DNA of 56,551 bases. Source: Candidatus Hydrogenedentota bacterium. GTDB taxonomy: Bacteria > Hydrogenedentota > Hydrogenedentia > Hydrogenedentales > JAGMZX01. The notes below the pieces were generated by a model. It did no database searches, had not been told where the DNA came from, and saw only the letters and a program-made list of their open reading frames with translations. Below are positions 1 through 56,551 of the stretch, piece after piece. Each line of letters begins with the position of its first letter. Position 1 is the stretch's first letter. The position numbers and the translations under genes are program-made. The stretch covers positions 1 to 56,551 of the forward strand of contig JAKQEQ010000063.1 of NCBI GenBank assembly GCA_029556545.1, in the 5' to 3' direction.

Positions 1-6
1 TGGAGT

Positions 7-76
7 GCTGGAGCTTGCTCCAGCTTTCCCGTCCAGCAAGCTAGCTTGCCGGACAAGAGCGCAAGCAAGCTTGCGC
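7..76. repeat. cluster of three short palindromes
   Basis: Three hairpin-forming palindromes lie within 70 bases. 7-24 has arms GCTGGAGC/GCTCCAGC around TT. 31-54 is an imperfect palindrome, GTCC-GCAAGC/GCTTGC-GGAC. 59-76 has arms GCGCAAGC/GCTTGCGC around AA. Closely spaced GC-rich palindromes outside genes resemble REP elements, but the sequence differs from the other two palindrome families in this window. The cluster starts at the window edge and may continue leftwards. Confidence 0.6.
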
Positions 77-582
77 AGTCCACATGCGTCGCGCATTTTC
101 ATCCTCTGCGGGAGAAACCACCGGTTTCATGACAACTCGTACTCGCCCTCGCCCCAACGGCCGAGAACGTCTCCCCTCCCGCAACTTCGGCGACGATTAC
201 CGCCTCGAAAGCAACACCGTCCGCAACTCCGTCCTCGTCCACCAGGACACCTGCATCCACGCCGCCTTCTTCAAAACGCCCCGCCGCCGAACACCGCCCC
301 GGCCCCCCGCATGGCCTCCCATGCGGAACGCACGCGCCACTGGCGGCGTAGGAGCGGGTAGGGAACAAAATCGGAAATCGGAGCGGCACATAGAGCCACA
401 GAGCGGCATTGACACAAGATGGCATTGAGGGTTATACCAAAGCCACATCCTGCTTATGACATGGGTCGGGAAGAACATGCATAGAGGGTGTGTTGGCACA
501 AAAATCCCATGAGGCTTTCGAGACGCGATATGGTATCTTCAGGGAACGTGTTTCGGAGAACGCTTGAAATGCGGCGGGTGAT
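77..582. other. no convincing gene
   Basis: About 500 bases between the palindromes and the 21-bp tandem repeat. The first part (to about 350) is very C-rich on this strand, and open frames there read as low-complexity Arg/Pro or Ala/Val peptides without recognisable domains. The second part is closer to balanced composition. I see no gene, tRNA or clear promoter. Confidence 0.5.
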
Positions 583-666
583 CCTTGCATCGCCTTGTTT
601 CAAGCTTGCAGCGCCGAATTGGAGGCTTGCATCGCGCCACTGCAGGCTTACATCGCCGCATTGTGA
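583..666. repeat. 21-bp degenerate tandem repeat, four units
   Basis: Four adjacent 21-base units begin at 583, 604, 625 and 646. Each starts with a version of GCTTGCATCGCC, followed by a more variable half. The phase is exact, with no insertions between units. Because 21 is a multiple of three, any frame reading through would give a 7-residue repeat, but no supported gene covers it. It lies about 100 bases upstream of the methyltransferase fragment. Confidence 0.75.
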
Positions 667-768
667 ACTTGATTCGATTTGGTTGAAGCCGGAACGGCCG
701 CGATTCATGCGACGGAAGCGACGCGTAAACCACTGCTTTTCAAGGATATAGAGCCGAAGGGACCGAAG

Positions 769-1095
769 ATGGTAGACTACAGCTCGGTTAAGCGGATCAC
801 CCGCCCCATGATGGTGCGCGAAGAGGAGGCTGTCTACCATGCGCGGGAGAAGGGAAGCCTTTTTAGAACTCGCACACCCCCTCGCCTGATCGACCTGTTC
901 TGCGGCGCCGGCGGCATGACGCTGGGCTTTACAAAGCTATGCGGGCATTGCTTCGAGCCGGTGTGGGCCAACGATTTTAATCATTACGCGGCGAATACCT
1001 ACAACGCCAATTTCGGTACCCACTGCATCGAAGGCGACATCAATGATATCCTGGAGGACCCTTCAATTACCCATCGAGAGGCGGCAAGGTTCTAA
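769..1095 (+). pseudogene. truncated DNA (cytosine-5) methyltransferase
   Basis: The fragment encodes the N-terminus of a C5-cytosine DNA methyltransferase. Motif I (DLFCGAGGMTLGF, the AdoMet-binding loop) is at about residues 42-54 and is followed by the motif II-III region (VWANDF, GDIND). The frame then stops at 108 residues, before the catalytic Pro-Cys motif IV, the target-recognition domain and motif X. Family members are usually 300-450 residues, so this cannot be active alone. The start at ATG 769 is chosen because no earlier ATG is in frame; ATG 808 is possible. HNH nuclease genes follow, so this looks like the methylase remnant of a decayed restriction-modification locus. A sequencing frameshift is less likely, because no methylase motif is readable downstream in another frame. 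Confidence 0.8.
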
Positions 1096-1165
1096 CTGGT
1101 CCCCAAAACTTCTCAGCTTATGGCCCAATGATACTGTGGCATAGCCAAGTGAGAACGGCACAACT

Positions 1166-1957
1166 ATGGCGACAAAGCAATCATCCCCTAAGAACTACGG
1201 TGCCCTATGGACGCGAGACGAATTGATACTGGCATTTGAACTCTACTGCCGCATTCCATTCAAGAAGACCAAGGCCAATAATCCGGAAGTAATCACTCTC
1301 GCAAAACTGATAGATCGGTCTCCGGCAGGGGTCGCCCGAAAACTTGGAAACTTCGGAGCTTTCGACCCGGAATTGCAGAAGCGTGGCGTTTCAGGGCTTG
1401 TTCATGCGAGCAAGATGGACGCCCACATTTGGAATGAGTTCAATAACGATTGGAATAATCTTGTACTTGAGGCGAGCAGACTGCGCGAGGCATTGTCTGG
1501 TTCTTCGGAACGCGATGAAGTATCTCCTGCTGAATTCCCAATTCCCACAGGACCATCGGAAAGGGCATCTGTCCGAAAGACCCGAATTCATCAGGCGTTC
1601 TTCAGAGATGCAATCTTGAGCAGCTACGACCGGACATGCTGTATCACCGGTCTTCGGGTTTGCGATGTTCTTGTCGCAAGCCATATTGTTCCTTGGAGTG
1701 TTTCGGAACACTTCAGGACCGACCCGCGCAATGGACTTTGCTTGAGCGCAACATTTGATCGACTTTTTGATCGTGGATTGCTGACCATATCCTCCGATTT
1801 CAACGTGGTAGTATCTCAATCGTTGCGATCCTGTAGCGATAAACAAATAGAAGATTTGATTTGTGTATATCATGGTGCGCCCATGATTCGCCCGCACAGA
1901 TTTCTTCCAGACCAAGCTCATCTTGAATGGCATCGCTCCAATCTATTTCACGATTGA
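1166..1957 (+). CDS. HNH restriction-type endonuclease
   Basis: 263 residues. The N-terminal third (WTRDELILAFELY, then a helix-turn-like stretch ending near GVARKLGNF) resembles the DNA-binding front of HNH restriction enzymes. The C-terminal half carries the beta-beta-alpha-metal core: a CCITG turn, ASHIVPW with the HNH histidine at about residue 175, then DPRNGLCL and FDRLFDRG. It is predicted to be a metal-dependent DNA endonuclease. It follows the truncated C5 methyltransferase on the same strand, which fits a former type II restriction pair. Base composition is visibly more A/T-rich than the housekeeping genes, suggesting transfer. Whether it still cuts without a partner methylase is unknown; the HNH residues look intact. 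Confidence 0.8.
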   Translation: MATKQSSPKNYGALWTRDELILAFELYCRIPFKKTKANNPEVITLAKLIDRSPAGVARKLGNFGAFDPELQKRGVSGLVHASKMDAHIWNEFNNDWNNLVLEASRLREALSGSSERDEVSPAEFPIPTGPSERASVRKTRIHQAFFRDAILSSYDRTCCITGLRVCDVLVASHIVPWSVSEHFRTDPRNGLCLSATFDRLFDRGLLTISSDFNVVVSQSLRSCSDKQIEDLICVYHGAPMIRPHRFLPDQAHLEWHRSNLFHD

Positions 1958-1980
1958 ATGCAGAATGAGGAGGTTGAACG

Positions 1981-2217
1981 ATGGAGAATATGGAAAACGT
2001 CGGTTTCCTTGTTGAGGAATATCGGGCCGAGTTTGACGGCATTGGAATTGAGGACACCGAATCATTGGCGCAGGCGCTTCAGGAAGTTGGCGATTGGACG
2101 CCAAACGCATCTGAGCAGCTTGTTGCACTTGCAAGAAACTACGGCGCGTTCATGCTTCGCAATGCTCTTGCCGTGGCAATTGCGCTTGAGATAGAGGACG
2201 GCGACTTGGGGTTTTGA
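1981..2217 (+). CDS. small acidic hypothetical protein
   Basis: 78 residues, rich in Glu and Ala, predicted mostly helical, with no signal peptide, Cys motif or membrane segment. I do not recognise the family. It is very likely expressed, because a full AGGAGG Shine-Dalgarno sequence lies 8 bases before the ATG. It begins 23 bases after the first HNH gene and ends 27 bases before the next, so the three genes probably form one transcript. A small acidic protein between nucleases could be an accessory or inhibitor subunit, but nothing in the sequence proves that. Confidence 0.6.
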   Translation: MENMENVGFLVEEYRAEFDGIGIEDTESLAQALQEVGDWTPNASEQLVALARNYGAFMLRNALAVAIALEIEDGDLGF

Positions 2218-2244
2218 TTCATGTCAAGAACAGCAATTTGAGAA

Positions 2245-2832
2245 ATGTTCATTGAAGGTGAAATGGGCTTGCAGGGCGTGGACTTGGAGGCGCTCAAGCC
2301 GGAGGAACACATCCTGCTGCAAACCGAGCAAGACCGCGAAGCGGCGCTCCGTTGGCGGATTGCCAATGACATTCGAAAGAAGAAGACCGGCGTTCGGAAC
2401 AAGATTCTTGAATTCCTGCGAGCCAATGTCCGCCATGCAGTCACCGGTGAGGAACTCCGATATGTGGCAAACGACAAGACGGAGTGGGCGCGACGGGTGC
2501 GCGAACTACGAACCGAACAGGGTTTGCCGGTTGCCACGCGAAACACGGGCAGGCCCGATTTGGCAATTGGTGTTTACGTGCTGGAGCAAGACAGGCAAAG
2601 CCCCGGGCACGACCGAAACATACCCGACCCCGTGCGTCGCGCCGTGCTCGTCCGCGACGGATACGCGTGTCGGAAATGTGGATGGACTCATGACCAGTGG
2701 AATCCCTCCGACCCGCGCCACTTGGAGTTGCATCACCGTGAGCATCATGCTGCTGGCGGCGCAAACACCGAGGAGAATCTCATTACTGTCTGCACCGTGT
2801 GTCACGACGAAATACATCGAAATAGCAGATAA
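2245..2832 (+). CDS. HNH endonuclease with N-terminal winged-helix-like domain
   Basis: 195 residues. Residues 30-110 (ILEFLRANVRHAVTGEELRYV, then RVRELRTEQGLPV) look like a winged-helix segment of the kind placed before HNH domains in restriction-linked proteins. Residues 130-192 hold the nuclease core: CRKCGW, LELHHREHHAAGG with the catalytic His pair, ENLITVCTVCHDEIH. Two CxxC pairs would bind a structural zinc. It is the fourth gene in the island and probably co-transcribed with the two before it. ATG 2263 is an alternative start with a better-placed GAAGG. It resembles HNH proteins found beside C5 methyltransferases; its target is unknown. Confidence 0.75.
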   Translation: MFIEGEMGLQGVDLEALKPEEHILLQTEQDREAALRWRIANDIRKKKTGVRNKILEFLRANVRHAVTGEELRYVANDKTEWARRVRELRTEQGLPVATRNTGRPDLAIGVYVLEQDRQSPGHDRNIPDPVRRAVLVRDGYACRKCGWTHDQWNPSDPRHLELHHREHHAAGGANTEENLITVCTVCHDEIHRNSR

Positions 2833-2852
2833 CGAGAAATGCACAAGAACTA

Positions 2853-2989
2853 CACCGGCCCGACCGAAGGTCTCCCACGACTTCGACCGCGCGCCGCGTG
2901 TGGTCTCCCTCTGTGCGTTCTTACCCCATCCTTCTCCCTCGTGGGCGCGGCTATGCGGTCTTCCGCGCGCCATTGAAATTCAGCGCCGT
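2853..2989. repeat. intergenic repeat, copy 1
   Basis: Imperfect copy of the segment at 3411-3530. Both begin CACCGGCCCGACCG, continue through a C-rich CCCCATCCTTCTCCCTCG-like core and end near CGCGCGCC(A/G)TTGAA(A/C)TTCAG. The two copies bracket the MazEF remnant as direct repeats. The core resembles dispersed intergenic repeats with CCCTCACCC/GAGGG arms. Confidence 0.6.
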
Positions 2990-3032
2990 CGGTATATTCA
3001 ATGTAGACACCACCAGATGGGAGCGGTGCGTC

Positions 3033-3275
3033 ATGAGAACACGTGTGCGGAAAAGGGGCAACAGCCTCGCGGTGCGGATTCCGAAGTCGTTCGCGGAGGA
3101 GACGGGCCTCACGGAGGCCTCGACGGTCGAGGTCTCGCTGGTCGAGGACAAGATAGTGGTCGCGACCGTTCCCGGCCCGGAATATTCGCTGGAGGAACTG
3201 ACGGCCGGGATCACGCGTCGCAACCGGCATCCCGAGTTCGAGACGGGCGGGGCCGTCGGGAATGAGGCATGGTAG
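3033..3275 (+). CDS. MazE/AbrB-type antitoxin
   Basis: 80 residues. It opens with the classic swapped-hairpin AbrB/MazE signature (RVRKRGNSLAVRIPKSFAEETGL), followed by TVEVSLVEDKIVV and a toxin-binding tail. Such proteins bind their own promoter and neutralise a MazF/PemK ribonuclease. The next gene starts inside its last codons (ATG 3269, stop 3273-3275), the usual antitoxin-toxin coupling. That toxin is truncated here, so this antitoxin is probably an orphan. ATG 3033 is chosen because it starts right at the conserved domain. Confidence 0.85.
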   Translation: MRTRVRKRGNSLAVRIPKSFAEETGLTEASTVEVSLVEDKIVVATVPGPEYSLEELTAGITRRNRHPEFETGGAVGNEAW

Positions 3276-3427
3276 GCCGCGTATCCGGACCGCGCGATCG
3301 CGGCGAGGTGGTTTGGCTCGACATGGACCCGCAGGCGGGCAGGGAACAGGCTTCGTTGTGGCTGGTCTCCTGCCTGCCCGCCATAGCTTCAGCGAAGGCT
3401 GGGACCGCGCCACCGGCCCGACCGTAG
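3269..3427 (+). pseudogene. truncated MazF/PemK toxin
   Basis: The first 28 codons match the start of MazF/PemK toxins (RGEVVWLDMDPQAGREQA). The frame then passes into unrelated, repeat-derived sequence and stops at 52 codons. A full toxin has about 110 residues; the central sheet and the RNA-contacting and catalytic residues are missing. The breakpoint lies just before intergenic repeat copy 2 at 3411, suggesting the 3' part was lost in a repeat-associated rearrangement. The start overlaps the antitoxin stop, as in intact pairs. Confidence 0.75.
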
Positions 3428-3530
3428 GTCTCCATACACCCTCACCCCGACCCTCTCCCTCGGGGCGAGGGGGTGAACGGCGGCGCCCCGCCGGTGTGCC
3501 GTCCGCGCGCCGTTGAACTTCAGCGCCCGC
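3411..3530. repeat. intergenic repeat, copy 2
   Basis: Second copy of the repeat described at 2853-2989. It has the same first 14 bases and the same 3' end, with a core containing CCCTCACCC and GAGGGGGTGA arms that can pair. It begins at the broken end of the MazF remnant and ends about 30 bases before the promoter of the next gene. Confidence 0.6.
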
Positions 3531-3556
3531 TGCGTTGGGCTTCCGACCGCCTCGCC

Positions 3557-3565
3557 TGCTATCCT
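3557..3565 (+). promoter_or_regulatory. extended -10 promoter element
   Basis: TGCTATCCT lies 31 bases upstream of ATG 3597. It has the TGN extension and a -10-like hexamer; TTGGGC at 3535-3540 could be a weak -35 at 19-base spacing. Confidence 0.35.
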
Positions 3566-3596
3566 GTCGCGAAGGTTTTCATCGAGGAGTCGCGCC

Positions 3597-5039
3597 ATGA
3601 CCCGCAGAGAATTCATCGCGTCAAGCGCCGCCGCCGTATGCGGCGCCGCGTTCCCCGCGTTTCCGCGCATCGCGTTCGGGGCCGACGAGGCCGCGCAGCC
3701 GTTCCTGATTTCGCTGGCCGAGTGGTCGCTGGTGAAGACGCTTCGCGCGGGCAGGATGACGAACCTCGATTTTCCCCGCGCGGCGAAGCGCGAGTTCGGC
3801 ATCGACTGTATCGAGTTTGTGGACCAGTTCTTCGCGGACAAGGCGAAGGACACGGCGTATCTCGGCGAGTTGAAGCGGCGGGCGGAGGAGGAGGGCGTCC
3901 GCATCGGGCTGATCATGCTGGACACGAACGGCCCGCTTGGCGCGGAGGACGCCACACAGCGCGCCCGCGCCATCGAGATCACCCGCGCGTGGATGGACGC
4001 GGCGGCGTTCCTCGGCTGCGCCACGGTGCGCGTGAACGCGCGCGGCGCGGAACACCCGGAAGAACTGGGCCGCCTTATCGCCGACAGTTGCGCGAAACTC
4101 GCCGACTATGCCGCGCCGCTCGGCCTGAACCTGGCCATCGAGAACCACGGCGGGCCGTCGTCGGACCCGGTCTGGCTCGCGGGCGTCATGCGCGCCGTGG
4201 ACAAGCCGAACTTCGGCGCGCTGCCGGACTTCGGCAACTTCCCGCCCGAGGTGGACCGCTACGATGCGGTCGAGGCGCTCATGCCGTGGGCGAAGGCCGT
4301 GAGCGCGAAAGCCATGGGCTTCACTGTCGACGGCGGCGTGGCGGAGACGGACTTCCATCGCATGATGCGCATCGTGCGCGACGGCGGCTACACGGGCTAC
4401 GTGGGGGTCGAGTCCGGCGCGCCGGACCAGGAACGCGAGGCCGACGCCGTCCGCATGACGCGCGAGCTGCTGCTGGGCATCCGCGAGGACTTCACGCGGC
4501 GGACGCCGCTGTTCAACGGCCGCGACCTCGCGGGCTGGGTCGTTGTCGGGGGCGGCGACTGGACCGTCGAGGACGGCGCGCTGGTCGGGCGCAACGGGCA
4601 CAACTGGACCACGGACCCCGAGGTTGCCGGTTCCTGGCTGCGCACGGAGGCGGAGTACGAAGATTTCCGGCTGGAATTGCAGTACGCGATAAACGAAGGC
4701 GGCAACAGCGGCGTCTTCTTCCGGAGCGCCACTGAAAAGAACCCCGCCTTCACCGGCTACGAGATGCAGATCGTCGACGGCCACGGCGCCGCGCCCACCA
4801 CCTACGGCGCCACGGCCCTGTACGACCTCGTCGCGCCCGCGGAAAACCGCGTCCGCCCCGCCGAAGAATGGAATACGGTCACCATCACCGCCCGCCGTGA
4901 CCGCATCGCCATCGACATGAACGGCAAGACCGTGCTCGATACCGTGCAGACCCGGGCCCGCCGGGGCCATATCGGCCTGCAAAACCACGACGACCGCTCG
5001 GTTGTCCGGTTCCGAAACCTCCGCATCGAGGCGCTATAA
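3597..5039 (+). CDS. exported xylose-isomerase-like TIM barrel fused to DUF1080 domain
   Basis: 480 residues. The N-terminus has a twin-arginine-type signal (TRREFIASSAAAVCGAAF), so export in folded form is likely. Residues 30-295 form an AP-endonuclease-2/xylose-isomerase-like TIM barrel with LAIENHGG at about 179-186 and VGVESG near 270, carrying likely metal-ligand glutamates. Residues 300-480 are a DUF1080 (3-keto-disaccharide hydrolase/LamG-like) domain, beginning TPLFNGRDLAGW and including NSGVFFRS. The two domains are usually separate proteins in carbohydrate-oxidation gene sets; joining them suggests sequential action on one oxidised sugar. The start at 3597 is set by the signal peptide and GAGGAG 8 bases before it. 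A second, stand-alone DUF1080 protein is at 24178-24870. The substrate is unknown. Confidence 0.8.
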   Translation: MTRREFIASSAAAVCGAAFPAFPRIAFGADEAAQPFLISLAEWSLVKTLRAGRMTNLDFPRAAKREFGIDCIEFVDQFFADKAKDTAYLGELKRRAEEEGVRIGLIMLDTNGPLGAEDATQRARAIEITRAWMDAAAFLGCATVRVNARGAEHPEELGRLIADSCAKLADYAAPLGLNLAIENHGGPSSDPVWLAGVMRAVDKPNFGALPDFGNFPPEVDRYDAVEALMPWAKAVSAKAMGFTVDGGVAETDFHRMMRIVRDGGYTGYVGVESGAPDQEREADAVRMTRELLLGIREDFTRRTPLFNGRDLAGWVVVGGGDWTVEDGALVGRNGHNWTTDPEVAGSWLRTEAEYEDFRLELQYAINEGGNSGVFFRSATEKNPAFTGYEMQIVDGHGAAPTTYGATALYDLVAPAENRVRPAEEWNTVTITARRDRIAIDMNGKTVLDTVQTRARRGHIGLQNHDDRSVVRFRNLRIEAL

Positions 5040-5326
5040 CCCTTACCTGCCGGCCCGCGCGTCCGCAAGTCCGGCAAACCGGCGACCGTTTCCCCGCCGT
5101 CCGTCTTCAAGCGAAATCTCACGTGGCCGAAAGCGTCTCACAGTAAATACGCTTTGATACGTAGTGATACGCACATGAGACATTATGAGACTATATTCTG
5201 TCTCTCACCCCTGAAACGCGCCCCGGCAGTTTCATTATAAGCCTAATCATATCAACCAGATAACATTCTTGGTATGAAAACTGCTTAGTATTAGTAGCAA
5301 TGGCAGCCAGGATAAGGAGCAGTCCC
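5040..5326. other. A/T-rich intergenic leader region
   Basis: The first 90 bases are GC-rich and include a possible hairpin (TGCCGG/CCGGCA). From about 5130 to 5310 the sequence becomes markedly A/T-rich, with repeated GAGAC/GTCTC words that could pair around 5178-5215. This is unlike any other stretch in the window and is a plausible promoter and leader for the small ORF at 5327. I could not fix a single convincing -35/-10 pair. Confidence 0.4.
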
Positions 5327-5425
5327 ATGCTGAAGCGGATCATCACCGAGTTGATTGCCGAGACCCGGAAGCCCCACCGCCCGGCCCGCGACTTCATTCA
5401 GGAAGTCATCCTGAGCGGCGAATAG
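5327..5425 (+). CDS. 32-residue small protein
   Basis: A 32-codon ORF starts at ATG 5327, preceded by AAGGAG with good spacing, the cleanest ribosome site in this region. The product begins MLKRIITELIAETRKP and ends VILSGE. It is basic then acidic, probably helical, with no membrane segment or signal. I do not recognise it. It follows an A/T-rich leader and is followed by three stacked hairpins and a terminator, so it appears to sit in its own short transcript. Alternatively it could be a regulatory leader peptide, or a chance frame in a non-coding RNA gene. Support for translation is the Shine-Dalgarno sequence only. Confidence 0.5.
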   Translation: MLKRIITELIAETRKPHRPARDFIQEVILSGE

Positions 5426-5439
5426 CGCCTTTCCTCGAG

Positions 5440-5534
5440 ACTTCCGGACCCGCGCCGAAGGGTGCGGGGCATACATCCCGTCCCGTGGTAACACGGGAGC
5501 ATCGCCCGGCACGGATGCCGGGTTTCTTCTTTTT
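5440..5534 (+). ncRNA. candidate structured RNA: three tetraloop hairpins
   Basis: Three consecutive hairpins with four-base loops lie in 75 bases. 5449-5468 has stem CCCGCGCC/GGTGCGGG and loop GAAG. 5482-5497 has stem CCCGTG/CACGGG and loop GTAA (GNRA type). 5505-5522 has stem CCCGGCA/TGCCGGG and loop CGGA, followed by a T-rich tract. The density and regularity of the stems suggest a selected structure, either a small RNA or a structured 3' UTR of the 32-codon ORF. I do not recognise an Rfam family. The stems are read directly; function is inferred. Confidence 0.5.
5505..5534 (+). terminator. intrinsic terminator of the small transcript
   Basis: A 7-bp perfect GC-rich stem (CCCGGCA/TGCCGGG, loop CGGA) is followed directly by TTTCTTCTTTTT, a textbook rho-independent terminator on the plus strand. 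Confidence 0.85.
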
Positions 5535-5555
5535 CAACCCGCGCCGATACGTCAA

Positions 5556-5591
5556 ATGCCCGCGCCAGCCCTTTTCGAGCGGCGCGGGCAT
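5556..5591. terminator. long hairpin between convergent genes
   Basis: Perfect 11-bp arms ATGCCCGCGCC/GGCGCGGGCAT around a 14-base loop. It sits 32 bases beyond the stop of the leftward gene ending at 5624 and downstream of the rightward small transcript. No strong T tract follows on either strand, so it may act as a transcript-end stabiliser. Confidence 0.55.
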
Positions 5592-5623
5592 CTTCCCTGA
5601 CTATCTACCCCCGTCGATTTCCG

Positions 5624-8341
5624 CTACGGCGTCGTAAACTCGTAGGCGCCCATGTCGTAATCCGATCCGTCGCCGCGCGGCGTGGCCGTCCCGTTGAAGC
5701 CCCGGGATACCCCCATGATGTCGGTCGTGACGCCGCCGAATTCCGCGGCGCTGGTGTCGCGTCCCGCGTCTATGCAAGGCGATCCGCCGCTGAGGTTCAG
5801 CGTGCCGCCGGCCAGGTTCACGAACTGCGGATTGAAGTTGATGTTGCCTTCCCCGTCGATGCGGGTCATCGAGTCCGTGTACGTAACCGTCGTCACGTCC
5901 CCCGATCCGGACACGTCATTGCCCGTGTGGTTCCAGAAGATGCAGTTCGTGATGCCGCACACCGTGTCCTTGTTGTAGACGCCGCCCGCGTGCGAATCCA
6001 GGATCGAGTCGGAATTGTTGGTGGCAAAGGTGCAATTGGTAATGGTGACGGGCCCGAGAGACGACAGCCCCTTGTTGAACATGCCGGAACCGGACGGGGC
6101 CGCGGTATAATCTACCGTGGCATTGCCGAAGAAAACGCAGTTGGTGATGACCGCGACGGTCAGGTCGTTATACATGCCGCCAGCCGCGGCCTCGGCGAAG
6201 ATGCCGATGTTGTTCGTCTCAGCCCGATTCTCGCGCAACTCGCTGCCGGTCATGTAGAGGTTGCAGAACTTGTTGTAGACGGCGCCCCCGAATGCCGTGG
6301 GCCGCGCGCCGGAGGATGCGCCGTTGCCTTCCCCGTTGGCGTTCGCCTGGTTGTTCTGGAACGAGCAACTGACAAGCGTCGGAAGGCAGCTGAAGTTATA
6401 CAACGCGCCGCCGAACGCCTGGCATTGCACGTCCTCCCCGCCTTGCCAAAGCGCGTTGGCGTTCGCGACATTCTGCGAGAACACGCAGTTGACCAATATG
6501 AGCTCGGTGCCGTAACTGTAGATGCCGCCGCCATAACCGTAGGAATGCGGCGTCCCGACATTCACCACGGAGTTCTGCTGAAACCGGCAATTGACCATGA
6601 TGATGGTGCCGCCGCTGTTGTACATGCCGCCGCCGACGGACGCGGCCAGATTGTTCTGGAATATGCAGTTCGCGATCTGCGGCGATGCGCCGGCGTTGTA
6701 CATGCCGCCGCCGAGTTGCGTGGACGGGAACAGCCCGGACTCGCGCGCGTGCCCGCCGCGTATCGTGAAGCCGTCGAGGAGCGCGTTGCTGGCGCCGATC
6801 ACGGTGTGGTAGGCGGCCGATCCGCCCAGCGCTTGGCCGCCGTCGATGATACAAATGTTCGCGGTCGGATTGCGCTGATCCAGGCTTGTTTCCGTACCGT
6901 TGAACCCGCCGTATAGGAGCACGAGCGGCTTCAGCTGCAGCGAACCGGTGAGGTCCGCGCGTTCTTCATTGTACACGCCCGCGGCCACCCACACCTCGCC
7001 GCCTCCCTGTTCCTCCGCCGCGTCGATCCCTTCCTGAATCGTTGCGAAAGCCGTACTCCACGACTGCCCGGTGTATGGCCCCGTCGTATTGCTGTTTCTT
7101 ACGTACACGCGTACGGAAGTCTCTATCGTAATGAAGTCCTCCTTGACTATCGTGTCTTCCCCGTCCGTTGTCTGGACCGTCAGCGTGACAGTGAAGACCC
7201 CGGGCGCGCCGTAGACGTGCGCCGGGTTGCGGTCCGCGCTGGTCTCGCCGTCGCCGAAATCCCACAACCAGCTCATGTTGACGCCCGTGCCGCGCTTGGA
7301 CCGGTCCTTGAACAATACGGCGAGACCTGGGAGCGAAGTCTCCGTCGCGGCGGTGAAGTTCGCCGTGGGCGGCACCGGGATGCCGCCCGAATCGATGGTG
7401 ACGGAACCGGCCCCAACGAACAATCCCACATTCTGGCCTACGATGTCGTGCGCGATAATGTTGTTTATCAGCAGCGGATACACGTCCCCGTACTCGACAT
7501 TGTCGGAAACGGTGAACACCAAGGACGCCAAAGGACCGCTGATCAGCGGCAGACTCTCGCCGCTGCTGTCCGTGACCTCGAGTCGCAACCGCGCGGAAGT
7601 CACCGGGGTTATCGTAAGCGCCTTTCCGGATTCGGCAATGATGGCGCCTTCGACAACTTCGTTGTACGCTAACGCGCTGCCATTGAAGAGGATTTCAAAC
7701 TCAAATGTGTTGATCAGGTCAACGCCCGCATCATAAGAGAGTTGAATGGACACGGTTTGATTGGGTTCGCCCGTTTCGTGGCTCAACAACACATCGGCGG
7801 GACACTCTATGCAGCCGCCCTCTCCTTCGCCTTCTCCTTCTCCTTCGCCCTCGCCTTCTCCTTCGCCCTCGCCTTCTCCTTCGCCCTCGCCTTCGCCTTC
7901 GCCCTCGCCTTCTCCTTCACCCTCGCCTTCTCCTTCACCCTCGCCTTCGCCTTCGCCCGGGCACGGGATTGGCTTGAAACCGTCTTCACTGGTCGCGTCC
8001 GCTTCGTACCCGCACGAGTTATAAAACTGGATGATACGCAGCAACTCGGTAAGCTCGATACGCCAGTCAGGCGCGCCCAAATAATCACTATCGTGCGGCG
8101 GACACGACTGATCGCCCGCGCCCGGCGCGTAGCCGTCTTCCGTGCCGTCCTGACAGTGCAACGCGCCTACGTTGTAGAACTGGATGATGCGGAGCAGTTC
8201 ATTCAGCCGGATGAACCCGTCCTGGTCCGAATCCGCCGTATGATGCTGCCCCCACGCGGGCGCCGCGCTCAACGCCAGCCCCGTCGCGACAATCGCCCAT
8301 GCCGTCCACCCCGTGATCCCGTGCATTGCTTTCATTGTCAT
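5624..8341 (-). CDS. secreted dockerin-like/cohesin-like/PKD/beta-helix protein
   Basis: 905 residues. A signal peptide ends near AAPAWG (31). Two dockerin-like calcium repeats follow, DSDQDGFIRLNELLRIIQFYN at about 37-57 and a second copy ending ELLRIIQFYN near 108. A Gly-Glu linker spans about 129-177. A cohesin-like beta sandwich (185-320), a PKD domain (WLWDFGDGE near 360) and a right-handed beta-helix with repeated N-C-x-F and GGGMYN motifs (425-905) complete it. The beta-helix resembles polymorphic outer-membrane and pectate-lyase-like repeats. It is likely an extracellular adhesin or polysaccharide-binding protein. The dockerin repeats are N-terminal rather than C-terminal, and the cohesin-like fold lies in the same chain. 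It is transcribed towards the terminator-like hairpin at 5556. Confidence 0.8.
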   Translation of the reverse strand: MTMKAMHGITGWTAWAIVATGLALSAAPAWGQHHTADSDQDGFIRLNELLRIIQFYNVGALHCQDGTEDGYAPGAGDQSCPPHDSDYLGAPDWRIELTELLRIIQFYNSCGYEADATSEDGFKPIPCPGEGEGEGEGEGEGEGEGEGEGEGEGEGEGEGEGEGEGEGEGEGEGEGGCIECPADVLLSHETGEPNQTVSIQLSYDAGVDLINTFEFEILFNGSALAYNEVVEGAIIAESGKALTITPVTSARLRLEVTDSSGESLPLISGPLASLVFTVSDNVEYGDVYPLLINNIIAHDIVGQNVGLFVGAGSVTIDSGGIPVPPTANFTAATETSLPGLAVLFKDRSKRGTGVNMSWLWDFGDGETSADRNPAHVYGAPGVFTVTLTVQTTDGEDTIVKEDFITIETSVRVYVRNSNTTGPYTGQSWSTAFATIQEGIDAAEEQGGGEVWVAAGVYNEERADLTGSLQLKPLVLLYGGFNGTETSLDQRNPTANICIIDGGQALGGSAAYHTVIGASNALLDGFTIRGGHARESGLFPSTQLGGGMYNAGASPQIANCIFQNNLAASVGGGMYNSGGTIIMVNCRFQQNSVVNVGTPHSYGYGGGIYSYGTELILVNCVFSQNVANANALWQGGEDVQCQAFGGALYNFSCLPTLVSCSFQNNQANANGEGNGASSGARPTAFGGAVYNKFCNLYMTGSELRENRAETNNIGIFAEAAAGGMYNDLTVAVITNCVFFGNATVDYTAAPSGSGMFNKGLSSLGPVTITNCTFATNNSDSILDSHAGGVYNKDTVCGITNCIFWNHTGNDVSGSGDVTTVTYTDSMTRIDGEGNINFNPQFVNLAGGTLNLSGGSPCIDAGRDTSAAEFGGVTTDIMGVSRGFNGTATPRGDGSDYDMGAYEFTTP
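7811..7957. repeat. low-complexity Gly-Glu coding repeat
   Basis: About 147 bases of 6-base units (CCTTCG/CCTTCT/CCCTCG on this strand), with longer 12-18 base periodicity, encode about 24 Gly-Glu pairs in the leftward gene. It is prone to slippage and to assembly collapse, so its true length may differ. Confidence 0.9.
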
Positions 8342-8502
8342 TCCATCCCTATGTGTCGAGACGCTACAGTCACACTCGAATACGCGTTACGCCCGCGCTT
8401 GACGACACCGGGAGCGTCCGTTGACACGCTTCCCCACTGTATGCCAGGCATGCCGCCGTGGCGGGAAAACGGCCCAGCCATTCACAGCCGTCGCCAAATC
8501 CG

Positions 8503-8871
8503 CTAGAGCGCACGGAGTATCGCTTCCACTTTCGCACGATGGTCGCCCTGCACTTCGACCATCCCATCGCGAGCCACTCCACCCGCGCCGCAACCGCGTC
8601 GCAGCAAGTCCAACAACGCCTCGGCGTCGCCCCGTACGTTGCGGACCACCGTCACCTGCTTGCCCTTCGCGCGACGTTCCACCCGGACGGCCCAATGTCC
8701 CTTCCGCGTCCGTTCCACAAGGAACGGCGCGCTGCACGGGCCGTCATCGGCAACTGCCTTCGTCTCGGGCGCCGGACTTTGAGCCCTACTCGCAAGATAC
8801 GCGGCCAAGGCCTTGTCCGTCAACGGCCTCCGTTCCGGCGCCGGCCCGCCGCCCGTCCTGTATTGTGCCAT
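8503..8871 (-). CDS. SUI1/eIF1-family translation factor (YciH-like)
   Basis: 122 residues. The C-terminal half is the SUI1 domain: RAKGKQVTVVRNVRG, then LLRRGCGAGGVARDG and a final helix with VEVQGDHRAKVEAIL. Bacterial YciH proteins of this family influence start-codon selection by the 30S subunit and are non-essential. The N-terminal 50 residues are a low-complexity extension, as in other family members. The upstream neighbour is divergent (mcsA at 9131) and the downstream one is the large secreted gene; no functional link is seen. Confidence 0.85.
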   Translation of the reverse strand: MAQYRTGGGPAPERRPLTDKALAAYLASRAQSPAPETKAVADDGPCSAPFLVERTRKGHWAVRVERRAKGKQVTVVRNVRGDAEALLDLLRRGCGAGGVARDGMVEVQGDHRAKVEAILRAL

Positions 8872-9102
8872 GCCCTTACCGTTTCACGCACGGTTTCCCC
8901 GACAACTCCGCCTTGCCCGCACTCTACCAGAATCCGCCGGGTAATGCGAATTTTTGCCGTTGCCAAGGTTGTTTCTCCGGGGCGGCGGGGTTGCGGCTGC
9001 GCGTCCGCGTATCGCTTCTCGGGCCCCGCCGCGCGCCGGCATCCGGCGGCAACCTACCGACACTGCGCATGACGCCGAGAATGGACTGAGGCCGTTTCCG
9101 GA

Positions 9103-9111
9103 TGGTATACT
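9103..9111 (+). promoter_or_regulatory. extended -10 promoter of the mcsA-mcsB-clpC operon
   Basis: TGGTATACT lies 19 bases before ATG 9131. It combines the TGN extension with a near-consensus -10; no good -35 is seen. No CtsR operator-like direct repeat was found. Confidence 0.45.
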
Positions 9112-9130
9112 GAATCCGAGGTGCGACGGG

Positions 9131-9655
9131 ATGTTGTGCCAAAAATGCCATAAAAACCTCGCGACATTGCGCTACGCGGAAGTAGTGGACGGGAAGGTGA
9201 CCGATCGCTACCTCTGTGAGGCGTGCATGGCGCGCTATCAGGGAGACGAAGGTACCGGCTTCGAGTTAGCGACTCCCCCGAAGATGCTCGACCAGACGGC
9301 GGGCGACCGTGTCGTCCGGGATACGTCAACTGGACGTCAGGGGCGCTGTCCGACATGTGGAGCCCCGTTGAGCCAGGTCAGCGAAGAGGGAAAAGTCGGG
9401 TGTACCTCGTGTTATACGCATTTCGGCCGCCAAATTGACTCGATCCTCGAAGGGCTGCATCCCTCGTTGCACCACCGGGGCAAGGCGCCGCGCCTCGATG
9501 ACACCCGCGCGCGGCTGCGTGCCGATTTACAAACGAAGCGGTCGCTCTTGCGCACCATGTTGGGCGCTGAGAAGTATGAAGAAGCCGCGCAACTGCGCGA
9601 CGAGATTCGCGACCTCGAGACGGGCCTGTACGTCTCGGAATCCGGAGCCGACTAA
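9131..9655 (+). CDS. McsA-like zinc protein, arginine-kinase activator
   Basis: 174 residues. Two zinc-binding units are visible: C3-x2-C6 with C29-x2-C32, then CPTCG near 75 with CTSC near 93. A UvrB/UvrC (UVR) motif, KYEEAAQLRDEIRDLE, lies at about 150-165. This is the layout of McsA, which in Firmicutes activates the arginine kinase McsB and acts as an adaptor for ClpC. The start ATG 9131 places the first CxxC at residues 3-6, as in the family. The stop is 3 bases before the mcsB start, so translation is coupled. No ctsR gene precedes it, unlike in Bacillus. Confidence 0.85.
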   Translation: MLCQKCHKNLATLRYAEVVDGKVTDRYLCEACMARYQGDEGTGFELATPPKMLDQTAGDRVVRDTSTGRQGRCPTCGAPLSQVSEEGKVGCTSCYTHFGRQIDSILEGLHPSLHHRGKAPRLDDTRARLRADLQTKRSLLRTMLGAEKYEEAAQLRDEIRDLETGLYVSESGAD

Positions 9656-9658
9656 GCC

Positions 9659-10831
9659 ATGCTCTTGGAGAGTCCGGTTGACAAGGCGCCGTTGTGGTTG
9701 TCCGACAACGGCCCGAAAGCGGAGAACGTGGTGCTGTGCGAATGCACGCTCTCGCGAAATCTCGCCGATTTTCCGTTTCCGGACCGCTGTTCCTTTGACG
9801 AGCGCGAGGGCATCGAACGACGCGTCTTGTCGGTACTGGACAATCTTAGCCTGCTTGGCGGGGGCGTCTATTATTCGCTCCCCAGCCTTACCTCGACGGA
9901 GGCGCGTTTTCTGGTCGAAAGGCGCCTGATCACGCCGCGCATGCTACTTGGCAACGCGGCGCGGGGCGTCTACGTGGCGGAGGACCAGAGTTTCAGTATC
10001 ATGGTCAACGCGTCGGAGCACCTGTGCCTGCGCGCGCATACATCAGGACTCCAGCCGCAGGAGGCGTGGGCGCGACTCAATCTAATGGACGATACCCTCG
10101 CGGGTTCCCTCGATTTCGCCTTTGACCCGCGCCTCGGCTACCTGACCTCGCTCCTGGCGCACCTGGGCACGGGCCTTCGCGCCGCCATGCTCCTGCATCT
10201 GCCTTGCCTGCGCGAGACCGAGCAAATAGAAGCCATGACGGCCTTGGCGCGTCGCCACCGGTTGGTCTTGCAGGGCGTCAAAGCCGGCTATGAAGACCCA
10301 CTGTCGGGCAGACGCGGCAGCGCTCGCGCGAGCGCCGGCGAAATGCGGCGACTCCGCGCGGGCCTCATGGAGTCACTCTGCAGCGACCTGGAAGGCATCA
10401 CTGGTGGCCGCGCTCCCGAAACGACCGGCGACCTCTTCCTGCTGGTCAACGAAAGCACGCTCGGCGTCGCCGAGGATGAAATACTCTTTCATATGCGCCA
10501 TGTTGCAGAGGAAATACTCGAGGCCGAGGCCGCGGCACGGGCTGAATGGCGCCGCGAGCGCGCCGCGCATATCGAGGACCGTATCGGGCGGGCGCTGGGC
10601 GTCGCCGCCGGTGCACGACTGCTGTCGTTCCAGGAAGGCATGGACCTGCTCTCATCGCTGAGGCTCGGCGTTGCCGCTGGTATTCTGGCGGACCACTCCG
10701 TGCCGGAAATCAACGGGCTGCTGTTGCGGGCCCAGCGTGCCCACCTCGAACTCGCGGTGGGACACGATTGCGACGAACTGGCGGCGGCGGTCGAGCGCGC
10801 GAACCTGTTCCGCGCTCGCTTCGGCGCGTAA
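9659..10831 (+). CDS. McsB-family protein arginine kinase homologue, degenerate active site
   Basis: 390 residues, alignable by eye with Bacillus McsB along its length. Preserved framework: RNLADFPF (33-40), GYLTS (160-164), LGTGLRA (169-175), HLPCL, NESTLG and RLGVAAGI. The catalytic motifs are eroded. The ATP-clamping SSRIR becomes LCECT, NEEDHIRI becomes NASEHLCL, and CPTN (phosphagen-kinase cysteine) becomes LLAH. The GEGSEA loop is displaced by an insertion of about 40 residues, and the C-terminal phosphoarginine pocket (RDIRR in Bacillus) is not recognisable. It is probably a pseudokinase acting as a structural adaptor or regulator of McsA/ClpC. The frame is clean, with no stops, so it is not a decaying pseudogene. 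Confidence 0.8.
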   Translation: MLLESPVDKAPLWLSDNGPKAENVVLCECTLSRNLADFPFPDRCSFDEREGIERRVLSVLDNLSLLGGGVYYSLPSLTSTEARFLVERRLITPRMLLGNAARGVYVAEDQSFSIMVNASEHLCLRAHTSGLQPQEAWARLNLMDDTLAGSLDFAFDPRLGYLTSLLAHLGTGLRAAMLLHLPCLRETEQIEAMTALARRHRLVLQGVKAGYEDPLSGRRGSARASAGEMRRLRAGLMESLCSDLEGITGGRAPETTGDLFLLVNESTLGVAEDEILFHMRHVAEEILEAEAAARAEWRRERAAHIEDRIGRALGVAAGARLLSFQEGMDLLSSLRLGVAAGILADHSVPEINGLLLRAQRAHLELAVGHDCDELAAAVERANLFRARFGA

Positions 10832-11048
10832 CGGTTTCGCGTCGGCGGGATCGGGCGGAGTCGTCGCCACAGGCCGGACGCCGTGCGACACGGAAACGGA
10901 CGCGCTACGAGGCAATAGGGTCGTGCACGGGCTGCGCGTGGGAATTGATTTCTCTTGGATGCGCCGAAGGCGCGGTAATGGCATAATGAGGCTTCAGACA
11001 TGTACGCGACGGGCGCGCCCCCGCGCGTGAGGAAGGATACGCGAGTTT

Positions 11049-13508
11049 ATGTGGGAACGCTTTACGGAACGCGCGAAGCACGTGGTCAGCGCCGCGCGCG
11101 AGGAAGCCACGCGGCTGGGCAGCGAGTATGTGCGCACGGAGCACATCCTGCTCGGATTGTGCCGCGAGCCAGAGGGTATCGCGGCGAAGGCGCTCGAAAA
11201 CCTCGGGATCGACATCGAGCAACTGGCCCTCGAAATCGAGCAACAGGTGCAGCCGGGATCGGCGACGATATCAAGCGACGAGATCGCCTTTACGCCGCGC
11301 GCCAAGAAGGTGCTCGAATTGGCGGTCGAGGAGGCGCGCCGTTTCAATCACAGCTACATCGGCACCGAACACATCTTGCTCGGCCTGTTGAAAGAAGGCG
11401 AGGGAATAGCAGCCAAGGTGCTCCAGGATATGAAAGTCGACCTTGGTCGTATTCAGGCCGAGGTGATCCGCCTGCTCGGCGATCAGGGCCGCGCCGGCGG
11501 AGGCGAAGCCCAGACCAGCAAGAAGTCGCAGACGCCGGCGCTGGACACCTTTGGACGCGACCTGACCCAACTGGCCCGGGAAGGCAAACTCGATCCCGTG
11601 ATCGGTCGTGAGGCCGAGATCGAGCGCGTGATCCAAGTATTGAGCCGTCGCACAAAGAACAACCCCGTCCTCATCGGCGAGGCGGGCGTCGGCAAGACGG
11701 CTATCGTCGAGGGCCTGGCCCAGGCCATCGTCAGCGGCGACGTGCCCGACCTGCTGTTGGGGCGGCGCGTGCTCACGCTGGACCTTGCCGGGGTCGTTGC
11801 CGGCACCAAGTATCGCGGCCAATTCGAGGAGCGGCTCAAGTCGGTCATGAAGGAAATCCGCCGCGCCGACAACATCATTCTCTTTATCGACGAATTGCAC
11901 ACGATTGTCGGGGCGGGCGCGGCGGAAGGGGCCGTCGATGCCGCCAACATGCTCAAGCCCTCGCTGGCCCGCGGCGAACTCCAGTGCATCGGCGCCACCA
12001 CGATGGACGAATACCGTAAGCACATCGAAAAGGACGCCGCCTTGGCGAGGCGCTTCCAGACCATCCTGGTTGACCAACCCACGGTCGAACAGACCATCGA
12101 GATTATCAAGGGGCTGCGCGACAAGTACGAAGCGCATCACCGGGTCAAGTTCGAGGACGCAGCCGTCGTGGCCGCCGCCCGGATGTCGCGCCAGTACATC
12201 ACGGACCGGTTCCTTCCCGACAAGGCCGTCGACGTCATTGACGAGGCGGGCAGCCGCGCCCGGCTGCAAATCACGACACGACCGCTGGAATTGAAGGACA
12301 TGGAGCGGCAGATCGAGGAGGTTACCCGGGAGAAGGAACAGGCCATTCGCCGCCAGGAATACGAAAAAGCGGCCAAGTTGCGCGATCAGGAGCGGCAGTT
12401 GATCGCGCGACTCGAAGACCGCAAGCGCGACTGGGAACGCCGCCGCGATTCCGCCGAGCACGTGGTCACCGCCGAGGATATCGCGTATATTGTCTCGAAA
12501 TGGACCGGCATCCCGCTCACCAAGCTCGAGGAGAAGGAGTCGGAGCGGCTGCTCCGCATGCGCGATGAACTCCACCGGTCGGTCATCGGCCAGCACGAGG
12601 CCATTGACGCTATCGCCCGGGCCATCCAGCGGTCGCGCGCCGGCCTGCGCAAGATTGACCGCCCCGTCGGGTCGTTCCTGTTCCTTGGCCCCACGGGCGT
12701 CGGCAAGACGTTCCTGGCCAAGATGCTGGCAAGATTCCTGTTCGGCAGCGAAGACGCGCTCATTACCATCGACATGTCCGAGTACATGGAACGGTTCGCC
12801 GTGTCCCGCCTGGCCGGTGCGCCGCCCGGCTATATCGGCTATAACGAAGGGGGCCAGTTGACCGAGCAGGTGCGACGACGTCCCTATTCCGTCGTGCTGT
12901 TCGACGAAATCGAAAAAGCCCACCCGGACGTGTTCAATACGCTGCTCCAGGTGCTCGAAGAAGGACAAATGACCGACGCCACCGGTCGCCGCGTCGATTT
13001 CCGGAACACGGTCGTGGTCATGACGAGCAACATCGGCGCGCGGCGCATCAAGCGGCACACGACAGTCGGCTTCCAGCGCGACGATGTGGACGAAGAATAC
13101 GGGAAGATGAAAGAACGCGTCCTCGAAGAGGTGAAGAAGGTCTTTAACCCCGAGTTCTTGAACCGGGTTGACGAGGTGTTAGTGTTCCATCACCTGACGC
13201 ACGTGGAAATGCTTCAGATAGTTGACATTCAGGTCGCCGAGGTGATAGAACGCGTCGCCGAGAAGGAACTGCTGTTGAACCTCAGCACGGAGGCAAAGGA
13301 GTACCTCGTGCGGGTGGGGAGTAATGAGGAGTATGGCGCCCGGCCCTTGCGGCGCGCCGTTCAGTTGCACTTGGAAGATCCTTTGGCGGAGATGTTGTTG
13401 AAAGGCGGGTTGGAACCGGGGACGGTGATCGAAATTCGGCCCTCCGAAACCGGGGACGCGCTGGTTTTCGAACCCGTCGTGCGCACTGCGGAAGGTGTAA
13501 CCCCTTGA
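11049..13508 (+). CDS. ClpC-type AAA+ unfoldase
   Basis: 819 residues, the normal ClpC length. Two Clp-N repeats (TEHILLGL near 30 and again near 106) are followed by AAA domain 1 with Walker A GEAGVGKT (210-217) and Walker [14 protein letters not shown]-containing middle region (about 425-460) leads to AAA domain 2 with GPTGVGKT near 547 and [13 protein letters not shown]. It should form a hexameric unfoldase feeding ClpP. The glutamates of both TEHILLGL repeats, which in Bacillus ClpC contribute to phosphoarginine recognition, are present even though the neighbouring McsB looks inactive. Its stop overlaps the start of bamA, tying quality control to outer-membrane assembly genes. Confidence 0.95.
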
Positions 13509-15808
13509 AAGCTCTGGCGCTGGCTATCGGCCTCACATTGACCACTTTGTCTGCCCTGTCGCAGGACCAGACCGCGGCGGCGCCGCGCGTCACCGCGGTC
13601 CATATCGAAGGGCTCGAACGGGTGTCCGAGCAGGTCGTGCGATCACGACTGGAGGTGCAGTCAGGACAGCCCTACCAACCGCGCGCCGTGGCGCGCGACA
13701 TTCGACGCCTCTACGAGTTGGGCCACTTCGTCAACATCAAGGTCGACGCCCAGCCGGACGGCGACGGCGTCGCACTCACCTATCAATTGGAAGAAAAGCG
13801 GGTTATCGACGAAGTCCGTATCATCGGAAACAAGAAAATCAATGATCGGCGCGTCCGCGGCGTGATTTCCTGGCGGGAGGGGGACACCTTCCTGGCGGAC
13901 GGGTATGATCGGGAGCGGGAGGCGATTCTCGACTTGTACGCGAGCAAGGGCTTCGCCAACGCCACGGTGGACATCGTTGCGGAGAAGGTCGGGCCCTCGC
14001 GGGTACGTGTCACGTACAACATCGACGAGGGCCGCAAGGCGCGCATTCGCAGCATCAGCTTCGCGGGCAACGACGACCTGAAGACCCGCCGACTGCACAA
14101 GATTATGAAGACCCGCAAGGCCTTCTGGTTCATCGGCGGGCGCTTCAACGAAGAAAAATTCGAGCAGGACCTCCAGAACATCCTGACCGCTTACGGCGAT
14201 CGGGGACGGCTGGAAGCGGCCATTCCGCGCACCGAGATCACCTACGGCGACAACGGCAAGGACATGCACATCACCGTCTACCTCAGCGAGGGACCGGTGT
14301 ACTCGGTCGAAACCCTGCAAATCGCCAACAACGTGGTCTACGACGAGGACGAAATCCGCGGGATAATCGAGGTTGAGGAGGGCGAAATCCACAACAAGAG
14401 CCAGGTCGCCGCGGACGCCGACGTCGTCGCCAAGGGCTACCAGGACAGCGGATATGTCAACGCCGTCGTCACGCCCCAAGTCACCTTGGACAAGGAAAAG
14501 AAGACCACCCACGTCGTGCACCAAGTCAGCGAGGGCGACTTGAAATACATTCGCGAAATCCGCGTTTCCGGCAACGAGGTGACGAAAGACGACGTCGTGC
14601 GCCGCCAGATGACGCTGAAGCCCGGCGACCGCTTCGACGGCAGCGCCGTTAAGCTGAGCCAGCGGCGCCTCGACAACACCCGCTATTTCGAGACGACGCG
14701 CATCACGTTGAGCGATATCCTCGAAAACGACATGTGGACCAACCTCTTGGTCGACGTCGAGGAGGGCGACACCGGCACGTTCAATTTCGGCGTCGGCTAT
14801 AGCACGGAGGATAAGTTCGGCGGCTTCGCGGAATTGCGCCTGAGCAACGTCGATATTACGAACTGGCCCAAGTTCTCCGGCGGCGGCCAGCAGTTGTCCC
14901 TGCGCTTCAATATCGGCGACCGGCGGGACACCTATTCCCTCAGCTTCACCGACCCCGAGTTTCTCGGGTATCCGCTGCTTTTCGGGTTTGACCTCTACGA
15001 TGACAGCTACCGTTACAAGGGCACCAGCTATCGCGAGGACCAGACCGGCGGCCAGTTGCGCTTCGGCAAGGTCTTGTCGCCCTACGTGCAAACCCGGTGG
15101 AGCGTCCGTTACCAGGACACGGACATCAGCGACGTGCCGTGGGAATTCCTGGTCAACCGGGAATTGCGCCGGCTGACCCGGGGCAGCACCACCATCGCCA
15201 CGGCCTGGAGCATCGAACGGAACACCATCGACAACCTCCGCGACGCCACCGGCGGCGCAAGCCACATCTTTACGGTCGAGCTCGCCGGACTCGGCGGCGA
15301 TAACCATTTCGTGAAGCTGGACCACGACTCGACGTGGTACTGGTCGCTGAGTGAAGAACGAAAATGGGTCCTTTCACTACGTTCGCGCCACGGCTGGGTG
15401 ACCCCCTATGGCAGTTCGGATTTTGTCCCGTTGCAGGACCGTTATTTTGCCGGCGGCAACACGACGGTGCGCGGCTACGACAACCGCGACATCGGCCCGC
15501 GGACGCACGGGTTCCTCTGGTGGGGCGACGACTATGCTATCGGTGGCGAATTGCGCGTACTCAGTTCGGTCGAGGTGAAGTACAAAGTGACCGATATGCT
15601 CCGGCTGTATGCCTTCGTCGATTCCGGCGGGGTGTGGCCCGAAGCGAGCGATTTCGACTTTGGCGACGTCAGGTACAGCGCCGGCTTGGGCTTCGGCGTG
15701 GATGTGCCGCGCCTTGGACCATTCCGACTGGACTACGGCATTCCCATCAATCCTGATGACCATCAGGGCAGTGGACGGCTGCACCTGACTACCGGGTTCC
15801 GCTTCTGA
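13505..15808 (+). CDS. outer-membrane protein assembly factor BamA
   Basis: 767 residues. A short signal peptide (ending near LSALSQ) is followed by serial POTRA domains (about 25-410; VTAVHIEGLERVSEQVV begins the first, RVIDEVRIIGNKKIND the second). The Omp85 beta-barrel carries the lid-loop motif VRGYDNRDIGP near 658 and a C-terminal beta signal ending TTGFRF. It inserts barrel proteins into the outer membrane. The start is a TTG whose last bases overlap the clpC stop (TTGA), so translation is probably coupled. Followed by skp, lpxD and lpxC-fabZ, it heads a conserved envelope-assembly cluster. Confidence 0.93.
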   Translation: MKALALAIGLTLTTLSALSQDQTAAAPRVTAVHIEGLERVSEQVVRSRLEVQSGQPYQPRAVARDIRRLYELGHFVNIKVDAQPDGDGVALTYQLEEKRVIDEVRIIGNKKINDRRVRGVISWREGDTFLADGYDREREAILDLYASKGFANATVDIVAEKVGPSRVRVTYNIDEGRKARIRSISFAGNDDLKTRRLHKIMKTRKAFWFIGGRFNEEKFEQDLQNILTAYGDRGRLEAAIPRTEITYGDNGKDMHITVYLSEGPVYSVETLQIANNVVYDEDEIRGIIEVEEGEIHNKSQVAADADVVAKGYQDSGYVNAVVTPQVTLDKEKKTTHVVHQVSEGDLKYIREIRVSGNEVTKDDVVRRQMTLKPGDRFDGSAVKLSQRRLDNTRYFETTRITLSDILENDMWTNLLVDVEEGDTGTFNFGVGYSTEDKFGGFAELRLSNVDITNWPKFSGGGQQLSLRFNIGDRRDTYSLSFTDPEFLGYPLLFGFDLYDDSYRYKGTSYREDQTGGQLRFGKVLSPYVQTRWSVRYQDTDISDVPWEFLVNRELRRLTRGSTTIATAWSIERNTIDNLRDATGGASHIFTVELAGLGGDNHFVKLDHDSTWYWSLSEERKWVLSLRSRHGWVTPYGSSDFVPLQDRYFAGGNTTVRGYDNRDIGPRTHGFLWWGDDYAIGGELRVLSSVEVKYKVTDMLRLYAFVDSGGVWPEASDFDFGDVRYSAGLGFGVDVPRLGPFRLDYGIPINPDDHQGSGRLHLTTGFRF

Positions 15809-15823
15809 TCCGTCGCGCGGAAT

Positions 15824-15853
15824 TTGCAGGTTTCAGCCATGAAATGCTATAGT
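15824..15853 (+). promoter_or_regulatory. sigma70-like promoter upstream of skp
   Basis: TTGCAG (15824-15829), an 18-base spacer and TATAGT (15848-15853) preceded by TGC. Both hexamers and the extension fit well. It would allow skp-lpxD-lpxC/fabZ to be transcribed separately from bamA. Confidence 0.5.
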
Positions 15854-15942
15854 TGCTCCCGCTCACATGCCTCTTCCCAAGTCCTGAAAAGAACACGGGG
15901 GCTGCACAGTTCCAGACGGCCCCAAGAGAAGGATGAAATACC

Positions 15943-16503
15943 GTGTTGAAATCCACCTATATCGCGCTTGTGGCGGCCTTAACGGCCTCGCTTCTGGCCC
16001 CCGGCGTCGCCGACGCCCAAGACGACGCCAAGGCCTCCGGCGGGTTCAAGATCGGCGTTGTCGATTTCCGCTATCTGTTGACCGCCTATAACAAGCGCAA
16101 GACCGAGTATGACAAGCTCCAGAAGGAAGTCGACGACCTGCAGAAGGGCATCGACGGCATCGCCAACGAGGTCGAGAAACTCAAGGGCCAGTATGACGCG
16201 CAGGTCGACAAGATGAGCAGCACCGAGCGGCGCGCGCTCGAGGAAAAGATCGAGGGGCTCGCGGCGGACTTCCGGGCCGAACTCGCCAAGCGGCAACGCC
16301 TGGTCGACCGCAAGGAGAAGCAGGTCGTCGAAACGCTTATCACGGACATTAGAGCCGTTGTCGAGGAAATCGCGGTTACCGAGAATTACCACTTGATTCT
16401 CGATGCGAATTCCCCGAATCCTCCCCGGGGAGGGGTCCTGTATTACAGCAAAACGCTGGATATCACACCCAAGGTCGAGGCGCGCCTCAACAAGACACCC
16501 TGA
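15943..16503 (+). CDS. Skp/OmpH-family periplasmic chaperone
   Basis: 186 residues. A signal peptide ends at about VADA (26). The mature part begins FKIGVVDFRYLL, the usual OmpH opening, and continues as a long charged coiled coil (about 45-140) forming the tentacle arms of the Skp trimer. It ends with a short strand segment (YHLILDAN, GVLYYSKTLDIT). It would carry unfolded outer-membrane proteins to BamA, encoded just upstream. The start is GTG 15943, with AAGGA about 10 bases before it; the adjacent TTG is an alternative. The ATG at 15933 is out of frame. Confidence 0.88.
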   Translation: MLKSTYIALVAALTASLLAPGVADAQDDAKASGGFKIGVVDFRYLLTAYNKRKTEYDKLQKEVDDLQKGIDGIANEVEKLKGQYDAQVDKMSSTERRALEEKIEGLAADFRAELAKRQRLVDRKEKQVVETLITDIRAVVEEIAVTENYHLILDANSPNPPRGGVLYYSKTLDITPKVEARLNKTP

Positions 16504-16629
16504 ACAATACCATACCCCAAGCCGCCGAAAGCCCAACGCCCCGTCCTGAACTGGGAGGGGGCGTGGTCACATGGCGGCGCGTCCCGGTTTCTCGGTTCAA
16601 GAGATAGGGAAAGACCCATATTTGTGGAA

Positions 16630-17658
16630 ATGACCGTTTCCGAGATCGTCGCGCTCGTCGGCGGGCGCGTCGCGGGGGACCCGAGCCTCCGCATTACCGG
16701 CGCCAACGGGTTGCGCGAGGCCCGCAAAGGCGAAGTGTCCTTCGTGCGCGAGGCCCGGTACCTGCCCCTGCTGGACCATACGCGGGCTTCCGCAGTGTTT
16801 CTGGCGGAGGAGGTCCAGGGGTACCCGTTTACCCAAATCATCGTGGATCAACCCGAGGTGGCTTTCCTTTTAGTCTTGCAGCGCTTGGGCGAACACGCAT
16901 TGACCCATCCCCAAGGCGTCCACCCCGCGGCCATCGTCGGGAATAACGTCGCCCTGGGGCGCGAAGTCGCCCTCGACGCTTTCGTCCGTATCGCCGACGA
17001 CGCCTGTATCGGCGACCGCGTCGTACTGTATGCGGGGGCGTATGTGGGCCGCAGTGCGCGCGTTGGCGCGGACACCGTGGTGTACCCGAACGCCACAATT
17101 CGCGAATACTGCGAAATCGGCGAGCGGTGCATACTCCATGCGAATGCGGTCATCGGCAGCGACGGCTTCGGCTTCGTACCGGTGGAGGGCCGCTGGGTCA
17201 AGGTCCCGCAGGTAGGCCGCGTCGTGCTGGGCGACGACGTCGAGGTAGGCAGTAACACGGCCATTGACCGGGCGACCTTCGGCGAGACGCGCATCGGACA
17301 GGGTACGAAGATTGACAATCTCGTGCAGATTGGCCACAATGTCCGGATAGGCGAACACTGCGTGATCGCCGGGAAAGTCGGCATCGCCGGCAGCGCCGTC
17401 ATCGGCAGCCATGTGCGGATAGGGGCGCAGGCCGGCGTCAATGGGCACATCGAGGTCGGCGACGGCGCCACCATAGGCGCCCGCGCCGGCGTGACGGGGT
17501 CGGTACCGGCCGGGGCTACCGTGTCGGGCTTCCCCGCCATAGACCACAGTCAACAGCGGCGCGTGATGGTGGCGCAGACGCACCTGCCCGAAATGGGGCG
17601 CCGGCTGCGCCAAGTCGAGCGTCGCATGGACGCGCTGGAACAGCAACGCCATGAGTAA
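16630..17658 (+). CDS. UDP-3-O-acylglucosamine N-acyltransferase LpxD
   Basis: 342 residues. The N-terminal uridine-binding domain (1-95; [18 protein letters not shown]) is followed by a left-handed beta-helix of hexapeptide repeats (about 100-300) containing IGSDGFGF and [11 protein letters not shown], whose histidine near 236 matches the catalytic His. It ends with a helical trimer-binding tail. It catalyses the third step of lipid A synthesis. ATG 16630 is chosen; GTG 16624 is also in frame. Its last codons overlap the start of lpxC-fabZ by 8 bases. Confidence 0.93.
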
Positions 17659-18976
17659 ACAGCGAACCATCGCCAATAAGGTGTCGTTTTCGGGGGTCGG
17701 GCTGCATCAGGGGACGCTCACCACGGTGACCTTCCTGCCCGCGCCCGAAAACAGCGGTATTGTCTTTCGCCGCGTGGACCTGCCCGGAAGTCCGCCTATC
17801 CCAGCGGATATCGACCACGTCGTCGACGTGTCGCGAGGCACCACCATCGGTATCGGCAACGCCCACGTCCATACCGTCGAGCACGCGCTGTCGGCCATGG
17901 TCGGCCTTGGCGTGGACAACCTCATTGTCGAACTCGACGGGGACGAAATCCCGAACGGCGACGGCAGCGCGCTTCCCGTCATGACAACGCTGCTCAAAGC
18001 GGGCATCGTCGAGCTGGACGCCGAAAAACAGTACATCACCGTCGATCGGCCCGTGTACTACCGCCAAGACGACGTAACCCTCAGCGTTCTGCCGTCAGAC
18101 GAACTGCGCGTGACCATGACCATCGCCTACGACCACGTGGCGATAGGCACGCAATACGCCTCGTTCACCATCAACGAGACCACCTTCCGCGAACAAATCG
18201 CCCCGGCGCGCACCTTCTGTTTCCTGCGCGAAGTCAAGATGCTTCAGGAACAAGGTCTCATCAAGGGCGGCAGCCTCGAGAGCGCCGTCGTCATCGGCGA
18301 CGAAAGCATCCTCAACGAAGACCTCCGATTTCCCGACGAATTTGTCCGCCATAAGATTCTCGACCTGCTGGGCGACATGTACCTGCTCGGGCGTCCCGTA
18401 CGCGGGCACATCGTCGGCGTCAAGGCCGGCCACGAAAAGAACGTGCTCTTCTCCCGGCAGATTCGCAAGGCCTATCTTAACGGCAACGGCGCCGCGCGCC
18501 GACTCAAGGACTACCGGGTTACACGCCGCCAGGAATCTGCGCTCGATGTCAACAAAATCATGCGCATACTGCCGCACCGCTACCCATTTCTACTGGTCGA
18601 CCGCGTCCTCAGCTTCGAGCCCTTCAAGCACGTCACCGGCATCAAGAACGTAACCGTGAACGAGCCCTTCTTCCAGGGGCATTGGCCCGACATCCCCGTC
18701 ATGCCCGGCGTCCTCATCATCGAGGCCATGGCCCAGGTCAGCTCCGTCCTCATCTTCGGCGAAGACGGCGAGCCCCACGGCAAACTTGCCTTCTTCATGG
18801 GCATCGACAGCGCCAAATTCCGCCGCACGGTCGTTCCCGGCGATCAGCTTCTCATCGAAGCCGAGATGCTCCACTTCCGCCACAATGCTTGCAAGGCGCG
18901 GGCCCGCGCCTACGTCGACAACGACCTGTGCGCCGAGGCAATCATGTCCTTCAGCCTGATGGACATCCAGGATTGA
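17651..18976 (+). CDS. bifunctional LpxC-FabZ fusion
   Basis: 441 residues. Residues 1-280 are LpxC, the zinc deacetylase that commits UDP-acyl-GlcNAc to lipid A. Zinc ligands are H78 (in HTVEH), H234 and D238 (HKILD), with E77 and H261 (KAGHEKN) as catalytic residues. Residues about 298-441 are FabZ, the 3-hydroxyacyl-ACP dehydratase, with [12 protein letters not shown], the active-site His344 in [11 protein letters not shown] and Glu358. The two enzymes compete for 3-hydroxyacyl-ACP, so fusion fixes their ratio. The same fusion is known in Bacteroidetes/Chlorobi-type bacteria. It overlaps lpxD, indicating an operon. Confidence 0.95.
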
Positions 18977-19072
18977 CCCCTTTCCGCGCCCGTGCTCGCT
19001 CCGGTTCGCGCCCACCCCCCTGCCGTCTTTGCTCCGTCCGATCCGTCGTTCGCCCCACGCCCCCGCAGTCTC

Positions 19073-19081
19073 TGCTATACT
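19073..19081 (+). promoter_or_regulatory. extended -10 promoter element
   Basis: TGCTATACT lies 38 bases before ATG 19120, with the same TGN-extended form as at 9103. No convincing -35 is seen. Confidence 0.45.
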
Positions 19082-19119
19082 GAGTGCACCGGTTAATACC
19101 GGAACCCCGCGAGGCGATT

Positions 19120-19479
19120 ATGGTCCTTTACCGATGCGACGGCTGCGGCGCGGAAATCCCCCGCCAAGCGCTCCGTTATACCGTCGCCATTGACGTGCGC
19201 GCCGCCTACGACGAGATCGAGGTGCATCTTGCCGACCTCATCCGCGACCATCGCGCCGAGATACTTGCCCTCCTCGAACGCATGCGCCAACGCGATCCCC
19301 AGGAAGTCGAAGATCAGGTCTACAAACGGTTCCAGTTTGATCTGTGCCCCGCCTGCCACCGTGCGTACCTTCGCGATCCGCTCCGGTTCCACGTGGGATC
19401 CGCCGCACTCGCGGAAGACATCGATATCGACGGCTTCCTGCGATCCCTGGGCTTCGGCCAGACGCGTGAAGAGCCCTGA
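19120..19479 (+). CDS. zinc-ribbon-like hypothetical protein
   Basis: 119 residues. A CDGCG pair near residues 6-9 and a CPACH pair near 85-88 could bind one zinc ion. The stretch between is helical and acidic/basic (EVHLADLIRDHRAEILALLERM). There is no signal peptide or membrane segment, so it is cytoplasmic. I do not recognise a named family; proteins of this kind are often annotated simply as zinc-ribbon proteins. The ATG at 19120 puts the first CxxC near the N-terminus and fits the promoter at 19073. Confidence 0.7.
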   Translation: MVLYRCDGCGAEIPRQALRYTVAIDVRAAYDEIEVHLADLIRDHRAEILALLERMRQRDPQEVEDQVYKRFQFDLCPACHRAYLRDPLRFHVGSAALAEDIDIDGFLRSLGFGQTREEP

Positions 19480-19525
19480 GACGTCGGCCGGCGCCTGTGG
19501 TAGAAGCTTCAGATTGCATCAGACG

Positions 19526-19550
19526 GCAGCCTGAAGGCTGAACTACGAAC
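19526..19550. repeat. REP-family A half element
   Basis: GCAGCCTGAAGGCTG followed by AACTACGAAC matches one arm of the palindromic element at 19787-19844 (ACTACGAAC end). It lies in the 3' part of the small leftward ORF 19543-19650 and covers its stop codon. Confidence 0.5.
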
Positions 19551-19650
19551 CCGTCCGGCCTTTCCCCGCGCCGTCCCCGCGAAACGCAACCACCAACCAC
19601 AACACCAACACGATGGTCAGCAGGACCATATAGGAGATGTAGGCGATCAT
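19543..19650 (-). CDS. 35-residue single-pass membrane protein (candidate)
   Basis: Short leftward ORF. Residues 3-23 (AYISYMVLLTIVLVLWLVV) form one hydrophobic helix, followed by a short Gly/Arg/Lys tail. AGAGGA lies about 10 bases before the ATG, a credible ribosome site. Its stop falls in a REP-like arm (CTACGAAC), so the tail may have been altered by that element. It lies downstream of the HlyD-type adaptor gene on the same strand, but 186 bases and another REP element separate them. Small one-helix proteins often stabilise membrane complexes; no partner can be named. It could be a chance frame, but the combination of ribosome site and clean helix is unusual for intergenic DNA. Confidence 0.45.
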   Translation of the reverse strand: MIAYISYMVLLTIVLVLWLVVAFRGDGAGKGRTGS

Positions 19651-19786
19651 GCTTGCGCGTCCTCTGGATGTAATCTTGAAGAAGTCAAGTCCAGCATACC
19701 CCATACGCACACCGGAACGCCTGCCTTATCGCGCCCCCGCCCGAATGAACATGGGACACAAACCCAAGTCTTGTTCGCAGTGTCTT

Positions 19787-19844
19787 GTTCGTAGTGCAGC
19801 CTTTAGGCTGTCTTCAAGACCACGCCGAAGCGTGTACTACGAAC
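19787..19844. repeat. REP-family A element (paired palindromes)
   Basis: A 58-base element bounded by inverted ends GTTCGTAGT and ACTACGAAC. Inside are two further palindromes, GCAGCCTTTAGGCTG and CACGCCGAAGCGTG, separated by TTCAAGAC. Close relatives lie at 49856-49935, 53081-53177 and 53823-53845. The layout matches paired REP units (BIME-like). It overlaps the last bases of the adaptor gene stop (19837). Confidence 0.75.
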
Positions 19845-21159
19845 GATCCTTGACGCGGGTGCTGTCGGCCAGATCGTTGGGCGGGTCGGCGACGAAACGG
19901 TCTTCGGGGCCGAGCCCCGCGGTGATCTCGGCCCATTCTTCGTTCTTGAGGCCTACGCCGACGGGGGTGAGGCGGGCGACGCCGCCCTCGACCTTGAAGA
20001 CGTGCCACGCGCCCTGGTGCTGGAACACGGCGCGTTCGGGAACGGCGAGGGTGTCGGGTTGTTCGGCGGTGATGATCCTGACATCGAGGCTCGTGCCGGG
20101 ACGCAGCGGATGGGCTTTGCCGTCGTAGTCGATAAGCACGCGCACGCGCTGTTGTTCGATGCCGAGGGCCGAAATCTTCTTGAACGCGGCGGGGAATATC
20201 CGCTTGACGGTCCCGGCGATGGTCTCGCCGCCGAGGGCTTTGCCCGTGATCTCGACGGGCGCGCTTGGCTTCACGCGCACGACCTCCTCCGAGAGCACGT
20301 CGCACACGATTTCACTCGACGCGGGGTCGCCCGTTTGGAGCAGCGGCGTGCCCGCGAGCAGGGTGCGCCGGTCCTCGACGAACTTGACGAGCACCGGACC
20401 GGTGACGGGCGCGCGGATGGTCGTCTTTTCGAGGTCGTCGCGCAGGACGCGCAGTTGCGCCTCGAAGTGCTCGATCTGGGCCCGGTGCGCCTCGCGCATG
20501 AATTCGTTGTCGTCCACGGACGCGGCCAGTTGCCGCGACGCAAGCGCTGCTATCTCGAGACCCTTCTCGCCGGCTTGCTCCGCAAGACGCGCCCGGGCCA
20601 GGTCCTGTTCGAGGGCGCGGTAGGCGCTTTCCGCCGCGTCGAAGTCCCGTTGGCTCATGACCCGCTCCGCCTGGAGGCGTTGCGCGCGTTCGTAGTCCTT
20701 GCGCGCCTGTTCGAGGTTGATTGCGACGACGGCGCGGGCCTTGCGCGCCATTTCCAGGGAGGCCGCGACCTCCTTCACGCGCTGTTCCGCCGCCTCGAGG
20801 GCCTCCGGCTTCGGCTTGGTCACGTCCACGCCGGTGATTTGCGCCCGCGTCTGTGCGATCAGCGCCTCAAGCGCCTTGATCTGCTCCTCGATGGGCAGCG
20901 ACTCGACATGCGTCAGTACCTCACCCTGCTGGACGACGTCGCCGACCTGCCATTCGATGCGCGCGACGGTGCCCGAGACGGGCATGTCGACGGTGAACGT
21001 CCGCGCGAGTTGGGTCTCCGCGTCCTCGGCGATGTACTCGCGCACCGTCATGCGAACCGGGGTTCCAATTTCGACGAACACGGGGCGCGGCCGCATCGAG
21101 ACCGCCACGCCCGCCGCGACGGCCACCGCCAATAACGCCCAGAGCGATCTGCGTCTCAT
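19837..21159 (-). CDS. HlyD/RND-type periplasmic adaptor protein
   Basis: 440 residues. An N-terminal membrane anchor (6-22) is followed by a lipoyl-like half motif (VSGTVARIEWQVGDVVQQGEVL, about 60-85) and a long coiled-coil hairpin (85-230). The second lipoyl half (TTIRAPVTGPVL) and beta-barrel/MP domains follow (LRPGTSLDVRI, TLAVPERAVF). Adaptors of this kind bridge an inner-membrane ABC or RND pump to an outer-membrane channel. No permease, ATPase or TolC gene lies nearby, so this one is orphaned in the window. It probably shares a transcript with the bPH2 gene 71 bases upstream. Its end abuts a REP element, consistent with loss or relocation of a former downstream partner, but that is inference. 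Confidence 0.82.
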   Translation of the reverse strand: MRRRSLWALLAVAVAAGVAVSMRPRPVFVEIGTPVRMTVREYIAEDAETQLARTFTVDMPVSGTVARIEWQVGDVVQQGEVLTHVESLPIEEQIKALEALIAQTRAQITGVDVTKPKPEALEAAEQRVKEVAASLEMARKARAVVAINLEQARKDYERAQRLQAERVMSQRDFDAAESAYRALEQDLARARLAEQAGEKGLEIAALASRQLAASVDDNEFMREAHRAQIEHFEAQLRVLRDDLEKTTIRAPVTGPVLVKFVEDRRTLLAGTPLLQTGDPASSEIVCDVLSEEVVRVKPSAPVEITGKALGGETIAGTVKRIFPAAFKKISALGIEQQRVRVLIDYDGKAHPLRPGTSLDVRIITAEQPDTLAVPERAVFQHQGAWHVFKVEGGVARLTPVGVGLKNEEWAEITAGLGPEDRFVADPPNDLADSTRVKDRS

Positions 21160-21230
21160 GCGATTCCCGCCGTGCCGTATCGGCGTTCGCTATCGGTGCA
21201 TGAAAGCATGCGGCCTTCCCGTGCGCTCCG

Positions 21231-21704
21231 TCACTCTCCGTCCCGGTGCGCCTCTCGCCGTTCTTCGATCTGGATGCGCTTCTGCCGGAGCACAAGGTCC
21301 TTGACGGCCCCGGGGCCGGGTACGCCGAAGACCTCCTCTTCCCATCCTTCGGTGCCCGCCGTACCGATGCGCACGGTGCCAATGTTGACGACACGCTGGA
21401 GCAGCGACTGCTGCGTTTCGATGGCGCGGACGTCGGCGCAGGAGATGTGGTTCTCGGTCTTGCTGAGCACGCCGCGGCTCGACACCACCTGATCCTCGAA
21501 CACGGTGAGACGCATGGCGGCGCGCTTCCACAGGATCACGACCAGCGGGATGACGAGCAGGCACAGGACCAACCAGCCGTAAGCGTTCTCGGCCAGGACC
21601 GCCACCGCCACGGCTGCCGCAATGAGAATCAGGGAAGACAAATACCACCCTGTGAAATTCCACAGCGATGGCCGCACCTCCAGCAACTTCTTGCCCTCGA
21701 TCAT
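21231..21704 (-). CDS. bPH2 (YdbT/YdbS-like) membrane protein
   Basis: 157 residues. Two adjacent transmembrane helices (about 18-37 and 41-60) precede a bacterial pleckstrin-homology domain of the DUF304/bPH2 kind: RLTVFEDQVVSSRGVLSKTENHISCADVRAIETQQSLL fits its first strands. Such proteins are small inner-membrane proteins of poorly known role; some protect against bacteriocins. It precedes the adaptor gene in the same direction. The C-terminal tail is highly charged (QKRIQIEERREAHRDGE). Confidence 0.8.
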   Translation of the reverse strand: MIEGKKLLEVRPSLWNFTGWYLSSLILIAAAVAVAVLAENAYGWLVLCLLVIPLVVILWKRAAMRLTVFEDQVVSSRGVLSKTENHISCADVRAIETQQSLLQRVVNIGTVRIGTAGTEGWEEEVFGVPGPGAVKDLVLRQKRIQIEERREAHRDGE

Positions 21705-21800
21705 GATCAGACCCTCCCTTGCTTTTCGGACAGAATCGCATCATAGGGCAGCGCCCCGGAACCGGTCAAGCGGCGCAAGCACGCCCGGGCCTTCTCATGT

Positions 21801-21845
21801 CTGATCCGCCTGATCCGACCGATCCGACCGATCCGACCGATCCGA
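21801..21845. repeat. 9-bp tandem repeat, five units
   Basis: Five units of (C)CGATCCGA type: 21801-21809 and 21810-21818 begin CTGATCCG, and the next three are exact CCGATCCGA. It lies between the stop of the phosphatase-like gene and the start of the bPH2 gene, both leftward. Confidence 0.8.
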
Positions 21846-21858
21846 CCGCCGCCAACCG

Positions 21859-23130
21859 CTAACGCTTCTCAATAACGACCTCGTCGCGGAGCATGCCTTC
21901 GGCGTCGTAGGCGCGGTAGGTCAGCTTGTGACCGCCCTCGGTCTCGATGTCGATAATCTGATACGTGGCCACATTCGTGAAGCCGACGGCGGTATAGTCG
22001 CGCGGCTCCTGATCATAATGCTTCGCGCCGGAATTCGAGACCACGTAGATCGTGCCCTTTGCGGGCGAGGCGACGGGTTTTTTCGCGCGCATCGGATAGG
22101 TGCGCAGGTAGGCGTGATCGTGCCCCTGGAAGACCATGTCCACGTGATACTTATCGAAGAGGGAGCCCCACTCCTTGCGGAGTTTCGGATTGTCGCGCCT
22201 TGGCGCGGAGGAATAGATCGGCTGATGGAAGACCGCGAATTTCCAGGTGCAATCCGTGCCGGCAAGTTGCTGTTCGAGCCAGGGCCGCTGTTTCGCGGGC
22301 GGCAGATTCGCATCGAGGACCACGAACAGCGCATCGCGATACCGCAGACTATAGATGCGCTCCGGGAAATAACCTTCCGGCCCGTTTTCCGGCAGCGTAA
22401 GCAATTCGAGATATAGACGCGGGTTCATCTCCCGAGTGTACTCGTGGTTGCCGACGGCCGGAACCAGCGGGCAATGGTCGAAAACGCCGCCCGCCGCCTG
22501 GAAGAAGCCGTCCCAGTCCTCGCGGTCATTGCCGCGGTTCACCAGGTCGCCCGCGACAGTGAAAAACGCCGTCTCGGGCCGGTGATCGCGCGCCTTGCGC
22601 AACAGGCCGCTCCACTCCTCGAAGCCCATCTGCGCGTCCCCGAGATACACGAACGAGAACGGCCCCGCGTCCGCCGGGGCGGTCGTGAACTCCGTCCAAT
22701 CGGACCACCTGTCCGCCGCCGGGTCGCCCACGCGATAGGCGTAGGTCGTGGCCGGAGCGAGGCCCGTCATAGCGGCGGAGAAACGATGGTTGACCGGGTC
22801 ATTGACGACCAGCGGGTCCTCGATGACGCTGCGATCCGCCTTCACCCGGATACTTTCGGTCGATTCCCGGCCTTTGACCCGGTACTCGACCGCGCCCTCC
22901 GCCACATCGGGCGCGGTGCGCCACTGGACCGTCTGCGTTGTGGCCGGGTCGCCGCTCCAGGTGAGGCATACCTGGTCCGGCGCGAGCGATGCCGGGAACG
23001 GCGTCGTTCTCGTTGGAACATCCGCGCGGGCCCAACTGAACGGGATGCCGACTTCCGCCAGGAACAGCGAACCGGTCATCAACGCGATAACGAAAGACAG
23101 GAAAAGCCAGGAGATGCGCCGTTTATTCAC
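21859..23130 (-). CDS. exported purple-acid-phosphatase-like metallophosphoesterase
   Basis: 423 residues. After a signal/anchor helix (about 6-26) comes a fibronectin-like N-terminal domain as in purple acid phosphatases (DQVCLTWSGDPATTQTVQW). The calcineurin-like catalytic domain has all metal-binding blocks: GDAQ, GDLVNRG, GNHEY, FHQPIY and GHDHAYLR. It should hydrolyse phosphate esters in the periplasm or outside the cell. GTG 23130 is preferred because AAAGGA sits about 9 bases before it and the product then starts with a standard signal peptide; ATG 23169 would add 13 residues with a poor ribosome site. It ends the series of exported proteins that begins with the SurA-like lipoprotein. 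Confidence 0.85.
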   Translation of the reverse strand: MNKRRISWLFLSFVIALMTGSLFLAEVGIPFSWARADVPTRTTPFPASLAPDQVCLTWSGDPATTQTVQWRTAPDVAEGAVEYRVKGRESTESIRVKADRSVIEDPLVVNDPVNHRFSAAMTGLAPATTYAYRVGDPAADRWSDWTEFTTAPADAGPFSFVYLGDAQMGFEEWSGLLRKARDHRPETAFFTVAGDLVNRGNDREDWDGFFQAAGGVFDHCPLVPAVGNHEYTREMNPRLYLELLTLPENGPEGYFPERIYSLRYRDALFVVLDANLPPAKQRPWLEQQLAGTDCTWKFAVFHQPIYSSAPRRDNPKLRKEWGSLFDKYHVDMVFQGHDHAYLRTYPMRAKKPVASPAKGTIYVVSNSGAKHYDQEPRDYTAVGFTNVATYQIIDIETEGGHKLTYRAYDAEGMLRDEVVIEKR

Positions 23131-23270
23131 GGGGGAATTCCTTTTCGTTTTCCGTGCCCGATGCCGCACGCCGGTGACTCCAACAACAGTTCAATCATCG
23201 GCATGGTAACGAAGCGGTTCCCCAAAGGCAAGGCCCATCCGAGGAGGCCGGACGCAAGTCGGGCAAAAAA

Positions 23271-24143
23271 TCATCTCGGGCCCGGGTTCGCGATCAACTC
23301 ATAGAGTTCCGGGCGCCGGTCCCGGAGGTGGTTGTCGTCGGTGGCGCGATCGAGCAGAAGTCCGCAGACGAGCACGCCGGCACGCCGCCCGCGATGCCGC
23401 GCGACGACCTCCCCTTTGGGGCCGGTGACCAGGCTTTCCTCGGGATGGGTAAAGGCGATGAAGCACTGGTTCTCGAAGGACCGTGTGCGCATCATGGCCT
23501 CGTTGAAATCGCCGTGGAACCCATAGGTCGGGTTGAGGATCAACCGCGCTCCGCGCAGACGCAGCACACGCGCTGTCTCCGGCCACCGCCGGTCCGCGCA
23601 GATCATGATGCCCAGCGGTCCCCACGGTGACGGCCATACCGGCAACTCTGTCCCCGGCGCATACTGCAAGTCATGCGCTTGCAGGTGCGTCTTGTGATAC
23701 ACGCCCACGCGCCGGCCTTCGGCGTCCCACAGGCCCGCGGCGTTGGAGACCGCGCCGTCTCCCAGGGACGTGAATCCGAAGCAAATGTACATACGGTGGC
23801 GCGCGGCCTCCTCCGCGACGCGCTTCAGGTATGGGCTCACGTCAAGGTCCTGTGCGATGCTCCGCAACCGGTCCGGCGTCGATCCGTCGTCCGGGGCGGC
23901 ATAGCCGTCGAGCCAGCACTCGGGAGTGATAAAGAGTTCGGCCCCTTGGGCGGCCGCTTTGTCGAGCAACTTCAAGAAAACGGCGAAATTCGCGTCGAGG
24001 TCCCACTTGCGGGGTACGCCGCGCATCAGCGCCACGCGCACCGAGTCGCGCATGGGCGATTCCGCGTCCGTCGCGGCAAGGAGCGGCATGCACAAGGGGC
24101 CTGCAAACAAGCAGGCAAAAGCGATCACCGCGCAGGACAACAT
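23271..24143 (-). CDS. exported carbon-nitrogen hydrolase (nitrilase superfamily)
   Basis: 290 residues. A signal peptide (1-27, ending LLAATDA) precedes a complete nitrilase fold with the catalytic triad E75 (TPECWLDG), K151 (YHKTHL) and C182 (MICADRRWPE). It should cleave a C-N bond of an amide, carbamoyl or nitrile. Most family members are cytoplasmic, so a signal peptide on a compact 290-residue enzyme is unusual, but the leader is clear. The ATG lies 34 bases after the DUF1080 gene stop, suggesting co-transcription. The substrate is unknown; a cell-wall, amino-sugar or diet-derived amide would fit the exported neighbours. Confidence 0.83.
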   Translation of the reverse strand: MLSCAVIAFACLFAGPLCMPLLAATDAESPMRDSVRVALMRGVPRKWDLDANFAVFLKLLDKAAAQGAELFITPECWLDGYAAPDDGSTPDRLRSIAQDLDVSPYLKRVAEEAARHRMYICFGFTSLGDGAVSNAAGLWDAEGRRVGVYHKTHLQAHDLQYAPGTELPVWPSPWGPLGIMICADRRWPETARVLRLRGARLILNPTYGFHGDFNEAMMRTRSFENQCFIAFTHPEESLVTGPKGEVVARHRGRRAGVLVCGLLLDRATDDNHLRDRRPELYELIANPGPR

Positions 24144-24177
24144 AATCTGCCTCTCCTTCGATGGGTACGCGCGCCGG

Positions 24178-24870
24178 TCAGAGCTTGCGCACGAATATGT
24201 TGCGATACCAGACCTCGCCGCCGTGGTCCTGCAACGCGATCAGCCCCTCGAGCGGCAACTGCGCGAACGGTGTCGAGAATTTCCCGATCGGCGCGTTCAT
24301 TTGGGCGAAGTCCGTGTCGATCACCTTCCAGCCGTTCATGACAACGATAACTTGCCGACCCCGAACGGTGATGTCGTAGGAATTCCACTCGCCGCGCGGC
24401 AAGGCCATATTGAACATGGGCGAGGCGACGTCATAGATCGAGCCGCTGCCGTTCTTGTTCGGCGCCTGCGTGTGATCGTCGAGCACCTGCACCTCGAAAC
24501 CTCGGTGCACCGGGTCTTCTGGGTGAACTCGGAGGAACACGCCGCTGTTTGCGCGCCACGTGACCTTGAACTCGATGTGCAGTTCGAGATCGCCGAAGCG
24601 TTCGCCCGTGTATGCCGCGTAGCGAAGCGGGGCGGCGGAACCGCCGGGGATATGCAAGATGCCATCGCGAATGGCGAAGATATCGCGATCGTCCGTGATG
24701 TTTCGCCACTGCGGCGCGTGGGCCGCGTCGAGCAGGTTAATCCAGCCGTTGCCCTCGGGCCGCGGCGTGGGCGCGCCCCGAGGCATCGGGCCGACCTTCC
24801 AGAACATCGCCAATTGTACGACCACCGCAATGGCGGCCACGACCGCCAACGTTCCCATGATTTGACGCAT
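24178..24870 (-). CDS. membrane-anchored DUF1080 protein
   Basis: 230 residues. An N-terminal hydrophobic helix (about 5-24) anchors or exports the protein. The rest is a DUF1080 (3-keto-disaccharide hydrolase/LamG-like) domain with WINLLDAAHAPQWR, NSGVFLRV, GFEVQVLDD and the closing ALQDHGGEVWYRNIFVR. The same domain forms the C-terminus of the fusion at 3597-5039. It probably binds or cleaves an oxidised sugar in the periplasm. It lies between the SurA-like lipoprotein (48 bases upstream) and the exported nitrilase (34 bases downstream), all on one strand. Confidence 0.8.
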   Translation of the reverse strand: MRQIMGTLAVVAAIAVVVQLAMFWKVGPMPRGAPTPRPEGNGWINLLDAAHAPQWRNITDDRDIFAIRDGILHIPGGSAAPLRYAAYTGERFGDLELHIEFKVTWRANSGVFLRVHPEDPVHRGFEVQVLDDHTQAPNKNGSGSIYDVASPMFNMALPRGEWNSYDITVRGRQVIVVMNGWKVIDTDFAQMNAPIGKFSTPFAQLPLEGLIALQDHGGEVWYRNIFVRKL

Positions 24871-24919
24871 GCCGTTCCCGCCCTTCCCTGATTGAAACCG
24901 CCCGCCGGCCCGGCCTCGC

Positions 24920-26029
24920 CTACTCGCTGAAACCGCTTACCTCGGGTAGCTTGTCCTCATACACGCTCACGTCGTGATCCTCGCGGAGCCGCTGCATCAT
25001 GGCCGCGGTGTAAAGCGGCACGATCAACCCGGGCGCCGCCTCCTCGATGGTCATGGGCCGCGCGGGGCGGCGCTCGAGCACCTCGAGGACGAGGTACGCA
25101 TCCGGCATTTCCACGCTGGCCACTTCATCGCCGACTATCCGCTGCTGCGTGTACGTGGGCAAATAGACCGGCCCGACGATCTCGCCGGCTTCGGCCCCGG
25201 AGGCGTTTTCCCAGAAACCGCGGAACTTCTCGAGCGCGGGATTGTTCTCGATCTCGCTTTCCATGACGAACTGCGGGCCCCGCGCCGCGAACTCCTCGAA
25301 TAGTGCGTCGAAACTCGTATCGTTCTCCATGCGCCGGCGCACCTCGGCGCTGGCGGCGATCCCTTGCGGCGTCGCCGGGAAACGCAGGGCGCGAAACCGC
25401 ATCCACTCGAAGGTGAGATACTCGTTCTTGTGCAGTTCATACTCACGTTCGAGCGCCTCGCGCGAGATTTGCAGGCCCCCCGACTCGAAGGCCGTACGGC
25501 CCCGCAGGCCGAGGGCCAGGGTTCCGAGGAGTTTCCGGTAAACCTCCTCGGTGTTATTGTCGATGAGGTCTTTCATGTTGCGGAGGCCGCGCGACGTGAT
25601 ATTATACGTCTGCATGGCGGGCGTCTCCTGGTCGTCCGGCGGGACCTCCATGGCGTAGATTTGCCGGTAGTTGTAGTCCTCGTACCGCCGGAAGACCTCC
25701 TCGCGGGCCTGCGCGCGCAGCATCTCGCGCCGGCTTTCCTCAAGTTGCCGGTCCAATTCCGCCGCCAGCGGCTCCTTGATCTCTTCATCGATATAATTGT
25801 TGAGTACCCGCAACAGGTCGCCTTTATTCCGGATGTGCGGGCGCTCGTCGTCCGGCATTTCCCGAATGATACGGAATAGATCGCCCCGGGTGATCGGCTG
25901 CCCGTCGAGTTCCGCCACCACGATCCGGTCCTTGTCCGCGATCCAGCCGCATCCCGACGTCAGGCAGACCACCGCGCTGCAACCCGCGACAACCAACAGC
26001 CGCCATCCGCGCCGCGAACCCATGTGCAT
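24920..26029 (-). CDS. SurA/PrsA-like foldase lipoprotein
   Basis: 369 residues from ATG 26029. A lipoprotein signal has the lipobox LTSGC with the modified Cys at about 27. VVAELDGQPITRGDLFRIIREM and VLNNYIDEEIKEPLA are the helical SurA-N chaperone start seen in peptidyl-prolyl isomerases of the SurA/PrsA/PpiD group. The C-terminal half is more divergent and shows no clear parvulin active site, so it may be a chaperone only. AGGAGA lies about 12 bases before the ATG; a longer TTG start at 26068 would spoil the signal peptide. It heads the leftward group of exported proteins. Confidence 0.7.
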   Translation of the reverse strand: MHMGSRRGWRLLVVAGCSAVVCLTSGCGWIADKDRIVVAELDGQPITRGDLFRIIREMPDDERPHIRNKGDLLRVLNNYIDEEIKEPLAAELDRQLEESRREMLRAQAREEVFRRYEDYNYRQIYAMEVPPDDQETPAMQTYNITSRGLRNMKDLIDNNTEEVYRKLLGTLALGLRGRTAFESGGLQISREALEREYELHKNEYLTFEWMRFRALRFPATPQGIAASAEVRRRMENDTSFDALFEEFAARGPQFVMESEIENNPALEKFRGFWENASGAEAGEIVGPVYLPTYTQQRIVGDEVASVEMPDAYLVLEVLERRPARPMTIEEAAPGLIVPLYTAAMMQRLREDHDVSVYEDKLPEVSGFSE

Positions 26030-26168
26030 CAAGTCTGAGTCTCCTCTGCTCCGTCCGCCAGTCGTCAACCCTTTCGGTCATGGTAGCACGCGCCCCCCGC
26101 GAAGGCGAACTTCCGCGACACCCTCCTTCGCCGAACGCGGCTATATGAGTGTAACGGCACAGAGTTCC

Positions 26169-26197
26169 TTGAACCCGCGCGCGCCCGTTGCTAGACT
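26169..26197 (+). promoter_or_regulatory. sigma70-like promoter of gpmI
   Basis: TTGAAC (26169-26174), a 17-base spacer and TAGACT (26192-26197) preceded by TGC. This is the best-spaced -35/-10 pair in the window and leaves a leader of about 85 bases before ATG 26290. Confidence 0.55.
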
Positions 26198-26289
26198 GCC
26201 CTTCTCCAAGGGTGTGAACGGACCGAGGCCCGCGTGCCTCGGGCGTCCGTCTCTCTTCCAGCGGGATACGCATAAGGTGTTTACGTATT

Positions 26290-27912
26290 ATGACTTCCTA
26301 TGTCTTGAAACCGCTCCGGGGCTATACGCCGTTCGACGGCCCCGTGGTGCTGGTCATAATGGACGGTGTCGGACTCGGGAAACGGGATGAATCGGACGGC
26401 GTGTTCCTCGCATATACGCCCGTGCTCGACGGCCTGATGACGGAGCCGCTGTACGCGACGCTGAAGGCGCACGGCGCGGCGGTCGGCCTGCCCAGCGACG
26501 ACGATATGGGCAATTCCGAGGTGGGCCACAACGCCTTGGGCGCGGGCCGGGTCTTCGACCAGGGCGCGAAACTGGTCAACGCGGCTATCGCCTCGAAGCG
26601 GCTGTTCGAGGGCGAGGCGTGGAAGGCCGTGGCCGCGCGGGCGCTCTCGGGCGGCGCGGTGCATTTCATCGGCCTGCTCTCGGACGGTAACGTCCACAGC
26701 CACATTGATCAACTGCTGGCGTTGCTCGATCGCTGCGGCAAGGAAGGATTCCCGCGCGTGCGGGTCCACATGCTGACCGACGGCCGCGACGTAGACGAGC
26801 GTTCCGCCCTGCGATATATCGCGCCGCTCGAAGAGAAATTGCGCGCCCTCAGTGTCGAGGGCCGCGACTACCGCATCGCCTCGGGCGGCGGACGCATGTG
26901 GGTGACGATGGACCGCTACGAGGCGGACTGGTCGATTGTCGAGCGCGGTTGGCGCGCCCATGTACTCGGGAAAGGACGGCCCTTCGCGTCCGCCGCCGAG
27001 GCGGTCCAGACGTTCTACGATGAAGACCCCGGCGTTAACGACCAGCACCTTGGCGAATTCGTCATCGTCGAGAACGGGCGGCCCGTGGGAACAATCGAGG
27101 ACGGGGACACCGTGGTGTGTTTCAACTTCCGCGGTGACCGCGCCATCGAGCTATCGCGGGCATTCGAGGAGGCGGAATTTCCGTACTTCGATCGGGAACG
27201 CACACCGGACGTGTTCTACGCCGGGCTGATGCAGTACGACGGCGACAAGATGATCCCGAGGCATTTCCTGGTTGAACCGCCCGAGATCAAGGGCACCATC
27301 AGCGAATACCTCTGCGCCGCGGGCGTCACCTCATTCGCCGTCTCCGAGACGCAGAAATACGGCCACGTGACCTACTTCTGGAACGGCAACAAGTCGGGTT
27401 ACGTGGATGAACACCTTGAATTATTCGTCAATATCCCGTCCGATGTGGTGACCTTCGATCAGCGGCCCTGGATGAAGGCGGCGGAGATCACTGACGCCAC
27501 GATTGACGCGATACGCACCGGCGGTCGCAAATTCATTCGCCTGAATTATCCCAACGGCGACATGGTCGGGCACACGGGCAACCCGGCGGCGGTGCGGATT
27601 GCGGTCGAGGCGGTGGACCTCGGTCTGGCGCGGCTCCTGCCCGCCGTGCGCGACAGGAAGGGCGTCCTGGTGGTCACGGCGGACCACGGCAATGCGGACC
27701 TGCTCTTCACGGACAAGAACGGCAAGCGCGAGCCGCACGTGGCGCACACGTTGAACCCGGTGCCGTTCATCGTCAAGGACTTCAGCGGGGCCAACGCCTT
27801 CCACATGCCCGGGGTCGCGCAACCGCGGCTAAGCAACGTCGCCGCGACCTTGCTCGCCCTGCTCGGCTACGACAAGCCGGAGGAATTCGACCCGAGCTTG
27901 GTGCAGTTGTAA
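26290..27912 (+). CDS. 2,3-bisphosphoglycerate-independent phosphoglycerate mutase
   Basis: 540 residues. It interconverts 3- and 2-phosphoglycerate in glycolysis/gluconeogenesis. The phosphatase domain holds LVIMDGVGLGKRD (metal Asp near 25), DMGNSEVGHNALGAG with the nucleophilic Ser near 76, and late metal sites VVTADHGNAD and HVAHTLNPVPF. The inserted transferase domain (about 85-320) has HFIGLLSDGNVHSH and MLTDGRDV. It is slightly longer than the usual 510 residues. The next gene is a glycerate kinase that makes one of its substrates, so the pair could channel glycerate into glycolysis. Confidence 0.94.
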   Translation: MTSYVLKPLRGYTPFDGPVVLVIMDGVGLGKRDESDGVFLAYTPVLDGLMTEPLYATLKAHGAAVGLPSDDDMGNSEVGHNALGAGRVFDQGAKLVNAAIASKRLFEGEAWKAVAARALSGGAVHFIGLLSDGNVHSHIDQLLALLDRCGKEGFPRVRVHMLTDGRDVDERSALRYIAPLEEKLRALSVEGRDYRIASGGGRMWVTMDRYEADWSIVERGWRAHVLGKGRPFASAAEAVQTFYDEDPGVNDQHLGEFVIVENGRPVGTIEDGDTVVCFNFRGDRAIELSRAFEEAEFPYFDRERTPDVFYAGLMQYDGDKMIPRHFLVEPPEIKGTISEYLCAAGVTSFAVSETQKYGHVTYFWNGNKSGYVDEHLELFVNIPSDVVTFDQRPWMKAAEITDATIDAIRTGGRKFIRLNYPNGDMVGHTGNPAAVRIAVEAVDLGLARLLPAVRDRKGVLVVTADHGNADLLFTDKNGKREPHVAHTLNPVPFIVKDFSGANAFHMPGVAQPRLSNVAATLLALLGYDKPEEFDPSLVQL

Positions 27913-28107
27913 CGACTACCGCCGCTCCCATTGCAGCCGGGCATGGACAGGTTCAAGGAGACGACCGATAGGCGCAAGTCTGAGCGGGAATTGGGTTCCG
28001 CGCGTGGCGAGACCGATTATGGATACAATGGACGGGATGCATGAAATGAACGGCGCCATCAAGAACAGCCGCGCGCGGAAAGCGGAAACGGAGGGCTCCT
28101 GCCGCCT

Positions 28108-29250
28108 ATGCGTGTCGTGATCGCACCAGACGCCTTCAAGGAATGTTTGAGCGCCGAAGCCGTGGCAGTGGCTCTGGCGGACGGCTGGTTGCGCGTATAT
28201 CCGGACGCGGACATCCGCTGCGTGCCGATGGCCGACGGCGGCGAAGGCACTGTCGACGCTCTGGTCGCGGCTACCGGTGGCCGGCACGTCGCCCACACGG
28301 TCACTGGACCGCTCGGCTCGCCGGTGACGGCCCGTTATGGAGTGTTGGGCGACGGCAGCATCGCCGTGATCGAGATGGCCGCCGCGTCAGGATTCGCCCT
28401 TGTTCCCCCGGCAACGCGGGACGTCGCCCGCGCGACCACCTACGGCACGGGAGAACTGATTGCTCATGCGCTGGACAGCGGCTGCCGTCGCATCATCGTC
28501 GGTATAGGAGGCAGCGCCACGAACGACGGGGGCGCCGGCATGGCGCAGGCGCTGGGTTATCGGTTGCTTGCCGCGGACGGCGCCGAACTACCGCCGGGCG
28601 GGCTTGCGCTGCACCACCTGGCGCGTATCGATGCCACGAGTCGTCATCCCGCGATTGCCGAAAGCGAAGTCTTGGTTGCGTGCGACGTCGAGAACCCACT
28701 TTGCGGACCGACGGGCGCGTCGCTGGTTTATGGACCGCAGAAAGGCGCCACACCCGAGACAGCGCGGGCGCTTGATGAAGCGCTGCGGCATTTCGCCGAG
28801 GTTGTGAAGGCGCAGTTGGGCGTAGATGTGCTCGAAACGCCCGGCGCGGGCGCGGCGGGCGGTCTTGGCGCCGGCTTAATCGCCTTCACAGGCGCGCGGC
28901 TGCGGCCGGGTGTCGCCATGATTGCCGAGGCGAGCGGCCTCGAAGCGCATATCGCCCACGCGGACGTCGTCATCACGGGCGAAGGAAAACTCGATCGGCA
29001 AAGCGCATTCGGCAAGACGCCCGTGGGTGTCGCGCGTATTGCACGGGCACATCGCGTGCCGGTGATTGCGGTCGCGGGTGCGCTCGAACCGGGCTTCGAA
29101 AGCGTATACGATCTCGGGATCAACGCCGTGCTCGGTGTCACGCGCGCGCCAATGTCTCTGAGCAAGGCGATCACGCGGTGCGAGAGCGCGCTGGCGGACA
29201 CGGCCGAAGCGGCGGCGCGTTTGTGGCGTGCCGCACGGACGGGCACATGA
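28108..29250 (+). CDS. glycerate kinase
   Basis: 380 residues, the usual length for the GarK/GlxK family. Family blocks seen: VVIAPDAFKECLSA at the N-terminus, PMADGGEGTVDAL, IGGSATNDGGAGMAQALG near 130-150, CDVENPLCGPTGAS and VITGEGKLDRQSAFGKTPVGVA. It phosphorylates glycerate (usually to 2-phosphoglycerate in this family), feeding the mutase/enolase step next to gpmI. A 195-base gap from gpmI suggests its own promoter, not identified. Confidence 0.93.
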   Translation: MRVVIAPDAFKECLSAEAVAVALADGWLRVYPDADIRCVPMADGGEGTVDALVAATGGRHVAHTVTGPLGSPVTARYGVLGDGSIAVIEMAAASGFALVPPATRDVARATTYGTGELIAHALDSGCRRIIVGIGGSATNDGGAGMAQALGYRLLAADGAELPPGGLALHHLARIDATSRHPAIAESEVLVACDVENPLCGPTGASLVYGPQKGATPETARALDEALRHFAEVVKAQLGVDVLETPGAGAAGGLGAGLIAFTGARLRPGVAMIAEASGLEAHIAHADVVITGEGKLDRQSAFGKTPVGVARIARAHRVPVIAVAGALEPGFESVYDLGINAVLGVTRAPMSLSKAITRCESALADTAEAAARLWRAARTGT

Positions 29251-29280
29251 ATCACGCGACACGTCTCCAACACGCCCGCG

Positions 29281-29320
29281 TAGTCCATACAGTCCATTTC
29301 GTCCATATGGTCCATACACG
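29281..29320. repeat. short GTCCAT tandem-like repeat
   Basis: Four GTCCAT words lie in about 40 bases between the glycerate kinase stop and glnE. Spacing is 9-10 bases, so this is a loose minisatellite. No role is evident. Confidence 0.5.
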
Positions 29321-29346
29321 ATGGGTTGAGTAACCGCGAGTACTCC

Positions 29347-32340
29347 ATGCACTCGGCGTTTGAACACATTGTCTTCACGGACCCGGCGCAGGCGGCACGG
29401 ATTCTCGACGCATTGGCGCCGGCGGATCAGGATCCGCTGACAACGCACCTTGCGGCCGCGCTCGAGGAGTCCGCGCACCCGAGCAAGGCCCTCGTGCGCC
29501 TCGAACGGTATCTCGATGTCGTGCCCGATCGCGCCTTGGCCATCGAGCGTCTTGCGGAAAGCCTGCCCTATACGCGGATGGCCCTCACGCTCTTCAGCCA
29601 AAGCCACTTTCTCACCGATATCGTGTGCGGAGAACCGGATTCGCTCCCGTGGCTTTGGGACGAGGCGGAACGGACGCGCACGCGTACCCGAGACGAGATG
29701 CTTCATGACATACTGGCCGTAGACGGCGTGCCCGAGGTCTATGAAGCGACCCTGCACGCGTTGCGCGCGTTCCGCCGTCGCGAAATCGCCCGTATCGCTA
29801 TCCGCGACATCTTCGAGCACGCATCCGTGCCGTCATTGACCCTCGACCTCGCGAACCTCGCCGACGCCACCCTCGAGGCGGCCCTGCGCGCGTCCGAGGC
29901 GGAAGTGCGCCGTCGCTTCGGTCGGTCCCAGTGCGTTGATGCCTCGGGACAGGCGCGGGAGGCGGGCTTCGCCGTGCTCGCTCTCGGCAAGCTCGGGGGA
30001 CACGAACTCAATTTCAGTTCCGACATCGACCTGTTGTTTCTCTACGCCGACGAAGGCGACACCACCGGGGAAGGCGGGCGCGCCACCACGAACGCGGACT
30101 ACTTCCGCAAGGTGGGCGAGTTGCTTATCAAGGCGGTGTCCGAGCAGACGGCGGGCGGGCAACTCTTCCGCGTCGACATGCGGCTGCGGCCCTTCGGCAG
30201 CACCGGCCCGCTCGCGATGAGCCTCGAGGCCGCCATCGAATACTATACCACCTATGGCCGCGCGTGGGAGCGCCAGGCGCTAATCAAGGCCCGGCCCTGC
30301 GCCGGCGACCTAGCATTGGGCGACGCCTTCATCGATCGTCTGCGCCCCTTCGTCTTCCCGAGGTACTTCGATGACGAAACGCTCGAGGACATCCGTGAAA
30401 CGAAGCGACAGGTCGAGGCGCAGATTGCGCGGCGCGGCGAGGCGGACCGGGAAGTCAAGCTCGGGCGCGGCGGCATTCGCGATATCGAGTTCACCGTTCA
30501 GATGCTGCAACTGCTAAACGGCGGCGCGTGGCCGGAATTGCGCACGCCGAACACGCTCGAGGCCATCGAGGTCCTCGGCCGCCGCCATTACCTGTCGCCC
30601 TTCGAGGCCAACGCGCTCGCAAGCCACTACGTGTTCCTGCGCGGCGTCGAGCACCGCCTGCAGATCGAGGGCGGACGCCAATGTCACGCGCTGCCGGCGG
30701 ACCCCGAGGCGCTCGACGAGTTCGCCCGGCAGTTGGGCTTTGTCGACGGGGCCTCGTTCATGAACGTCTACCACGACCATACGAAGGAAACGCGTGCGAT
30801 CCTGGACCGTTTCCTCGCGGCGAAGGGTTCCGGCAACCTCTGGGTCGGCGACCTGCTCAACCCGCGATCGGACGGCCACGTCGGGATTCCGCGCCTGCGC
30901 GCCTTGGGATTTCGCGACCCCGACCGCGCGCGGGCGGAACTGCTGGCCTTGTGCGTCGGACCGGAGGATACGCCCCACACCCTCCACGTGCGCCAGGATT
31001 TCGCGGACATCGCGCCCGGCCTGATTCGCGCGCTCGGACGCGCCGCCGATCCCGACCGCACCTTGATGCGTCTCGCCGGCTTGTTGCCGCGCGTGGCCAC
31101 GCCCGGCGCGCTTTACCAGATTCTCAAGTCCAGCAAAGAACTCAGCGAATATCTCGTACAATTGGTCTCGAACAGCGAGTATCTCATGACCATCCTCGTG
31201 CGCGACCCCGGCCTTTTCGACCTGCTCGGCGGCGGAGAAGCCCTCGATACGCCCGCGACGCGCCGGGAACTCAAGGAGGAACTCCGCTTTCTCGCGGACG
31301 CCTACGACAGAAGCGCCGCGCTCTACCGCTTCCGCGACGGCGCCATGCTCCGCGTCGGTCTGCGCGAACTCGTGCGGGATATCTCGCTTGCCGAAGTCGG
31401 GGACGAATTGACGCTCATCGCCGAAGTCGTGCTGGAACACGCGCTCGCCGAAGCGCGCCAGAAGGCCGCGGACCGCTACGGGCCGACCGAAACGTCCTTT
31501 GCCGTGCTGGGCTTCGGCAAGCTGGGCGGCTGGGAAATGGGCTATGGCAGCGACCTCGACCTCGTCTTTGTATATGACAGCGACGGCGCGGGGCCGGACG
31601 GTATGTCCGCGCAGGAATATTTCTCCGCCGTCGCCGCGTGGACGATCAACCGCCTCACCGACCATTCACGCCACGGCGTGCTTTACGATATTGACGCACG
31701 GCTCCGTCCTGACGGCAACAAGGGCATGCTCGCCGTGGGCCACCGCCGCCTGGACGAGTACTATCTCGACGAGGCGCAAGGGTGGGAGCGGCTCGCGTTG
31801 ATGAAGGCGCGCGCCGTCGCCGGCGACCTCCGTTTCGGGCTGCGCGTCGAGCGCCAGGTGAAGGACCTCGCCTTTTCGCTCCCGCTGAATCGGCAGACGC
31901 TCGAACATATCGAGTCGCTCCGCGTCAAGCTCGCCGAGAAGGCTGGGTCTCTCGACCTGAAACGCAGCCCCGGCGGCATCAACGAGATCGAGTTCACCAC
32001 GAGGCTCTGGCAATTGCGCCATGTGCGCGATTTACCCGAACTGAAGCGCGGCGACGTCTTCGGCGCGCTCGATATTCTCATCGAGAACGGCCTCGTCGAC
32101 CCCGGCCAAAGCGCCGCGCTCTACGAGGCCTATGGCGCGTTGCGCCGCATCCTGAACCGCATCCGCATGATGCACGGCGGCCACGAAACCGATCTGCCCG
32201 CCGACTTGGATGCGCGACGCGAATTGGCCGCGCGCTTGCGCATCCAGACCCCGGATCTCGCGGATGACGTCAAGGACTACAAGGATCGCGTTCACGCCAT
32301 CTATGAGGCCGTCCTCCAACACGCTTGGGACGAAGGCTGA
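29347..32340 (+). CDS. bifunctional glutamine synthetase adenylyltransferase/removase
   Basis: 997 residues. Two nucleotidyltransferase domains carry the paired GlnE motifs: LALGKLGGHELNFSSDIDLLF near 214 (deadenylylation half) and LGFGKLGGWEMGYGSDLDLVF near 722 (adenylylation half). Each is followed by a helical GlnD-associated domain (GRGGIRDIEFTVQ and SPGGINEIEFTTR). It switches glutamine synthetase off and on by adenylylation according to PII signals. ATG 29347 is chosen; TTG 29326 would add seven residues. Ribosome sites for both are weak. No glnA or PII gene is in the window. Confidence 0.93.
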   Translation: MHSAFEHIVFTDPAQAARILDALAPADQDPLTTHLAAALEESAHPSKALVRLERYLDVVPDRALAIERLAESLPYTRMALTLFSQSHFLTDIVCGEPDSLPWLWDEAERTRTRTRDEMLHDILAVDGVPEVYEATLHALRAFRRREIARIAIRDIFEHASVPSLTLDLANLADATLEAALRASEAEVRRRFGRSQCVDASGQAREAGFAVLALGKLGGHELNFSSDIDLLFLYADEGDTTGEGGRATTNADYFRKVGELLIKAVSEQTAGGQLFRVDMRLRPFGSTGPLAMSLEAAIEYYTTYGRAWERQALIKARPCAGDLALGDAFIDRLRPFVFPRYFDDETLEDIRETKRQVEAQIARRGEADREVKLGRGGIRDIEFTVQMLQLLNGGAWPELRTPNTLEAIEVLGRRHYLSPFEANALASHYVFLRGVEHRLQIEGGRQCHALPADPEALDEFARQLGFVDGASFMNVYHDHTKETRAILDRFLAAKGSGNLWVGDLLNPRSDGHVGIPRLRALGFRDPDRARAELLALCVGPEDTPHTLHVRQDFADIAPGLIRALGRAADPDRTLMRLAGLLPRVATPGALYQILKSSKELSEYLVQLVSNSEYLMTILVRDPGLFDLLGGGEALDTPATRRELKEELRFLADAYDRSAALYRFRDGAMLRVGLRELVRDISLAEVGDELTLIAEVVLEHALAEARQKAADRYGPTETSFAVLGFGKLGGWEMGYGSDLDLVFVYDSDGAGPDGMSAQEYFSAVAAWTINRLTDHSRHGVLYDIDARLRPDGNKGMLAVGHRRLDEYYLDEAQGWERLALMKARAVAGDLRFGLRVERQVKDLAFSLPLNRQTLEHIESLRVKLAEKAGSLDLKRSPGGINEIEFTTRLWQLRHVRDLPELKRGDVFGALDILIENGLVDPGQSAALYEAYGALRRILNRIRMMHGGHETDLPADLDARRELAARLRIQTPDLADDVKDYKDRVHAIYEAVLQHAWDEG

Positions 32341-32348
32341 GTTCAGCC

Positions 32349-32357
32349 TGTTATAAT
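32349..32357 (+). promoter_or_regulatory. extended -10 promoter element
   Basis: TGTTATAAT, a perfect -10 with TGN extension, lies 28 bases before ATG 32386 and just after the glnE stop. TTGGGA at 32325 is too far (21 bases) to be a normal -35. Confidence 0.55.
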
Positions 32358-32385
32358 CTCTCGCGCAACGCTGTGAGGTGGTCTT

Positions 32386-34452
32386 ATGCTCTGGTGTTTT
32401 TGTCTGGCGTGGTCGTTGGCGCAACCGACCGACTATATCGAGATCTTCGTGGACCAAGGCCCGACGCGGCAGGTGTTCCTGACTGACGCGGAAATCGCCG
32501 AGGTTCGCGCGCGTTGCCACGAAAACGACGCCGCGCGATCAACCGCCGACACGTTGCTCGCCGAGGCGGACGCCCTTGCGGCGGCGACGCTCGACATACC
32601 GCGTACGGAAGGTCAGTGGACGCACTGGTACATCTGCCCGGACGACGGCGCGCCGCTCAGGCCGCGCTCGCCCACCGATCACGTGTGCAGCGCTTGCGGC
32701 AAGATCGTGAAAGGCGCGCGCTTTAACCAGGTCTACGCCGCGCTGCGGCATCGGTATTGGATGAGCGCGGTCGAGACGCTGGGCTGGGCGTATGCGCTCG
32801 AACCAAAACCGATCTACGCCGAACGGGTGCGCGAGATTCTCCTCGAGTACGCCTCGTTCTACCGCGCGCTCGCCTTGCACGACCGCGAGGGCGGCAAGAA
32901 GAGGTCGCCAGCGCGGCTCCACGCGCAGACGCTTGACGAAGCCGTGGCGCTGTGCCAACTGGCCGTCGGGTATGACCGCACCTACGGCGCGCCGTGCTAC
33001 GCGAGCGACGACCACGCGGCAATCGCGACCGGCCTGATTCGGCCCATGATCCAGGTAATCATGCCGAATAGATTCGGCGGATCGAACTGGCAGATTTGGC
33101 ACAATGCAGCCGTCGGCTGCGCCGGCTTCGTGCTGCTTGACGACAATCTCGTCGAGTGGGCGGTCAACGGGCCGTCAGGCTTTATCTTCCAAATGAATAA
33201 CGCCGTACTGGACAGCGGCGCGTGGTTCGAGGAGTCGATGACCTACCATTGGTTCGCGTTGCGCGGCCTGGTCTACCTCATGGAAGCGGCCGCGCGGGCC
33301 GACGTGGACCTCTACGCCCACCCCAACGTGAAAAAGATGTTCGATGCGCCGCTGCGCCTTGTGTTTCCCGACTTAACGTTCCCGCCGCTGAATGACAGCG
33401 ACCGGAGCAACCTGCGAGACGCCCGCATGCTTTACGAAGTGGCCTACAAGCGGTTCCGAGACCCGCAATACGCTGCCGTGCTCGATCCACGCGACACGGT
33501 CTGGGGGCTCTTCTGGGGCGGCAGCCCGATCCCCGACGGCGAGACGCAGAAACTCGCGCTGACCACCTCGAACAGCGAGGCGGAGGGTCTAGCCATTCTC
33601 CGCGACGCAGCGGGGGAAACGGCCCTCTACCTCGACTACGGCGGCGCGGGCACCGACCATGTCCAGCCGGCGAAACTCGGCATCATCTTGTACGCCCACG
33701 GCGACGAACGCTTTGTCGATCCCGGGCGGCTCGTCTACGGGAATCCCCTGCACGGCGCGTGGTATCGCGCCACCATTGCCCACAACACCGTTGTCGTCGG
33801 GACCCGTTCCCAAGCGCTGGCGGAGGGGCGCTTGCAAGCTTTTGCGCACACGGACGAGTTCTGCCTCGTGCGCGCTATGTGCGACACGGCCTACGACAGC
33901 ACCATACTCGACCGAACCCTGCTGATGCGCGATAACCTGATCGTCGATGTGTTCCAGTGTCACGCGTCGCAGGAAACGACCATTGATCTGCCATTGCACC
34001 TGCGCGGCGAACTCGAGAATCCGCCGCCCGCGACGCCCTGTGACCCACTCGCGGACCGCGACGGCTACCAACTGTTACAGGATCAGGCGCGTCTTGACGC
34101 GGAGGCCCGCTTTCTAACGCTTCCGACAGGCGCGAATTCCGGTATACGCATCGGGATGCACGACGACGCGCCGGAAGCCTTTCTCGCGCGCGGCTTCGGA
34201 TCGACGCCCCGCGAATTGCTGCCCTTTGTCTTGCGGCGGTTCCGCGCACGCGATTGCGTCTTCGTGACCACCTACGAACTGTTCGAGGGCAAGCCGCCAA
34301 TGGACCGCAACGTGACAATCGAGCAGAGTTACGCCCTGCTGGTGCGCTTCGGCGACTGGGCGCTCGAACTTAGCGGCGACACCGTCCTGCTGCGCGATGG
34401 CGAGCGCGTCTACATTGGCAGGGACGGCATCACCGCCGCAGTCCCGCGTTGA
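32386..34452 (+). CDS. exported heparinase II/III-family protein (polysaccharide lyase-like)
   Basis: 688 residues. A very short signal peptide (MLWCFCLAWSLAQ) precedes a helical toroid domain (about 20-370) containing a CPDDG...CSACG zinc-knuckle-like insert near 85-105, WQIWHNAAVG near 240 and WFEESMTYHWFALRG. The C-terminal beta-sandwich heparinase II/III domain (about 390-688) includes YLDYG, HGAWYRATIAHNTVVVG and LLMRDNLIVDVF. It likely cleaves uronate-containing polysaccharides. A clear promoter element sits just upstream, and it seems to be transcribed alone. The polysaccharide is unknown. Confidence 0.8.
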   Translation: MLWCFCLAWSLAQPTDYIEIFVDQGPTRQVFLTDAEIAEVRARCHENDAARSTADTLLAEADALAAATLDIPRTEGQWTHWYICPDDGAPLRPRSPTDHVCSACGKIVKGARFNQVYAALRHRYWMSAVETLGWAYALEPKPIYAERVREILLEYASFYRALALHDREGGKKRSPARLHAQTLDEAVALCQLAVGYDRTYGAPCYASDDHAAIATGLIRPMIQVIMPNRFGGSNWQIWHNAAVGCAGFVLLDDNLVEWAVNGPSGFIFQMNNAVLDSGAWFEESMTYHWFALRGLVYLMEAAARADVDLYAHPNVKKMFDAPLRLVFPDLTFPPLNDSDRSNLRDARMLYEVAYKRFRDPQYAAVLDPRDTVWGLFWGGSPIPDGETQKLALTTSNSEAEGLAILRDAAGETALYLDYGGAGTDHVQPAKLGIILYAHGDERFVDPGRLVYGNPLHGAWYRATIAHNTVVVGTRSQALAEGRLQAFAHTDEFCLVRAMCDTAYDSTILDRTLLMRDNLIVDVFQCHASQETTIDLPLHLRGELENPPPATPCDPLADRDGYQLLQDQARLDAEARFLTLPTGANSGIRIGMHDDAPEAFLARGFGSTPRELLPFVLRRFRARDCVFVTTYELFEGKPPMDRNVTIEQSYALLVRFGDWALELSGDTVLLRDGERVYIGRDGITAAVPR

Positions 34453-34630
34453 GCGGAAAGGGACAAGCGGCAGATTTCGCCGCCGGGGGGCAATATCTGC
34501 ATGGAATCCCAGTAATTCGGAGACGGGGCAAGAGATGTAAGTGCTTAGAAAACAGGTACTTGCGCATTCCAGCCGACGCTGGCACACCCATTGCTCCCTC
34601 GTTGGCGGAAACCGGCGGGAAGGGTTGCCG

Positions 34631-35761
34631 ATGCGAATTGACGGCATTGTCTACCAGGCGAACAGAAACCTTCTTCGGGGCAGCGTCGCTGCGCCACACC
34701 CGCGGGGCACAACCTTCGAACAGACACTGACGGTGGTCCAGGCCGCGCCGGAAGGAAACACCGCCGGTGCCCCACGAGAGACGGCGCCTGCCGCCTCCCA
34801 CGTTGTGCGACGCGGCGATACGCTCTCGCACATCGTGCTGAATGCAATGCGCACGGAAAGTACCCGTCCCTCAACCGCCGACTTGTATGCGGCGGTACGC
34901 GCGGTCGCCAGGGCGAACGGCCTTGCGAATCCCGATATCATTCATCCCGGCCAGACCATTGATCTCTCGTCTATCCTGCCCGCCGCCGCCGTTGCGGCGG
35001 CCCCAGCGCCGCCCGCGCCGGTCGATGAACCGCAAGCCGCTCCGCCCCTCGCGTCCACGCCTCCCGCCGACACCGCGCCCGCGCGGGCCCTGTCCGCGAT
35101 GGCCGCCCTGCCCGACCGTACGCCCGCCGCCACACTGACACGCCCGGGTTCGCGGCCTTCGTTTCGGGCTGGCCGCTCGGCGACGCAACGCCTGTCGCGG
35201 CCCATGGGCGGGCCACGCGAGGTTCGCGCCGACCCGACGCCTTTCCAGCTTACCGCCTCCTACTCGTTGCTCGACCCGCACTTGGCGGGATACCTTCCCG
35301 CCACGCCCAAGTCGTCTCCGGCGCTCGCCGCGCTGTCCATGCCGACAGCCAACACGTCTTGGGACGCGCTCCTCGAAACTCCAGGGAGCATCACTTCCGA
35401 ATTCGGTCCGCGGCGCGATCCGTTCACGGGGCAGCCCGATTTTCACGCCGGTATCGACATTGCCGCGGATTTCGGCGCCCGGGTGCGCCCGTTCCGCGAA
35501 GGCGTGGTCCGATTCAGCGGTTGGCGGCCCGGGTACGGCAAAGTGGTCATTGTGCGGCACGATGACGGCGTCGAGAGCGTATATGGCCACAACGCGGCGA
35601 ACCTCGTCGAAGTGGGCGAACGCGTCAACCCGGAATCCGTGATTGCGCTGCTGGGCAATACAGGTCGATCGACGGGACCGCATCTCCATTTCGAGGTGCG
35701 CGTCAACGGTCGCGCCGTCAACCCAGTGTCCTACCTGGAGGGTGTGCGGGCCGCCGACTAA
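34631..35761 (+). CDS. LysM and M23 peptidase domain protein without signal peptide
   Basis: 376 residues. A LysM-like domain (HVVRRGDTLSHIVLNAM, PDIIHPGQTIDL) lies at about 57-118, followed by a Pro/Ala-rich linker (120-200). A C-terminal M23 endopeptidase domain (about 245-370) has metal motif FHAGIDIA near 271, YGHNAA and GPHLHFEV near 350, so the LytM-type zinc site looks complete. It should cut or bind peptidoglycan cross-links. The N-terminus (MRIDGIVYQANRN) is not a signal peptide, odd for a wall enzyme. It may use a non-standard route, such as flagellar/type III export, or the true start may differ. ATG 34631 is preceded by GGAAGGG. It is convergent with the next genes. Confidence 0.78.
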   Translation: MRIDGIVYQANRNLLRGSVAAPHPRGTTFEQTLTVVQAAPEGNTAGAPRETAPAASHVVRRGDTLSHIVLNAMRTESTRPSTADLYAAVRAVARANGLANPDIIHPGQTIDLSSILPAAAVAAAPAPPAPVDEPQAAPPLASTPPADTAPARALSAMAALPDRTPAATLTRPGSRPSFRAGRSATQRLSRPMGGPREVRADPTPFQLTASYSLLDPHLAGYLPATPKSSPALAALSMPTANTSWDALLETPGSITSEFGPRRDPFTGQPDFHAGIDIAADFGARVRPFREGVVRFSGWRPGYGKVVIVRHDDGVESVYGHNAANLVEVGERVNPESVIALLGNTGRSTGPHLHFEVRVNGRAVNPVSYLEGVRAAD

Positions 35762-35812
35762 CAGCCCGTGATGTCTTCGTCCACGCTACTTGCCTCGCCG
35801 CGTGTCGCTGGT

Positions 35813-37861
35813 TCAGCACGCGGCATCCAGCACCTGACGCACCTTCTGTCCTATATCATGAAACGTAAAGGGTTTCGCGATGAAATGCGTTCCTCTTTCG
35901 AGCACTCCGCGGTGGGCGATGGCGTCTGCGGTGTAGCCGGACATATAAAGGACCTTAACGCCGGGCCGCAGACTGCAAACGCGATTCTTCAACTCTTTGC
36001 CGTTCATGACCGGAAGAACCACGTCGGTCAAGAGCAAGTGAATGTCCCCGGCGTGTCTCTCGCATAAGGCGATTGCCTCGCCCGGTCCCAAGGCTTCAAG
36101 CACGCGGTATCCATGCCGTTCCAGCATCCTTCTCGCGAGCGTGCGCAGTAAGACGTCGTCTTCCACGAGCAGAATGGTCTCGTGGCCCCGGGATGCGCTT
36201 GGTCCCCGCGCCGCGGTGACTGCGGGCGCATCTTCGCCGATGTACCTTGGAAGGTAGATTCGGAACGTGGTGCCCTCATCAGGTTCGCTGTAGACTTGGA
36301 TGGCCCCTTTGTTTTGCTTCACGGCGCCGTAGACCGTGGCCAGACCAAGCCCTGTGCCCTTGCCCGGACTCTTGGTGGTGAAAAAAGGTTCATAAATATG
36401 GGCGGCGGTCTCCGCGTCCATACCGCATCCCGTGTCACTCACGGCCAGCATCGCATAATCGCCGGGCGGCAATCCCACGCGCCCTTGGCTCTCGACCTCA
36501 TCCAGACGAACGTTGGCGGTTTCGATGGTCAACTTGCCGCCGTCGGGCATGGCGTCCCGAGCGTTCACGGCCAGATTCGTCACGATCTGGTCCACTTGAG
36601 ACGGGTCCATTACTACGTGCCACAGATCGCGGGAGAGAACGAACTGAATATCAACATCCTCTCCGATAAGACGGCGCAACAACTCCTCCATGGCGTTCAA
36701 CTGCGCGTTCAGGTCTATCACGACCGGAGCAATTGTCTGCTGTCTCGAAAAGGCCAGAAGCTGGCGCGTAAGTTCCGCGCTGCGATTCGCCGCGAACTGG
36801 ACCTGTTCGAGGTCCTTGTAGATGGGGTCTATCGGCTTTAATTCCGCCAGGACCGCCTCGGTATAGCCCATGATCACACTCAGCATGTTGTTGAAATCAT
36901 GCGCGATCCCCCCAGCCAAGCGACCCACCGCTTCCAGCTTCTGCGCGTTAAGATACTGTGCCTCCCGGGCTTTCTCCCTCGTTATGTTTTCTTTGACCGC
37001 AAGGAAGTGCGTGATGGCCCCGGAACTGTCCCGAATCGGCGAGATTGCGGTGCGGTCCCAATACAGGACCCCGTTCTTCTTTCTATTATGAAACTCGCCT
37101 CGCCATTGCCCCCCTGCGGTAATGGTCCCCCAGAGTTCCTGGTATGTCTCCTGCGGGGTTTCTCCCGACTTCAGGATCCTCGGGTTCTGCCCATACAATT
37201 CCTCGCCGGTGTAGCCCGTCATTTCGAGGAATTGGGGATTCACGTACTCGATCTTACCTTCCGTATCCGTGATTACCACCCCGACCGGGCTCTGCTCGAC
37301 CGCCGCGGAGAGTTTGCGGCGCGCCTCCTCCGTTTCCTTGCGTGTCCTGATCTCCTCCTGCAACGCCCGGTTAGCCTGTTCCAGTTGTTCCATCTTGGCT
37401 TCGAGGCGGCGGATAAGCGCTTCGCTGTATTGCTTCAGGATAACCTTTTCTTCACCCGTCGCAGTTGCTGCTGTGGAGAACTCCTTGCTTTCGTACGCCG
37501 TCAACACTTGCTCAATGCGAGCGATGAAGATCTGCGGCTCCATGGGTTTGACAAGGAAGGCATCCGCGCCGAGGTCGAGTGCGAATTGCTCATCCTTAGG
37601 GTCGGTGTAGGTGGCGGTGTAGACAATGAATGGGGCTCGCCGCAACGGTTCCTCTTCCTTCCAGTGGCGCAGAAGCGTATATCCATCCATCACCGGCATG
37701 AGCAGGTCGGAAATGACAATGTCCGGCAGCGTGCGGCGAGCTTTTTCCAAGGCATCGACGCCGTTGGAAGCCGCCTCCACGGCGTACCCGTGGCCTTGCA
37801 GCAGGGCGCTCAACAAGTAACGGCTCTCTTCCCGGTCGTCCACTATCAGCGCTCGGAGCAT
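35813..37861 (-). CDS. hybrid histidine kinase, receiver-PAS-kinase-receiver
   Basis: 682 residues. An N-terminal receiver (1-120, phospho-acceptor D52 in VISDLLMPVMDG) and a short coiled coil are followed by a PAS domain (about 185-300). HisKA has the phosphorylatable His in GGIAHDFNNML near 320, and HATPase_c shows the N, G1 and G2 boxes (NLAVNARDAM, DTGCGMDAE, GKGTGLGLATVYG). A C-terminal receiver has Asp in LLLTDVVLPVMNG near 605. No membrane segment, so it is a soluble integrator. Its start overlaps the end of the receiver gene upstream, and the three genes form one operon. No DNA-binding output domain is encoded here. Confidence 0.9.
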   Translation of the reverse strand: MLRALIVDDREESRYLLSALLQGHGYAVEAASNGVDALEKARRTLPDIVISDLLMPVMDGYTLLRHWKEEEPLRRAPFIVYTATYTDPKDEQFALDLGADAFLVKPMEPQIFIARIEQVLTAYESKEFSTAATATGEEKVILKQYSEALIRRLEAKMEQLEQANRALQEEIRTRKETEEARRKLSAAVEQSPVGVVITDTEGKIEYVNPQFLEMTGYTGEELYGQNPRILKSGETPQETYQELWGTITAGGQWRGEFHNRKKNGVLYWDRTAISPIRDSSGAITHFLAVKENITREKAREAQYLNAQKLEAVGRLAGGIAHDFNNMLSVIMGYTEAVLAELKPIDPIYKDLEQVQFAANRSAELTRQLLAFSRQQTIAPVVIDLNAQLNAMEELLRRLIGEDVDIQFVLSRDLWHVVMDPSQVDQIVTNLAVNARDAMPDGGKLTIETANVRLDEVESQGRVGLPPGDYAMLAVSDTGCGMDAETAAHIYEPFFTTKSPGKGTGLGLATVYGAVKQNKGAIQVYSEPDEGTTFRIYLPRYIGEDAPAVTAARGPSASRGHETILLVEDDVLLRTLARRMLERHGYRVLEALGPGEAIALCERHAGDIHLLLTDVVLPVMNGKELKNRVCSLRPGVKVLYMSGYTADAIAHRGVLERGTHFIAKPFTFHDIGQKVRQVLDAAC

Positions 37862-38247
37862 GGGTGCGTCTCCCTATCGAACGGTGGAAAATAACGCTCA
37901 ACCTCGGTTACAAAGGTCTCCGGGTTAATTGGCTTCTCGATATAACCTTCCGCCCCGGCTGCGAAGACTCGCTCGCGATCTCCGACCATCGCATAGGACG
38001 TCACGGCCACAATGGGGATAGCCTTGAGTTCGGGATCGCTTTTCAGTCGGCGGGCCACCTCATGGCCGTCCATCCCCGGCAACTGTATGTCGAGCAGGAT
38101 GAGGTCAGGGCGCAACTTGCTGGCCAACTCGATGCCGCGCGGGCCCGACTCGGCGTGCACGACCTCATAGCCGCGCGCGCGGAGAAGATACGTCACGAGG
38201 TAGCGGTTCTCCTCGTTATCTTCGATCAACAGGATACTCGAGCTCAT
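37846..38247 (-). CDS. single-domain response regulator (DivK/CheY-like)
   Basis: 133 residues, a receiver domain only. It has the acidic pair in LLIEDNEENR, phospho-acceptor D53 (LILLDIQLPGMDG), the switch Thr/Ser in VAVTSYA and the lysine in YIEKPI. With no output domain it probably shuttles phosphate between the two kinases on either side. Its ATG overlaps the stop of the upstream kinase (ATGA) and its end overlaps the downstream kinase start by 16 bases, showing tight translational coupling. Confidence 0.92.
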   Translation of the reverse strand: MSSSILLIEDNEENRYLVTYLLRARGYEVVHAESGPRGIELASKLRPDLILLDIQLPGMDGHEVARRLKSDPELKAIPIVAVTSYAMVGDRERVFAAGAEGYIEKPINPETFVTEVERYFPPFDRETHPCSER

Positions 38248-40805
38248 GGGGGCATCCCTCCTGCTGTCGGCAAGGTGAACGTGAAGACACTGCCCTTGCC
38301 CCAGTCGCTTTCCGCGTGAACCTCGCCGCCCATAAGCTCCGCCAACCGACGGCAGATTGCCAAACCCAATCCCGTACCTTCGTGATTGCGCGTCAGTCCG
38401 GAGTCCACTTGCTTGAAAGGTTGGAAAAGCGTACGCAGATCATCCGGTTTAATGCCCATTCCGGTGTCGGTCACGCGCAGGAAGATGGCGGAATGAGACG
38501 GCGCCGCCGGTTCCACGCTGAGAATCACTTCGCCGCCGTCCGTGAATTTGATGGCGTTGTTGATCAGATTCAGCAGGACTTGCTCGACGCGCCGCTCATC
38601 GCCATCGAATGCGCCGATCTCCGGTGAGAGTTCCACGCGCAACGCCAGGCCCTTCTTCTCGGCCAACGGTTTCACAATGCCAATTACCTTCTCGATGGAC
38701 GCCCGCAGATCAAAGGGGGTCTTGTGTATTTCGAGTTGACCCGCTTCGATCTTGGAGATGTCGAGCACGTCATTGATGAGCCTCAACAGATGGTGCGCGC
38801 TCTTACGGACTATTTCAAGTTGCTTCCGCTGTTCTGCATTCAGCGGTCCTGGCAGCTCTTGAAGGAGAATACCGGTGAACCCGATGATCGAGTTGAGCGG
38901 TGTCCGCAGTTCATGGGACATGGTGGCCAGAAACGCGGACTTTACCCGGTCGGCCGCCTCAGCGCGGTCCCGCGCCACGGCCAATTCCGCGGTGCGCTCG
39001 GCGACGCGCCGCTCAAGGCCGATGTTCAGTTCCCGAATGGCATCCTCCGCCTGCTTGCGCTCGGTGACATCACGCGAAACCACCACAACTTGGGCCACAC
39101 GACCGTGCTCGTCTCGAATCACGCTGCCCTGGGACTCGATATGGCGCGGGCTGCCGTGCCGGTCGACCATGCGATATTCCAGGCGGTGCCCTTTGCCGGT
39201 GCGAACCGTCTCTTGGAACGCTTGTCGCACCCTCTCCCTATCTTCCGGATGGATTTGGTCAAAGGATGAAGTGCCGCGCAGTTTATCCGGGTTGCCCAGT
39301 ATTTCGCCGTAGGACGGACTGTTGTAAAGACGGCATCCATCCAGATCGAGCACGGCCACCAGGTCGGCAAGATTCTCCATGATCAGGCGGAACTGTTCCT
39401 CGCTGCGACGCAACGCCTCCTCTGCCCGTTTACGGTCAGTGATGTCGCGCACGATGGCCTGTAACAGAGTTTCTCCGGCCAAATCTAAGCTGTTCAAACT
39501 AACCTCAGCAGCAAATGGCGTACCGTCTTGCCGGCAGTGCTCCCATTCGAAAAACTGCGGCCCCTGCGTCAAGGCAAGACTGATCTTTTCCCGCGCCTTC
39601 TCATCGGAAGCACGACCATCCGGTTGATGCGGCGGCGAGTATGCAATCGGCGACGCCCCGATGATCTCGTCGCGGCTGCACCCGAACATCATCAGCGTGC
39701 GGTCATTGCAATCGATGAAGCGGTCATGCCGCATTAGAAAGATTGCGTCGTTCGCCGTCTCGAACAGCGTACGGTGCTTACACTCGCTTTCACGCAGTGA
39801 CTGCTCGGCACGCTTCATTTCGCTGTACGCGGCCTGGAGCTGCTCGTTGCGAAGCGCCAACTCTTTCGTGCGCAAATTGATCTGTCGTTTGAGCAGGAGG
39901 CTGCCCACCAGACTTACAACCAAAGCGGTCCCCGCAACCAGACCGACAACCTTGATCCATGCCGGAAACGCGAACGTGAACTTCTCGGAGGTCCATCGAT
40001 TCAGGACCTGATAATACATCGACTTCGGGTCACGCTTCAGGCGAACCAAGTGAAGGTCAATGGCCTCCAGTAACTCCTGGTCGCCACCACGAGAAGCCGC
40101 GAAAAACAGCCTCGTGGGGTTGAAAATGATCGCTGTATCATCCAGATCGAAGTCACGGACATGCCGCATGCCGTAGAAGCGATTGGTAATTGCCGCATCC
40201 GCGCCTCTCCCGGCGACCTTCTCAAAAATAGTCCGGTAATCTGGAAGGCGGATGAGCGTGATATCCAATCCAAAGTCGCCCACGAGGTTTTCGAAGGCGG
40301 CCTGTTGAATGGACCGCTCCAGAACGGCCACGCGTTTTCCGGCCAAGTCAACAATCGACCGAATCCCGCTGTCCTTCCGCGTATAGACCTGAAACCAGTC
40401 GGAAAGGACCGGTTCCCTATGAAAAGCAAATTCCTTTTCCCGCTCGGCCGCATAGGCCACATCGGGCATGAGATCAATTTCCCCCCGCGCCAACCGGTCC
40501 AGTCCTTCGCCCCATGTGCCGGCAACATATGCCAGTTCCCACTCTTCCTCTTTCGCAACATACTCGATGATCTCGACGAAGATGCCCGCGGGCTTGCCCG
40601 ATTCGTCCAGAAAGACCTTTGGAGCGTTTTCGTACACGCCCACTGTAACCACACGAGCCACGGCACTCGCGGGAAACATCTGCATGACTATCAAGGCCAA
40701 CATAATGAGGAGCCGCCGCGAAACAGCGTGTCCCCAGGCAACCGCCAGTCGCAGGCATTTCGAAGCCTGGATGGGCACTCGGCCCGTAATCGTCGTTCCC
40801 TTCAC
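38244..40805 (-). CDS. membrane sensor histidine kinase with periplasmic solute-binding domain
   Basis: 853 residues. A signal/anchor segment (about 25-47) precedes a SBP_bac_3 solute-binding domain (about 50-285; VTVGVYENAPKVFLDESGKPAGIF). A transmembrane helix lies near 292-313 (VVGLVAGTALVVSLVGSLLL), then a coiled coil, two PAS domains (345-600), HisKA with MSHELRTPLNSIIGF near 630 and a HATPase_c domain (DTGMGIKP, EGTGLGLAICRRLAELMGG). It resembles BvgS/EvgS-type sensors that bind a small ligand such as an amino acid. It is the first gene of the operon, followed by the receiver and hybrid kinase. The ligand is unknown. Confidence 0.9.
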   Translation of the reverse strand: MKGTTITGRVPIQASKCLRLAVAWGHAVSRRLLIMLALIVMQMFPASAVARVVTVGVYENAPKVFLDESGKPAGIFVEIIEYVAKEEEWELAYVAGTWGEGLDRLARGEIDLMPDVAYAAEREKEFAFHREPVLSDWFQVYTRKDSGIRSIVDLAGKRVAVLERSIQQAAFENLVGDFGLDITLIRLPDYRTIFEKVAGRGADAAITNRFYGMRHVRDFDLDDTAIIFNPTRLFFAASRGGDQELLEAIDLHLVRLKRDPKSMYYQVLNRWTSEKFTFAFPAWIKVVGLVAGTALVVSLVGSLLLKRQINLRTKELALRNEQLQAAYSEMKRAEQSLRESECKHRTLFETANDAIFLMRHDRFIDCNDRTLMMFGCSRDEIIGASPIAYSPPHQPDGRASDEKAREKISLALTQGPQFFEWEHCRQDGTPFAAEVSLNSLDLAGETLLQAIVRDITDRKRAEEALRRSEEQFRLIMENLADLVAVLDLDGCRLYNSPSYGEILGNPDKLRGTSSFDQIHPEDRERVRQAFQETVRTGKGHRLEYRMVDRHGSPRHIESQGSVIRDEHGRVAQVVVVSRDVTERKQAEDAIRELNIGLERRVAERTAELAVARDRAEAADRVKSAFLATMSHELRTPLNSIIGFTGILLQELPGPLNAEQRKQLEIVRKSAHHLLRLINDVLDISKIEAGQLEIHKTPFDLRASIEKVIGIVKPLAEKKGLALRVELSPEIGAFDGDERRVEQVLLNLINNAIKFTDGGEVILSVEPAAPSHSAIFLRVTDTGMGIKPDDLRTLFQPFKQVDSGLTRNHEGTGLGLAICRRLAELMGGEVHAESDWGKGSVFTFTLPTAGGMPP

Positions 40806-41091
40806 ACCGTTGTCTCCGGTTGTGCGCCCCGTTATTCTTGGAGGGCGATAATTGCCCCCTGCGCGTGACGTACCGCTTCCTGGTTAGGAACGGTGCAAGT
40901 GCCTAGCTTGGACTGTAGCAGGGTCTCCTGTTCCAAGTCCAAGATCGCTGAAGATCATAGCGGTCCCGAGCGGCAATCGGTCCGGCAGACGCTGACCGCC
41001 GATACGCAAGCGGCGCCGTATCCGCACGGTTCTCGCCGAGGCGTGATCGCTTACATGGAAGGTGCTCGCTAATCGTGCGAGTAAAGCAGCG
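40806..41091. other. divergent intergenic region
   Basis: Separates the leftward phosphorelay operon from the rightward secreted-protein gene at 41145. Both transcripts should start here. I found the rightward -10 element (41092) but no convincing leftward promoter, and no small gene. Confidence 0.5.
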
Positions 41092-41100
41092 TGGTATAAT
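41092..41100 (+). promoter_or_regulatory. extended -10 promoter element
   Basis: TGGTATAAT, consensus -10 with TGN extension, lies 44 bases before ATG 41145. No good -35 at the usual spacing. Confidence 0.55.
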
Positions 41101-41144
41101 GGGATCGTCGGGTTTGGCCGGCGAAATGGTGGGAGTGAGTGCAT

Positions 41145-41525
41145 ATGAAGTACATGATCGTAGCCGGGGTGATGTGTCAATTGTTGGTCTTGTGTGCGGG
41201 GGACCTGTTCACCGGGTCGCGCACGGATGATCCGCTGGGCGTCGCGGTATCGCCGCACACGCTGCTGCTGAGCCAGGACCAGCCCGGCGAGGTCATCGTG
41301 CATACCAGCATCCCGCTCAAGGATGTGGATTGCCCGACCGTCCAACTGAACGGCCTGCCCGCAAAGTCCGTGCGCGCGGATCTCCAGGGGCATATCGTCG
41401 CCGAATTCAGCGAAACCGCGGTGAAGGCCATCGTGGCGCCGCCCGAAGCGGTCCTGACGCTGACCGGCCTGTACAAGACGGCGGAGAGTTTCTCCGGCTC
41501 CGATACCGTGCGCGTGGTCCCGTAA
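41145..41525 (+). CDS. small exported hypothetical protein
   Basis: 126 residues. An N-terminal hydrophobic leader (MKYMIVAGVMCQLLVLCAG) suggests export. The mature part looks like a single immunoglobulin-like beta domain (PGEVIVHTSIPLKDVDCPTVQLNG, then VTLTGLYK-like strands) as seen in surface-binding modules. I do not recognise a specific family. ATG 41145 is preferred over GTG 41139 because GGGAG lies about 9 bases before it. It is convergent with hemCD, 18 bases apart at the stops. Confidence 0.65.
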   Translation: MKYMIVAGVMCQLLVLCAGDLFTGSRTDDPLGVAVSPHTLLLSQDQPGEVIVHTSIPLKDVDCPTVQLNGLPAKSVRADLQGHIVAEFSETAVKAIVAPPEAVLTLTGLYKTAESFSGSDTVRVVP

Positions 41526-41543
41526 CCGGCGTGCGGCGATAGG

Positions 41544-43244
41544 TCATCGTTCTCCGAAGTGAGAGACTATGGCGCGAAGCAGGCCGGGGACATCATATTG
41601 ATCCGGCTCGACGGTAACGTCCAGACCGAGGTGGCGCGCGGTGTCCGCCGTGACCGGGCCGAGGGCGGCGAAAGTGGCGCGCGCCTTTAGTGTCTCGAAA
41701 GGTTCGCCTTGCAGCCGCGCGCAAAAGTTCTTCGCCGTCGACGAACTGGTGAAAAGAATTAAATCCGGCGCAAACGTGAGCAACGCCGCAACGGTTTGTT
41801 CCGGAATCTCCGGTGCGACGGTCTCGTAGACAATCATCTCGCGGGTGTCCGCGCCGTGCGCCCGCAACGCCTCGGGCAGGTCAGGCCGCGCGAGGTCGCC
41901 TCGCGGGAGCAGGAATCGCTTGCCGCGCAGGTCGCCTTCCCGTTCGAGCAGCGCGGCAAACACGCTGTCCGCGACATATTTCTCCGGCGTGAGATCGACG
42001 TCGAGATCGCGATCGCGCAGGGCCGCGGCGGTTGCGGGTCCTACCGCGCATACGCGCGGGCACCCGAAATCGGCGAGTGTGGTGCCGTACGACGACAACA
42101 ATTCGAAAAAGAACTTCACGCCGTTCGCGCTGGTGAACACGACCCAATCCGTGGGCGCGACGCGCAAGCCGTCCGCGGGGCGCGCGCCGCGCACCTCGAT
42201 GGTCGGAAAGGCGAAGGTGTCCGCGCCGAGGTCGCGCAGCGCCTCGATCAGATCTGCCGCCTGTGATGCCGCGCGGGTCACGACAATCCGCTTGCCGCTG
42301 AGCGGCCGCCCGGCCGCGAGGCCGATCGCCGTCGTGCGGTGGACGAATTCCGCCGCCCCCATACGCAGCAAGACCTCGGCCGCGCGCCGCCCGAGTGTCC
42401 CCGCGTCTTCGATTCGCCCCTCGATTTCCGTGCGCAGGACGCGGCCGCCGTCCGGGTCGCAGATTCCGGCGTAGAGGCGCAGCAGGTCCCCCTCGACGCG
42501 GCCCAGCGCACCGACCGGCGTCTGGCAGCCGCCGCCCAGCGCGGCAAGCAGCGCGCGCTCGGCGGCGACTTCCGCCGCCGCCGCTGAGTCTTGCAGGAAC
42601 CCGAGGAGGGCCATGATGCGTTCGTCGTCCGCGCGTATCTCGATTCCGAGCGCCCCTTGGCCCGCCGCCGGTAGCATGACTTCCGGCGGCAACGCCTGCG
42701 CGATGATTGCGCTCTGACCCAACCGCCGCAGCCCGGCGGCGGCGAGCACGGCGGCATCGAGATCGCCTTCGCTGACCCGCCGCAGCCGCGTCGGCACATT
42801 CCCGCGCAGGTCCACGACCTCAAGATCGGGGCGGCGCGTTATCAACTGGAGGCGGCGGCGCAGACTCGACGTACCGACGCGCGCTCGGGACGGCAGCGCG
42901 TCGAGCGTCGCCCGCCCCTTGCTCACGAGCGCGTCGCGCGGGTCCTCGCGGACGGGCACGGCGCCGAGGGCGAGACCCTCGGGCAATTCCGTCGGAAGAT
43001 CCTTCAGGCTGTGAACGGCGAGATCGACGCGCCCGTCCAGCAGCGCGACCTCGATTTCCTTCGTGAAAAGTCCCTTGCCGCCGACCTGGGCCAGGGGCAC
43101 GTCGCGGATTTTGTCGCCGCGCGTCGCGATGTGTTCGATCACGACCTCGAAGTCCGGCCACTGAGCGCGCAGTTGCGCCGCCACCCAATCGCTTTGCGTT
43201 CGCGCGAGCAGGCTGCCCCGCGTGCCAATCACGACGCGGTCCAT
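41544..43244 (-). CDS. porphobilinogen deaminase fused to uroporphyrinogen-III synthase (HemC-HemD)
   Basis: 566 residues. Residues 1-305 are HemC, which polymerises four porphobilinogens. It has VIGTRGSLLARTQSDWV, the anion-binding VDLAVHSLKDLPTELP and the dipyrromethane-carrying cysteine in GGGCQTPVGA near 240. Residues about 320-566 are HemD, which closes the ring to uroporphyrinogen III, with RIVVTRAASQAADLIEAL and DLILFTSSSTAKNF. Fusion lets the unstable hydroxymethylbilane pass directly between sites; the same fusion is known in some other bacteria. Its ATG overlaps the hemA stop (TGATG), so it is coupled to hemA. Confidence 0.92.
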   Translation of the reverse strand: MDRVVIGTRGSLLARTQSDWVAAQLRAQWPDFEVVIEHIATRGDKIRDVPLAQVGGKGLFTKEIEVALLDGRVDLAVHSLKDLPTELPEGLALGAVPVREDPRDALVSKGRATLDALPSRARVGTSSLRRRLQLITRRPDLEVVDLRGNVPTRLRRVSEGDLDAAVLAAAGLRRLGQSAIIAQALPPEVMLPAAGQGALGIEIRADDERIMALLGFLQDSAAAAEVAAERALLAALGGGCQTPVGALGRVEGDLLRLYAGICDPDGGRVLRTEIEGRIEDAGTLGRRAAEVLLRMGAAEFVHRTTAIGLAAGRPLSGKRIVVTRAASQAADLIEALRDLGADTFAFPTIEVRGARPADGLRVAPTDWVVFTSANGVKFFFELLSSYGTTLADFGCPRVCAVGPATAAALRDRDLDVDLTPEKYVADSVFAALLEREGDLRGKRFLLPRGDLARPDLPEALRAHGADTREMIVYETVAPEIPEQTVAALLTFAPDLILFTSSSTAKNFCARLQGEPFETLKARATFAALGPVTADTARHLGLDVTVEPDQYDVPGLLRAIVSHFGER

Positions 43245-44518
43245 CAAAAGTCTTCCTTCAGCCCGAATAGGCGCTTGATGAGCGACAAAACGCGCCCGGG
43301 GTCGTCCTCGGTGACTTCGCGCTTGAGCTGGGTCATGGGCCGCTGCAGGATGGTGTTCACGATGCGCTTGGTGAGATATTCGACTTCCTCCCGCTGTTTT
43401 CCCGTTAGATCGGGCAGCGCGTGAAGCGTCTTATCCAATTCCCGCTCCCGGATCGCGTGGAGTTCGTTCGCCATCGAGACAATCGCCGGCTCCGCCCGCA
43501 GCCCCTTGCGCCAGCGCATGAACTGATCGACCTGGCGGTCCACCATCGCCATGCACGTCGCCATCTCCGCGCGGCGCGCCTCGAGGTTCTGGTCCGCCAC
43601 CTGCTGCAGCGCGTCCAAGTCGTAGAGATATACATTGTCCAGGTCGTTCACGGCGGGGTCGATGTCGCGCGGCACCGCGATATCGATGACGAACATGGGT
43701 TCCTGGTTCCGTTCCCGGAGCGCGCGCTGAAAGTCCGCCGGACCCAGAATCGGCTCCTCGGCGGCCGTCGAACTGATCGCGATGTCGGCGAGCGCGAGCG
43801 ATTCACACAGGCGGTCGAAGCCGATCGGCTCGCCGCGAAAACGCTCCGCGAGTTTCCGGGCCCGCTCGACATTCCGGTTCACGACCAGCACGCGCCCCAC
43901 GCCGCGCGCGATCAGCGTCTTAAGTGTCAACTGGCCGGTCTCGCCCGATCCGACGACCATGACGGTCTTCGTGCCGAGGTCGCCGAAGACTTGCGTCGCG
44001 AGGTCCACGGCCACGGACGGCACAGACACCTTGCCCGATCCGATGTTCGTCTGCGTGCGCACGTCCTTGGCCACCTTGAGCGCGCGTTGAAACAGCGCGT
44101 TGAGGATCTTGTCCGTCGCCTGCGCCGCCTGCGCCGCGAGGAAGGCGTCCTGCACCTGCCCGAGCACCTGCGCCTCGCCCACGACCATGCTGTCGAGACT
44201 GCACGCCACGCGAAACAAGTGCGCCGCGGATTCCGCCCCGGACAACTCATAGAGCGCGGCGCGGAACAGGTCAACCGGTACGTCGTGCCATTCGGAGAGA
44301 AACGCGCGGCTGACCGCGTGCAGTTCCTCGGCCGGGCGCTCCGCGCGCGTGTAGACCTCGACGCGGTTGCACGTGCTCAGAATGACCGCGCCGCCATCAT
44401 CGAGGCGCTTCTTGATCGCGTGCAGCGCGTTCGGCAGCCGCGCCTCCGGGAAGGCCAGCCGTTCACGCAGCGCCAGCGGGCTGGTGTGGTGGCTGATGCC
44501 GGTCAGGGCGATGGTCAT
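43244..44518 (-). CDS. glutamyl-tRNA reductase
   Basis: 424 residues. It reduces glutamyl-tRNA to glutamate-1-semialdehyde, the first committed step of C5-pathway tetrapyrrole synthesis. GISHHTSPLALRERL opens the protein, the catalytic cysteine is C50 in LSTCNRVEVY, the SLDSMVVGEAQVLGQV block follows, and the NADPH site VVGSGETGQLTLKTL lies near 185. A C-terminal dimerisation helix region closes it. The start at 44518 is set by the GISHHT opening; its ATG overlaps the stop of the upstream ccsA/hemX-like gene (ATGA). Open frame continues upstream in the same frame but is only antisense to that other gene. Confidence 0.94.
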   Translation of the reverse strand: MTIALTGISHHTSPLALRERLAFPEARLPNALHAIKKRLDDGGAVILSTCNRVEVYTRAERPAEELHAVSRAFLSEWHDVPVDLFRAALYELSGAESAAHLFRVACSLDSMVVGEAQVLGQVQDAFLAAQAAQATDKILNALFQRALKVAKDVRTQTNIGSGKVSVPSVAVDLATQVFGDLGTKTVMVVGSGETGQLTLKTLIARGVGRVLVVNRNVERARKLAERFRGEPIGFDRLCESLALADIAISSTAAEEPILGPADFQRALRERNQEPMFVIDIAVPRDIDPAVNDLDNVYLYDLDALQQVADQNLEARRAEMATCMAMVDRQVDQFMRWRKGLRAEPAIVSMANELHAIRERELDKTLHALPDLTGKQREEVEYLTKRIVNTILQRPMTQLKREVTEDDPGRVLSLIKRLFGLKEDF

Positions 44519-45363
44519 ACCGCCCCTCCCCGGAAATTGTAGTTGGTCAGGCCGAGCACGTTCAGCACGAGATACGCGCACAGCAGGAATCCGAACGCGA
44601 GAAACACGCAGTAGGCCAGTTTCGGCCCTCGCAGCCAGCCCCGCGCCCGCGCGTGGTAACTGAAACTGTACAGGAGCGCCATCACCAGCGAGAGCACGAT
44701 CTTCGGCGAAAGCCACCACGTGTCGCTCAGCGGGCTGCTGTCGTACCACGCCCAGGACAACCCGAGCCACAACGTGATCACGAACAAGGGATAACCGTAA
44801 CGAATGAGCAGGTAGAGCGTGTGATCGAGTTCCTCGAGCGACGGCAACTTCAGGAACAGGCCCGTGGTGTGACGCCGCTTCAGCCGGCCTGCCTGAAACA
44901 CGTAGGCCAGGCTGGTCAGACTCGCCAGCAGGAACAAGGCATACGCGAGCATGGCGAGCGTCACGTGTACGGCCAGGAGCACCGTGGTCAGGTGTTCCGG
45001 CGCGACGCGGTAGTCCGCCCGCGCCGTATACGCGCCGATCAGCGCGATCGCCGCCAACGGCGGCACGTAGAAACACAACAACGCCCGGCGCTTCTCCGCC
45101 CGCGCCACCGCGCCGCCCGTCGCCGTGCCCATGAGCACGAAGAGCATCAGGCTGTCCGTCGGACTCGTCATCGGCAACAGGCGCGAGTGGACCAGACGCA
45201 AGACGAGCGCGCTCGCCAGCAATACCGCACCGATCGCCATGAGCCGCGCCGCCGCCCGCAGCCGAACCGCCGTCTCCTCGCGAAGATACCAGAAAGACAA
45301 CGCGGCCGCGCCGACGTAACAGGCGACGCCCGCGTACAGAACACCGTAGATCGCGCCGTGCAC
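44515..45363 (-). CDS. CcsA/HemX-family membrane protein (cytochrome c assembly type)
   Basis: 282 residues with about eight transmembrane helices. It belongs to the CcmC/CcsA/HemX group: conserved histidines appear in VLLAVHVTLAMLAYALFLLAS and YSFSYHARARGW, and the tryptophan-rich loop is DTWWLSPK rather than a full WWD motif. In Bacillus, HemX precedes hemA and controls glutamyl-tRNA reductase amount. CcsA homologues move haem for cytochrome c maturation. Being first in an operon with hemA and hemCD favours the HemX-type role, but haem transport is possible. The stop overlaps the hemA start. Confidence 0.8.
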   Translation of the reverse strand: MHGAIYGVLYAGVACYVGAAALSFWYLREETAVRLRAAARLMAIGAVLLASALVLRLVHSRLLPMTSPTDSLMLFVLMGTATGGAVARAEKRRALLCFYVPPLAAIALIGAYTARADYRVAPEHLTTVLLAVHVTLAMLAYALFLLASLTSLAYVFQAGRLKRRHTTGLFLKLPSLEELDHTLYLLIRYGYPLFVITLWLGLSWAWYDSSPLSDTWWLSPKIVLSLVMALLYSFSYHARARGWLRGPKLAYCVFLAFGFLLCAYLVLNVLGLTNYNFRGGAV

Positions 45364-45441
45364 CGAAGCATCCTTTCATCCGCCGCAAGCGGATTCGTTC
45401 AAGCGGCCGATCGCCGCCGTTCAGGTCCAGGTCCGCGCGCC

Positions 45442-46377
45442 TTACTCGGGCGCGGAAGGTAAGGATAGCGCCTCCTGGATGCTTGCGGCAAAGGCTTTCG
45501 GCGCGTCCGTGACGAACCACCGGATGCCCGCGTCGATGAGGCCGCGCAGGGACAGGGCATCGAAGATCATGGGCCGCGCCTGCAGCGCGACGCCCGCGGC
45601 GCGCGTCCGTTTCACCGCGTCGCGCAGGTACTCCGGTTCGAGGAAATACGTCACCGGCGAACCGCCGCGCCGCGGCCCGTACAAGTGCAACTGGAGTTGG
45701 CTGAGTCCCGCGAAGTCTTCCGCGGCCAGTTCCTCGAAGCGCGCCTTGATCGCCCGGGGCGTCCCGCTCAGCCACGTCATCGTGCGCGCGCCCTCGTAGA
45801 GCTGCTGTAAGCGCCGGCACGCCGCGACGTCGCCGTGAACGAAAATGACGCGCCGTTCCAAGCCCGCCTCGCGCAGGCATTCCGCGAGGCGCTGCTCATC
45901 CGCGTCCTTCAGGTCGAGATAGATTTCCCGATCGGGCTTGTCCCGCATCGCCGCGAGTACCTCGTCCAGCGTCGGGACCGGCGTACCCGCGTACTTCGCG
46001 TCGAACCAGCCGCCCGCGTCCCACCCGCGCAGCGTCTCGAACGGTATCTCGGCGATCCGCTTCGCGCGCCACGGCTCGGGCGCGTTCGTGGTGCGCGCGG
46101 GCGTCTCGTCGTGCATACAGACGACCACGCCGTCCCGCGTCGTGCGCAGATCTACCTCCGGCACCGCGCCGCGGATGCTCCAGGCGTGTTCAAGCGCGAC
46201 CAGCGTATTCTCCGGGACCTCTTCGAGGCCACCGCGATGCGCCTGGAAATACACCATGATGCACGCCTCCTCTCCTACCGCGAACACCTGCGCCAGACTC
46301 ACCAACACCCAGATCGCGACAATTCCCGCCGCCCACGACCAGTGGCACGGGCGTCTCGCCCGTGCTCCAAAGACCAT
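45442..46377 (-). CDS. exported glycerophosphodiester phosphodiesterase-family protein
   Basis: About 311 residues. After a hydrophobic signal/anchor (WSWAAGIVAIWVLVSLAQVFA, about 13-35) comes a GDPD TIM barrel with QAHRGG, ENTLVALEHAW, VPEVDLRTTRDGVVVCMHDETPARTTN and late blocks IYLDLKD and WFVTDAPKAF. The catalytic His pair and Glu/Asp metal ligands are present. It should split glycerophosphodiesters outside the cytoplasm. ATG 46377 is used; ATG 46431 is also in frame. The first 14 residues are encoded by a REP-family B palindrome (46342-46364), so the native N-terminus may have been replaced. It lies upstream of the haem operon on the same strand. Confidence 0.8.
   Translation of the reverse strand: MVFGARARRPCHWSWAAGIVAIWVLVSLAQVFAVGEEACIMVYFQAHRGGLEEVPENTLVALEHAWSIRGAVPEVDLRTTRDGVVVCMHDETPARTTNAPEPWRAKRIAEIPFETLRGWDAGGWFDAKYAGTPVPTLDEVLAAMRDKPDREIYLDLKDADEQRLAECLREAGLERRVIFVHGDVAACRRLQQLYEGARTMTWLSGTPRAIKARFEELAAEDFAGLSQLQLHLYGPRRGGSPVTYFLEPEYLRDAVKRTRAAGVALQARPMIFDALSLRGLIDAGIRWFVTDAPKAFAASIQEALSLPSAPE
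46342..46364. repeat. REP-family B element, copy 1
   Basis: A 23-base segment identical to 52156-52178. Its core CACGGGCGTCTCGCCCGTG is a perfect hairpin (8-bp arms, TCT loop). AAAGACCATG follows, similar to AAGACCATG at the other copy. It lies inside the 5' end of the GDPD gene. Confidence 0.8.
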
Positions 46378-46648
46378 GGGGAAGATACCCCCGCTCCTGT
46401 CTGTGGCGTGCGCGTTCATTATGCATCTCATACGATGATTTACTCCGTCTTCAGCCGTTCGAGGCAGGGCGTTCGCCGCCCGGAAAAACGAGCGGCAGAC
46501 TGAGACAACGACGAGCGGTCAGCCACGCCGCCTCCTTCGTATTTGAAAGACCAACCCTCATCATACTGGAAATACCCGTCCTGCGGCACAACCGCCCTAT
46601 CCATGCCTCGATGGATTGCGATTACGATACCCGTGCGACGGCTCGGTG
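46378..46648. other. divergent intergenic region
   Basis: Between the GDPD gene (leftward) and the PLD-helicase gene (rightward). It may include up to 18 extra 5' codons of the GDPD gene (to 46431). Otherwise I see no gene and no repeat. Confidence 0.5.
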
Positions 46649-46657
46649 TGCTATGAT
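46649..46657 (+). promoter_or_regulatory. extended -10 promoter of the PLD-helicase gene
   Basis: TGCTATGAT lies 59 bases before ATG 46717. No good -35 is visible at normal spacing. Confidence 0.4.
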
Positions 46658-46716
46658 GGCGCGAACGCCACGGGGTTACCGCGGAGCAATCGCGACAACG
46701 GGAGGACAACCGGGGA

Positions 46717-49700
46717 ATGTCAGAGGAGAAACGTCGGGGCGGCGACCTGTTCATTGTTGACAACTCGGACGCCGACTGGAAGGTCGTGGATTACCTCTCC
46801 GAGTGGTCGGACCTTGCGCGGCAATTCGATATTGCCACCGGGAGTTTTGAAATCGGCGCGTTGCTCGCCTTGGACGGGCGCTGGCAGCAGTTGGAGACGC
46901 TGCGCATCCTCATGGGCGATGAAGTGACCAAACGCACGCGCCAAGCGCTGCTTGCGGGGGTCGAGCAGGCGAAAAGAGTCCTGGACGACTCGATCGAGAC
47001 GGAGAAGGAGAAGAACGACTTTCTCCGGGGCGTGCCGGGCGTTGTCGAGGCCCTGCAGGCCGGAAGAATCCTCTGCCGTGTCTACAACAAGAAGAAATTC
47101 CACGCTAAAGCGTTTATCACCCACGCCAAGCACGCCGTCATCGGTCCCGCTGCGCTTGTCGGCTCCAGCAACTTCACCGGTCCCGGCCTCTCCGAGAACG
47201 TCGAGCTGAACGTCCAGATACAGCGTGAAGTGTCCGATCTTCAGGAATGGTTCGACCGGCATTGGCGGGACGCCCACGACATTACCGAAGACATCCTTCG
47301 GGTCATTGAGCGCCACACGCGCGTGTACACGCCCTTCGAGGTCTACGCCAAGGCGCTCCAGGAGTACTTCCGCGGCCACGAGATGACCGAGACCGAATGG
47401 GAGCAAAGCAAGTCGCGCATGTACCCGGTCCTGGATCAGTATCAGAAGGAAGGCTATCACTCGCTGCTCAAGATCGCGCGGCAGCACAACGGCGCATTCC
47501 TCTGCGACGGCGTCGGCTTGGGCAAGACCTTCATCGGCATGATGCTGATCGAACGGCTTACGGTTCACGACAAGAAACAGGTCGCGCTCTTCGTTCCGAA
47601 GGCGGCGCGAAAACCCGTATGGGAATCGGCGCTCAAGAGATACCTCCCCAACATCTCGCGCCGCTTCGGCAGGCTCTACATCTACAATCATACGGACCTG
47701 CAGCGCGGGGGCGAATGGGTGGAGGAATTCCGGGAACTGAAAGAGACCGTGGACGCCATCATCATCGATGAGGCCCACCACTTCCGCAACCCGGGCATCC
47801 TGGGAAGAGGAACACGCAGACCCTCTCGATACCGCCAAATGTACGATCTCGCCGAGGGCAAGCAACTGTTCCTGCTCACCGCCACCCCCATCAACAACAG
47901 CCTGCGCGACCTTCAGCACATGATCGAACTTTTCTCACGCCGCGAAACCGACTACTTCAAGAACACGCTGGGTATTCATTCGCTGCCCGGCCACTTCCGC
48001 AAGATGGAAAAGCGCCTCGAAGAGGTTGTCGCCGCCAAGTCCGGCGCCGAGAGCCGCGCCGACATTGACACAAACCAGGCCGAGGCGGAAGATGTCCTGG
48101 CGCAGGACCAGTTGTTCACGGAACTTGTCGTTCAGCGCAGCCGCGCCTACGTCCGTGAGAGCCAGAAGCAGCATGACGGCGGCCAGGCGATCTTCCCCGA
48201 TCGCGAGCCGCCGCGCGTCGTGCAGTACTCGATCAAGAAGACCTATGGCCGATTGCTCAATGAACTCGAGCAGGCCTTCAGCAAGGATAAGCCGCTCTTC
48301 TCCCTTGCCATCTACTACCCCTTGGCGTATTACAAGGGCGAAGACGCGCAGATCGACCCGCTGCTCGAAAACCGGCAGAAACAGGTTGTCGGGTTGATCC
48401 GCACGCAGTTTCTCAAACGCTTCGAGAGTTCCGCCCACGCGTTCCAGATGTCCTGTCAAACCCTGCTCCTGAAGCTGCTGGCCTTTGCCGAAAAACATAG
48501 CGAAACGATGCATGAACGACACCGGCTCGAACGGTGGAGACGACAGCATGAGGAACTGCTCGGGTATATCCACGAAAGGCAGATGGAACTCCTTGGCGGC
48601 GAAGACGAAGACGAGGCCGACGCGGATATCATCACCGAGGAAATGCTCGATGACGTCGAGGAGTTGCCGCGCGATGAATACGACGTCAATGAGATTCTGC
48701 AGGAAACGATGCTGGACCTCGATCAGGTCGCCGAATTCCTCGATGAACTCCGGAAGTTCAAGCCCGCGCACGACGATAAGCTGAAAGCGCTCGTGAACCT
48801 GCTCAAGAAAGACCCCGTGCTCAAGCAGCACAAGGTGTTGATCTTTTCCGAATACATGGCCACCGCGCGCTACCTGAAAAAACAGCTCGAGGCCGCCGGG
48901 CTTGACGCTATCGACGAAGTAGACAGCGCCACCAAGCGCGACCGGGGCGAAATCCTGCGCCAGTTCTCCCCGTACTACAACGATTCGTCCGCCGCCGAAC
49001 TCGCCGACGAAGGACTGCCCGAAACGCGCATCCTCATCGCCACGGACGTGCTCTCCGAAGGGCTCAATCTCCAGGACGCCACCCGCCTCATCAATTACGA
49101 TCTCCACTGGAACCCGGTGCGGCTCATGCAGCGCATCGGCCGCGTCGACCGCCGCATGAACCCCGATATCGAGGCCCGCATCCTCGCCGAGCACCCGGAC
49201 CAGGCCGCGCTTCGCGGCAAGGTCGCTTTCTGGAACTTCCTGCCGCCCAACGAACTCGACGGTATCCTGCGGCTGTATTCGCTCGTGTCGCACAAGACCC
49301 TGCGCATCTCGAAGACCTTCGGTATCGAGGGCCGCCAATTGCTCACGCCCGAAGACGACTACGACGCACTCAAGGATTTCCTTCACAAGTACGAGGGCAC
49401 GGCGACCCCCGTCGAAGTCCTGCACAACGAATACCAACAACTCTTGAAGGACCATCCCGGCCTCGAAGATCGCCTGAACGCGCTACCCGGCAAGGTCTTC
49501 TCCGGAAAGGCGCACCCGAGTCCCGGTGCCAAGGCCGTTTTCTTCTGCTTCGCCATTCCCGCGCTCGATATGACCCGAAAAGCCGAGTCCGGCGGCGAAG
49601 ACGTCTGGACGGAGGAGGCGGGTACTACCCGCTGGCTCCTGTACGACCTCGAATCCGAGCGCATCCTCGAAGAACCCGGCGAAATCGCCCAATTCATCCG

Positions 49701-49863
49701 CAGCACGCCCGAAACGCCCCGGCGGCGCGCCATTCCCGATGAAACCCTCGCGGACATCCGCGCCAAAATGGAAAAACACGTCAAGAACACGTACCTGAAA
49801 GAGCGTCAGGCGCCCGTAGGCGTCAAGGCAACGATAAAAGCCTGGATGGAACTATGTTCGTAG
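46717..49863 (+). CDS. PLD-nuclease/SF2 helicase fusion (restriction or defence helicase)
   Basis: 1048 residues. The N-terminal 190 residues form a phospholipase-D-like nuclease half domain: KFHAKAFIT near 128-136 and VGSSNFTGPGL near 149-159 give the H-K and G-S-N signature, though the usual Asp is not obvious. The SNF2/DEAD-like helicase follows with Walker A GVGLGKT near 266-272, DEAH near 350 (IIIDEAHHF), motif III LLTATPINNSL, and a C-terminal RecA domain near 720-830 (KVLIFSEYMATARYL, ILIATDVLSEGLNLQ, QRIGRVDRR). It should translocate on DNA and may cut it. An Eco57I-like methylase gene starts 92 bases after it. The stop codon lies inside a REP element starting at 49856, so the last two codons are repeat-derived. 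Confidence 0.85.
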   Translation: MSEEKRRGGDLFIVDNSDADWKVVDYLSEWSDLARQFDIATGSFEIGALLALDGRWQQLETLRILMGDEVTKRTRQALLAGVEQAKRVLDDSIETEKEKNDFLRGVPGVVEALQAGRILCRVYNKKKFHAKAFITHAKHAVIGPAALVGSSNFTGPGLSENVELNVQIQREVSDLQEWFDRHWRDAHDITEDILRVIERHTRVYTPFEVYAKALQEYFRGHEMTETEWEQSKSRMYPVLDQYQKEGYHSLLKIARQHNGAFLCDGVGLGKTFIGMMLIERLTVHDKKQVALFVPKAARKPVWESALKRYLPNISRRFGRLYIYNHTDLQRGGEWVEEFRELKETVDAIIIDEAHHFRNPGILGRGTRRPSRYRQMYDLAEGKQLFLLTATPINNSLRDLQHMIELFSRRETDYFKNTLGIHSLPGHFRKMEKRLEEVVAAKSGAESRADIDTNQAEAEDVLAQDQLFTELVVQRSRAYVRESQKQHDGGQAIFPDREPPRVVQYSIKKTYGRLLNELEQAFSKDKPLFSLAIYYPLAYYKGEDAQIDPLLENRQKQVVGLIRTQFLKRFESSAHAFQMSCQTLLLKLLAFAEKHSETMHERHRLERWRRQHEELLGYIHERQMELLGGEDEDEADADIITEEMLDDVEELPRDEYDVNEILQETMLDLDQVAEFLDELRKFKPAHDDKLKALVNLLKKDPVLKQHKVLIFSEYMATARYLKKQLEAAGLDAIDEVDSATKRDRGEILRQFSPYYNDSSAAELADEGLPETRILIATDVLSEGLNLQDATRLINYDLHWNPVRLMQRIGRVDRRMNPDIEARILAEHPDQAALRGKVAFWNFLPPNELDGILRLYSLVSHKTLRISKTFGIEGRQLLTPEDDYDALKDFLHKYEGTATPVEVLHNEYQQLLKDHPGLEDRLNALPGKVFSGKAHPSPGAKAVFFCFAIPALDMTRKAESGGEDVWTEEAGTTRWLLYDLESERILEEPGEIAQFIRSTPETPRRRAIPDETLADIRAKMEKHVKNTYLKERQAPVGVKATIKAWMELCS

Positions 49864-49935
49864 TACACGCTTTAGCATGTCTTCTTTGTAGTACACGCTT
49901 CAGCGTGTCTTGAAGACAACCTAAAGGTTGTCCCA
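49856..49935. repeat. REP-family A elements between helicase and methylase
   Basis: Several palindromic arms of the GTTCGTAGTACACGC type: GTAGTACACGCTTTAGCATG, GTAGTACACGCTTCAGCGTG and GACAACCTAAAGGTTGTC. The same words occur at 19787-19844, 53081-53177 and 53823-53845. It covers the helicase stop codon and ends just before the methylase Shine-Dalgarno sequence (GGGAGGAA at about 49937). Confidence 0.8.
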
Positions 49936-49955
49936 CAGGGAGGAAATCAACGCCG

Positions 49956-52900
49956 ATGCCCGACCCGCGACGCATTGAAAACGCCCTGCGCCAGGTACGC
50001 GACCCGCAATCGTTCATTCAGCACCTCCTAATCGACGCCTTGGGCTGGCCCGTCGAGAAATCCGCCGTCGAGGTCGAGGATATCGGCTACGCATGGACCG
50101 CGGGCGAACTGCGCGCCGAGGGTTTCGAGAAGAAGCTCGTGGACGGCGCGATCCATCAGATCGGCCCGTTCCGCGGGAACCCGTGGGGCATCTTCCTTCT
50201 CGAATTTCAACGGCCCGACGTGTTCACCACGGGCCGCGGCATGACCGGCGTGGTCCGCAAGGTGCTCCGGGGGCTTGTCGAGAAGAAACGCGCCGTGCGC
50301 AACCCTAAACTGGCCGCGTTTCGACGGGAAACGCTCCTCTTCATCTGCACACACGGCTACACGCATTACCGCTTTGCCTGCTTCAAAGCGCCCCTCGACG
50401 GCGCGCGCACCGCGCCGCTCGCCGCGTTCGGCTGGGGACCGGGCGACGCCGTGCGCACCGTGTGCGAATACAATCTCAGCGCGCTTGAGTGGCCCGATAG
50501 GCCGCTGCGGGACGCCCACGGGTGGATTAGCGCCTGGGGCGCCGCGTTCGACGTCGAAAAGGTCACAAAACGCTTCTACGAGGACTATCGCGCCATTTTC
50601 GAACGCGCGGAATCACGCATCAAGGCCCATACGCCCCTGCGCGACAACGATCTGCGTCTCTTCACCCAAAGCCTGTTCAACCGGATCATGTTCCTGCGGT
50701 TTATCGAGCGCAAGGGGTGGCTTGCGTTCCCCGGCCAGACCGGGCGCAACTACCTCGCCGCGCTTATGGACGCCGGGCCGATGCGCGGGAAATCGTTCTA
50801 CCGCGCCCGGCTGCGCCCGCTCTTCTTCGAGGGCATGGCCGTCGAGGGCAGCCAATCAAGCGACGCCTACGGGCGCGTGCCGTTCCTCAACGGCGGCCTC
50901 TTCGAGGAGGGCCCCCTCGATAAGCGGGTAACCGACCTGCCGGATGAAATCTTCGCGCCTATCATCGGCGCGACCGGCCTCTTCTACCGCTACAACTTCA
51001 CCGTCGAGGAATCGACCCCGCTCGATATCGAGGTCGCCGTCGACCCCGAAATGCTCGGCAAGGTCTTCGAGGAACTTGTCACGGGCCGTCACGAGTCCGG
51101 CTCGTATTACACGCCCCGCCCCGTCGTCTCTTTCATGTGCCGCGAGGCGCTCAAGGGCTATCTCCGAACCAGGACGGACGCCTCCGAGGTCATCGTCGCC
51201 CGATTGGTGGACCAACACGACCCCTCGGGCCTCTCCGAAGGCCGGGCCCATCAAGTCACAACCGCCCTGGACACCGTCAAGGCCGTCGATCCCGCTTGCG
51301 GCTCCGGCGCGTACCTCCTCGGCCTCATGCACGAACTCATCGCCATCCGCCGCGCACTCCGGAGCGAGCGACTCGTTGCAGACCCGCAATTCCTATACGA
51401 CCTAAAGCTGCATATCATCAGCCGCAACCTCTACGGCGTCGATCTGGACCCGTTCGCAACCAGCATCGCACGCCTCCGCTTGTGGCTCTCGCTTATCATC
51501 GAGGCGGATCAGCCGCTGCCACTCCCGAATCTGGATTTCAAGATCGAGCAGGGCGACAGCATTCTCAGCCCCGATCCCAGCGGCGGCGCACAGCCCGACT
51601 TGCACCGCCACGTCACCATCGAGACATTCGACAATCTGAAACGGCAATACCTCCGCGAGAAGGACCGCCGGAGAAAACTGGAAATCCAACGCGAGATCGC
51701 CGAAGCCCGCCGCGCAATCCTCGAATATGGAAGTCAATGGGCGCGCCGCGAGCATAGGACGCCGGAAGGCACGCTGGACTGGCGCATCGAGTTCGCCGAA
51801 GTCTGGAACGAGGCCGAAGGCTTCGATATTGTCCTGGCCAACCCGCCCTACGTCCGGCAGGAATTGATCCGCAACCTGAAAGAACAACTCAAGGCGGTTT
51901 ACAGGGACCTCTACGTCGGCACCGCGGACCTTTATTGTTACTTCTACCTGCGCGCCCTGCAACTGCTGCGCCCCGGCGGCATGCTGGTCTTCATTTCCTC
52001 AAACAAGTGGTTCCGCGCCAACTACGGGAAGACGCTCCGACAACATGTCGCCGAAACCTGCCATGTCGAGTCGATCACGGACTTCGGCGATCTGCCCGTC
52101 TTCGAGGCAACCGCCTATCCCATGATCTTCGTAGCGCAAAAGCGTGGCACACCGCGTGGCACGGGCGTCTCGCCCGTGATTCAAGACCATGAGCAAGATG
52201 CGCATGCCACGGTGTTTACCCAAGTCGAATCCCTTGAACCGCCCTATCCCGATGTTCGCGCCCTCATCCACCGGGATGGACAGCGCCTCCCGGCGTCCGC
52301 CATATCGGGCCCCACCTGGACCCTTGCCGCAGCCGCCGCTGCCGACCGGCTCCGTAAAATGGAACAGGCCGGCATCCCTCTTGGCGAATACGTCAACGGA
52401 CAGATTCATTACGGCATCAAGACCGGCTTCAATAAGGCGTTTGTTATCGACGGCGAAAAGCGCGCGGAACTGACTGCGCAAGACCGGAAGAGCGCGGAAA
52501 TCGTCAAGCCCCTCGCCATGGGCAAGGACATCCGCAAGTGGGCCATCGACCGGAAAGACCGCTGGCTCATCGTCACCAAAATCGGCGTGGACATCAAGCG
52601 CTATCCCGCCGTCTTCAGGCATCTCAAACAATGGCAACCCGAACTCGAACGCCGCTACGACAAAGGCCGCCACTGGTGGGAACTGAGAGCCTGCGATTAC
52701 TACGATGAATTTGAGAAGCCGAAGATCGTATTTCCTGATATATCGAAAGAGGCAAGATTTGCCCTGTGCGAAGGACCGATGTTTCTTGGCAACACAGGCT
52801 ATATCATCCCCGTTTCAGACCCATTCCTCGTTGGCGTCTTGAACAGCGACTCCGTAACCGCATACTACAGCGAAATCAGTTCGCAGGTTCGCGGTGACTA

Positions 52901-53072
52901 CCTGCGCTTTATCTATCAATACGTCTCCCAGATTCCCATTCCGGAGGCATCGTCGGCGGAGCGACGTGCGATTGAACGTCTTGTTCGCAAATGCATCGAC
53001 GCGGGCGGAGTGGACTGTGGCGAGTGGGAGCGGGAGATCAACGAGCGCGTCGCGGCGCTGTATGGATTATGA
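49956..53072 (+). CDS. Eco57I-like adenine-specific DNA methyltransferase (type IIG/BREX-like)
   Basis: 1038 residues. An N-terminal domain of about 200 residues (LVDGAIHQIG, then GIFLLEFQRPDVF) has a D...E-x-Q pattern reminiscent of a PD-(D/E)xK nuclease fold, uncertain. YYTPRPVVSF near 385 introduces the N6-adenine methylase core with motif I DPACGSGAYLLGLMHEL near 445, YGVDLDPFATSIARLRLW and catalytic motif IV LANPPYVRQE near 628. The C-terminal third is a target-recognition region (ITDFGDLPVFEATAYPMIFVA, then TGYIIP and YQYVSQIPIP). An in-frame insertion at about residues 730-753 is encoded by a REP-family B palindrome. It pairs with the PLD-helicase upstream to form a probable restriction module. 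Confidence 0.87.
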   Translation: MPDPRRIENALRQVRDPQSFIQHLLIDALGWPVEKSAVEVEDIGYAWTAGELRAEGFEKKLVDGAIHQIGPFRGNPWGIFLLEFQRPDVFTTGRGMTGVVRKVLRGLVEKKRAVRNPKLAAFRRETLLFICTHGYTHYRFACFKAPLDGARTAPLAAFGWGPGDAVRTVCEYNLSALEWPDRPLRDAHGWISAWGAAFDVEKVTKRFYEDYRAIFERAESRIKAHTPLRDNDLRLFTQSLFNRIMFLRFIERKGWLAFPGQTGRNYLAALMDAGPMRGKSFYRARLRPLFFEGMAVEGSQSSDAYGRVPFLNGGLFEEGPLDKRVTDLPDEIFAPIIGATGLFYRYNFTVEESTPLDIEVAVDPEMLGKVFEELVTGRHESGSYYTPRPVVSFMCREALKGYLRTRTDASEVIVARLVDQHDPSGLSEGRAHQVTTALDTVKAVDPACGSGAYLLGLMHELIAIRRALRSERLVADPQFLYDLKLHIISRNLYGVDLDPFATSIARLRLWLSLIIEADQPLPLPNLDFKIEQGDSILSPDPSGGAQPDLHRHVTIETFDNLKRQYLREKDRRRKLEIQREIAEARRAILEYGSQWARREHRTPEGTLDWRIEFAEVWNEAEGFDIVLANPPYVRQELIRNLKEQLKAVYRDLYVGTADLYCYFYLRALQLLRPGGMLVFISSNKWFRANYGKTLRQHVAETCHVESITDFGDLPVFEATAYPMIFVAQKRGTPRGTGVSPVIQDHEQDAHATVFTQVESLEPPYPDVRALIHRDGQRLPASAISGPTWTLAAAAAADRLRKMEQAGIPLGEYVNGQIHYGIKTGFNKAFVIDGEKRAELTAQDRKSAEIVKPLAMGKDIRKWAIDRKDRWLIVTKIGVDIKRYPAVFRHLKQWQPELERRYDKGRHWWELRACDYYDEFEKPKIVFPDISKEARFALCEGPMFLGNTGYIIPVSDPFLVGVLNSDSVTAYYSEISSQVRGDYLRFIYQYVSQIPIPEASSAERRAIERLVRKCIDAGGVDCGEWEREINERVAALYGL
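52143..52211. repeat. REP-family B element inside the methylase gene
   Basis: Contains the same 23-base palindrome as 46342-46364 at 52156-52178, with outer arms GTGGCAC at 52145 and TGCCACG near 52206. It is read in frame as a peptide containing RGTGVSPVIQDHEQDAHAT. This peptide is familiar to me from proteins of planctomycete-like genomes, where REP elements are read through. It falls between the MTase core and the target-recognition domain. Confidence 0.8.
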
Positions 53073-53080
53073 TATTCTGT

Positions 53081-53177
53081 TTGTAGTGCAAAGTTCGTAG
53101 TGCAACCTTTAGGTTGTCTTAAGCACACGCTGAAGCGTGTACTACAAACATCACGCTGAAGCGTGCACTACAAACAG
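53081..53177. repeat. REP-family A cluster upstream of the transposase
   Basis: Contains GTTTGTAGTGCA, GTTCGTAGTGCAACC-TTTA-GGTTGTC, ACACGCTGAAGCGTGTACTAC and CACGCTGAAGCGTGCACTAC. Perfect arms CACGC/GCGTG and CAACC/GGTTG form hairpins. It starts 9 bases after the methylase stop and runs to about 10 bases before the transposase start. Confidence 0.85.
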
Positions 53178-53187
53178 GGGCTCCTTC

Positions 53188-53787
53188 ATGTACGAGTGGC
53201 GCAAGATGACGCCGAAGGAACGCGCGGACGCGCTGGCGCACCGCCGCGCGAACCGTTGGCCCTGGCATAGTCCGCCGCATGTGAATCTCGGGCCGGGCGC
53301 GTACCTGATCTCCGCGTCGTGCTTCGAACATCGCGCGATTATCGGCGAATCCCCCGAACGGATGGCGATATTCGAGGATGCCTTGTGCGAGATGCTGTAT
53401 CAGCACGCCCGGGCCGTGTACGCATGGTGCGTATTGCCGAACCATTATCATGCGCTGGTGGAAACCGCCGGCGTGGAGGACGTTGCGTGGCAACTTGGAA
53501 GACTGCACGGGCGATGCTCCCGGTTTTGGAATCTGGAAGAAGGATGCGTGGGCAGAAAGACCTGGTTCAATTGTACGAACCGGGCCATGCGGGACGATCG
53601 TCATTTCTGGGCGACAATGAACTACGTACAGCACAATGCGGTGAAGCACGGATACGTGGATCGCTGGGAAGAGTGGCCGTATTCAAGCGCCCGCGGCTTC
53701 CTGCAGGAGGTGGGGCGAGACGAAGCACTTCGCCTTTGGCGCGAATACCCGATCCTCGACTATGGGAAAGGTTGGGACGAGAACTGA
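53188..53787 (+). CDS. REP-associated tyrosine transposase (RAYT, Y1/IS200-like)
   Basis: 199 residues. The HUH motif appears as VLPNHYHALVE near 83-93. The probable nucleophilic tyrosine lies in MNYVQHNAVKHGY near 146-158. A basic N-terminal segment (RRANRWPWHSPPHV) and FNCTNRAMRDDRHFW complete the TnpA-REP pattern. RAYTs are single-copy, IS200-related enzymes that bind, nick and mobilise REP hairpins rather than moving as insertion sequences. REP-family A elements flank it on both sides, which strongly supports the pairing. ATG 53188 is used; an upstream ATG at 53137 lies in the REP cluster. Confidence 0.88.
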   Translation: MYEWRKMTPKERADALAHRRANRWPWHSPPHVNLGPGAYLISASCFEHRAIIGESPERMAIFEDALCEMLYQHARAVYAWCVLPNHYHALVETAGVEDVAWQLGRLHGRCSRFWNLEEGCVGRKTWFNCTNRAMRDDRHFWATMNYVQHNAVKHGYVDRWEEWPYSSARGFLQEVGRDEALRLWREYPILDYGKGWDEN

Positions 53788-53822
53788 GCGCACGATGCTG
53801 TGCATAGTGCGTGATGAAGACA

Positions 53823-53845
53823 CGCTGAAGCGTGTACTACAAACC
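53823..53845. repeat. REP-family A unit downstream of the transposase
   Basis: ACGCTGAAGCGTGTACTAC followed by AAAC matches the arms of the cluster at 53081-53177. It lies between the transposase stop and the leftward penicillin-acylase-family gene. Confidence 0.75.
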
Positions 53846-53865
53846 GTCCCCGCGCCCCGCGCGAC

Positions 53866-56551
53866 TCACTCCCTCTTCAGCCGTTCGAGGCGGAACTTAG
53901 GCTTCCCGTCGGAAGGGGGCTGTGGCTGCGCGGCATCCTCCGACGGAGGTTCGGTGTCGGGCGCGGGTTCGTCGGACGGCGGTTTGGCGTCCGGCGCGGT
54001 GGTCTCGGGCGGCGCGGCGGATTCGACCGGCATGGTCGCCTCAGCCCCTTCGGTCATTTCCGTCCCTTGCGTCGTTTCCGTCCTTTGTGGCGATACGGGC
54101 GGCGTAGGCGGGGCGGACCCGCTTATCGGCTCGATGCGGAACGTGCGATCGCGATTCGGGTCGAGGGGCGCAGCGGGCGTCGCGTCGTCCCGGTCCTGCT
54201 TTCGTTTTTCGGGTATGGGCGTGAGGACCTCGAACTGGAACTTGCCCGGCGGCGCTTGTTCCGAGGCGTCCCAGACTTGCGGGAGATCGCCGGGTGGTCC
54301 GGGCAGGGCTTCCGGCTCGGGTTCCGGCGGCGCGGGCGCGGTTTCCTCGGTCGGCGCGGCCTCGGCGCGACACCACTCGGGGCCGAGCACGGCATAGGTC
54401 CCGAGGCCGTCGTGCGTACCCAGGAGCCGCCGCCTGGCCGCGTCGACGGACTGCCCCGACAAGGGCCGCCAACTCAGCCCTTCTTCATAGACGTATAACG
54501 CGAGATGAGACAGCAACTCGGCGCGGCACAAGGTCTCGGGCACCTCCATCTCGACGGTCAGCGTGACGGGCGTCGTGCGCGGCTCGTAATAAGGCCGCAC
54601 GTAGGACGAGAAGGCCGCCATGCCCTCGGGCAGGGGGCCGGTGGTTTCGAGCGAGGTCCGCAGCGTCGCGGCGATTTCGCGCGGGGCCGCGAAAGTGAAC
54701 GCGCCGGTAACCCCCAGCGGAAACAGGGTCACGCGGCGGCCATAGGCGCGGCGCGCGTAGCGCCAGACCTCGTCGCGCGTGAAGCGGTTGACCTTGAACC
54801 GGCGTTCAAGCATGAGGTCCAGTTGGTCGTCGAAGTGCGGCGCGTTCGGGCTGTCCGAAACGCCGAAGCGGGCGACGCTCACGGCGCGCGGCGGGTCGTC
54901 GAACTCGATGACGAACGCATGAGCGAAGCCGTAGTCCGCGTACCACTTCCCCTGTTCGAGGCGGGAATCGGACAGGAGAAACACCGGGTCGCCCGAGGCG
55001 GCGCCGCCGACGCCTTCCTCGCGCGCGCCGCGCCGGATGCGGTGGACCTGGCCCCACGGCGCCGCGACCGAATCGAATTCATTGCGCAGGGTGCGCGCCG
55101 CATCCGCCGCCGCGCCGAGCGCGAGTTCGACCGCGTTGGTCTCCTTACGCAGCAGCGCGTCGTGCAACGCGCCCTGCGAGGGAAACGCGCCCGCCGCGCG
55201 CCGCGTCAGGCCGGTCCACCAGACGTGATAGAAGGTCATTCCCTCGAGCGGCACGTCGGCCACGCCACTCCATGCGCGGAGCAGCGCAAGACCGCCCGCG
55301 AGATCGGGGTGCGCCGCCTTCACGAAATCGGGCCGCCTGTCCGCCGCCTCGAGGAGCACGGGCGTCAACTCGAGGGCGGCGGGCGCGAGCGCGTCGTACA
55401 CCATCGACTGCATGTCGCGGAAGCCGCGCTGTCCCGTGCGCAGGAGCCGCCGCACCCGCTGCGCCCGCGGCGTGTCCCGGTCCTGCACCAGCCACGGGGG
55501 CCACGCCTCCGGCGCGAGGCCGCTGTTGTCGGTGGCGGTCCACGGCGGGTTGCCGCAGACCTGGAGGTAGCCGGAACTCGGGTTCATGACGTAAGGGAGC
55601 CGGTCCGGCGCGATGAGCGCGGCCCAGGCGCGCACGTCGAGCGCGGCGTCCTCCGGCGTCTGCCACGTGATGGGCAGCCGCCCGCTTTTTTCGCGGTCCG
55701 CGAGGAGTTCCGTCGGCAGTTCCCGCGCGCCCGCCTTCGTGTTGTACACATAGAAGAGGTTGCCCGCCCGGTCCGCGTACAGGACGTGGAAACACGGCAA
55801 TTGATGCAGCATCAGCGCGGCCTGGAAAGCGTTCAGGTCGCGCGCGCGCGCCATCTCCATGAGTTGATAGAAGCCGCCGAAGTCGCGGAAGCCCCCGACG
55901 CGCCACGAATACAGCCCCCCTTGGCCCTGGAAGACCGGTCCCCGCCCGCTGATGAGCGCGGGCGTGTAGCGCTCCTCGACGCCGCTCGGCGTGCGCACGT
56001 AGTAGGGCCGCGCGTTCGACATGAACTCCAACGTGAGCAGGCGTTCGGGATCAAAGCGCGGCGTACGCGGGTCCGCGGGGTTGCGCGGCGGCGGCGTGAA
56101 TTTCTCCTCGTAGACGTCCGCGAAGTCCGGCCAATTCGGCGTGATCGCCCACCCGGAGTAGCCGTTGTGTCCCTGGACGATCACCGGCAGCCCGTAGAGC
56201 GTCACGCCCGCCACGTCCACGTCCCCGACGGCCAGGTGCGCCTCGTACCAGCGGAAAGGCCCCTCGAAATGATCGTGCGGATTGATGACCAGCAGCGTCT
56301 TGCCCTGCTCGGTCCGGTGCGGCGCGATCGCCCAGGCGTTGCCCGTATCCATCGCGCGCGGCCGCCGATACAACTCCGGCAGGTCCAGCGGCGCCATGCT
56401 CATCAGGAAAGCGTGCCACAGCGCCAGCGGGTCCGCGGGCCGCACCCCCTCGCACCACGGCGGCGTCTCGCGCGGGTGTTCCGCGATCCAGGCGTTCACC
56501 CCGAGCGCGAACCCCTCGCACAAGTCCCGCGTCACCGGGTCCACCACCCGC
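53866..56551 (-). CDS. penicillin-acylase-family protein, partial (5' end beyond window)
   Basis: At least 893 residues; the N-terminus and part of the alpha subunit lie outside the window. The family core is recognisable: AWAIAPHRTEQGKTLLVINPHDHFEGPFRWYEAHL is the start of the beta chain, followed by GHNGYSGWAITPNWPDFADVYEE and AAPWGQVHRI. In active members the beta chain starts with a Ser before Asn (S-N-A-W); here the residue is Gly (TGNAW), so autocatalytic processing and hydrolysis look impossible. The last 170 residues are a Pro/Glu/Ala-rich tail (PPSDEPAPDTEPPSEDAA). It may be a binding-only paralogue or use an altered mechanism. It is transcribed towards the REP unit at 53823. Confidence 0.82.
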   Translation of the reverse strand, partial: RVVDPVTRDLCEGFALGVNAWIAEHPRETPPWCEGVRPADPLALWHAFLMSMAPLDLPELYRRPRAMDTGNAWAIAPHRTEQGKTLLVINPHDHFEGPFRWYEAHLAVGDVDVAGVTLYGLPVIVQGHNGYSGWAITPNWPDFADVYEEKFTPPPRNPADPRTPRFDPERLLTLEFMSNARPYYVRTPSGVEERYTPALISGRGPVFQGQGGLYSWRVGGFRDFGGFYQLMEMARARDLNAFQAALMLHQLPCFHVLYADRAGNLFYVYNTKAGARELPTELLADREKSGRLPITWQTPEDAALDVRAWAALIAPDRLPYVMNPSSGYLQVCGNPPWTATDNSGLAPEAWPPWLVQDRDTPRAQRVRRLLRTGQRGFRDMQSMVYDALAPAALELTPVLLEAADRRPDFVKAAHPDLAGGLALLRAWSGVADVPLEGMTFYHVWWTGLTRRAAGAFPSQGALHDALLRKETNAVELALGAAADAARTLRNEFDSVAAPWGQVHRIRRGAREEGVGGAASGDPVFLLSDSRLEQGKWYADYGFAHAFVIEFDDPPRAVSVARFGVSDSPNAPHFDDQLDLMLERRFKVNRFTRDEVWRYARRAYGRRVTLFPLGVTGAFTFAAPREIAATLRTSLETTGPLPEGMAAFSSYVRPYYEPRTTPVTLTVEMEVPETLCRAELLSHLALYVYEEGLSWRPLSGQSVDAARRRLLGTHDGLGTYAVLGPEWCRAEAAPTEETAPAPPEPEPEALPGPPGDLPQVWDASEQAPPGKFQFEVLTPIPEKRKQDRDDATPAAPLDPNRDRTFRIEPISGSAPPTPPVSPQRTETTQGTEMTEGAEATMPVESAAPPETTAPDAKPPSDEPAPDTEPPSEDAAQPQPPSDGKPKFRLERLKRE

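Follow-up and report, generated by a model that had tools for sequence, protein, structure and literature searches.

A candidate two-subunit ATP-dependent restriction-modification system with a PLD-helicase and a separate N6-adenine methylase

Two adjacent genes, herein referred to as H and M, probably encode the subunits of one ATP-dependent restriction-modification enzyme, which would resemble a Type ISP enzyme split into two chains and supplied with a PLD-type cutter. Both genes were found in a 56,551-nucleotide stretch of the genome of a Candidatus Hydrogenedentota bacterium (contig JAKQEQ010000063.1), herein referred to as the window. As in ATP-dependent restriction-modification systems in general, a methylase, a recognition domain, an SF2 motor, and a nuclease are co-encoded here, and their motifs are intact. 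The proposal draws on sequence comparisons, which revealed intact catalytic sites, near-universal pairing of the two genes, an N-terminal domain shared by the M proteins, and exchange of specificity beside a constant H. A preliminary description of this DNA had reported two open reading frames, of 1048 and 1038 aa and 92 nt apart, with PLD, helicase, and methylase motifs; all of these details were confirmed.

Domain composition of H and M

The H gene (46717..49863, forward strand, ATG start) encodes a 1048-aa protein in which a PLD nuclease is fused to an SF2 motor of the SNF2/RapA type. The Pfam domains found in H are PLDc_2 (E 4e-8), ResIII/SNF2, and Helicase_C. The PLD active site, encoded at 47098..47214 (forward strand), includes the HxK motif (H129, K131), the GSSN motif (residues 149-152), and E163. 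The motor motifs GVGLGKT, DEAHH, TATP, and QRIGRVDR are encoded at 47509..49152 on the same strand, and K270 is the Walker lysine. The HxK, GSSN, and motor motifs are intact in all 81 aligned H sequences, which come from many phyla, and H129, K131, N152, and E163 stay invariant once distant helicases join the alignment.

The motor of H belongs with the RapA/DrmD/SNF2 motors, apart from that of Type ISP enzymes. The nearest defence model is PADLOC C3a139 "HKD+Snf2" (187 bits). Two more specific assignments were rejected: H scored 131 bits for DrmD, against an equivalog cut-off of 610, and 137 bits for the NCBI "phospholipase D-like anti-phage protein", against a cut-off of 1100. The structure of SauUSI (7clg) was found as a fold match of H (E 1e-10), and no SRA-type domain was found in H by domain search.

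The M gene (49956..53072, forward strand, ATG start) encodes 1038 aa with Pfam domains Eco57I (E 1e-40) and TaqI_C. The methylase motifs DPACGSGAY (residues 445-453) and NPPY (629-632) are encoded at 51288..51857, and the TaqI_C-type target-recognition domain (residues 852-995, from the domain search) at 52509..52940, both on the forward strand. Judged by its sequence, M is an Eco57I/TaqI-type N6-adenine methylase carrying its own recognition domain. Type IIG models are the closest to M in defence model scoring, and TaqI_C occupies the place of the C-terminal specificity domain of Type ISP enzymes. The proposed division of labor, with the nuclease on the helicase and the methylase separate, is borne out by PLDc_2 in H and Eco57I in the separate M frame.

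Genomic context

In the window, the H-M module sits amid housekeeping genes and outside any defence island; a GDPD gene and a RAYT-like ORF lie next to it. REP-like palindromes are located between H and M (49865..49932) and right after M (53101..53166). A further REP-like insert lies in frame in the linker of M (residues 731-752; 52146..52211, forward strand).

A selection of the larger remaining proteins of the window was scanned, and no components of DISARM, BREX, or Type I systems were found in it, in agreement with the earlier statement that drmA/B, brx, and hsd genes are missing; DrmA and DrmB had no match in this set. At the level of the whole genome, neither PglZ (PF08665) nor DUF499 (PF04465) was matched, and the sole MZB (DUF1998-type) match is on another contig (C33).

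These absences bear on an alternative in which the pair acts like BREX or DISARM. M would mark self, and H would block or remodel phage DNA while hardly cutting it, if at all, perhaps with further components encoded elsewhere. Among named defence families, DrmD, BrxH, and related helicases do give the highest scores with the motor of H, and PglX-like methylases occur among the partners of H. However, besides the missing PglZ and DUF499 and the remote MZB match, no constant third gene was found beside H in the neighbourhoods of its relatives, and the PLD site is retained in every H sequence. This alternative is considered unlikely.

Pairing of H and M across genomes

A gene with the N-terminal domain of M was found downstream of H in 68 of the 69 relatives of H having downstream sequence. 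Of 59 loci with 3 kb or more of sequence, 56 have an NPPY methylase after H, and H and the methylase are separate genes in relatives as well. Both genes are conserved side by side in many phyla, which excludes a chance association; cultured hosts of the family include Rhodoferax antarcticus and Pseudomonas farris. The suggestion that H and M constitute a single compact and conserved system is supported, and the checks of pair conservation and of the PLD residues in homologues brought no refutation.

An independent test was made with 68 Hydrogenedentota genomes. A close H was found in five of them, and the M N-terminal domain in the same five and in one more, where M begins 73 bp from the contig end. 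The domain is also present in 39 of 40 further H-bearing genomes, with one copy each; in one of these 39 genomes, the copy is split across two contigs. No close H was found in plasmid or phage records, and four IMG/VR contigs carry one. In the same phylum, distant PLD-helicases (25-30% identical) have a methylase partner at some loci, with the gene order M-H. Their loci are devoid of the M N-terminal domain, and these proteins are treated here as a lineage separate from H.

H and M might instead be unrelated neighbours, a complete Type IIG enzyme (M) beside a SauUSI-like modification-dependent nuclease (H), given the proximity of M to Type IIG models and the PLD-motor layout that SauUSI shares with H. 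Such an arrangement is extremely unlikely in view of the 68/69 adjacency and of a single-copy M domain found only with H; moreover, no nuclease was found in M, and H has no detected SRA-type domain.

The N-terminal domain of M

The domain common to the partners of H covers approximately residues 1-205 of M (49956..50570, forward strand, delimited by alignment). This conserved region of about 200 residues is specific to the partners of H. No Pfam family, PDB fold match, or nuclease family or fold was found for it, the best fold match being no better than E 0.02 and TM 0.16.

A second nuclease site of the D...E-x-Q type had been suggested for this region. The E-x-Q is literally present (LLEFQ, residues 81-85), E83-F-Q85 sits on a strand, and strands and helices are predicted in an order loosely similar to that of the alpha-beta-beta-beta-alpha-beta core of PD-(D/E)XK enzymes. 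These features would fit a degenerate or cryptic PD-(D/E)XK nuclease, which would give the system two nucleases, now or in the past. In relatives of M, however, the Glu position is occupied by E, D, S, or R and the Gln is not retained, and the Pfam and PDB searches disclosed no nuclease. A cryptic nuclease is therefore very unlikely, and the suggestion was not upheld; a dead nuclease relic is possible, if unproven. We infer instead that the domain is a dock by which interchangeable specificity subunits attach to one motor-nuclease. Because the domain has no recognised fold, the evidence for docking is genetic linkage.

Exchange of methylase classes and of specificity

Of 61 pairs, 46 have a partner methylase from a Type ISP-like cluster. 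PF18135 (Type_ISP_C), the C-terminal specificity domain of Type ISP enzymes, was found in 5/5 scanned members of this 46-member cluster. These partners give independent support to the earlier reading "split ISP-like". Some partners are PglX-like, and one of the partner methylases scores above the BREX-2 PglX cut-off. On the H tree, about 13 changes of methylase class are needed, 10 of them forced by well-supported branches (with the ISP label). For example, the H proteins of loci L031 and L065 are 97% identical and their methylase classes differ. H is thus conserved while the classes of its partners change.

Specificity diverges within classes as well. In close same-class pairs, the N-terminal domain and the methylase are mostly 70-95% identical, while identity drops to 22-57% in the recognition region, the fastest-diverging part of M; this is as expected of specificity switching. 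The same divergence points to site-specific DNA recognition and counts against a reading of H as an abortive or collateral nuclease that destroys host and phage DNA on infection or loss of methylation, with M as its antitoxin. Such a role would suit a nuclease that has a methylase partner, and suicide action was proposed for other HKD-helicase systems (PMC10853773). Nothing suggesting a phage sensor was found, and this role is improbable.

Proposed mechanism

For the restriction-modification enzyme proposed here, the following sequence of events is envisaged. The C-terminal recognition domain of M would read a specific, probably asymmetric, DNA sequence, in which M would methylate adenine at N6 as the mark of self. 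At an unmethylated site, the N-terminal domain of M would keep H on the DNA, and H would spend ATP to travel along the duplex. The PLD domains of H would have to pair to form one active site and would then cut the DNA, probably on the meeting or stalling of two complexes. For SauUSI, a PLD-SF2 restriction enzyme, dimers of the PLD domain, translocation, and cutting driven by ATP are described (PMC7913695). The translocation-collision step is borrowed, because H groups with the RapA/DrmD/SNF2 motors and not with the Type ISP motor. Physical docking, translocation, cleavage, an m6A motif, and phage defence by H-M are what we infer from the gene pair.

A broader proposal is more tentative and falls somewhat short of an even chance. 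H-M may represent a widespread, unnamed restriction-modification class with one conserved, universal PLD-SNF2 effector, at least three kinds of methylase/specificity subunit (Type ISP-like, TaqI/Eco57I-like, and PglX-like), and one docking domain of a new fold. Specificity would change through exchange of the second gene, perhaps in the form of a REP-bounded cassette. If the proposed reading of H-M is right, a restriction-modification class of many bacterial phyla is now being read piecemeal, with H taken for a generic helicase, M for a Type IIG-like enzyme, and one partner methylase for BREX-2 PglX. The design would be modular, keeping target choice (M) apart from cutting (H) with one shared domain between them. 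The coupling of recognition, motor, and nuclease, studied mainly in single-chain Type ISP enzymes, would become directly testable.

Comparison with known systems

No description of the exact H-M pair was found in the PubMed Central literature. The preliminary view that the pair is neither DISARM nor BREX agrees with the missing components of both. BREX was ruled out by the absence of PglZ from the genome. In DISARM, the PLD domain resides in a separate protein, DrmC, and DrmA and DrmB are required. DISARM was ruled out, since neither DrmA nor DrmB was found among the window proteins scanned, although a SNF2-like helicase, an adenine methylase, and a PLD protein all occur in it (PMC9142583).

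Like H-M, the DUF499-centred BREX-related (Hma) systems of Type-2 BR have an N6-methylase and a helicase in which HKD(PLD) is fused to Snf2 (PMC12839542). They also contain the DUF499 ATPase and usually DUF3780, whereas H-M has no constant third gene; with DUF499 missing from the genome, this identity was ruled out. ARMADA is defined by a YprA helicase, which H-M lacks, and no description of a PLD domain on its RapA-like helicase was found. ARMADA was ruled out as well, as the neighbours are the GDPD gene and the RAYT-like ORF and the single MZB match of the genome lies on a different contig.

Several restriction enzymes are also similar in composition. SauUSI, a Type IV enzyme, has a PLD nuclease N-terminal to an SF2 ATPase, as in H, but consists of one polypeptide that contains an SRA domain and cleaves modified DNA, and it has no methylase (PMC7913695, PMC12707154), whereas a methylase adjoins H. 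NgoAVII and CglI likewise combine a PLD nuclease and an SF2 ATPase in ATP-dependent restriction; in these systems, PLD and a B3 recognition domain share one subunit, and the other contains the ATPase together with the domains Z1 and C (PMC5737866). The methylase and recognition parts of Type IIG and BseCI-like methylases resemble those of M, but the Type IIG nuclease is in the methylase chain, whereas no nuclease was detected in the M N-terminus and cutting is assigned to H. Type ISP enzymes (LlaGI, LlaBIII) unite a nuclease, an SF2 motor, a methylase, and a recognition domain, as H-M does, and their specificity domain PF18135 is also carried by the commonest partners of H. They are, however, single chains with an Mrr-family (PD-(D/E)XK) nuclease (PMC4666363), in contrast to the two chains, PLD nuclease, and SNF2/RapA-like motor of H-M. 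None of the compared systems fits, and H-M apparently represents a widespread, unnamed variant of two-subunit ATP-dependent restriction-modification, as judged from sequence.

Organization of the H and M genes

Two genes were found on the forward strand of the window, 92 nt apart, as placed in the preliminary description. The first, H (46717-49863, +; 1048 aa), has PLDc_2, ResIII/SNF2, and Helicase_C domains and, in its sequence, the motifs HxK, GSSN, a downstream E, GLGKT, DEAHH, TATP, and QRIGRVDR. The second, M (49956-53072, +; 1038 aa), has Eco57I and TaqI_C domains and the motifs DPACGSGAY and NPPY; in its methylase and recognition parts it is similar to BseCI and Type IIG enzymes. The contig (C116) belongs to a genome of 195 contigs and 6.1 Mb.

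Distribution and conservation of H

The genome scan yielded at least 557 stretches with H relatives, distant ones included. The best 80 of these are 53-73% identical to H over nearly the full length and represent 16 named NCBI phyla and one unassigned record. The closest named relative among the matches listed is from a Candidatus Hydrogenedentota bacterium (73% identical), which suggests that phylum for the host. With the family profile, full-length members reach 1500 bits or more; lower scores belong to fragments of true members or to other helicases (at most 366 bits). The PLD nuclease signature first noticed in H is shared by its homologues: HxK and GSSN, together with the catalytic residues in the SF2 motifs, were found in 81 of 81 aligned sequences. 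The same residues remained invariant when three helicases with 25-27% identity were added. The AlphaFold model of H, of moderate confidence (pLDDT 80.5, pTM 0.64), matched RapA, SNF2 remodellers, SauUSI, and ZorD. Since each chain has a single HxK, the PLD domains of two H chains would have to pair, as in BfiI and SauUSI (PMC7913695).

Co-occurrence of H and M

Where 3 kb or more of sequence follows H, an NPPY methylase was found downstream in 56 of 59 loci. The N-terminal domain of M (about residues 1-205) was found by profile search in 68 of the 69 loci that extend 1.5 kb or more downstream of H, on the same strand and within 4 kb, at a median gap of 38 nt. As most of these loci also went into the profile, independent tests of co-occurrence weigh more. 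Among 68 Hydrogenedentota genomes, five contain a close H (67-100% identical); the domain was found in those five and in one further genome, where M starts 73 bp from a contig end and H would thus fall outside the assembly. Of 40 genomes picked for holding H, 39 carry one copy of the domain each, in one case split over two contigs; in the fortieth, H lies 33 bp from the locus end. Conservation of the pair in other genomes is borne out. The domain was absent beside helicases of the examined lineages with 25-30% identity, some of which adjoin methylases in the order M-H. Inserts between H and M in relatives are variable and resemble PIN, HigBA-type, AAA, or DUF3800 proteins (names from sequence inspection); no constant third component was seen.

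Eight residues of the domain (W31, W77, L104, F129, W160, W194, A197, and F198) are invariant in 61 sequences. It matched no Pfam family or PDB sequence, and its confident model (pLDDT 89) had no PDB fold match (best E 0.02, probability 0.13). The second nuclease suggested here from an E-x-Q site is unsupported, because LLEFQ of this M is FIDFE, FISFE, WLDFE, or FIRFE in relatives.

Methylase classes and exchange of specificity

The methylase bodies of H partners form two BLAST clusters of 46 and 15 members, the latter including M. Type_ISP_C was found in five of five scanned members of the larger cluster (E 3e-50 or better), and TaqI_C or DUF7008 in those of the smaller. At 441 bits, one of the latter (L030:12940-17700) exceeds the NCBI equivalog cut-off for BREX-2 PglX (400 bits); being paired with the PLD-helicase, it is a likely cause of false BREX annotation.

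Methylase class requires 13 changes on the H tree, compared with a mean of 14.3 for shuffled labels, and thus hardly follows H. In one pair of loci (L031 and L065), the H proteins are 97% identical and the methylases differ in class; M identity drops from 73% over the first 100 alignment positions to 26% over the next 100, which in this single pair suggests recombination within the shared domain. In six close same-class pairs, the domain and methylase are mostly 70-95% identical, and the recognition region falls to 22-57%. Such divergence beside a conserved domain and methylase is a pattern indicative of specificity switching.

REP-like palindromes, ACACGCTTCAGCGTGT and GACAACCTAAAGGTTGTC, lie in opposite orientations before (49865-49932) and after (53101-53166) M, followed by a further palindrome (53820-53835). 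A RAYT-like ORF with LPNHYHAL is located at 53137-53787. With up to one mismatch allowed, the genome has only 16 copies of ACACGCTTCAGCGTGT, of which three lie at this locus. Speculatively, a REP-bounded M cassette could help exchange. An in-frame REP-like element (52146-52211; palindrome GGCACGGGCGTCTCGCCCGTG) lies inside the M linker, at the junction of methylase and recognition domain. By the same mismatch limit, this palindrome occurs 61 times in the genome vs 0 in the reversed control, with a second window copy at 46344. The nearest relative (L029:12120-16331) carries a Y1 (RAYT-like) transposase domain in the same linker, likewise as an in-frame insertion.

Other helicase loci

Contig C137 of the same genome encodes two DrmD-like SNF2 helicases (L122:7786-10608 and L123:6967-10701; 698 and 389 bits), the second adjoining a TmtA-like protein. 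The only MZB match in this genome is on contig C33. These may be incomplete or as yet unnamed defence loci. The same phylum has another pairing (L117, L118, and L119) with the reversed gene order, a methylase of 1170-1210 aa with a different N-terminus (~310 residues) preceding a PLD-SNF2 helicase with 25-30% identity. An MzaA-like protein (L121:7966-9366, 130 bits) adjoins another distant PLD-SNF2 helicase.

Proposed mechanism and comparison with known systems

We infer that H and M form a restriction-modification enzyme of two chains. M would recognize the DNA target and methylate it, its N-terminal domain would hold H, and H would translocate and then cut unmethylated DNA. The model takes its collision or stalling step from Type ISP (PMC4666363) and SauUSI (PMC7913695); this step could differ here given the SNF2/RapA-type motor of H.

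The pair differs from DISARM, BREX, Hma/BR, ARMADA, Type ISP, Type IIG, and SauUSI in at least one tested defining feature of each (PMC12839542, PMC12458937, PMC5737866). Combinations of an HKD-helicase with an N6-methylase are already known in DUF499 systems (PMC12839542; PMC7641849), so the individual components have precedents. Their arrangement in two genes, with a common N-terminal domain and exchangeable methylases, appears undescribed in the literature searched, though it may already have a name in REBASE or DefenseFinder. The earlier term "split ISP-like" is supported. The pair would work like an ISP enzyme cut in two, and Type_ISP_C recurs among the partners of H, yet the system stands outside Type ISP.
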